Source: an uncultured Saprospiraceae bacterium (GTDB taxonomy: Bacteria > Bacteroidota > Bacteroidia > Chitinophagales > Saprospiraceae). Taken from it: 36,508 nt of DNA. This document shows, piece by piece, positions 1 to 36,508 of the stretch. The notes under the pieces were generated by a model. That model made no database searches, was not told the origin of the DNA, and was given only the letters and a program-made list of their open reading frames with translations. The number at the start of each line of letters is the position of its first letter. The stretch's first letter is position 1. The position numbers were made by a program, and so were the translations under genes. The stretch spans positions 1 through 36,508 of the forward strand of contig CALCMJ010000067.1 of the NCBI GenBank assembly GCA_937967615.1, given 5' to 3'.

Positions 1-150
1 TTTTGGGCGTGCCCTAAATCCTTCGTTACACTCAGGACATAATTCAGGACAAGTCCTGCATTATGGGTCGCTCCCTTCCTTGCTCCTTATTCAGTCGGTC
101 CTAAAGGACTATGACTTCGTCATCCACTCCAGGCAGCTCACGCATGACGT
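1..150 (+). repeat. Copy of a dispersed palindromic repeat element (cut by the window edge)
   Basis: This gene-free stretch begins TTTTGGGCGTGCCC and holds nested imperfect palindromes. Positions 39-64 pair as ATAAT/ATTAT plus CAGGA/TCCTG around a tiny loop. A second inverted repeat, GTCCT/AGGAC, lies near 98-109. The opening TTGGGCGTG matches one end of the element at 22616-22735 read on the minus strand (TTGGGCGTG followed by a 9-bp stem and then GGTCGGGC; here a stem and then GGTCGCTCC). I infer a second, diverged member of the same non-coding family. The right boundary is uncertain. Confidence 0.45.
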
Positions 151-497
151 ATCATATTGCTGAGCGATAATTGCTCACTCTTTATTTATCATCGAAAATG
201 TCTCTTTTATAACATTCTTACTCTGGGTTAAATGTAAGCTAAGCGTCAAAATTGGGACTAAGACCTAAGTAATGTGTTATAATCTAGCAAGTAATAGTTA
301 AATGCATTACATTTATTATTGTAAGAACATCTAGAAATAAAGAAGTTCTTACAAGTACTGATAATGATAATGAACTTGAAATTTGGATATTTTATAGCTC
401 GCCGTTCTGGCCAGTTAAGCTCATGAAATCATAACAGTCACTTTTTTAGTTAATTACTTCCTAGAAGTAGGTTGAAGAAATAATTTGAATAAGAATT
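151..497. other. Gene-free AT-rich stretch
   Basis: I see no convincing coding sequence here. It holds a 10-bp inverted repeat (319-354, listed separately) and a sequence at 360-378 that starts GATAATGATAAT, which matches two of the three hexamers of a classical Fur box. The rest shows no structure I can name. Confidence 0.5.
319..354. repeat. 10-bp inverted repeat in intergenic DNA
   Basis: TTGTAAGAAC (319-328) and GTTCTTACAA (345-354) are perfect reverse complements separated by 16 bases. No T-tract follows directly, so an operator or a processed RNA hairpin is as likely as a terminator. No adjacent gene tells what it serves. Confidence 0.4.
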
Positions 498-550
498 AAG
501 GGTGTTTATGTATGTCATGAGCTCAGTATTTAGCGATGTCTGAGCTCATA
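498..550 (+). repeat. Direct repeat copy A with a perfect 10-bp hairpin
   Basis: ATGAGCTCAG (517-526) pairs perfectly with CTGAGCTCAT (540-549) across a 13-base loop. It is preceded by AAGGGTGTTTATGTATGTC and followed by ATTTTACTTTATTT. The whole block recurs at 611-664. On the plus strand the shape is terminator-like, but no plus-strand gene lies upstream within the window. Confidence 0.65.
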
Positions 551-610
551 TTTTACTTTATTTCACGAAACTTATTCTGAAAATATATCTAACATTCGTT
601 AGAGGAAGAG

Positions 611-669
611 AAGGGTGTTTATGTATGTCATGAGCTCAGTAATTTAGCGATATCTGGGCTCATTTTTTA
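611..669 (+). repeat. Direct repeat copy B with hairpin and T-tract
   Basis: This is a second copy of the 498-550 block. The 19 bases before the stem are identical, the left arm ATGAGCTCAG (630-639) is identical, and the right arm is CTGGGCTCAT (654-663), in which G replaces A and gives a G-T wobble. The run TTTTTTATTT follows on the plus strand. It lies just beyond the 3' end of the minus-strand Fur-family gene, so it could also act as a two-way transcription stop. Confidence 0.65.
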
Positions 670-1134
670 TTTAAGGCAATTCGTTTTATTACATTTCCCA
701 AACAAGTTTAATGAATGATGTATCACAGTGAAATCCAGTATTTCTCCCATCATGTTTTTAATTTGCTGAATGCGTGGATCACAGAACTCTAATACCTTGT
801 TACAGTCAATGCAGATCAAATGATCATGTTGCTTAAAGCCATATGACTTTTCATACTGAGCTAAGTTTTTTCCAAATTGATGCTTAGTTACTAATTCACA
901 ACCCACAAGAAGTTCTAAAGTATTATACACAGTCGCTCTAGATACTCTATAGTTCTTTGTTTTCATGTGGATGTATAATGCTTCTGCATCAAAGTGATCA
1001 TTTCTTCTATATATCTCTTCTAAAATTGCATACCGCTCCGGAGTTTTACGAAGTTGATTAGCCTCCAGATGATTGGAAAACATTTTTCTTACGTCTTCAA
1101 TAAGACTGTCTAAAACTTTTTCAGATGTATGCAT
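667..1134 (-). CDS. Fur/PerR-family metal-responsive transcriptional regulator
   Basis: A 155-residue protein with the full Fur-family layout. An N-terminal winged helix carries the recognition helix around residues 62-75 ([12 protein letters not shown]). The dimerisation and metal-binding domain starts with HDH (103-105). Two cysteine pairs, C108/C111 and C148/C153, form the structural zinc site seen in Fur and PerR. It probably represses target genes when loaded with metal; the metal (Fe, Zn or Mn) and the Fur or PerR subtype cannot be told from sequence alone. It starts 2 bp after the stop of the upstream RelA/SpoT gene on the same strand, so the two are almost certainly co-transcribed and translationally linked. 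Confidence 0.93.
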
Positions 1135-1136
1135 AA

Positions 1137-3347
1137 TTATTTTTCTATTCTCGTCACACTTGACACTCCATCAAGCTTTTCGATTGATTTTATAACAATG
1201 TTAAGTTGATCTTTGTTTAAAACAAATAAACTCACTTGACCTTCAAAGTATCCCTCAGTACCAGAAATACTGAAAGATCTAATATTTAATCCTAAATTAT
1301 TAGAAATCTCATTTGTAATTTGTTGAATAACACCAGGGCCTGAATCTACACCAGTAATCAGAAGGTCTACAACAAAATTTCTTTTTGTCATACCCTGCCA
1401 TTCTGCCTTCAACACGCGATACCCAAAGTTTGCTAATAAATGTGTGGCGTTTTTACAATTCGTTCTGTGAATCTTCATTCCCGCTGCACTCGTTACATAG
1501 GCAAAAATGTCATCACCTTGCACAGGCTTACAACACTTTGCAAACTCGTAACTTAAATTATTAGCCCTTTCGCCATTGATTATTAGATTAGATATCTCCT
1601 TAGTCTGTTTCTTTTTTCCAGAATCAACGGCTGCGATATCCACTTCTTCAGTTAAGTCCACAATCTTACTCAACTTTCCAGAAATGACTTCGAAATTTTT
1701 AATTTCAGACATCTTAATCTGTTCCTCCGCAAGTGCAAAATACAGATCTGGTCTACTTGTAAATCCTAACTCTTTGACTAGATAATCTACATTATCTTCA
1801 AAGTCTATTTTCAAACTTTTAAACTTTCTCTGCAATGCTTCCATGCCCGATACACCTGCCTTGCGTTTCTCCTCCTTCATCGCTGAACGAATCTTTGAAC
1901 GCGCTTTTCCTGTAACTACCATCTTCAGCCAATTCTCCTTTGGCATTTGGTTTTTACTGGTAGTCACATGTATCTGGTCCCCGTTATTTAATTTGTAACC
2001 CATGGGGACGAGCTTGTTATTTACTTTTATTGAGGTTGAATGGTATCCTACGTCTGAATGAATTTCAAATGCAAAGTCCAATGCAGTTGCGCCCTTAGGA
2101 AGAATCCGCATGTCACCATTTGGAGTGAAGACATACACTTCTTCAGCAAACAAATTTGATTTAAAATCATTTAGGAACTCTAAAGCGTTACTGTGTTGTG
2201 TGTCCAATAAGTCACGTACTCCAGCTAACCATTTGTCGTAAACATCTGGAGCATCCTTCAAGCCTTTATATTTCCAATGCGCAGCAAACCCACGTTCTGC
2301 AATGTCATCCATTCTCTCCGTACGAATCTGCACCTCAACGTATCTCCCTTTTGGACCTATAACTGTTGTATGCAGAGACTCATAGCCATTTCCTTTAGGT
2401 GTAGTCACCCAATCCTTTAAGCGTTCTGGGATAGGTTTATAATAATCTGTAATCACACTATAGATCTGCCAGCATATGTTCTTCTCCTTGTTAAGAGGAA
2501 CGTCAGCAATAATTCTTACAGCAAAGAGATCATAGATTTCTTCAAATGGTACCTTCTTTTTCTTGATCTTATTTAGAATGGAAGAAATTGCTTTTGCTCT
2601 GCCGGCAACTCTGAAGTTTATTTCTAGTTCCTTCAATCCATCTTTGATGGGTTCCATAAAGAGATTGATATAGATCTTTCTATCATCTTCTGTTGCTGAA
2701 AGTTTCTTATCTACCTCTTCATATCTTTCTGGCTCATTAATTTTAAGGCAAATATCCTGGAATTCAGTTTTTATGCCATATAGACCTAGACGGTGAGCAA
2801 GTGGTCCATAGATGTAACTGGTTTCGGCTGCAATTTTAAGTTGTTTGTGTCTAGGCATGATTCCTATGGTCCTAAGATTGTGGAGCCTATCAGCCATTTT
2901 GATCAAAACAACACGTACATCTTCAACCAGGGTACTCAATACTTTTTTAAAATTCTCAGCCTGTGGACTCTCAACATTATAGAGTCCATCTAATTTTGTG
3001 AGACCATCAACAATTTTCCCAATTTTAGGCCCAAAGGTTTTATGAATTTCCTCTTTGCTTATGCTCGTATCCTCCACAACATCATGTAAAATGGCACTGA
3101 TCACGGCCGTAGGACCTAAACCAATCTCTTCAAAACAAATGCGGGCCACCTCAATGGGATGTAAAATATAGGGTTCACCAGATTTTCTTCTCTGGTCTCC
3201 GTGGGAATTTTCAGCTATTTCACAGGCTTTCCAGAAGTGAATTTCGTCTTCAGGAGTCAGTTTTTCCTTGACACGACGATATAAATCATCAAAGGCATCT
3301 TTAATAACGCTCCTTTCTTCTGTTGATATTGCTAATACTTCTGGCAT
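1137..3347 (-). CDS. rsh: Bifunctional (p)ppGpp synthetase/hydrolase, RelA/SpoT (Rsh) family
   Basis: This 736-residue long-form Rsh makes and degrades the stringent-response alarmone (p)ppGpp. The N-terminal HD hydrolase domain keeps its metal residues (H63, H88-D89 in [10 protein letters not shown]153 in MADRLHNL). The synthetase domain spans about 235-365, with the [22 protein letters not shown] region at 322-343 and AAHWKYK at 355-361. A TGS domain follows (403-464), then a zinc-finger/CC region with KCCKP (604-608) and C631, and a C-terminal ACT domain (about 655-735). The intact HD suggests both activities, as usual for the single Rsh of Bacteroidota. The gene is divergent from the tRNA-Leu/tig block and leads a pair with the Fur-family gene. 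Confidence 0.97.
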
Positions 3348-3403
3348 ACGAAATTACCTATGGTAATAAGCGATTAAAGATAAATATTGTTTTCTTATTA
3401 AGT

Positions 3404-3437
3404 TTTGATATGCATATTTAAAAAGATTTTATCTTTG
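3404..3437 (+). promoter_or_regulatory. Predicted Bacteroidota-type promoter for tRNA-Leu/tig
   Basis: TTTG (3404-3407) and TATCTTTG (3430-3437) are spaced 22 bases apart. This fits the -33 TTTG and -7 TAnnTTTG elements known for primary sigma promoters in this phylum. Transcription would start near 3444, about 95 bases before the tRNA. The string TCTTTGCACTCC recurs at 3641-3652 after the tRNA and may mark a second start closer to tig. Confidence 0.5.
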
Positions 3438-3538
3438 CACTCCTAAACAAAGGGTAGCAAAATAGCAGTTATTTTGCTACAATTTCATTAAGATTGCCAA
3501 GTTTTACTGGTCTTTTTGAAATTCAGTACATATTTTAT

Positions 3539-3620
3539 GCGGGTATGATGGAATTGGTAGACATGCTAGACTTAGGATCTAGTGCTTAACGGCGTGGGGG
3601 TTCGACTCCCTTTACCCGCA
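3539..3620 (+). tRNA. tRNA-Leu, anticodon UAG
   Basis: An 82-base class II tRNA. The acceptor arms GCGGGTA and TACCCGC pair perfectly, with discriminator A at 3620 and no encoded CCA. The anticodon stem CTAGA/TCTAG encloses the loop CTTAGGA, giving anticodon TAG (UAG), which reads CUA and probably other CUN codons. A long variable arm (TGCTTAACGGCGT region) and a T arm with GGTTCGACT fit tRNA-Leu. A run of nine T follows at 3622-3630. Confidence 0.95.
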
Positions 3621-3701
3621 CTTTTTTTTTAACAGGGGCTTCTTTGCACTCCAGATGGCCTTATAGGACTCTTCAAATTTGCTCAAAAGGCATTTCAAAA
3701 T

Positions 3702-5084
3702 ATGAAAGTAAATTTCGATAAGATAGATAATCTCAATGCTACTCTTGAACTTGAACTAGAGCGTTCTGATTATGAACCAGGGTATAGAGAAGAACTGAAG
3801 AAGTACAGAGCACAGGCGGCAATGAAGGGCTTTAGAAAGGGCAAGACTCCTATGTCAATTATAGAGAAGATGTACGGTAAGTCCGTATTAGCAGAAAAGA
3901 TAAATAGGACACTACAAGAGTCATTGTACAACTATCTCAAAGACGAAGAAATTGATATCCTGGGTGATCCCCTTCCTAATGCGAATCAAGATCAAATAGA
4001 TTTCGATGTTAAACAACTTAGTAGCTATAAATTCAAGTTTGATCTAGGCCTTAGCCCTGATATAGAGGTAAAGGGAGTAGAAGAAGATGCAGAATACACC
4101 AAGCACTTAATTGTGGTTGCTGACAAAATGATTGATGAGGAAGTACAGGCTTACCAAAAACGTTTTGGGAATTCAGTGGATACGGATTCCATCATAGAAG
4201 AAAACGATCTAATTAAAATTGATGCAGAAGAAAAGGGTAGCGGTGGTGTCCTTGCCAATGGATGGGCTACAAGTTTCACTGTGTCTGTATCGTCTCTTAC
4301 GGATGATATTAAAAAGCAGGTGCTTAAAAACAAGATTGGAGACACCTTAGAATTTGATATATCTAATCTTGAGAAGGATAAAACCGCAGAGCATGTACGC
4401 AAGTATCTGTTACAAGTTCCAGAAGAAGAAAGTGATCGTGAAATAGGAAATGACTTCGTTGGAAAAATAACAGAAGTAAAAAGACTAGAGCCAGCAGAAA
4501 TAAATCAAGAACTTTTTGACAAAGTCTACGGTAAAGATGTCATTAAGTCAAACGAAGAAATGCGCTCAAAAATTAAAGAAAACATTGAAGGGTTTTATGC
4601 TAAGCAGTCTACAAGTTTAATGTATAGAGACATTATGCAGAATTTGACACAGCTCAATTCTATGGAATTACCTGAGTCCTTCTTAAAAAGATGGCTTAAA
4701 GAGACAAATGAAGACATTACACAGGAAAAGATAGACGAGGAGTATGCAAGTTTTGAAGATAATTTGAAATGGACCTTGATTAAGTCAAAGCTTAGTAAGA
4801 AATTTGGCGTAGAAGTAAAGCAAGAAGAATTGCGCGCCCATCTTACAGAAAAAGTAATGCAGTACTTCCAGGGTTATGGTAGCGGTATAGATCAGTCATA
4901 TATTACTGAAATGGTAAATAGAATGGCTGAGGACAAAACACAGCTGCAGAACGCCTACAACGAGATAGAAGCGGACAAGTTATTTACTGAAATAGCTAAA
5001 ATAATCAAGGTAAAAGAAAATAAAGTGAGCATGGAGGAGTTTAAGTCTATGGCCGAAGATGCTAACAAACAATACAATCAGTAG
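3702..5084 (+). CDS. tig: Trigger factor (ribosome-associated peptidyl-prolyl isomerase chaperone)
   Basis: A 460-residue cytosolic chaperone that meets nascent chains at the ribosome exit. The N-terminal domain carries the ribosome-binding signature GFRKGKTP (43-50). The middle region (about 150-250) occupies the place of the FKBP-like domain but lacks obvious FKBP catalytic motifs, as in other Bacteroidota. The C-terminal half is helical and charged, as expected of the substrate-cradling arms. It is followed 45 bp later by clpP and then clpX, a conserved order linking folding with proteolysis. The ATG at 3702 lies just ahead of the conserved first strand, so the start is secure. Confidence 0.95.
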   Translation: MKVNFDKIDNLNATLELELERSDYEPGYREELKKYRAQAAMKGFRKGKTPMSIIEKMYGKSVLAEKINRTLQESLYNYLKDEEIDILGDPLPNANQDQIDFDVKQLSSYKFKFDLGLSPDIEVKGVEEDAEYTKHLIVVADKMIDEEVQAYQKRFGNSVDTDSIIEENDLIKIDAEEKGSGGVLANGWATSFTVSVSSLTDDIKKQVLKNKIGDTLEFDISNLEKDKTAEHVRKYLLQVPEEESDREIGNDFVGKITEVKRLEPAEINQELFDKVYGKDVIKSNEEMRSKIKENIEGFYAKQSTSLMYRDIMQNLTQLNSMELPESFLKRWLKETNEDITQEKIDEEYASFEDNLKWTLIKSKLSKKFGVEVKQEELRAHLTEKVMQYFQGYGSGIDQSYITEMVNRMAEDKTQLQNAYNEIEADKLFTEIAKIIKVKENKVSMEEFKSMAEDANKQYNQ

Positions 5085-5129
5085 AACAAATTTCCTTTAA
5101 AAGCATTGTAATAAAGAAAAAAGATAGAT

Positions 5130-5825
5130 ATGTTCCCTAAAGATGAGTTTTTTAAGTACGCAACCAAGCATATGGGCATGAGTTCCATGCATTTAGATAA
5201 ATATATGAAAACCTCTGTTCCAAATATAACTGGCTTTACGCCACAGGTTATTGAGGAAAGACAAATGAATGTAGTGGGGATGGATGTATTTTCAAGACTA
5301 ATGATGGATAGAATTATCTTCATGGGTGTTCCAGTAAATGATTATGTAGCGAATGTAATTCAGGCACAGTTATTATTTTTAGAATCAACTGATCCTAAGC
5401 GTGATATACAAATGTTTATAAATAGTCCAGGTGGATCAGTTATTGCAGGATTAGGTATGTATGATACCATGCAATATGTCTCTCCTGATGTAAGCACAAT
5501 TTGTACTGGACTTGCGGCGAGTATGGGAGCTGTATTACTTGCAGCTGGTACTAAAGGAAAGCGTTCTTGTTTAAAACATAGTAGAGTGATGATTCATCAA
5601 CCGTCAGGAGGAATGAGTGGACAATTTACTGAGATGGAAATAAGCTATAATCTCATTAAAGAATTAAAGGATGAGTTGTATTCTATTCTTTCAAAGCATA
5701 CAGGTCAGACAATGAAGACTATAGAAAAGGATAGTGATAGGGATAACTGGATGTCAGCTAAAGCAGCTAAAGAATATGGTCTAGTGGATGAAGTGTTAGA
5801 AAGAAAACCAACAAAGTCTAAGTAA
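5130..5825 (+). CDS. clpP: ATP-dependent Clp protease proteolytic subunit
   Basis: A 231-residue serine protease that forms the double heptameric ClpP barrel. The catalytic triad is visible: S131 in GLAASMGA, H156 in MIHQPSGG and D205 in DRDNW. The substrate-binding strand NSPGGSV (98-104) is intact. It is longer at the N terminus than the E. coli enzyme, which fits the longer ClpP forms of this phylum or a propeptide. clpX follows after 13 bp, so the protease and its unfoldase are made together. Confidence 0.97.
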
Positions 5826-5838
5826 TAAAATAATACAA

Positions 5839-7086
5839 ATGAGTACAAGGAAATCTGTTCAAAAGTGTTCTTTCTGCGGTAGAGATAAGGCAGAGGTGCT
5901 TATTCTAATAGCTGGCATTGATGGACATATCTGTGAAATATGTGTTGATCAGGCTCATGATATTATTAAGGAAGAAGTAAATAATAAAGATAATTCTGAA
6001 TCAAAAGAATTTAATCTTCCTGAAAATGTTACACCAGAACGGATTAAGAATTTCCTTGATGATTATGTAATAGGTCAAGATACTGCGAAAAAGTATCTTG
6101 CTGTTGCGGTGTACAATCACTACAAACGTTTGAATCAAAATAAAGAGATTTCCAATAATGATATTGAAATAGAGAAGTCCAATGTTTTATTTGTTGGGAA
6201 AACTGGAACTGGAAAAACGTTATTAGCCAAAACAATTGCTCGATTTTTAGATGTTCCTTTTACAATTGTTGATGCAACAGTTTTTACAGAAGCAGGTTAT
6301 GTGGGAGAAGATGTAGAAAGCATGTTGTCACGTTTGCTTCAAGCAAGTGATTTTAATGTAGATGCTGCAGAAAAAGGAATCGTATATATAGACGAGATAG
6401 ATAAAATAGCACGTAAGACGGACAATCCTTCTATTACTCGAGATGTTTCTGGAGAAGGTGTGCAGCAAGCGATGTTGAAGATGTTAGAAGGAACACATGT
6501 CAATGTTCCACCGCAAGGAGGAAGAAAACATCCAGAGCAAAAAATGATACGCGTAAATACGCGCAATATTCTCTTTATTTGTGGAGGCGCATTTGATGGT
6601 ATCGAAAAATCTATTGCACGTAGAATGAATACGCAAGTGATTGGCTTTAAAGGCGATGATGAAACGCGAATAGACAAAGAGAATTTATTGGAATACATCT
6701 CACATCAGGATTTAAAATCTTTTGGCCTTATTCCTGAGTTGATTGGTAGATTACCAGTATTGACATATCTAGATCCATTGGATTTAGAGACTATGATGAA
6801 TATTCTTACAGAGCCAAAGAATGCTTTGATTAAACAGTATCAAAAATTGTTTGAGCTTGAAGGTAAAACCCTTGATTTCACAAAAGAAGCCTTAGAGTTG
6901 ATAGCGAAAAAAGCACTTGAGTTTAAATTAGGTGCTAGAGGGTTGCGTTCTATCTGTGAAGCAATTCTTACTGAAGCAATGTATACTATGCCTTCTCAAG
7001 ATGATGTGCATTCTCTAACAATAGATTTAGAGTATGTTGAGAATCAAATAAAAACATCTAAGTTTAATTTCCTTAAAGCAGCCTAA
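5839..7086 (+). CDS. clpX: ClpXP unfoldase subunit ClpX
   Basis: A 415-residue AAA+ ATPase that unfolds substrates and feeds them to ClpP. The N-terminal zinc-binding domain has four cysteines (C10, C13, C32, C35). Walker A is GKTGTGKT (120-127) and Walker B is [10 protein letters not shown] with D185/E186. An IGF loop (268-270) matches the tripeptide that docks into ClpP. The sensor-2 motif GARGLRS lies near the C terminus. Its place directly behind clpP supports the assignment. Confidence 0.97.
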
Positions 7087-7097
7087 GTTTAATTTTT

Positions 7098-7841
7098 ATG
7101 CCTCGCTACTTTGTTGAATTAGCATATGATGGTAGCAATTATTCTGGATGGCAACGCCAGCAGAATGCTATTTCTGTCCAAGAAGTTATTGAAGAAAAAT
7201 TTTCCCAGGTCCTACAAGAAGACATTAAGATCGTAGGATGCGGTAGAACAGATGCCGGCGTCCATGCGAGACAATATTTTATGCATTTTGATAGCTCTGA
7301 GAATCTTACAGAGCAAGAGCACTACGGACTCAAATCCGTACAGCCCAAGGATATCGCGATTTATGACATCAAATTAGTACAAAATGAGGCCCATGCACGC
7401 TTTGATGCTTTACTTAGAGAGTACAAATATCATATTTCCATTATTCCAAGTCCCTTCAATAGAAAATACACTTGGGCAACGCCAAGGGCACGAAGCTTAG
7501 ATTTAGAGAAGCTAAATATAGCTGCAAAACTGATAGGTTCTTACAAAGCCTTTTATCCCTTTTGCAAGGCAAATTCTGATGTAGAGACTTATGATTGTCA
7601 GATCAAAGAGATAGGGTGGGTTGTAGATGGCGAGGAACTGCTCTTTACTGTTTCAGCAAATCGATTTTTAAGAGGAATGGTAAGAATGCTAGTTGGTGCC
7701 TGTATTAATATTTCAGAAGACAAGCTTAGCATAGAGGATTTAAAACAAGCGATGGAGAATCAAACGCGTTTGGAAACATCTTATTCTGTACCAGCGCAAG
7801 GTTTATTCCTGAACAGAATCAGCTATCCGTACATATCATAA
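7098..7841 (+). CDS. truA: tRNA pseudouridine synthase A (positions 38-40)
   Basis: A 247-residue enzyme that converts uridine to pseudouridine in the tRNA anticodon arm. The catalytic motif CGRTDAGVHA is complete, with D52 as the nucleophile. The N-terminal YDGSNYSGWQRQ and the later FLRGMVRMLVGA are standard TruA blocks. It begins 11 bp after clpX and closes the plus-strand tig-clpP-clpX run, so it is probably co-transcribed with it. Confidence 0.96.
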   Translation: MPRYFVELAYDGSNYSGWQRQQNAISVQEVIEEKFSQVLQEDIKIVGCGRTDAGVHARQYFMHFDSSENLTEQEHYGLKSVQPKDIAIYDIKLVQNEAHARFDALLREYKYHISIIPSPFNRKYTWATPRARSLDLEKLNIAAKLIGSYKAFYPFCKANSDVETYDCQIKEIGWVVDGEELLFTVSANRFLRGMVRMLVGACINISEDKLSIEDLKQAMENQTRLETSYSVPAQGLFLNRISYPYIS

Positions 7842-7856
7842 TAACCAGAGTATAAA

Positions 7857-7903
7857 GCTAGATCGCGCAAACGCTTTTGGAGACGCTAGACCGCGCAAGC
7901 GCT
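7857..7903 (+). repeat. Two tandem copies of a GC-rich 19-mer related to the dispersed element
   Basis: GCTAGATCGCGCAAACGCT (7857-7875) and GCTAGACCGCGCAAGCGCT (7885-7903) differ at two positions. The core CTAGACCGCGCARGCGC also occurs on the minus strand at 22642-22658, inside the dispersed element there. The T-rich TTATTTTTTG follows at 7911-7920, so the block might also end transcription from truA. Confidence 0.6.
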
Positions 7904-8022
7904 GTTAGATTTATTTTTTGGGATGAGTTTTCTGTTTGCGCTGTGGTTACACTAGAGATGAAGAGAGAGTGACTCTAGAGCAATTGTTAAATCTAAAATA
8001 TAAATGTCTAGTATCTAAGGTT

Positions 8023-8041
8023 AAACACGTCCTCCGCGTTT
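8023..8041. terminator. Small hairpin between convergent truA and glyA
   Basis: AAACACG (8023-8029) and CGCGTTT (8035-8041) form a 7-bp stem around a 5-base loop; read on the minus strand, one of the pairs is a G-T wobble. It begins 7 bp beyond the glyA stop. A clear T-tract is missing on both strands, so terminator function is a guess. Confidence 0.3.
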
Positions 8042-8048
8042 TCAATCA

Positions 8049-9314
8049 TCAAGCATAAAGAGGAAAATCACGCATATATTCTTTGATCTTAGCCTTGATA
8101 TCTGATTGCAAATTCTCGTTGTCTTTATCTTTCAAAATCTGGTCAATCCATTCAACGACATTTGCACAGTCCTTTTCTTTAAATCCTCGAGTTGTAATTG
8201 CAGCAGTCCCAATGCGAATTCCAGAGGTTACAAATGGACTTTTATCATCAAAAGGTACCATGTTTTTATTGATCGTTATTTCTGCAGCAACCAGGGCGTT
8301 TTCAGCTTCTTTGCCTGTAATGTCTTTATTTCTGAGGTCAATGAGCATGAGATGGTTGTCTGTTCCGCCTGATATGATTTCATAACCTTTACCTAAAAAT
8401 GCATTCGCCATCGCTTGTGCATTTGCTATAACCTGTTTTTGGTAAACAACAAAGTCATCACTTAATGCCTCTTGAAACGCTATTGCTTTTGCTGCAATGA
8501 TATGTTCAAGTGGTCCGCCCTGCATGCCGGGAAAGACACCACTGTTAATAATAGAAGACATCTTGAGTGTAGTACCTTTTCTTGTTGTACGTCCCAGGGT
8601 ATTTTCATAGTCCTTACCTAACATAATAAGACCGCCCCTAGGGCCTCTAAGTGTTTTATGTGTAGTCGTAGTTACAATATGACAATGTGGAATAGGATCG
8701 TTTAATAATTTTGCAGCAATAATGCCTGCAGGGTGTGCAATGTCAGCGAGCAGGGTAGCACCTACAGCATCAGCGATTTCTCTAAAGCGTTTATAATCCC
8801 AATCGCGAGAATAAGCAGAAGCGCCACAGACGATGAGCTTAGGTTTGTGTTCTTCAGCTTTGGCTGCGACCTTGTCCATGTCTATTGTTCCTGTCTCTTT
8901 TTCTACGCCATAAAAAACTGGATTGTAGACGATCCCTGAAAAGTTCACTGGAGACCCATGAGACAGATGCCCACCATGGGAAAGATCAAATCCTAGCACA
9001 GTATCACCAGGTTTTAACATGGCTAAAAATACGGCAGCATTTGCCTGAGCACCAGCATGGGGCTGTACGTTAGCATATTCTGCTCCAAAGAGTTTTTTCA
9101 CTCTATCAATAGCGAGTTGCTCTATCTCATCCACAACTTCACAGCCCCCGTAATATCTTTTACCAGGATAGCCTTCAGCATATTTGTTTGTAAGACATGT
9201 TCCCATTGCATTAATTACTTCTTGAGAAGCAAAATTTTCTGATGCGATAAGCTCAATGCCATTTCTTTGTCGGGAGAGTTCTTTTTGGATAAGATCGTTT
9301 ACTATGTCTGCCAT
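8049..9314 (-). CDS. glyA: Serine hydroxymethyltransferase
   Basis: A PLP enzyme that interconverts serine and glycine and supplies one-carbon units to folate. The PLP lysine is K220 in [14 protein letters not shown], and the surrounding [13 protein letters not shown] and ADIAHPAG motifs are standard. I chose the ATG at 9314 ([10 protein letters not shown], 421 residues). The frame stays open to 9362, but those 16 extra codons overlap a transcription terminator and a -7 element and would add a hydrophobic stretch foreign to this cytosolic family. The gene is convergent with truA and downstream of the giant repeat-protein gene. Confidence 0.96.
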
Positions 9315-9336
9315 TGCTGTGTATTTAGAATATAAA

Positions 9337-9344
9337 CAAATGTA
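9337..9344 (-). promoter_or_regulatory. Predicted -7 promoter element of glyA
   Basis: Read on the minus strand this is TACATTTG, a full match to TAnnTTTG, 22 bases before the chosen glyA ATG. No clear -33 TTTG is present, because the upstream bases belong to the terminator of the preceding gene. A leader of about 15 bases would result. Confidence 0.4.
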
Positions 9345-9381
9345 AAAAATAAAAAGCCCCACTTCGTAAGAAGCAGGGCTT
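9341..9381 (-). terminator. Rho-independent terminator of the giant repeat-protein gene
   Basis: On the minus strand the arm AAGCCC plus CTTC pairs with GAAG plus GGGCTT, with a 2-base internal bulge on each side and loop TTAC. The run TTTTTATTTTTTA follows. It begins 26 bp past the stop of the 9407-14545 gene and separates it from glyA. Confidence 0.85.
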
Positions 9382-9406
9382 ATATATTTAGATATTTTAT
9401 TATCTA

Positions 9407-12400
9407 TTACTTAACTCCAAGAGCTCTAAGCGTTTCAATATCTAGTGCTCCAATAGGAAGACCATTGTCTTTTTGGAATTTCACTAGAGCAGCTTTAGAA
9501 GCAGCACCCCATTGGTTGTCTGCACCTGCAGATCCAACGTTATATCCTCTTGAGATAAGAGCGCTTTGTACCGCTCTGTATAACTGAGGAGTTTGGTCAG
9601 CCTCACAAACAACTTCTCTCCACTCTGTAAATCCACCAGCTTTTACTAACTGTCTTCTTGAAACAGTTTTGTATTCAGCAGGTACATCGATAGAACGTGT
9701 AGAAGCAGGTTGAGCAACTTTCTGGTATGATCTGTTCTCGTATCTAGCAGGAACATCTATACCTTGAGTCGTTGCATCAGCAGTAAGCTTCTGGTAAGAT
9801 CTCGTAGTATATTGAGCGTCACCAGTTGTTGTGTTAGCAGTTGCCTGCTGAGCCAATTTCTGGTAAGTTCTGTTCTCGTATCTAGCAGGAACATCTACAC
9901 CTTGGCTTGTTGCATCAGCAGTAAGCTTTTGGTAAGTTCTTGTAGTGTATTGTGCATCTCCAGTTGTTGTATTAGCAGAAGCAGGACTTACTAATCTTTG
10001 GTAAGTTCTAGTTTCATATCTGTTACAATCTCCGCCTGTTGAAGCAACTGCTCCACCACCGCCTGAAGTTACTAATTCAGTTCTTCTGTTTTGAGCTCTT
10101 CCCGCAGCAGTATCGTTAGACGCAATTGGAGAAGATTCTCCCATTCCATCATATGATAAGCTTGATGAAGAAACACCAGCAGCAACTAATGCATCGTAAA
10201 CAGCTTTCGCTCTTCTTCTTGAAAGGTCTTGGTTAGTAGCTTCAGGACCTTGGCTATCAGTATGGCCAATGAGTCTAGCTGTTGCACCTGAAGATTTCAA
10301 GTTAGAAGCAACTCTGTTAATTTCAGAGTAAGAAGATTGCGTAAGTGTAGCTGATCCAGATTGGAAATTTACATTTCTCAATATAGAAGAGCTTCCTCCA
10401 CCGCCACCCATATTACAAGGAACAGGAGTTGTTGTTGCATCTGCAGTAAGTTTCTGGTAAGAACGTGTCGTGTATTGTGCATCTCCAGTTACAGTGTTAG
10501 CTGATGCTGATGAAGACAATCTTTGGTACGTTCTAGTCTCATATCTTGATTCTCCACCTACAGGTTCAGCTGATGCGTCATTTGCAAGTGTTTGATATGT
10601 TCTGTTTGTGTACTGAGCATCACCAGTAGATGTCTGAGCAGTTGCCTGCTGAGAAAGTTTCTGGTAAGTTCTAGTCTCGTATCTAGCAGGAACATCTACA
10701 CCCTGTGTAGAAGCATCCGCAGTAAGTTTCTGGTAAGAACGTGTCGTGTATGTAGCATCACCAGTTGTTGTATTAGCAGTTGCCGGCTGAGCCAATTTCT
10801 GGTAAGTTCTAGTTTCATATCTAGCAGGAACATCTACAGATTGCGTTGTTGCATCAGCAGTAAGTTTCTGGTAAGAACGCGTTGTGTACTGAGCTTCCAC
10901 TGAAGTAGATGTTGAAGCACCGTTGTTAGCAATTCTCTTATATGATCTAGTTGTATACTGAGCAGGAACTTCTACTTCTGTTACAGTAGCAGGAGTTACA
11001 ACTCTTTGGTAAGTTCTCGTCTCATACTTCGCAGGAACTGTTTCAGTTCGAGTAGTAGCAGGAGCAGAAAGCTTTTGATACGTTCTTGTAGTGTATTGTG
11101 CAGGAACCGTTACCGCTTCAGTTGTAGCTGGAGAAGTAAGTTTTCTGTACGTTCTTGTTGTGTACTGAGCAGGTACGTCAACAGCCTCTGAAGAAGCAGC
11201 ACTTACAAGTTTCTTGTAAGAACGTGTTGTGTATTGCGCAGGTACTGTTACCGCTTCAGACGTAGCTGGAGAAGTAAGTTTTCTATATGTTCTAGTCGTA
11301 TACTGAGCAGGTACGTCAACAGCCTCAGAAGAAGCAGCACTTACAAGTTTTTTGTAAGAACGTGTTGTGTATTGCGCAGGAACTTGAACCGCTTCAGTTG
11401 TAGCAGGAGAAGTCAATTTTCTATATGTTCTTGTTGTGTACTGAGCAGGAACATCTACAGACTCAGAAGACGCAGGACTTACAAGTTTCTTGTAAGAACG
11501 TGTTGTGTACTGAGCAGGAACTGTAACAGCTTCAGTAGTGGCTGGTGCAGTTAATTTTCTGTACGTTCTTGTTGTGTACTGAGCAGGAACATCTACAGAC
11601 TCAGAAGACGCAGCGCTTACAAGTTTCTTGTAAGAACGTGTTGTGTACTGAGCAGGAACTTGAACTGCCTCAGTTGTAGCTGGGGAAACAAGTTTTCTGT
11701 AAGTTCTGTTAGTATATTGAGCAGGAACGTCAACAGCTTCAGAAGACGCAGCGCTTACAAGTTTCTTGTAAGAACGTGTAGTATACTGTGCAGGCACAGT
11801 TACCGCTTCTGTTGTTGCAGGACTTACTAGTTTTCTGTATGTTCTGTTAGAATATCCAGCAGGAACGTCAATTGTTTTAACACAATCAGCACCACTGTCT
11901 GTATACCCATCAGCGCAACCCATTCTGATTTGCTTAGTTACAGTTCTGAACTGAGCAGGAGTCTCTACAAGACACCATACTAAACAATCGTTAGGATCTT
12001 CAGAAAGACAAGCTCTATCTGCTTTCTTCTTAACCCACTTTGTTTCAGAAGGTTTTACTTGAATTTGTTCTTGCTCTGTAGTATACTGAGCAGGAATTCT
12101 TTCATATCTCTGAGTAGCTTCTTTAGTAAGCACTTGCTCAGTTACAGTTTCGTATTGTGCAGGTACAACTCTCAATGTAGTGTACGCATCTTTTGTCATT
12201 ACTTGTTCAGTAACAGTTTCATACTGTGCAGGAATCGCTCTCAATGTTTGGAACGCTTCTTTTACAAGTACTTGTTCAGTTACTGTTTCATATTGTGCAG
12301 GTACAACTCTTAAAGTCGTATACGCATCTTTCGTCATTACTTGCTCAGATACCGTTTCGTACTGTGCAGGTACAGCTCTAAGTGTTGTGTGCGCATCTTT

Positions 12401-14545
12401 TACTAAAACTTGCTCAGTCACCGTTTCGTACTGTGCAGGAATCACTTTAAGTGTAGTATAAGCATCTTTTGTCATTACTTGCTCAGTCACAGTTTCGTAT
12501 TGTGCAGGTACAGCTCTAAGAGTTGTGTGTGCATCTTTTACAAGAACTTGCTCAGAAACAGTTTCGTACTGTGCAGGTACAACTCTAAGAGTTGTATAGC
12601 CAGCTTTTGTCATGACTTGCTCACTTACAGTCTCGTATTGAGCAGGAATTGCTCTTAGAGTCTGGTGTGCATCTTTTACAAGCACTTGCTCAGAAACAGT
12701 TTCGTACTGTGCAGGAATAATTTTAAGTGTCGTGTAAGCATCTTTCGTCATTACTTGCTCAGTCACAGTTTCGTATTGTGCAGGTATAGCTCTAAGCGTT
12801 TGATGCGCTTCTTTTACAAGCACTTGCTCAGAAACAGTTTCGTACTGTGCAGGAATAACTCTAAGAGTTGTGTAAGCGTCTTTTGTCATTACTTGCTCAG
12901 ATACAGTTTCGTATTGTGCAGGAACGACAACAGTTACATCGTAAGCATCTTGTACAAGAACTTGCTCAGAAACAGTTTCAAATTGTGCAGGCACAACTCG
13001 CAATGTTTTGTAAGCGTCTTTTACCATTACTTGTTCAGTTACTGTCTCAAACGTAGCAGGAGTAGCTCTTAAAATTGTAGAACCTTCTTTTGCTAATACT
13101 TGCTCAGTTATAGTTTCAAACTGTGCAGGTACAACTCTTAATTCAGAACCAGCATCTGAAGACAAAACTTGCTCAGATACAGTTTCAAATTGTGCAGGAG
13201 AGATAGATACTCTAGACTCACCTTCTGAAGATAAAACTTGCTCCGTTACAGTTTCAAACTGTGCAGGTACAACTCTTAATTCAGAACCAGCATCTGAAGA
13301 CAAAACTTGCTCAGATACAGTTTCAAATTGTGCAGGAGAGATAGATACTCTAGATTCACCTTCTGAAGACAAAACTTGTTCAGTTACTGTTTCAAATTGT
13401 GCAGGAGTAATTCTGTAATCTACAATACCTCCTGATCCACTAGAAACGTTTCCGCCTCCTGAAGAACCAGCAGTTGTGTTGTATACTACAACCTCAACTC
13501 TTCTGTTCATAGCTCTACCGTCTGCAGTATCATTAGAAGCTTTAGGAGAAGTTTCTCCTTTACCCTCATAAGAAACACCAGAAACGCTACAACCAGCAGC
13601 AGAAAGAGCATCATAAACTGCTTTTGCTCGTCTTTTTGAAAGATCGAGATTGCTAGCATCTTGCCCTTGACTATCTGTGTGACCAACAATAGCAACTCTA
13701 GAAGAGCCACCTGATGCAGCCGCAGCAGACATAGCAGAAGAAATAGCAGCACAAGCAGAACTAATTGAAGCTCTTGAAGCGGCAGTTAGGTTTGCAGAAC
13801 CTGATTCAAAGTTTACATTGTCAAGAGTTGCTGATGAAGCCACAGAAGAAGTAGAACCTCCTCCTCCGCTAAATCCGCCTCCCATATCCAATGCAATTAC
13901 TTGCTCAGAAACAGTTTCAAATGTTGCAGGACTGATCTGTACTGAAGAGTTACCTTCAGAAGACAGTACTTGTTCAGTGATTGTTTCAAATTGTGCAGGT
14001 ACAACCCTAAGGTCAGCTGCTGAAACCCCATTCATATCTAGAGCTATCGTTTGCTCAGATACAGTCTCGAATTGTGCAGGACTGATTTGCACAGAAGAAG
14101 CACCTTCAGATGCGAGTACTTGCTCAGTCACAGTTTCAAACTGTGCTGGAACTACTCGTAATTCTGATCCCGCTTCTGAGGATAAAACCTGCTCAGAAAC
14201 AGTTTCAAATTGCGCAGGACTGATTTGAACTGAAGAAGCTCCTTCAGATGCGAGTACCTGCTCAGTTATTGTTTCAAACTGTGCTGGAACTACTCGTAGT
14301 TCAGATCCTGCTTCTGAAGCAAGTACTTGCTCAGTAACAGTTTCGTATTGTGGTCCAGTTACTTCCACTCTCGTGGTAGCGTCCTTTACCAATACTTGTT
14401 CCGTAATAGTTTCGTATTGATCGCCTATTAAGCATTTAGCATAACATTTCCCTGGCTCGGATGGCATCCCAGCTTCAGGTTGTGCATATGCAACGAAAGT
14501 AATAAGAACTAAAAGAGAAGTGAAAATTGTATTCAGTTTTCTCAT
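9407..14545 (-). CDS. Giant exported repeat protein with two OmpA-like domains and a C-terminal peptidoglycan-binding domain
   Basis: A 1712-residue envelope protein. A Sec signal peptide ends at A21. Repeats of exactly 23 residues built on PAQ(Y/F) fill most of the chain: 8 acidic-type copies (ETVSEQ core, residues 41-220), OmpA-like domain 1 (about 240-356), 19 acidic copies (380-820), a Cys-rich hinge (C846, C854, C858, C877, C888), 21 basic-type copies (TTRSYKKL core, 895-1376), OmpA-like domain 2 (about 1387-1493), 6 basic copies (1507-1635) and a PG_binding_1-like domain (about 1653-1710). Both OmpA domains keep GHTDSQG and the NRR motif that contact diaminopimelate in the family. Gly-rich linkers flank them. 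Neighbouring repeats alternate between two sequence types, giving a 46-residue (138-bp) super-repeat. OmpA-type binding to the cell wall follows from the family; a structural, filament or adhesin role is inference. It has its own promoter-like element and terminator. Confidence 0.9.
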
Positions 14546-14594
14546 AGTTGATTTAAGATTAAATATTAATGAAATAAGTTATTTTCCAAAGGCA

Positions 14595-14602
14595 CAAATA
14601 TA
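14595..14602 (-). promoter_or_regulatory. Predicted -7 element of the giant repeat-protein gene
   Basis: The minus strand reads TATATTTG, matching TAnnTTTG, about 50 bases before the ATG. A TTTG lies 14 bases further upstream, somewhat closer than usual for a -33 element. The site sits between the repeat-protein gene and the end of the HD-domain gene, so the giant gene is probably transcribed alone. Confidence 0.5.
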
Positions 14603-14611
14603 CATATTGTA

Positions 14612-15823
14612 TTAAACAAATATGTATTTCGGATAGCATAAATAGTATAGAATATCTCTGTCTGTATTTACTTTCAGATCAGAATACTTAAGAAAAGAGA
14701 CAATGTCCCCATTCTTTTTAAGAATCTTGATCTCATTATGTGAAGAATTATAATCCAGATTAGACTCAGAACCATCAAGTATAAGGGCCTCGGCTCTCAG
14801 TTTATCTACGTTTAGTAAACTTTCAGTTTTGTGACGAATAGAATTTACATCGTCACTGTTGAATGGGCTAGTTGATGTAATAATATGGAAAAGTTTCCTG
14901 TTTATCAAAGATTTTGAGAGGTATTGGAGTACAAAATCTGTGCTCTCAACACAGCTTTTTAGGAGAAAAAATATATCGAAATCATCAATCCTTGAAAAGC
15001 GTTTTAAATGCTCAGGATTATTTATCGTAAAGTCTTCTGAATCAATTATTTGTAATAGGTAGGGTGGGATAGACTTTAAGCAGGGTTCATCACCTATTCT
15101 TAGCTTAATTTGCTCAATGAAGCGTATTAACATTTGCTCAGCAGAGATCACCGTTTTGTGTAAATACACCTGCCAGTACATAATTCGCCTAGACATTAGA
15201 AATTTTTCTATTGAGTAGATCCCCTTCTCCTCTACCACAATTTGGTCATTTATTACATTAAGCATTTTTATAATACGATCATAACCAATGACTCCCTCAG
15301 CAACACCAGTATAAAAACTATCCCTGGTCAAGTAGTCAAGTCTGTCCATATCCAACTGGCTGGAAACGAGCTGATGTAGAAATCGTCTAGGATATTTATC
15401 CTTGAAAATCTCTATACCAAGACTCAGCTTGCCATCCATTTCGTGATTCAATGCTTCCATAAAATGGATAGACAGATCCTCATGATGTGCATTTATCAAT
15501 TTGTGTTCAAGTGCATGTGAAAATGGGCCATGCCCTATATCATGTAAAAGAATTGCAATACAGACTGCCTCAGCTTCTTCCTCCGAAATTTCAATTCCCT
15601 TGATTCTGAGTGTGTCAATGGATTTTAACATTAGATGAACCGCACCTAATGCATGGTGAAACCTTGTATGCAAGGCTCCGGGATATACATATTGTGTGAG
15701 ACCAAGTTGAGAAATGCGTCGCAGCCTCTGAAAATAGGGATGGTCTATCAATTCGTAGAGGATTTCGTATGGGAAATAAAGAAATCCGTACACAGGATCG
15801 TTGAAAATCTTCCTTTTGGTCAT
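14612..15823 (-). CDS. HD-domain phosphohydrolase (dNTPase/SAMHD1-like family)
   Basis: A 403-residue cytosolic metal-dependent phosphohydrolase. The metal site is complete: H57 in RFHHALGAVHLM, H94-D95 in LLHDIGHGPFSH, and the later aspartate in SSQLDMDRLDYLTRDS (158-163). This pattern and length fit the widespread HD family related to dGTP triphosphohydrolases and SAMHD1. The true substrate is unknown; dNTPs are the family-based guess. It is divergent from porX, with about 110 bp between the starts. Confidence 0.85.
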   Translation of the reverse strand: MTKRKIFNDPVYGFLYFPYEILYELIDHPYFQRLRRISQLGLTQYVYPGALHTRFHHALGAVHLMLKSIDTLRIKGIEISEEEAEAVCIAILLHDIGHGPFSHALEHKLINAHHEDLSIHFMEALNHEMDGKLSLGIEIFKDKYPRRFLHQLVSSQLDMDRLDYLTRDSFYTGVAEGVIGYDRIIKMLNVINDQIVVEEKGIYSIEKFLMSRRIMYWQVYLHKTVISAEQMLIRFIEQIKLRIGDEPCLKSIPPYLLQIIDSEDFTINNPEHLKRFSRIDDFDIFFLLKSCVESTDFVLQYLSKSLINRKLFHIITSTSPFNSDDVNSIRHKTESLLNVDKLRAEALILDGSESNLDYNSSHNEIKILKKNGDIVSFLKYSDLKVNTDRDILYYLCYPKYIFV

Positions 15824-15934
15824 ACCTGAGTAATAATAAGAGCCGCAAGATCGTTTTTTATGAAACCTTTCTTAGTATAGAAGCTACTTTTACTTTTTCT
15901 TAGACCATTTTTACATTTAAATCAAAGCAAATAA

Positions 15935-17485
15935 ATGAGCAAAATCAAGATCCTTTGGGCTGATGATGAGATAGATATGTTAAAGCCACAGTTATTTTTC
16001 CTAGAAAAGAAGGGATATGAGGTCATAACTGTAACCAATGGCCATGATGCCATTGACCTAATTAATGAAGATGGACAATTTGACGTTGTTTTTTTAGATG
16101 AGTCCATGCCTGGTTTAACTGGGCTGGAGACGCTTGACCGTATAAAAGAAACGAAGCCAAACCTGCCAATCGTGATGATTACAAAGAATGAGGCAGAGGA
16201 TATCATGGAACAAGCCATAGGTTCTCGTATTGATGATTATCTAATCAAACCAGTGAACCCAAATCAAATTTTATTGTCACTCAAAAAAATTACCGACAAT
16301 AAGCGACTGGTTTCTGAAAAGACTGCTTCAGATTACCAGCAAGAATTTCGCACCATTTTACTAGATATCAATGAGGCCAATAATCTGGAAACTTGGATAG
16401 ATATTTATAAGCGCATTGTTGCTTGGGAACTCAAACTTGATTCTTCTTTTTCAGAAGAATTCAAGGAGATTTTAAGTATGCAGAAAAGTGAGGCGAATAA
16501 AGGATTTTCAAAATTTATTGAACGCGAATATTCTAGCTGGGTTGAGGATGGCGAATTGACTATGTCGCACAATATTCTGGTAAGAAAACTACTCCCCTTA
16601 TTAAACAATGATAAACCTGTCGTTTATGTCTTGCTAGATAATTTGCGTTACGATCAATGGAAGGTTTTAGAGCCTGCAATATCAGAAGATTTTAAGGTAG
16701 ATTCAGAAGAATATTTTATGTCTATTCTTCCCACTTCCACACAGTATTCTAGGAACGCCATTTTTTCAGGAATGCTCCCTTCAGAAATAGAAAAAAAGTT
16801 TCCTGATAAGTGGGTAAATGACTTTGAAGATGGGGGAAAGAATCAGCATGAGAAATTCTTTTTAGAAGAACAATTAAAGCGACATGTGCGTAAGCCAGTA
16901 AAGATGGATTATCACAAAGTAACAAGAAATAATGTAGCTAAAACTTTACCTGATATTGCGCTCAATTTTTTAAACAATGACCTTACTGTTGTTGTCTATA
17001 ATTTCATTGACATGATGTCTCATGCTAGGACAGAAATGGAGGTCTTGAAAGAGCTTGCTTCTGACGAAAAAGCATATAGATCTTTAACGAAAGCTTGGTA
17101 TGCAAATTCTCCTTTAAGACAGATGCTTTTAAAGCTTTCAGATAGAGACATTCAGTTGTGTATTTCTACTGATCATGGGACCATACGAGTACAGACGCCG
17201 GCACGTGTAACAGCAGATAAAAATACGACAACGAATCTTAGATATAAGGTGGGTAAAAACTTAAACTTTTCTAAAGGGGATGTGCTTGATATTCCTGACC
17301 CTCATAAGGTAGGTCTACCAAGACCCAATGTAAGTTCAAGGTTTATCTTTGCTAAAGAGGATAAGTTCTTTTTGTACCCTAACAACTATAATCATTACAA
17401 CAATGTTTATAAGGATACTTTTCAGCATGGAGGCATATCCTTGGAGGAAATGATCTGTCCATTTATAATGTTATCCAAGCGGTAA
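15935..17485 (+). CDS. porX: PorX: response regulator with PglZ-type phosphodiesterase domain, T9SS control
   Basis: A 516-residue two-domain protein. The N-terminal receiver domain (about 4-122) has the acidic pocket D10-D11, phosphoacceptor D55 in VVFLDESMPG, and the KPVNPNQILLSLKK end typical of PorX. The C-terminal PglZ/alkaline-phosphatase-like domain (about 160-515) carries LPTSTQYSRNAIFSG with the presumed Thr nucleophile, and metal ligands in STDHGTIRV and the FIDMMSH region. In Porphyromonas gingivalis PorX works with the kinase PorY and sigma factor SigP to control T9SS genes, and its PglZ domain cleaves oligonucleotides. No partner kinase lies nearby here. The last 15 bp overlap, tail to tail, the minus-strand gene that follows. 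Confidence 0.95.
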   Translation: MSKIKILWADDEIDMLKPQLFFLEKKGYEVITVTNGHDAIDLINEDGQFDVVFLDESMPGLTGLETLDRIKETKPNLPIVMITKNEAEDIMEQAIGSRIDDYLIKPVNPNQILLSLKKITDNKRLVSEKTASDYQQEFRTILLDINEANNLETWIDIYKRIVAWELKLDSSFSEEFKEILSMQKSEANKGFSKFIEREYSSWVEDGELTMSHNILVRKLLPLLNNDKPVVYVLLDNLRYDQWKVLEPAISEDFKVDSEEYFMSILPTSTQYSRNAIFSGMLPSEIEKKFPDKWVNDFEDGGKNQHEKFFLEEQLKRHVRKPVKMDYHKVTRNNVAKTLPDIALNFLNNDLTVVVYNFIDMMSHARTEMEVLKELASDEKAYRSLTKAWYANSPLRQMLLKLSDRDIQLCISTDHGTIRVQTPARVTADKNTTTNLRYKVGKNLNFSKGDVLDIPDPHKVGLPRPNVSSRFIFAKEDKFFLYPNNYNHYNNVYKDTFQHGGISLEEMICPFIMLSKR

Positions 17486-17911
17486 TTTATCTGGGAATTT
17501 ACTTACGTAATCTTTTAAATACGCTTCTTTTAAAAGACAGCTAATTTTTTTGCCAAAACGTGTTTTGTCTTTAAATTCTATGCGTAATAACTTGAACAAT
17601 AAAAGATCAACTTTGTAGATTTTTTCGATGTCCTCTATTGGGTATCTAAAGGAGTTAAAGTAGTTGCTTACATATAAATTATCACTATCAATTTCGACAC
17701 GTTTTAATTGCATAATTGTGAAGTATTGTAATGCAAGAAATGCTATAAAAAAACTTGATACAATAATGATCTCTGTCATGTGATCCACAGGTAATATTGA
17801 GCGGCCCTCAGAGATGATAATTGCAATCGTCATTGCGCCAAAAAAAACGATCCAAAACGTAGGTAAAAAGATCTTGAAAAAGAGTGTGAGATTAGAAGAA
17901 AGTCTAATCAT
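17471..17911 (-). CDS. Small membrane protein with PH-like tail, coupled to tatC
   Basis: A 146-residue protein with two predicted membrane helices (about 12-34 and 46-68), then a soluble tail (70-146) whose strand pattern (KRVEIDSDNLYVSNYF, YPIEDIEKIYKV, LRIEFKDKTRFGKKISC) resembles bacterial PH-like domains. I do not recognise a named family. Its start overlaps the end of tatC by 8 bp, which suggests translational coupling. Whether it helps Tat export is unknown. Its 3' end overlaps porX on the other strand. Confidence 0.7.
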   Translation of the reverse strand: MIRLSSNLTLFFKIFLPTFWIVFFGAMTIAIIISEGRSILPVDHMTEIIIVSSFFIAFLALQYFTIMQLKRVEIDSDNLYVSNYFNSFRYPIEDIEKIYKVDLLLFKLLRIEFKDKTRFGKKISCLLKEAYLKDYVSKFPDKLPLG

Positions 17912-18698
17912 TGCTATGGTATTTTTTGTGGACGCGTTTTGAAATATAAATGCTTATTTCATACAAGAAAAAGACAGGTACGCCAATCAAAAATTGGGTA
18001 AGAATATCTGGTGGAGTTATCACCGCAGCGAGAATTAAAATAAGCACAAAAGCATGTTTACGATACTTGCGCATAAGGGTAGGTGTCACCATCCCAATAC
18101 GGGATAGAAAATACACTAAAACTGGAAGTTCAAAAACAAAACCTGTGGGTATTGTAAACATGGTCAGGTAATTAATATAAGACTCCAAGGATGTACTATT
18201 AATCGTGTCAGCACCCACAGAATAATTTCCTAGAAAAGTAAGCCCAAAAGGTGTGATAACATAATAGCCAAAAACGACCCCTATCATAAAAAGAAGAGAA
18301 CAGATGAGTACAAAACCCCGCGCAGCTTTCTTTTCATTTTGATATAAACCGGGTTTAATAAATTTCCATATTTCCCACAGAAGGTATGGAAAGGCAACAA
18401 CGAGTCCTAGCCAAAAAGAAACTTTTAAATGTGTAAAAAACTGTTCACCTAATTGTCTAGGAATGATCTCTAGATCTGGTGGTTGGAAACAAGTTTTTTC
18501 TGATAGTGAGCAGAAAAAATTATAGGTAGGGAAGCTCGCTTTTTTGGGTGCAAAAATAATATTTTCAAAGACGAAATCTTTTAAGCCAAAAACAGTAATC
18601 GCAATAACGAAAATTGCAATCGCTACACGCACGATATGCCATCTTAGTTCTTCAAGATGTTCTAAGAAGGACATCTCTTTTTGTTGTTTTTTTGACAC
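17904..18698 (-). CDS. tatC: Sec-independent protein translocase subunit TatC
   Basis: A 264-residue inner-membrane protein, the receptor for twin-arginine signal peptides. The family-defining N-terminal MSFLEHLEELRWHIVRVAIA is present, as are FIKPGLYQNEKKAARGF and FELPVLVYFLSRIGMVTPTLMR (shown here in two parts: FELPVLVYF and SRIGMVTP). Six membrane segments are expected and the length fits. A short insert with two cysteines lies in the first periplasmic region (about 55-75). No tatA or tatB is adjacent, which is common in this phylum. It is divergent from the cation exchanger gene. Confidence 0.95.
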   Translation of the reverse strand: MSKKQQKEMSFLEHLEELRWHIVRVAIAIFVIAITVFGLKDFVFENIIFAPKKASFPTYNFFCSLSEKTCFQPPDLEIIPRQLGEQFFTHLKVSFWLGLVVAFPYLLWEIWKFIKPGLYQNEKKAARGFVLICSLLFMIGVVFGYYVITPFGLTFLGNYSVGADTINSTSLESYINYLTMFTIPTGFVFELPVLVYFLSRIGMVTPTLMRKYRKHAFVLILILAAVITPPDILTQFLIGVPVFFLYEISIYISKRVHKKYHSND

Positions 18699-18799
18699 GA
18701 TAGATTCCTATTGTTTTTTGCACTGTAAAAGTAAAATTATTAAGCGTAAGATTGATTGAATGTATAAAAAGCTTTGCATATAGAATCTAATCTATCAAC

Positions 18800-19783
18800 G
18801 TGACAATAGGGTATAAGTTTTTATCTTTAAACTTTATATCAAAATTCTTAAAATTGGGTTTACTGGCATTTATAGGTTTATTTGTTGTTAGTCTAGCAGT
18901 TCTACTGATTGCCTCAGACAAATTCATTGAAGCAGCAGAAAAGATAGGGCTGTCCTTAGGAATATCTCCATTTGTTATAGGAGTAACAATTGTTGCCTTT
19001 GGGACCTCACTTCCTGAGTTAGCAACTTCTATAGCGTCTGTTTTTAGTGGAAGCTCAGAGATTGTTGCGGGCAATGTGATTGGATCTAATATCACAAATA
19101 TCCTTTTAGTTTTAGGAGTAACAGCTATAGTAGCTAAGGAAATAAAGCTCAATTTTGATGTGATGCAGACTGATATGACTTTTTTAGTAGGTTCTGCATT
19201 CTTGTTATTTTTTGCTCTGAGAGACTCCAATATTAGCATTTTTGAAGCTATCATGTTTCTAATAATTCTAGGCTTTTTTCTTTACAATTCTTTCAGTGGA
19301 GATAAGTCTGCCAAAGAAGATAGGCCAGTGGTAACACCTACTACGTGGTTACTGCTATTAGCCGGAGCTATTTTTGTGTTTTTTGGAGCAAAGTATACCA
19401 TTTTCTCTATGGAAGGCATTTCTAGAATAGTTGGCATAAGTCCTGATATTATTGCACTTACTGGTGTTGCGCTAGGTACGTCATTGCCCGAATTGATAGT
19501 TTCTATAAATGCGAGTAAAAAGGGGAAACATGCAATAGCAGTAGGGAATGTACTGGGATCAAATTTATTTAATACGCTAGGTATTATGAGTGTGCCTAGA
19601 TTTTTTGGGGATCTTAAAATATCTGCCGTAATACAGGATTTTTCAGCTCCGTTTATGGTAGCCGTCACTATTATGTTTTTTCTTGTTTGCCTCAGTAAAT
19701 CTATACATCGTGCTGAGGGAGTTATTTTATTACTCTTCTATATTTATTTTATGGCCGAATTGTTTTTCACAAGCGCTATTTAA
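18800..19783 (+). CDS. Sodium/calcium exchanger-family protein (CaCA superfamily, YrbG-like)
   Basis: A 327-residue inner-membrane antiporter. Two inverted homologous halves each carry the alpha-repeat: GTSLPELATS at 68-77 and GTSLPELIVS at 226-235, with GNVIGSNITNILLVLG and GNVLGSNLFNTLG after them. The two glutamates in the GTSLPE motifs are the ion ligands in the family. About ten membrane segments are expected. The ion pair is not decided by sequence; Ca2+ exchange for Na+ or H+ is the family guess. The start is a GTG at 18800, since no in-frame ATG precedes the first alpha-repeat. Confidence 0.9.
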   Translation: MTIGYKFLSLNFISKFLKLGLLAFIGLFVVSLAVLLIASDKFIEAAEKIGLSLGISPFVIGVTIVAFGTSLPELATSIASVFSGSSEIVAGNVIGSNITNILLVLGVTAIVAKEIKLNFDVMQTDMTFLVGSAFLLFFALRDSNISIFEAIMFLIILGFFLYNSFSGDKSAKEDRPVVTPTTWLLLLAGAIFVFFGAKYTIFSMEGISRIVGISPDIIALTGVALGTSLPELIVSINASKKGKHAIAVGNVLGSNLFNTLGIMSVPRFFGDLKISAVIQDFSAPFMVAVTIMFFLVCLSKSIHRAEGVILLLFYIYFMAELFFTSAI

Positions 19784-19907
19784 GAAAAATTAAATATTAA
19801 TTTAGTCTAATCTAAATATCTCGTTTTTATATCCCTATAAACACAAACAAATCTAAGATCCAAAGCTTATATTTACACTCTAACTTAAAAAACTGCGTTT
19901 ATAGTTT

Positions 19908-21137
19908 ATGAGGAAGTTCTGTTTAATAAAGCCTTATGTTTTCATAGTACTTATTTCAATGTTCTTGGTACAAGAATCAGTAAGTCAAACACTTATACAT
20001 GAGTTTAATTTTGATTCGTGTATTTTGGACGATGCTCAGATGAATGCGACTGTGCCTACAAGTTCATTTGGAAACCCTTTTTGTGATTGCGGTCCTAGTG
20101 GAGATGCAGTATATTTTGATGGTACTGGGGATATGTTATTACTAGATTCCGTGGTGAAAGAGGCATTTGTTAATGATTTTACGCTAAGTTTTTACTTTTG
20201 GGTTGAGGATACGAATAAGCCTTACAACATATTTTCTATTAAAAAAAGTGAATGCTTAGATAGAGACTCAACCATGGCCATCAGATATATTCCAATTTCG
20301 AGAACTATAGAAGTAGATCTGATAAGGACCCTAGGTGATAGACTTTCTATTACTGCTGAGGTCTCAGAAGATAGATGCTGGCATCATTTGGCCTTGACAA
20401 AATCTGGTACAAATTATAGCCTTTTCCTCGATCAAGATTTTATAGAATCCAAGGATCAATTTACCAATTATACGTTCTCAGATACCAGCTCAGTTTTTAT
20501 TGGATTTTCACCTTGCACAAGTACAAGCGAATCACTTTTTACTGGAAGAATTGACGAATTGTTAATCTATGATCAGGCTTTCAATGTCAATAATTTAAAT
20601 AGCTTAAATCTCAATACGGATCAAATTATAACTGAAAACATGACGCTCTTTACAGGGGAAGGCGTTCAAATAGAAACGGGAGGTACTTGCTCAAATAATT
20701 TTAGTTGGAATCCAACAGTTGGCTTAGATGACCCTAACGCATTGGAACCTTTTATTATCCCTCCTGAGTCCACGGAATATGTGCTGAGTATTAATCATGG
20801 ATCTTGCCAAGTGATGGATACCATATTTTTAAATGTAATAACTGAAGAACAATTAGATTGCGACCAACTTCTTTTACCTAAAGCATTTACTCCCAATGGA
20901 GACAATTTAAACGATGAATATGGTATAAGCAATGATTTCATTGTAGACGAACTTAGTTATTTAAAAATATTTGATCGTTGGGGAGCCTTGGTTTTTGAAA
21001 CGAATAATGTGGATGTGAAGTGGGATGGTTCATTTAAAGGAGAACCAATGAATTCAGCTATGTTTGTTTATAAGGCAAAATATATATGTCAGGGTGAAGA
21101 GAAACTTTCTGTAGGAAGTTTTAGTATATTACGATAA
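19908..21137 (+). CDS. Secreted LamG-like protein with type B T9SS sorting domain
   Basis: A 409-residue secreted protein. A signal peptide ends near residue 26 (ESVSQ). A laminin-G/concanavalin-like domain (about 30-225) has the typical AVYFDGTGDMLLLDS start, the CWHHLALTKSGTNYSLFLD core and the GRIDELLIYDQAF end. The last 89 residues are a gliding-motility-associated C-terminal (type B sorting) domain with FTPNGDNLNDEY, LKIFDRWGALVF and WDGSFKGEPM. It is therefore probably exported by T9SS and retained at, or released from, the cell surface. Glycan binding is possible but unproven. It ends 17 bp before the DUF1573 lipoprotein gene. Confidence 0.88.
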   Translation: MRKFCLIKPYVFIVLISMFLVQESVSQTLIHEFNFDSCILDDAQMNATVPTSSFGNPFCDCGPSGDAVYFDGTGDMLLLDSVVKEAFVNDFTLSFYFWVEDTNKPYNIFSIKKSECLDRDSTMAIRYIPISRTIEVDLIRTLGDRLSITAEVSEDRCWHHLALTKSGTNYSLFLDQDFIESKDQFTNYTFSDTSSVFIGFSPCTSTSESLFTGRIDELLIYDQAFNVNNLNSLNLNTDQIITENMTLFTGEGVQIETGGTCSNNFSWNPTVGLDDPNALEPFIIPPESTEYVLSINHGSCQVMDTIFLNVITEEQLDCDQLLLPKAFTPNGDNLNDEYGISNDFIVDELSYLKIFDRWGALVFETNNVDVKWDGSFKGEPMNSAMFVYKAKYICQGEEKLSVGSFSILR

Positions 21138-21154
21138 ATTCTGAGAATCTACCC

Positions 21155-21958
21155 ATGATAAGATCAGGACTTTCATATAGCTTTTTATTGGTTCTAATAT
21201 CAGGACTATTCTCTTGTAAATCTGATACGAAAGAGGTAGTTAAGCGTGTAGATAACCAAGCTAAAGAAATTACATCTCCAGTAGTGGAGACCTCTACAGA
21301 TATTATTGATCACGCACAAGCAGGAGCTACGGAAAATCCAACAGAGGCTGTTTTGCAAGAGGAGTTAACAAAATCTGCTGAACCTCCTGTCTCACAAGAA
21401 AGAAAACAAGTAACTAAGCCAAAGGCCAAAGAGGCACCTATTCAAACAAAACCCAAAGTAATCAGTTACGCAAAACCAGCAATTCAATTTGAAACAAGTA
21501 CATATGATTTTGGAACTTTGGAAGAAGGGGAGACATTTGATTATGCATTTAAATTTAAGAACACAGGAAATGCGCCTCTGGAAATTACATCAGCATCAGG
21601 TACTTGTGGTTGTGCCCAACCAAGTTTTCCTTTTTTAGAAATTCCGCCCGGTGGTACAAATCAAATAGGAGTACATTACAATAGCGTAAATAAAGAAGGT
21701 GATCAAGATCCTGAAATTTATATAACTACGAACATAGATGATAGTAAAATAAAGCTAACATTAACAGGAACAGTAAATGTGTCAGATGAACGTAGAAAAG
21801 AAAAAGAAGAAGCCATTGCTAAACAGAAAAAAGCAATAGCGGAAGCAGCAGCAATAGCAAAGAAAAAAAGAGAAGAAAAGGAAAAGATTATTAAGGCGCG
21901 AGTTGATAGTATTCTTCAGGCGGAAAAAGATACTAGCAAAACAATTAATCCTAAATAG
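21155..21958 (+). CDS. DUF1573 (ASH-like) lipoprotein
   Basis: A 267-residue lipoprotein. The lipobox LFSC places the lipid-carrying cysteine at C21. A charged low-complexity spacer (about 22-105) leads to an immunoglobulin-like DUF1573 domain (about 106-205) with the hallmark TYDFGTLEEGE, FKFKNTGNAPLEI and GTCGCAQPSFP. The C-terminal tail (210-260) is rich in Lys, Glu and Ala and is probably a coiled coil. DUF1573 proteins are common in Bacteroidota but have no settled function. It lies 17 bp behind the LamG T9SS substrate, so the two are likely co-expressed. Confidence 0.85.
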   Translation: MIRSGLSYSFLLVLISGLFSCKSDTKEVVKRVDNQAKEITSPVVETSTDIIDHAQAGATENPTEAVLQEELTKSAEPPVSQERKQVTKPKAKEAPIQTKPKVISYAKPAIQFETSTYDFGTLEEGETFDYAFKFKNTGNAPLEITSASGTCGCAQPSFPFLEIPPGGTNQIGVHYNSVNKEGDQDPEIYITTNIDDSKIKLTLTGTVNVSDERRKEKEEAIAKQKKAIAEAAAIAKKKREEKEKIIKARVDSILQAEKDTSKTINPK

Positions 21959-21984
21959 TTAACTATTAACTATTAGCAAATAAA

Positions 21985-22446
21985 TCATTTGGAAATTCTA
22001 CTCTTTGCAATAGAATCAAGTTCAGAGCTTATAAAGTAGTCCAAACAATGTGCGATTACTCTTTTTCCACTCATATCTTTGAAGTCAGGATTTGTCACTA
22101 GCCAAGTCTGTTTTAAATACAGGGAATCTTCGATAATTGTATTCCGTATATTATCTGACAAGCTATCAATATATGTATAAGTGGGGATGTCAAAAGGAAA
22201 GTCAAAAATCATTATTTCTTCTTTCAGGATTTCATTAATAGAACTAGAATTATTGTAGCCAGATTTTAGACAATCACGAAAAACTAAATATTTGAAAAGA
22301 CTGATATCTTGATAAATTTCATTTATATGCCCATGATTTAATTTTGACGAGAAGTCCGGTTTAGAATTTTTTGGAACATTATACATCGCTTTTTTGGCAC
22401 AAGAAAATGGTGTTAAGAGCGCAATTATAATTATCAGGTATTTCAT
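21985..22446 (-). CDS. Small lipoprotein of unknown function, possibly Tai4-like
   Basis: A 153-residue protein. MKYLIIIIALLTPFSC gives a lipoprotein signal with C16. The mature part has two further cysteines: C59 in FRDCLKSGY and C134 in IAHCLDYFISSELDSIAKS. The spacing and the final Cys-Leu-Asp-x-x-x-Ser-x-Glu-Leu pattern remind me of the Tai4 family of type VI amidase immunity proteins. That likeness is from memory and weak. No amidase effector or T6SS gene is in the window. It is convergent with the DUF1573 gene. Confidence 0.65.
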   Translation of the reverse strand: MKYLIIIIALLTPFSCAKKAMYNVPKNSKPDFSSKLNHGHINEIYQDISLFKYLVFRDCLKSGYNNSSSINEILKEEIMIFDFPFDIPTYTYIDSLSDNIRNTIIEDSLYLKQTWLVTNPDFKDMSGKRVIAHCLDYFISSELDSIAKSRISK

Positions 22447-22615
22447 TAATTTGATTTAAATTCCAAAAATGAGCTTTTGAATATAAACGAAGCCATTTAT
22501 AGAATAGTTTTATCATTGCATGGATCTAATCTAGGTACTAGGGTTTTATTCAAGCGAGGAACAAGAGATGTAGAGCAACAAAAGAAGAGTAATATGATTT
22601 ATATAAAATGCAAAA

Positions 22616-22735
22616 CCCCTTGCGTGAGGGGCAGTAAGGGCGCGCCTGCGCGGTCTAGGTGTAGCCTAGACGAAACCCCTGGATGGCCCGACCTATGTCA
22701 CGAGCTGGTGAGAGACATAGGTCACGCCCAAAAAT
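22616..22735 (-). repeat. Dispersed GC-rich palindromic repeat element
   Basis: A 120-bp GC-rich island in AT-rich DNA, packed with hairpins: CCCCT/AGGGG (22616-22631), GTCTAGG/CCTAGAC (22653-22671) and ACCTATGTC/GACATAGGT (22691-22722). The minus-strand reading starts TTTGGGCGTG, like position 1 of the window, and includes CTAGACCGCGCAGGCGC, shared with 7885-7903. It fits a multi-copy non-coding element with conserved ends and variable stems. An 89-codon open frame crosses it, but I do not regard that as a gene. Confidence 0.65.
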
Positions 22736-22740
22736 ATCTT

Positions 22741-23475
22741 CTATAGTTTTAAACTCAATCCTAATTTCAGCGTATGCACATTCCCTTGACCAAATTCTCC
22801 ATAGATTCCAATCTGAGGCGTTAAGTAATATCTTGCACCTACAGACCCGTAGTAAATAAAATCAGGTACTTCTACATTAAGCCCTAACTGTTCTGAAGCT
22901 GTATTAAGAGCTTCTTCAGTGATCGTTTCTCTGTTATTAATACTGTAGCCCAAATAGGTACTTACATAGGTGTCAATCTTATCTACTAGAGGTCGTGAGT
23001 ACATCAACTTTCCTCCAAAGCTCAACACATTCACCCTTTCTTGAACGTCTGTAGTTGTATTTTCAGGACAATTTATTCCAAGTGTAGAACAAAGAATTTC
23101 ATCTACTCCTAAACTTGACAGCAATCCACCTATATCAACACCAAGGCCATCTAAACCTGTAGAAAGGGCGCTGAGTGTAGATGATTGTGTTGCGTCCACT
23201 CTGTAATAACCAGCAAAAGCACCTATGCGAATTTGATTCGTTACCGCGTAGTCGTATGATAGGTTAAGAGAAGGGGAGGGTTCACCTCCACCTGATTGTC
23301 CAAAAAGGGAAAACGCAAAATCTTGTGTATTTAAGATACCAATGTTAGCATTAATTTGCTGCTCACCTTTAATGAGATAATAACTAGATAGCTCGCGAGT
23401 GGTAGTTTCTTGCGAAAAAAGTTGTGCCTGGCACGCAATAAGGATGCCTATGAAAAGTCCAAGTTTCTTTAGCAT
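22741..23475 (-). CDS. Outer-membrane beta-barrel protein next to the T9SS adhesin
   Basis: A 244-residue exported protein. The signal peptide MLKKLGLFIGILIACQAQLFSQ is followed by alternating hydrophobic strands (INANIGILN, SLNLSYDYAV, IRIGAFAGYYRV, YVSTYLGYSI, YYGSVGARYYLTPQIGIYGEFGQG) and an end KLGLSLKL, as in small opacity-type barrels. I chose the ATG at 23475; the frame extends to a TTG at 23502, but that start would give a poorer signal peptide. A Cys pair (in ILCSTLGINCPE) probably sits in an extracellular loop. It starts 66 bp after the adhesin gene on the same strand. It lacks the opening motif of the PorP/SprF family. Confidence 0.8.
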   Translation of the reverse strand: MLKKLGLFIGILIACQAQLFSQETTTRELSSYYLIKGEQQINANIGILNTQDFAFSLFGQSGGGEPSPSLNLSYDYAVTNQIRIGAFAGYYRVDATQSSTLSALSTGLDGLGVDIGGLLSSLGVDEILCSTLGINCPENTTTDVQERVNVLSFGGKLMYSRPLVDKIDTYVSTYLGYSINNRETITEEALNTASEQLGLNVEVPDFIYYGSVGARYYLTPQIGIYGEFGQGNVHTLKLGLSLKL

Positions 23476-23541
23476 GAGATATGATTTTTCTTTAAGACGC
23501 AAAGAAACTATTAAAGTAGCACATTGTCAAGCTACTCCTGA

Positions 23542-26500
23542 TTATCTAAGTAATGTAACAGAGCCTTTGTAAGTAAATTCATAATCGTCAATGAAAGTAA
23601 TCTTCGCTAGGTAAACATATACCCCAGGTTGTAATTGTCTTCCTTTGAGTGTGCCATCCCATGCTGCAGATCCATCTGGTCCAGCCGCCTTAGTTCCGGC
23701 ATCAAATACTTGATTTCCCCAACGGTCAAAGATTCTGAAAGATTCAATATCCTTTACGCCTCTTCCTGTATTGATTTTAAATTCATCATTTTGGCCATCA
23801 CCATTTGGAGAAAATATATTACTGATAAATACATTTCTGTCAGTCTTTATAGAAACATTGATATCGTCAAATCCTCTACATCCATTTATATCAATTACGG
23901 TAACTCCATAAGTAATGTTTTGTTCAGGTGTAACAATAACCACTGAACAATTATCTGTCTTACAATCAAGGAACGTAAACGGATTCCAATTTATAGAGTC
24001 AATAGGCTCCTGTGAATCTATATTTACGTTGAGGACAGTAGTAGTATCTCCAAGATCTACAATTATGTCTGGACCTAGGTCTACTACAACAGGAGCAGGT
24101 TGTGTCACTTCCATAGTTTCTTGTGCAGAACAACCAGCCTCATCAAACACCGTTATGTTATACATTCCAGCTACAACATTAATGCATGAGTCTATAGGGA
24201 CAGGTAAACCAAAATTCACACTGAATCTATAGTTAGTTCCAGTTCCACCAGAGACATTTTCTATTTCAATACATGTGCTGCCTCCAAAACAATCTGGTTC
24301 TTCAGGAGGCACAGTGTTAAAGCTTAAAGCTTGTGGAGCAACAATATCATAACAGGCAGAATCTGAACAGCCTTCTGTATCCGTTACTGTCACGCAATAT
24401 GTTCCTACACCTAGGTTGTCAGCAATTGCAGTTGTGGAAACTGAGTTTGTCCAATCGTAATCCAATGCTCCTGCATTTCCTCCTGTAACACTAACACCAA
24501 TCATTGCTGAATTCCCATCTGCACAGCTCAAATTTAATGTTGTGAACGGATCTATTTCCACAACCATACTGTCTGGCTGTTCTATCAAAACCGAATCAAT
24601 TATTGTACATCCAGGATTTGATTCATCTGTTATTTCTATATAGTGAATACCAGCTGAAAGGTTTGAGTTTGTGTTTCCTACACTTCCATCGGTTAACCAG
24701 TTAAACGTATAATTTCCATTAGGGGCAAATCCACCTTCGGCAACAATGCTTGCTTCACCATTTGCAATCCCATAGCAAGAAGTTGCAGTAAAGCTGCTTG
24801 CGGTGCTCGATAAACTTATAGGTTCTACTGTTCCTATTTCAAAAAATATTGTATCAGACGCACACAAACCATCACTGGCTATTACCCAATTTGTACCTAC
24901 ATCTAACATGGTTGCATTTCCGAACGTACCAAACTCGGTTTCTCCAGAAGACCATAAGAAATCATACAATTGTGTACCGCCTACTATTTCTGCAAGTGCT
25001 TGTCCGTTTGCTGCTCCAAAACAACTCACTTCTTTTGTTAAATTTACTTCTACTTCAAGACGTTCAGGACATGGTACTTCTACTGTAGGTAAAATAAAAG
25101 TACATCCGTCTGAGTCTGTCACTGAAATTCCATCAAAGTTTCCGCATGGAATTGCTGGTAATATAAAGTTTGTAGAAATTCCATTTGGATGATTCCATTC
25201 CATCGTATAGCCCATACCTGATCCACCAGAAACCAGCAGGTTTATTGACCCATCTGTGCCGTTAGGGCAGGTAGGTGGATTTGTTACAACTTGTACGTCA
25301 AGTGTACCTGCATTTGAAATGGTCGCAGTTGCAACTTGAGAGCAATTACCATCTAAGTCAGTTACAGTAACCGTATAAAATCCCGCAGGAACATTATTTA
25401 CTATCGCAGTATTTCCAACTGTGTCTCCATCTACGTCAGTCCATTCAATTTGTAAATTGGATCCTCCGCTTATAATTGTTACTTCTAAGGTTCCACCTGC
25501 TCCTGTACCATCACAATCTATAGAGCTATTACTTGCTTGAATAATTAGAGGCTCAGATCCTGTTATTTCAAACGTTGCTATTTTTTCGCAGTTGAGATCG
25601 TCAGTGATTGTAACCTCATACATGCCTGGCACAACATTGTCAATTCTGTTTGTCATGTTCCCGTTATCCCATTCGTAAGATAGGGCAGGGGTGCCTCCAG
25701 TTACGATGACTTCAACAAAGGAATTGTTTCCATCACAATCTGGTCCTGCTGAATTTTGTTGAATGATGAGTTCGGGTGAAGTTATAATTTCGAAATTAAT
25801 TGTATCCAAACACCCTGTGTTATCTTCTTGTAAGACTAGATTATAAACACCAGGAGGAATCTCATTAAAAATATACGTGTTCATACCAAGAACGCCTTGG
25901 TCACCACCTAAAACAAGATCAAAAGACTCGTCATACATTTTGAATAAGGGGTGATCAGCAGGGCCTCCTGTAGTGTTAAACGCAGACACTCTAAACTGCC
26001 CAAATCCTTCACCACAATCGTGTTGAAAAACCTCAAAGACAAAATCTAGTTCGCCTGCGGCGTTGACATCAATTGTGTCTAAGAGCCGGCATCCAAAGGC
26101 ATCTATAACTTCTATAGGGTAATCACCAGACTTAACAAAATTATCAGTCCACTTTGAAGCCAATGGTCCATTGATAAAATATTGGTCTCCTGGTTGAACA
26201 GGCGTACCTCCTACGGGAGTAATACATAGAATCCCATCAACAGCTCCAGGACAACTTGGTTCTTGAACAATGTCTACAATGAGAGACATGGGTGTTGTCA
26301 TTAACGTAACATCTTGGATCACTTTACAACCATCATTATCTGTAACAGTAACAGAGTAAAGTCCATTACACAGTCCTGAGATAGTATCCACATTAAAGAT
26401 AAAATTTGACCATTCTACAGTATAATCTGTCCTGTTGATGTTAGTTATTCTTATTTCTCCATTGCAGATGTAATCACATGCAGTAGGGATGAGTTCCAAA

Positions 26501-27333
26501 TCATAAGTAAGTGGGTCTCCAAACTGAATAGGAACTGGCAAACTCGTAATTGTACCAGCAGCATCCATTACTGAAATTGAGATAGCTCCTGGAGCTAGAC
26601 CACAAATAGTTGTGTCATGTCCTTCTGGAAAACCAGATATAAATCCTAAAGGTGTATTAATATCATAGGGAGGAACACCTCCACCAATTGAAAAAGTAAT
26701 GCATCCATCCATTGCATTCGTTGCACAGGAAGTTGCATTTATTGTTAAATCTGGACAGGCAATGCTAATACCATCGCCTGAAAGATTAAAAAGAATTGAA
26801 TCCAGTGCGCAAGTAGGCTGGGTAATTTCAAAATTCACTCCAGCATCTATATCAGTTACATTATCAGTCATAATGAGTGGACTGAAATCAGCACAATTCC
26901 CTACCGCTTCAAAACATAGACTAATCATTGTACTGCCATCTTCTAAACAGGTTCCTACGCCGGATGCTGTCCAGATAAGTCCATAGTTCCCATTTGTTAT
27001 TTCACCAACATTTTGTCCAAAGGATCCATCTGAGGGTAAATCTGTAGTTGAGAAATCTGCATTTACAAATGCGATAACATTGGGGTCAAATGAAATTGAA
27101 AATTGTAGAGCTGAGATTGCGACGAAGTTTGACACATCTAAGTCAAGGCAAAACATATCGCCCGTATTTATTACAGCAGGTATATTTGAAAAGTTTAATT
27201 CAGGGTAAACATCATATTCTGCATCGCAGTCAAATCCGGGAGGAGGGTCTGGACATTGAATTACTTGAGCATTAATTCCTAAGGCACAAAAAACAACAAA
27301 TACAATCGCAAAAAGCTTTTTCAATATGTTCAT
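23542..27333 (-). CDS. Large cell-surface adhesin: cohesin-like domain, SprB-like repeats, type B T9SS sorting domain
   Basis: A 1263-residue secreted protein. The signal peptide ends at INA22. Residues about 45-165 look like a cohesin-type domain (NTGDMFCLDLDVSNF, ALQFSISFDPNVIAF, MISLCFEAVG). From about 200 to 1130 come at least seven SprB-like repeats with a GG-T and Y-x-W core, for example VTGGTPALSYEWDNG followed by PGMYEVTITDDLNC, each rich in Cys. The last 98 residues are a gliding-motility-associated sorting domain (IFSPNGDGQNDEF, FRIFDRWGNQVF, WDGTLKGRQLQPGVYVY). SprB is the mobile adhesin of gliding Flavobacterium; whether this one moves is unknown. I chose the ATG at 27333 because the upstream TTG at 27363 lies inside the -7 promoter element. 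Confidence 0.9.
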   Translation of the reverse strand: MNILKKLFAIVFVVFCALGINAQVIQCPDPPPGFDCDAEYDVYPELNFSNIPAVINTGDMFCLDLDVSNFVAISALQFSISFDPNVIAFVNADFSTTDLPSDGSFGQNVGEITNGNYGLIWTASGVGTCLEDGSTMISLCFEAVGNCADFSPLIMTDNVTDIDAGVNFEITQPTCALDSILFNLSGDGISIACPDLTINATSCATNAMDGCITFSIGGGVPPYDINTPLGFISGFPEGHDTTICGLAPGAISISVMDAAGTITSLPVPIQFGDPLTYDLELIPTACDYICNGEIRITNINRTDYTVEWSNFIFNVDTISGLCNGLYSVTVTDNDGCKVIQDVTLMTTPMSLIVDIVQEPSCPGAVDGILCITPVGGTPVQPGDQYFINGPLASKWTDNFVKSGDYPIEVIDAFGCRLLDTIDVNAAGELDFVFEVFQHDCGEGFGQFRVSAFNTTGGPADHPLFKMYDESFDLVLGGDQGVLGMNTYIFNEIPPGVYNLVLQEDNTGCLDTINFEIITSPELIIQQNSAGPDCDGNNSFVEVIVTGGTPALSYEWDNGNMTNRIDNVVPGMYEVTITDDLNCEKIATFEITGSEPLIIQASNSSIDCDGTGAGGTLEVTIISGGSNLQIEWTDVDGDTVGNTAIVNNVPAGFYTVTVTDLDGNCSQVATATISNAGTLDVQVVTNPPTCPNGTDGSINLLVSGGSGMGYTMEWNHPNGISTNFILPAIPCGNFDGISVTDSDGCTFILPTVEVPCPERLEVEVNLTKEVSCFGAANGQALAEIVGGTQLYDFLWSSGETEFGTFGNATMLDVGTNWVIASDGLCASDTIFFEIGTVEPISLSSTASSFTATSCYGIANGEASIVAEGGFAPNGNYTFNWLTDGSVGNTNSNLSAGIHYIEITDESNPGCTIIDSVLIEQPDSMVVEIDPFTTLNLSCADGNSAMIGVSVTGGNAGALDYDWTNSVSTTAIADNLGVGTYCVTVTDTEGCSDSACYDIVAPQALSFNTVPPEEPDCFGGSTCIEIENVSGGTGTNYRFSVNFGLPVPIDSCINVVAGMYNITVFDEAGCSAQETMEVTQPAPVVVDLGPDIIVDLGDTTTVLNVNIDSQEPIDSINWNPFTFLDCKTDNCSVVIVTPEQNITYGVTVIDINGCRGFDDINVSIKTDRNVFISNIFSPNGDGQNDEFKINTGRGVKDIESFRIFDRWGNQVFDAGTKAAGPDGSAAWDGTLKGRQLQPGVYVYLAKITFIDDYEFTYKGSVTLLR

Positions 27334-27360
27334 AGCAAATCCAATGGTTAATAACGGATG

Positions 27361-27368
27361 CAAATATA
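27361..27368 (-). promoter_or_regulatory. Predicted -7 element of the adhesin operon
   Basis: The minus strand reads TATATTTG, a full TAnnTTTG match, 28 bases before the chosen ATG of the adhesin. No good -33 TTTG is visible at the expected distance. Confidence 0.45.
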
Positions 27369-27759
27369 AAAGAAAACAGTAATATGTGTGACTTTTGCTA
27401 GAAGTAGAAGGGATTAATTTCTACTGAAAAACCCATAAAATAAACGGGTTTTACTCATTGTTATTGCAAAAGTACAACTCTCAGCTAATATTACAACTAG
27501 CTTTAATTAGATATATTATTCTTCCAAAATGCTGCATCGATTTTGATTTATTTTTAACTATTGTCTAAACAGGTAATTAATAAGACATATAAATGAACTC
27601 AAATAGGGTGTTAAAAATGTATTGGGCGAAATAACTACTGATTATCAATAAGTTATATGAACTATTCATCTTAAAACTAAGGGCCTTCCTTAAAAGAAAG
27701 ACCCTTAACCTGCAAACTATAATCGTATCCTCTGAAAAATCTTGGGATGGGGCACCATT
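27369..27759. other. Intergenic region between the adhesin and thioredoxin-SPOR genes
   Basis: About 390 bp without a gene. It holds the upstream region of the adhesin promoter and, near 27671-27706, the hairpin terminator of the thioredoxin-SPOR gene. The remaining AT-rich stretch (27400-27660) shows nothing I can interpret. Confidence 0.5.
27671..27706 (-). terminator. Hairpin terminator of the thioredoxin-SPOR gene
   Basis: On the minus strand AAGGGTCTTTC (27706-27696) pairs with GGAAGGCCCTT (27689-27679) over 11 positions including two G-T wobbles, around the loop TTTTAA. A modest T-run (AGTTTTAA) follows. On the plus strand the wobbles become mismatches, so the hairpin favours minus-strand RNA. 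Confidence 0.7.
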
Positions 27760-28548
27760 CTAGTTTACAATAGATTGAATATTAAAGGATGACTGTAATA
27801 TAACTCGAAAGCTTTCAGCTTCATTTTGCGTTTTAAATTCTCCCATCATTACCTTATACAGCGTTTTGCCATCTCTATAGTCGTTCAAGACTACGATAGG
27901 TTCTAAAAATTCTTCTCTTAGCACATTCACTTTGTCAAAAGCCCTTTGGTATTCTTCATACACGCCTACTTGTAATCTGTAAGTAGATTTAGTTTTTTCA
28001 CTCTGTCTATATTCCTCATAGAGTAGTTTTAAATCATATTCCTCAGAAACATTTGTCTCTTGAACAAGATCTGCGGCTACTGGACTACTATTAAACTGAT
28101 GCGTAATCTTTAGTTTGTTATTAGGGTGATTATGAAATTCTAGAATAGGAAGCAGTTTTTCAGCTGCCATTGTACTCTCTAATCGCTCTACTAATTCACC
28201 TTTTGTATTGAAAATCAATATAGTAGGAAGAAATTGAATACCATACTTTTCTTTGGTAAGGAATCCATCCTTGGTGTCAATATTTGCCTTGTACATGATA
28301 AAATTTGAATTGAGCATGTCTATGACACCAGAATTCGTAAATGTTGTTTTATCCATCCATTTGCAAGGCTGGCACCAATCAGCATAAAAATCAACCATCA
28401 AAAGTTTACCACTTTCACTTGCTTTTTTCTGTGCGGAATTGAAGTCTCCAGTGTGCAATTCCAAGTAGGCTGGGGCAGATGCACTTGTATATACTGGCAA
28501 CGAAATACAGATGCTCATTGTCAGTATAGATATTATGGACTTAATCAT
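27760..28548 (-). CDS. Exported thioredoxin-like protein fused to a SPOR domain
   Basis: A 262-residue protein. A signal peptide ends around residue 23 (TSASA). A thioredoxin-fold domain (about 30-140) has the redox motif WCQPCKWMD with C59 and C62 and the cis-proline P108 in FLPTILIF. After a linker, residues 189-262 form a SPOR domain (YRLQVGVYEEYQRAFDKV, VVLNDYRDGKTLYKVMMGEF). SPOR domains bind glycan strands stripped of stem peptides, mainly at division sites. The combination suggests a periplasmic thiol oxidoreductase held at peptidoglycan. The substrate is unknown. Its own terminator lies downstream. Confidence 0.85.
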   Translation of the reverse strand: MIKSIISILTMSICISLPVYTSASAPAYLELHTGDFNSAQKKASESGKLLMVDFYADWCQPCKWMDKTTFTNSGVIDMLNSNFIMYKANIDTKDGFLTKEKYGIQFLPTILIFNTKGELVERLESTMAAEKLLPILEFHNHPNNKLKITHQFNSSPVAADLVQETNVSEEYDLKLLYEEYRQSEKTKSTYRLQVGVYEEYQRAFDKVNVLREEFLEPIVVLNDYRDGKTLYKVMMGEFKTQNEAESFRVILQSSFNIQSIVN

Positions 28549-28668
28549 ATGGCAAAAATTTATAATTTATAAAATACTGATATACACTTAGGTGGAGAGC
28601 AAAAGCTGTACCAAGGAGGAGAGCCTAAAGAGGATTTGCATAAATTATAAGGCCAAATACTGGATTAT

Positions 28669-28707
28669 ATATATATAATAATCTGAAAAACAGTATATTA
28701 TATATAT
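28669..28707. repeat. AT-rich inverted repeat upstream of fabH
   Basis: ATATATATAATA (28669-28680) and TATTATATATAT (28696-28707) are perfect reverse complements, and CTG/CAG forms an inner stem around AAAAA. It lies between divergent genes, so it does not sit at the end of either. It could form a cruciform or aid promoter melting. Confidence 0.5.
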
Positions 28708-28773
28708 TGAAATAAATTAATGTTAAAAACATAATTTACAATTGTAGTGCTATTTAGCAAGGCCCGTGGCGTA

Positions 28774-28781
28774 TAATTTTG
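28774..28781 (+). promoter_or_regulatory. Predicted -7 promoter element of the fabH operon
   Basis: TAATTTTG matches TAnnTTTG and is followed by TACTTTCG, a common start-site neighbourhood in this phylum. It lies 28 bases before the fabH ATG. No clear -33 TTTG is at the expected place. Confidence 0.5.
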
Positions 28782-28809
28782 TACTTTCGTCGCTCCACAA
28801 AGAGGCAAT

Positions 28810-29793
28810 ATGAAAGCAATGATTACAGGCGTAAGTGGGTATGTACCACCAGATGTTTTGACTAACCATGATTTGGAAAAAATGGTTGATACCAATGATG
28901 AGTGGATATTAAGCCGAACTGGAATTAAAAAACGTCATATTTTAAAAGATCCTACTAAAGCAACGTCAGATATGGCTGTTGAGGCAGTAAAAGAGCTTCT
29001 TGCCAAGACAAATACAGATCCTAGTGAAGTTGATTTCATCGTTTGCGGTACAGTGACACCAGATAGGACCTTCCCTGATACAGCAAATACGATTGCAGAC
29101 AAGATAGGAGCCAAGAATTGCTTTGGATTTGATGTGAATGCTGCTTGTTCAGGCTTTCTGTATGCATTACAGACCGGAGCAATGTATGTTGAATCTGGAA
29201 AGTATAAAAAGGTTGTAGTTGTAGGGGCAGATAAGATGTCTTCTATCATCAATTATAAAGACAGAGCCACGTGCATCATTTTTGGAGATGGTGCTGGAGC
29301 TGTTATGTTGGAACCATCTGACTCAGAATATGGTATTATTGATGAGCTTATGGGTGGAGATGGATCAGGAAGAGAATTCTTACTTAAACAAGCTGGAGGT
29401 TCACTTTTTCCTTCTAATGGTCCTGGAGTTACTCCAGAAATGCACTATGCAGAACAAGAAGGTAGAACAGTATTTAAGTTTGCTGTTAAAAGAATGTCGG
29501 AATGTGTAACTGCATTGATGAAGAAAAACAATCTGACAGCAGATGATATAACATGGCTGGTGCCGCATCAAGCGAATATTAGAATTATAAATGCTGTTGC
29601 AGATCATGCTGGATTTCCAATTGAAAAGGTGATGGTTACTATTCAAGAATATGGAAATACAACTGCGGCAACTTTACCTCTATGTTTGAGAGATTATGAA
29701 GGGAAACTAAAGAAAGGGGATAATGTAATACTTACATCATTTGGGGGTGGTTTCACATGGGGAGCGATCTACTTGAAATGGGCGTACGATTAA
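28810..29793 (+). CDS. fabH: 3-oxoacyl-ACP synthase III
   Basis: A 327-residue enzyme that starts fatty acid synthesis by condensing acyl-CoA with malonyl-ACP. The catalytic triad is visible: C113 in NAACSGFLYAL, H253 in VPHQANIRI and N283 in YGNTTAATLP. The signature DEWILSRTGIKKRHI and the C-terminal SFGGGFTWGA are standard. It leads a plus-strand run with efp, accB and accC. The plsX and rpmF genes often found upstream of fabH are absent here. Confidence 0.97.
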   Translation: MKAMITGVSGYVPPDVLTNHDLEKMVDTNDEWILSRTGIKKRHILKDPTKATSDMAVEAVKELLAKTNTDPSEVDFIVCGTVTPDRTFPDTANTIADKIGAKNCFGFDVNAACSGFLYALQTGAMYVESGKYKKVVVVGADKMSSIINYKDRATCIIFGDGAGAVMLEPSDSEYGIIDELMGGDGSGREFLLKQAGGSLFPSNGPGVTPEMHYAEQEGRTVFKFAVKRMSECVTALMKKNNLTADDITWLVPHQANIRIINAVADHAGFPIEKVMVTIQEYGNTTAATLPLCLRDYEGKLKKGDNVILTSFGGGFTWGAIYLKWAYD

Positions 29794-29824
29794 AATAAAT
29801 TGAATTCATTATATTTAAAATAAT

Positions 29825-30388
29825 ATGGCTAGTACATCAGAAATAAAAAATGGTCTTTGCATGAAGTATAACAACGATATATACAGCGTCGTTGAATTTT
29901 TACATGTAAAACCAGGGAAGGGTCCTGCTTTTGTAAGGACAAAGCTAAAAAGCATGACTAACGGAAAAGTGATTGATAATACATTTCCATCAGGTCATAA
30001 AATAGATATTGTGCGGGTGGAGCGTAAGAAGTACCAATACCTTTACAAGGATGATTCAGGTCTGCATTTTATGGATAATGAAACCTTTGATCAAATCTTT
30101 CTCCAAGAAGACATGATTACAAATCCTCAATTTATGAAAGAAGGTTCTGAGGTGGAGATATTGTTTCACGCAGAAGAAAACAGACCATTGACTTTGGATC
30201 TTCCGGATAAAATTGTTCTTCAAGTAACGTACACGGAACCTGGCGTACGTGGAGACACGGCTACAAATGTTACAAAGCCCGCAACACTTGAAACTGGAGC
30301 AGAAGTTAAGGTTCCTCTTTTTATAAATGAGGGCGATAAGATAAGAATTGACTCAAAGACTGGAAGTTATTTGGAACGTGTAAAATAA
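29825..30388 (+). CDS. efp: Translation elongation factor P
   Basis: A 187-residue three-domain factor that rescues ribosomes stalled on proline stretches. The tip loop KPGKGPAF places K32 at the usually modified position. The family signature region near the C terminus (GDTATNVTKPATLETGAEVKVPLFI) is intact; its first 20 residues give a good match. It sits 31 bp after fabH and 7 bp before accB, inside the fatty acid cluster, an order also seen in other Bacteroidota. Confidence 0.97.
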   Translation: MASTSEIKNGLCMKYNNDIYSVVEFLHVKPGKGPAFVRTKLKSMTNGKVIDNTFPSGHKIDIVRVERKKYQYLYKDDSGLHFMDNETFDQIFLQEDMITNPQFMKEGSEVEILFHAEENRPLTLDLPDKIVLQVTYTEPGVRGDTATNVTKPATLETGAEVKVPLFINEGDKIRIDSKTGSYLERVK

Positions 30389-30395
30389 AACAGCA

Positions 30396-30878
30396 ATGAA
30401 TTTTAAGGAAATCAAAGAGCTTATAAAGATTGTTGGCGACTCTGATCTATCAGAATTTAAAATCAAAGAGAAAGATTTTGAATTGTCCATCAAGACTGAT
30501 AAATATCAAAAAATATCTAACGCTTCGTTTGTAAGCCAAGCAGCTCCAATAGTTGCTGGTCCAGCACCCGCAGCAAAACCTGTAGAGGTCCAGTCAGCAG
30601 AAGCAGTTGGGCAAGAAGAAGATACAAGCGCAGGTTTACTAGAAGTGAAGTCTCCTATCGTGGGTACATTTTACAGATCTTCTTCACCAGACAAAGAAGC
30701 ATTTGTAAAAGTGGGAGATAACATAAGTGTAGGCTCCGTTGTATGCATTGTGGAAGCGATGAAATTATTTAATGAGATAGAAAGTGAAGTTGCAGGTAAG
30801 ATTGTAAAAGTACTCTTGGACGATTCAAGTCCTGTTGAGTATGATCAAGTACTATTTTTAGTAGACCCAAAGGGCTAA
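30396..30878 (+). CDS. accB: Acetyl-CoA carboxylase biotin carboxyl carrier protein
   Basis: A 160-residue carrier protein. The C-terminal biotinyl domain (about 82-159) has the biotin lysine K123 in VEAMKLFNEIE and the opening SPIVGTFYRSSSPD. An Ala/Pro-rich flexible linker (about 50-75) joins it to the N-terminal segment. It works with AccC, encoded 11 bp downstream, to carboxylate acetyl-CoA in the first step of fatty acid synthesis. Confidence 0.97.
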   Translation: MNFKEIKELIKIVGDSDLSEFKIKEKDFELSIKTDKYQKISNASFVSQAAPIVAGPAPAAKPVEVQSAEAVGQEEDTSAGLLEVKSPIVGTFYRSSSPDKEAFVKVGDNISVGSVVCIVEAMKLFNEIESEVAGKIVKVLLDDSSPVEYDQVLFLVDPKG

Positions 30879-30889
30879 AATCCTAATGC

Positions 30890-32227
30890 ATGTTTAAGAA
30901 AATACTTATAGCGAATCGAGGAGAAATCGCCCTGCGTATCATTCGCACCTGCAAGGAGATGGGGATTAAAACAGTTGCAGTGTATTCTACAGCTGACAAA
31001 GAAAGTTTGCATGTAAGGTTTGCAGATGAGGCAGTGTGTATAGGACCGCCCTCCTCAGCAGAATCCTACTTGAGTATACCAAAGATTATGGCAGCAGTGG
31101 AAATCACAAACGCTGATGCGGTGCATCCTGGCTATGGCTTTCTTGCAGAAAATGCAAATTTTGCGGAAGTGTGTACAGAGTATGGGATAAAATTTATAGG
31201 ACCCACGCCATCTATGATAAGAAGCATGGGTGACAAAATAAGTGCAAAGGAGACAATGATAAAAGCGGGCGTGCCTGTTGTGCCAGGTTCAGATGGACTT
31301 TTGAAAAATCTTAAGTCGGGAACTGCCCTTGCCAAAAAAATTGGCTACCCAATTATACTTAAAGCAACTGCTGGAGGTGGTGGAAAAGGAATGCGTATTG
31401 TACGACATGAAGAAGAGTTTGCTGAACAATGGGAGAAAGCAAAAAATGAAGCAAGAGCCTCATTTACAAATGACGGCATCTATGTGGAAAAATTTATTGA
31501 AGAACCTCGCCATGTTGAGTTCCAAATCATTGGTGATCAGTATGGTACTGTAGTGCACATGTCAGAAAGAGATTGCACGATACAAAGAAGGCACCAAAAA
31601 TTACTCGAAGAATGTCCTTCTCCATTTCTAACAAAAAAGTTGCGGGACGAGATGGGAAAGGCAGCAATTAAGGCTGGAAAGTCCATAGATTATGAAGGAG
31701 TAGGCACTGTAGAGTTTCTTGTAGATAAACACAAGAAATTTTATTTTATGGAAATGAACACAAGGATACAAGTGGAGCATCCTGTGACAGAAGAAGTGAC
31801 CGGTATTGATTTAATAAAGGAACAGATAAAGGTTGCAGATGGAGCCAAACTTGCTGGGACGAATTTTCTTCCTAAGATGGTCTCTATGGAATGCCGTATT
31901 AATGCAGAAGATCCATTAAATGATTTTAGACCAAACCCAGGTGTCATAACAGCTTTTCATAGTCCTAAGGGCTTTGGAGTAAGGGTAGATACACATGTAT
32001 ATGCGGGTTACGCAGTTCCACCATACTATGATAGTATGATAGCTAAGGTCATTTGCAAAGCAAATACTCGAGAAGAATGTATAACAAGAATGCAAAGAGC
32101 GCTAAGCGAGTTTATTCTTGAGGGGATAAAAACAACCCTACCTTTACACCAGCAACTGATGAAAGATGAGTCTTTCAGAAAGGGAAATTTCAATACAAGT
32201 TTTATTGAAACATTCAAAATCGAATAA
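30890..32227 (+). CDS. accC: Acetyl-CoA carboxylase biotin carboxylase subunit
   Basis: A 445-residue ATP-grasp enzyme that carboxylates the biotin on AccB. It has [18 protein letters not shown] at the start, the ATP-binding glycine loop [13 protein letters not shown], and the catalytic region [17 protein letters not shown]. Length and order behind accB are typical. The carboxyltransferase genes accA and accD are not in the window. Confidence 0.97.
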
Positions 32228-32269
32228 AAAACACAATTTTTCGTTTTAGAATACAAGTGAACCATCTTA

Positions 32270-34063
32270 TTGAAACGACTACTAACGTACATAGGGGCAT
32301 ATAAATTTAATCTTGTATCTAGCATAGTATTCTATGTGTTGACTGCAATATTTACCGTCTTTAGTATTCCACTTATAATTCCGTTTTTTCAAATCCTCTT
32401 TAATAGAAATCCCGTAGCTGTATCAAAACCTGAATCTGTTATGCAGATTGCAGATTGGGTCAAGTATTATGGCTCGCAACTTTTGCAAAACAATGATAAG
32501 CAAACAGCACTCTTTTATGTATGTATTGCGATTGTCATTGTCTTCTTTTTTAAAAACCTATTTAGGTATCTATCCTCTTATAGTGTTATTCCTATTCGCA
32601 ATGGAGTAATGAAGGATCTAAGGAAATCATTATACAATACCTATCTAGAAATGCCAATGTCATTTTATGATAAGAACAAAACGGGCGACCTACTTTCGCG
32701 CATGAGTTATGATACCTTGGAAATTGAGTGGAGTATTATGAGTTTTTTAGAAGTGCTTTTTAAGTCGCCTCTTATCATAATAGGTAGCCTACTCTTTATG
32801 ATATATATATCTCCAGAACTTACATTATTTGTTTTTGTACTTATGATTTTCACAGTGCTTGTAATTGGATTTGTTTCTAGAAAGTTGAAGCAACAGTCTG
32901 GAAAAATTCAAGAGGGTATGGGGAAGCTAATCTCGCATACGGAACATACAATTACTGGAGTTGGGACAATCAAGACCTATGGAGCTGAGGGATTTATGAG
33001 AAAACACTTTGATAAAGAAAACACAGGTATTTATTCTACCTTAAATGCTCTGTTAAGACGTAAAGATCTATCATCACCACTGTCAGAATTTTTGGGTGTA
33101 TCAGTAGTTGCGGTCTTACTCTGGTATGGAAGTACCTTGGTATTTGAAAATAAGTTATACCCTGAAACATTTTTTGCTTTTGTGTTTGCCTTCTATCAGG
33201 TAATAGAACCATCTAAATCGTTTTCAACTGCTTTTTATAATTTAAAAAAGGGGATGGCTGCTATGGACAGAATTGATTCTGTTGTCTTAGCTCAACCTCT
33301 CGATAGAAATCTAAAAGAAACAACGGATTTTCCTGAAGATTGGCAAAGTATAGAATTTAAGAGTATTGATTTTAAATATGAAGATGAACCCGTCTTAGAA
33401 AATATAGACTTAGAGATCTCTAAAGGAGAAAAGATTGCGATAATAGGAGCTTCTGGATCAGGAAAATCAACTTTAATAAAGTTGTTACTGAGATTTTATC
33501 AAACAAATACGGGAGAGATTAAAATTGGGTCCGCTACATTAGACTCCATTAAACAAGCAAGCCTAAATGGGAAAATAGCCCTAGTCAACCAAGACCCGGT
33601 TTTATTTAATGATACTATTCTAAATAATATTTTATTAGGAAGACATGCCAATGAACCCTTACTCAGTAAAGTGATTAACTCAGTGGGTCTTGATATCCTT
33701 TTGAAAGAAAAAAGAGAGGGTCAGAATTTTATTGTGGGAGATCATGGTAAGTTATTGAGTGGAGGAGAGAAGCAACGACTCTGCATAGCAAGAGCTCTTT
33801 ATGGACAGCCTGATATATTGATCTTGGATGAAGCCACTTCTTCCTTAGATAGCAAATCAGAACAACACGTAACAGAAGCTATACAAAAAGCAATAGAAGG
33901 AAGAACGGCAATAATAATTGCACACAGACTTTCTACATTAAAACTTGTGGATAAGATATATGTTCTTGAAGAGGGACGTATTGTTGAGAAAGGAAATCAC
34001 AAAAGCTTAATGCAAACGGATGGAAAATATCGTTCTTATTTTGACCAATACATGATGGTGTAA
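32270..34063 (+). CDS. ABC exporter, fused membrane and ATPase domains (MsbA-like)
   Basis: A 597-residue half-transporter. Six membrane helices fill residues 10-310 and an ATPase domain covers about 360-597. Walker A is GASGSGKST (393-401), the signature is LLSGGEKQRLCIARAL, Walker B is ILILDEATSSLD and the switch is IIAHRLST. Such proteins export lipids, lipid A precursors or drugs; the cargo here is unknown. The start is a TTG at 32270: the resulting MKRLLTYIGAYKFN matches the usual N terminus and no ATG is nearby. Its stop overlaps the next gene's ATG by one base (TAATG). Confidence 0.9.
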   Translation: MKRLLTYIGAYKFNLVSSIVFYVLTAIFTVFSIPLIIPFFQILFNRNPVAVSKPESVMQIADWVKYYGSQLLQNNDKQTALFYVCIAIVIVFFFKNLFRYLSSYSVIPIRNGVMKDLRKSLYNTYLEMPMSFYDKNKTGDLLSRMSYDTLEIEWSIMSFLEVLFKSPLIIIGSLLFMIYISPELTLFVFVLMIFTVLVIGFVSRKLKQQSGKIQEGMGKLISHTEHTITGVGTIKTYGAEGFMRKHFDKENTGIYSTLNALLRRKDLSSPLSEFLGVSVVAVLLWYGSTLVFENKLYPETFFAFVFAFYQVIEPSKSFSTAFYNLKKGMAAMDRIDSVVLAQPLDRNLKETTDFPEDWQSIEFKSIDFKYEDEPVLENIDLEISKGEKIAIIGASGSGKSTLIKLLLRFYQTNTGEIKIGSATLDSIKQASLNGKIALVNQDPVLFNDTILNNILLGRHANEPLLSKVINSVGLDILLKEKREGQNFIVGDHGKLLSGGEKQRLCIARALYGQPDILILDEATSSLDSKSEQHVTEAIQKAIEGRTAIIIAHRLSTLKLVDKIYVLEEGRIVEKGNHKSLMQTDGKYRSYFDQYMMV

Positions 34064-35136
34064 TGCATAGATTAAACACATTTATAATCTTAATACTTTT
34101 GAACTTCTCTCTAGGAGCCCAATCAGTATATCCATTTGTTCCAGAAACGAATGATACTCTATTTTTCGTCATAGATTACAATCCTTTGTATACAGAGGAT
34201 AATACAACTGGGTATCAACATGACTTTACGAGTTTGTTTGGCCCCTGTTTAACTCAAGAAGTTTTTATTCATAGTGACGAGAGTTTTACGATAGAGAAAT
34301 ATGGATCTAGAGCTGTTTATGAAAAGGAGGGTTCTTACTATACTAAAAAGACTTTTGATGGTAAGGACATATATGGAACACGAAATAATATTCATATAGA
34401 TTACAAAGATAAGTTTACCGATGTTGGCCCATTTGATTATAAAGCCTTTGAAACTCTAGTATCTGAAATCGAGATTAGAATTCCCTATAATAATCTGGAC
34501 ATAAATCAGAAACAAATCATTGGAGAATGTAAAGAGCTCCTCTTCCAAGGCAAGCATACGATACGAATATTACCAAAAGGGAAGCACGAACTTCTATTAC
34601 CCGGAATTGCAACTCTTGCACACCGTATACAATTAGATGAGACTTTCATTGCGCGCTCAGGTATCGCTCTTCTGGATAACAATGGGAAAAGAAGATTAAC
34701 AAACGATCAGGTCGCATCAATATTTACTCAGTTTAAAAGAAAGAAATACTTATATTTTTCAACGGAAGAGTCAAAGAAACTTTTAGAGATTACTTTAGAA
34801 GATAACCGAATAGAAAAAATTGAATACGCAGCTGATATTTTCAAATCACATTTGCCTAATTGTGATGCTATTGAAAATAATGTTTACTTGTTTCCTAACC
34901 CAACTATAGGAGAAGTACGCCTACATTTTGAGAATTATCCTGCGGGAGACTATATTCTGGATATTTATAATATTATTGGGAAACGACTATCATCTATCGA
35001 TGTGAGTCTAGACCCTGGAGAGAAGGAAGCTTTTTTAATTCTACCTGACTTAAAGAAAGGAACCTACATATATTCGATCAAAAACGATCAGGGGGATCGC
35101 CTGGTTTCTAGACGTCTTTCTATTATTACGTTTTAA
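34063..35136 (+). CDS. Secreted protein with type A T9SS sorting domain, unknown function
   Basis: A 357-residue protein. A signal peptide ends at LGA19. The middle (20-270) has no motif I recognise. The last 85 residues form a type A T9SS C-terminal sorting domain: VYLFPNPTIGEVRLHF, YILDIYNIIGKRLSS, LPDLKKGTYIYSIKNDQG and a final basic RRLSIITF. The ATG shares one base with the stop of the ABC exporter gene, so translation is probably coupled. It ends 4 bp inside the convergent epimerase gene. Confidence 0.85.
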   Translation: MHRLNTFIILILLNFSLGAQSVYPFVPETNDTLFFVIDYNPLYTEDNTTGYQHDFTSLFGPCLTQEVFIHSDESFTIEKYGSRAVYEKEGSYYTKKTFDGKDIYGTRNNIHIDYKDKFTDVGPFDYKAFETLVSEIEIRIPYNNLDINQKQIIGECKELLFQGKHTIRILPKGKHELLLPGIATLAHRIQLDETFIARSGIALLDNNGKRRLTNDQVASIFTQFKRKKYLYFSTEESKKLLEITLEDNRIEKIEYAADIFKSHLPNCDAIENNVYLFPNPTIGEVRLHFENYPAGDYILDIYNIIGKRLSSIDVSLDPGEKEAFLILPDLKKGTYIYSIKNDQGDRLVSRRLSIITF

Positions 35137-36143
35137 AGTAGTTCGCAAGCAATGCCATCGCCTTCTGCATATTCCATCTTTCCGAAATCTATTTTTAATC
35201 CGCTTGCAATATCGTTTTCAATGAGTAGAGCACCATCCAGATCCGCATATTTAGCATATGGGAGTAACTGAGCAGCAGCAGAAATACCTATGCTAGATTC
35301 TGTCATGCAACCTATCATAATTTCAGCACCTAAACTTAGGGCTTGTTCTGCAATCCGTTTTGCAGGAGTGAGGCCGCCACATTTAACTAATTTAATATTG
35401 ATTCCTGTGTAATGTTTAGCGCAGAACTCAATGTCATTTTCTGTTTTAAAACTCTCATCTGCGAATAAAGGGAGAACACTATGGCTCAGACTTTCTTTTA
35501 TCGCGTCCTTCATATCTGGATGCAGAGCTTGTTCTATATACTCAATTCCTAAATCCCTAAACGCTTTTGACAATTCAGCGAGCTGCATGTTATCCCAAGC
35601 ACAATTCGCATCTACCCGAAATGGAACATCTGTTAATTCCCGCAACGTTTGAATAAGGGCCAGATCATTTTCAGTTCCTAGTTTAATCTTATACACTGGC
35701 CATGGAACCTCCTGGAGTTTACTTGCCATCACTTCTAAAGTGTCCAGTCCTATAGTATAACTTGTCAATGGTAATGCATTCACCTCCAAATCCCAAAGTT
35801 TATACAATGGCTTCCCTCTTTGTTTTGCATAAAGATCATTTACTGCCACATCAATTCCAGAAAGTAGAAATCGGTTGTCAGGGAGTAGGGGAGATAATTC
35901 ATCCCAAAGGAGATCAGGTGTATCAAGTGTTTTGCCAGAAAGATATTTTTCAATTTGCTTTCCTTCTGCTAATATTTTCTCTCTGCTAATCTTATAAAAT
36001 GGATGTGCCGTCACTTCGCCTAATCCCACGATCCCATCTTGCTCTACTTGTACAACATGAGAATGCTGGACAGTACGCGAATCTATATTAGTGGTAAACC
36101 TATGCTTAAGTCGCAAGTCTACAGGATGTATGCTTAGTTTCAT
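35133..36143 (-). CDS. Dipeptide epimerase (L-Ala-D/L-Glu epimerase type, enolase superfamily)
   Basis: A 336-residue enzyme with the muconate-lactonising subgroup fold. The catalytic lysines are K152/K154 in YKIKLG and K254 in KLVKCGG. The metal ligands are D178 in RVDANCAW, E204 in YIEQ and D229 in FADES. The GCMTESSIGISAA segment and a C-terminal DLDGALL are typical of dipeptide epimerases, which inter-convert L-Ala-D-Glu and L-Ala-L-Glu when murein peptides are recycled. Exact dipeptide specificity cannot be read from sequence. It overlaps the end of the type A substrate gene by 4 bp, tail to tail. Confidence 0.9.
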   Translation of the reverse strand: MKLSIHPVDLRLKHRFTTNIDSRTVQHSHVVQVEQDGIVGLGEVTAHPFYKISREKILAEGKQIEKYLSGKTLDTPDLLWDELSPLLPDNRFLLSGIDVAVNDLYAKQRGKPLYKLWDLEVNALPLTSYTIGLDTLEVMASKLQEVPWPVYKIKLGTENDLALIQTLRELTDVPFRVDANCAWDNMQLAELSKAFRDLGIEYIEQALHPDMKDAIKESLSHSVLPLFADESFKTENDIEFCAKHYTGINIKLVKCGGLTPAKRIAEQALSLGAEIMIGCMTESSIGISAAAQLLPYAKYADLDGALLIENDIASGLKIDFGKMEYAEGDGIACELL

Positions 36144-36337
36144 TCTTAAAAATAAGATTTCTTTAAATGAATTCTCTTTCTAGATGATTTCATTTCATTC
36201 ATCTTTTGTACTTGCGTTGAAACTTGTTCGGATTTGAATCAGTGTTTTGACCCAATTTTTTTTTCAAATTTGAGAGTGGCCAGAATTTTTAGACAATTTA
36301 AATTAAGGTAGCGCAGCGACTGTCACTCTTCACGTAA

Positions 36338-36373
36338 ATTTTCATTTTAATTTTAATTTTCATTTTAATTTTC
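36338..36373. repeat. Hexamer microsatellite (ATTTTM)6
   Basis: Six contiguous units of ATTTTC or ATTTTA. The leader CGTAA directly before it also precedes a second array that begins at 36486 and runs off the window. Confidence 0.8.
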
Positions 36374-36382
36374 ATTTCTCTT

Positions 36383-36418
36383 TTGAACTTAAGCTTGAAC
36401 TTGCTCTTGAATTTTGTG
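36383..36418. repeat. Three diverged 12-bp tandem repeats
   Basis: TTGAACTTAAGC, TTGAACTTGCTC and TTGAATTTTGTG follow each other directly. The first two share nine of twelve positions or more; the third is more diverged. Confidence 0.5.
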
Positions 36419-36485
36419 AAGTTCCTATGGAGCTATAATTAATCGTAATTTTTTTTTCTTCTTGTTCTGATAAGATGCATCGTAA

Positions 36486-36508
36486 ATTTTCATTTTCATT
36501 TTCATTTT
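36486..36508. repeat. Second hexamer microsatellite (ATTTTC), truncated by the window end
   Basis: Three full ATTTTC units and a partial fourth, preceded by CGTAA as in the array at 36338. Its true length is not visible. Confidence 0.75.

Follow-up and report, generated by a model that had tools for sequence, protein, structure and literature searches.

A predicted giant beta hairpin of two paired repeat arrays in a putative peptidoglycan-binding protein of Saprospiraceae

Introduction

SMC and Rad50 proteins have antiparallel coiled-coil arms, in which the polypeptide extends to a hinge and then returns; the arms are helical and equal in length, the termini are globular, and the head is an ABC ATPase. 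Long beta-hairpin stems are known from pore formers (e.g. lysenin and aerolysin) and from phage tail proteins. In repeat proteins each unit normally folds on its own, as in the wall-linked G5-E stalk adhesins SasG and Aap, whose repeats are self-folding and whose variable repeat number acts as a length setting.

Here we analyse a gene from an uncultured Saprospiraceae bacterium, found in a stretch of 36,508 nucleotides (the window), whose product resembles SMC and Rad50 in that the chain would go out and back over a hinge, with equal arms and globular parts at the termini. Unlike in those proteins, the arms consist of near-identical repeats in variable number and are predicted to be beta rather than helical coiled coil, and the chain starts with what reads by eye as a signal peptide; an ABC ATPase head was absent among the six families of the Pfam scan. 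With OmpA-like/Pal peptidoglycan-binding proteins (PF00691) it shares two OmpA domains, both well above cut-off, with GHTD, NxxLSxxRA and NRR motifs that we take to be those of the OmpA-like/Pal type; the Pfam scan of the window protein gave no OmpA barrel family. In contrast to OmpA-like/Pal proteins, the OmpA domains here interrupt the putative ribbon as insertions, and 69 of the 93 proteins measured lack them. As in SasG and Aap, a variable number of repeats would set the length of a wall-linked protein, but the units here seem, from structural models, to need a partner in the other arm. A literature search that covered few subscription journals retrieved no description of this protein or of a giant beta hairpin of paired arrays, and the architecture thus appears, within that coverage, to be previously undescribed.

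A two-arm repeat protein with a cysteine-rich hinge

The open reading frame, the Pfam matches and the cysteine positions confirmed the preliminary description: the product has 1712 residues, two OmpA domains and a Cys-rich hinge centred on residue 865 (Table 1). The OmpA domains match PF00691 at residues 246-348 and 1394-1487 (curated cut-off 27.2 bits), and some NCBIfam OmpA-type models were above cut-off on the summed score among the 25 of 45 matches listed. The PG_binding_1 domain (PF01471) also passed its curated cut-off of 23 bits, and the corresponding part of an AlphaFold2 model of a 433-residue relative (residues 368-430) resembles SltB3 in fold (Z 9.9, rmsd 1.4, 61 aligned residues). 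Since the VIA-align matches cover only this part of the model, they allow no inference on the fold of the arms.

Table 1. Features of the gene and its product in the window
Feature	Position	Strand	Basis
Whole gene, 1712 aa, putative two-arm beta-ribbon protein	9407..14545	-	ORF; plan shared by same-genus genome
Likely Sec signal peptide, residues 1-21	14483..14545	-	by-eye reading; no lipobox seen
CYAKC motif, residues 34-38, start of N arm	14432..14446	-	Cys positions; conserved in 15-row alignment
Distal acidic array, 8 units	13862..14425	-	unit anchors
OmpA domain 1	13502..13810	-	PF00691, 62.6 bits
Proximal acidic array, 19 units	12095..13405	-	unit anchors; partnerless part strandless in AlphaFold2
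Hinge/tip with [26 protein letters not shown]	11960..12094	-	13 invariant columns, 22 hinge sequences
First basic-side unit with 9-residue Cys-loop insertion	11864..11959	-	unit anchors, unit parse
Proximal basic array, 21 units	10415..11863	-	unit anchors
OmpA domain 2, flanked by Cys 1377 and Cys 1507	10085..10366	-	PF00691, 82 bits
Distal basic array, 6 units	9614..10027	-	unit anchors
[11 protein letters not shown], putative hairpin base facing CYAKC	9605..9637	-	conserved (15-row alignment); relative's model
PG_binding_1 domain	9419..9577	-	31.7 bits; fold match of relative's model

The reported 27 acidic (8+19) and 27 basic (21+6) copies in a 23-residue phase were reproduced by the unit anchors, which lie at residues 44-209 and 384-798 on the acidic side and at 898-1358 and 1510-1625 on the basic side, the last being YKTVSRRQ. 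The hinge is flanked by a degenerate unit YTTEQEQI (821) and by FRTVTKQI (866), both left out of this count; cysteines at 846, 854, 858, 877 and 888 centre on residue 865. The unit spacing is 23 residues, except for 27 between 159 and 186, 45 over the hinge, 32 at the Cys-loop, and the OmpA insertions. The repeat plan is not due to chance, because a same-genus genome carries the identical plan in an open frame of 1717 residues. Open reading frames on the plus strand within the gene were set aside as probable by-products of the repeats; plus-strand matches there are broken by stops.

No curated Pfam or NCBIfam model over the arms or the hinge was above cut-off among the matches listed. The EirA model NF038254 touches the hinge (L016, 25.9 bits; L157, 15.8 bits; cut-off 45); across 60 genomes it reached E <= 0.001 in three and its cut-off in none. 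In a PDB sequence search with the whole protein, the matches listed (60 of 68) all fell on the OmpA regions, while a hinge profile gave nothing meaningful against the PDB (best E 1.6) and no match at 1e-5 in plasmids.

The two arms change length together

For comparison, we assembled the best 80 of 279 loci plus relatives, a set whose members are related to each other. Removal of contained copies left 113 of 118 hinge-bearing open reading frames. The arms could be measured in 93, mostly from Saprospiraceae, the other 20 being cut by contig ends or having no recognised N or C motif; 92 were parsed into units (L047/L080 dropped). An HD-domain gene lies directly upstream in 78 of the 100 cases with enough upstream sequence, and the set therefore represents mostly one orthologous locus. 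As the proposal of a chain folding back on itself had anticipated, the arms stay nearly equal while total length varies: N and C arms range from 66/66 to 797/779 residues with a Pearson correlation of 0.979 (n=93), rising to 0.996 with a slope of 0.966 where both arms have the same number of OmpA domains (n=79). A short orthologue, L069, has a frame of 334 residues and arms of 89/89. The mean absolute difference between arms was 7.6 residues, compared to 134 for permuted arms (92 proteins). A common C-arm surplus of 8 or 9 residues is explained by the 9-residue Cys-loop insertion in the first basic-side unit.

With relatedness taken into account, contrasts on a tree gave r 0.775, with the same sign in 55 of the 67 non-zero contrasts. 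In 24 of 28 independent pairs both arms had grown or shrunk together (e.g. 12/12, 9/9 and 4/4 units); in the other four only one arm changed, with a parser error in at least one. Strongly unequal arms, which the preliminary description had named as evidence to the contrary, were rare: only four of 92 proteins were off by at least 1.3 units, at least one of them through a parser error. Unequal arms were recorded in L163 (181/281), L171 (319/373), L145 (637/582), L113 (388/420), and L111 and L161 (both 181/213). The unit parser takes some divergent units for inserts, so that mismatch counts lean towards inequality; L118, with raw arms of 158/167, was yet scored two units off. Two rows were left out of one alignment: L113, aligned one unit out of register, and L108, whose fragment was out of phase.

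Inserts in the two arms mirror each other. The test covered 27 proteins whose two arms each carry a single insert of at least 25 residues and which have four units or more. Their mean offset from the mirror position was 0.96 unit versus 3.73 expected, and none of 20000 random draws was as low; for the 17 distinct insert configurations it was 1.29 versus 4.27. The inserts were 3-4 units apart in three of the 27, and six further proteins carried a large insert in a single arm (one N, five C). The window protein falls outside this test, its N arm being parsed with two inserts; its OmpA domains are separated from the hinge by 19 and 21 units. Among the 69 proteins lacking OmpA domains, an N-arm cysteine was accompanied by an extra C-arm cysteine in 9/9 cases versus 5/60 otherwise (Fisher 3.5e-8), and insert sizes in these nine correlate between the arms (rho 0.93).

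Predicted strands are mirrored across the hinge

Arm pairing was inferred from DSSP strand boundaries in the best of five AlphaFold2 models per job. Both jobs, one on the 433-residue relative (pLDDT 71.7, pTM 0.39) and one on an asymmetric fragment of the window protein (pLDDT 54.6, pTM 0.19), gave models of modest confidence. In the relative, the strand state of residues 16-153 was mirrored to 99.3% at S=373; displacing the register by one unit lowered this to 84.1% or 79.7%. Strands 7-9 and 365-367 sum to 374. In the fragment, as recorded beforehand as the expected outcome, strands were predicted only opposite a partner in the other arm: 156 acidic N-arm residues facing no C arm remained strandless (block pLDDT 24-37), while the near-identical units adjoining them did form strands. 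Neither model had a Foldseek match at E <= 0.001. Many of the weak, non-significant neighbours of both models have the shape of long beta-hairpin stems, a likeness from which we claim no relationship to pore formers or phage tail proteins; others are virus capsids and unrelated folds.

The co-variation between N and C arms would fit a single chain folded on itself as well as two chains that pair, and the arms could thus join different molecules in antiparallel dimers or polymers, giving a fibre. This we consider improbable: the hinge core measures 24 residues in 113/113 proteins (the search pattern allowed only 20-25), and in the single-chain models the strands are predicted to continue up to the hinge, where proximity would favour a hairpin.

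Facing charges co-vary in register

The opposed charge of the arms holds as a tendency, the N arm being negative in 86/93 proteins and the C arm positive in 78/93, but not as a strict rule. In some relatives the net charge is small or reversed (L116, -1/-4; L065, +4/-3), and in the window protein, where whole arms including OmpA domains carry -54 (N) and +30 (C), a table per 23 residues shows uneven segregation, with hinge-proximal acidic units at only 0 to -1 each and several distal basic-side stretches at 0 or -1. In 40 proteins (305 unit pairs), picked for exact unit register and hence biased towards well-paired proteins, the facing-charge product was -468 versus -333 +/- 12 for unit shuffles, and -400 versus -318 +/- 13 when C arms were exchanged at random between proteins having the same number of units, in groups of three or more. 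A unit shift of 0 was best; a residue-by-residue scan of the register gave no sharp peak at 0.

Thr/Ala/Pro-rich arms, opposite net charges in many relatives and the low pTM of both models would also suit arrays that are mostly disordered, polyampholyte-like, and joined by bulk charge alone. Yet the conserved hydrophobic positions keep an exact 23-residue register in the unit parse, and the arms are equal even at a net charge of about zero (L116, L118), which rules out pairing purely by bulk charge and makes such disorder very unlikely. That the units fold locally, as a beta-solenoid or a string of small domains, with equal arms reflecting a shared tendency to repeat expansion, would agree with the period and PA spacing common to both arms and with the freely varying unit number, but is hardly credible: the partnerless residues of the modelled fragment stay strandless, largely refuting it in silico, and shared expansion predicts neither mirrored inserts nor register-specific charge co-variation.

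Proposed architecture and significance

Very probably the protein forms one giant hairpin, an antiparallel beta ribbon of two strands, that would be bound to peptidoglycan. The fold-back is well supported in silico by arm lengths, mirrored inserts, charge co-variation and two AlphaFold2 jobs, the models being of modest confidence. The acidic N arm would lead out to the Cys-rich hinge and the basic one would return from it, with residue i of the window protein pairing, past the Cys loop, with about 1705-i. Within a 23-residue unit, PA kinks facing those of the opposite arm would separate a 12-residue from a 7-residue strand. The OmpA domains would loop out of the ribbon; the preliminary description suggested that they could come side by side, and by the predicted register they are near each other, about 2.3 units apart and on opposite strands. 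The hairpin base on the peptidoglycan may be formed by CYAKC at the N-terminus together with the GGFTEW/PG-binding end at the C-terminus. The protein could then serve as a stalk or strap, adjustable in length over evolution, with the conserved hinge tip held away from the wall or along it. The cell-wall fibre or strut of the preliminary description would likewise suit the domains.

With rather less assurance, we favour a fuller reading: a beta zipper in which two complementary arrays of the same molecule pair antiparallel and lengthen together in evolution, making it a molecular ruler that sets a conserved Cys-rich tip at an adjustable distance from the peptidoglycan, an architecture previously undescribed. 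If, as it seems, the units fold only against distant partners, any change in their number must occur in both arms at once, and such paired change has spanned an approximately twelve-fold range of arm length among the measured proteins. The family may thus offer a natural system for studying co-evolution and the origin of paired repeat expansions, and for the design of very long single-chain beta ribbons. It further brings to light an unstudied putative peptidoglycan-binding envelope protein that is common in Saprospiraceae. Without its OmpA domain, an arm of the window protein comprises about 650 residues, which at 0.33 nm per residue puts a ceiling near 0.2 micrometre on its length if fully extended.

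The Array Protein, Its Locus and Its Relatives

The source genome of the window comprises 3.8 Mb in 190 contigs. In a Pfam scan of the whole array protein, only two families scored above cut-off: OmpA, matched in two stretches, and PG_binding_1 at the C-terminus. A repeat census found 8+19 acidic-side and 21+6 basic-side units with a period of 23 and few exceptions, confirming the repeat counts and arm lengths of the preliminary description. By eye, both arms also show a 46-residue (two-unit) alternation, and unit type switches about 15 units from the hinge in the acidic and in the basic array, a further mirrored feature. Elsewhere in the window, two large predicted secreted proteins carry C-termini typical of Bacteroidota surface proteins.

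Features of the window
Feature	Coordinates	Strand	Remark
Array gene	9407-14545	-	Encodes 1712 aa; contig C67
Hinge of the array protein	11960-12094
HD-domain-like gene	14612-15823	-	Directly upstream of array gene; named by eye
Large predicted secreted protein	19908-21137	+	(F/T)(S/T)PNGD-type C-terminus
Large predicted secreted protein	23542-27363	-	(F/T)(S/T)PNGD-type C-terminus

The hinge is strongly conserved among relatives, and its sequence is present in 33/60 genomes of the window's relatives and in 11/395 genomes drawn across the phylum (own genome counted in both). A scan of named genomes gave 279 loci, and the best 80 of these 279 came mostly from uncultured Saprospiraceae, and also from Portibacter, Lewinella, Aureispira and a Chitinophagales bacterium. 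The hinges of relatives, L016 among them, gave sub-cut-off matches to NF038254 (EirA). The usual family plan is CYAKC, N arm, hinge [27 protein letters not shown] arm, [12 protein letters not shown]_binding_1; the distant relative L088 is an exception, and by eye has an OmpA-like C-terminus in place of PG_binding_1. For 100 array proteins the upstream sequence extended over at least 1400 bp, and in 78 of these the same HD-domain gene was the immediate upstream neighbour, at a median distance of 82 bp, indicating that most family members are orthologues at one locus. The window's own genome holds three paralogues, L016 (G000:C186), L018 (G000:C1) and L010 (G000:C85). A 219-aa paralogue consists of hinge and PG_binding_1 with almost no arms, one is cut by a contig end, and one of 518 aa has degenerate repeats and no Pfam match.

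The Two Arms Are Nearly Equal in Length

Of 113 distinct ORFs, 93 had measurable arms, the array gene of the window among them. N/C lengths such as 66/66, 89/89, 112/112, 158/167, 181/190, 204/213, 250/259, 273/282, 342/351, 434/443, 480/466, 682/675 and 797/779 illustrate that the arms are nearly equal across the family (Pearson 0.979). With equal OmpA number per arm, the correlation was 0.996 (slope 0.966, n=79). The frequent C-arm surplus of 8 or 9 residues arises because one Cys loop adjoins the hinge; in the five proteins that lack this hinge-side loop, N and C arms of 66 to 112 residues have exactly the same length. In 14 proteins OmpA is confined to the C arm, which is then 57 to 129 residues longer than the N arm. 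Several outliers in arm difference fall at whole-unit steps (-14, +32, +54, +100), others off them (-55, -18, +12 to +19). When arms were parsed into units (n=92), they matched within 0.3 unit in 68 proteins and were 0.3-0.75 apart in 3, about one unit apart in 17 and at least 1.3 apart in 4, counts of mismatch which parser errors inflate.

On a tree built from the hinge and C-terminal domain, contrasts of repeat length correlated between arms at 0.775 (91 contrasts; same sign in 55/67 non-zero) and those of raw arm length at 0.865 (same sign in 52/64). In 24 of 28 independent pairs differing in N arm, the C arm changes the same way.

Predicted Strands Mirror Each Other about the Hinge

AlphaFold2 was run on a 433-aa relative (15 input sequences; pLDDT 71.7, pTM 0.39). 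In the model each unit forms two strands, 12 and 7 residues long, and N strands i..j are matched by C strands 373-j..373-i, with a strand sum of 364 on the hinge side of a 9-residue loop. Strand-state agreement over residues 16-153 was 99.3% at 373, against 84.1% and 79.7% one unit off. The stretches of low confidence (86-98, 275-284) also roughly mirror each other.

Because equal periods alone could produce part of this mirroring, an asymmetric fragment was chosen for the second prediction. It spans residues 542-1009 of the window's array protein and holds 12 complete acidic units, but only 5 basic units after the Cys-loop unit. The expectation, fixed before the result, was that fragment residues 1-154 would be strandless. 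In the model, residues 1-156 were strandless (block pLDDT 24-37), and from 157 on the strands mirror at 623 (S=1705 in the full array protein), or 614 hinge-side of the loop, the exception being a 3-residue strand inside the loop. Overall confidence is low (pLDDT 54.6, pTM 0.19). The prediction indicates that near-identical units turn into strands only where the opposite arm supplies a partner.

Inserts Are Mirrored between the Arms

Large inserts occur in both arms of 28 proteins, in N only of 1, in C only of 5 and in neither of 58 (n=92). With exactly one insert per arm (n=27), the mean offset in hinge distance was 0.96 unit versus 3.73 expected, and 0 of 20000 random draws were as low; for 17 distinct configurations it was 1.29 versus 4.27. 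Three of the 27 have inserts 3-4 units off. Mirrored kinds include OmpA pairs, OmpA facing a linker other than OmpA, and inserted Cys loops whose sizes match (38/37, 49/46, 52/50, 32/32). Among OmpA-less proteins (n=69), the C arm has an extra Cys pair in 9/9 with a Cys-bearing N arm and in 5/60 otherwise.

Facing Charges

In the predicted register (43 proteins), N position 14 (mostly K) lies opposite C position 3 (mostly E); their charges are opposite in 55% and alike in 7%. The corresponding figures are 45% and 0% for N 19 opposite C 21, and 30% and 0% for N 21 opposite C 19. The facing charge product was -468 versus -333 ± 12 for within-protein unit shuffles (40 proteins, 305 unit pairs), and it weakened when C arms were permuted among proteins of equal unit number (-400 real versus -318 ± 13). 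Per interior unit, the value weakened from -1.30 to -1.01 or -0.89 on a one-unit shift. In a 15-protein group, site-centred co-variation had its lowest values between shifts 0 and +2 (-28, -22, -34) and smaller minima at -4 and +4 (-20, -17). Two observations count against register-specific pairing of charges: a simple residue-shift scan had no sharp peak (-0.076, -0.060 and -0.065 at -1, 0 and +1; -0.064 at +5), and net segregation between the arms, which had been described as charge-opposed, breaks down in some relatives. Local salt bridges thus seem to matter more than bulk charge.

A Proposed Hairpin Ribbon

We propose that the chain folds back at the hinge and that the arms pair as an antiparallel beta ribbon. 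Both termini would join at the base together with the peptidoglycan-binding parts, and the hinge would form the far tip. The ribbon may be a spacer between two functional ends, tip and wall anchor, as suggested by the 219-aa paralogue, which keeps little beyond hinge and PG_binding_1. Residue 381 (first unit past OmpA1) would pair with 1324, and residue 1377 is the last of the array ahead of OmpA2. The OmpA domains would therefore protrude from facing strands at points about 2.3 units from each other, near but not side by side as previously suggested. Taking 0.33 nm per residue, an upper bound for the length of the ribbon is roughly 0.2 micrometre. The periplasm is narrower than this, so the ribbon would lie parallel to the wall, be coiled, or extend out of the cell.

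Such a protein would work like the arms of SMC proteins, although it is not a member of that group: no ATPase was found in it, and its arms are predicted to be beta instead of helix. It contains the domains of OmpA and PG_binding_1 proteins, and neither accounts for the arrays. No curated family covered hinge or arms above cut-off among the matches listed, a structure search with the predicted models gave no significant match for the arms, a sequence search gave none for the hinge, and the accessible parts of the literature searched gave no description of this protein plan. On these grounds, and on sequence statistics and prediction, we rate the putative building principle, biological role aside, as categorically new.

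In L067, a hinge-bearing 2043-residue open frame (+), the array module looks like an insertion within a far larger protein, by eye resembling an alpha-2-macroglobulin/MG-type protein. The module begins with basic-type units, which are followed by acidic-type units, the hinge and again basic-type units, and the extra basic-type units ahead of the acidic ones might allow two hairpins.
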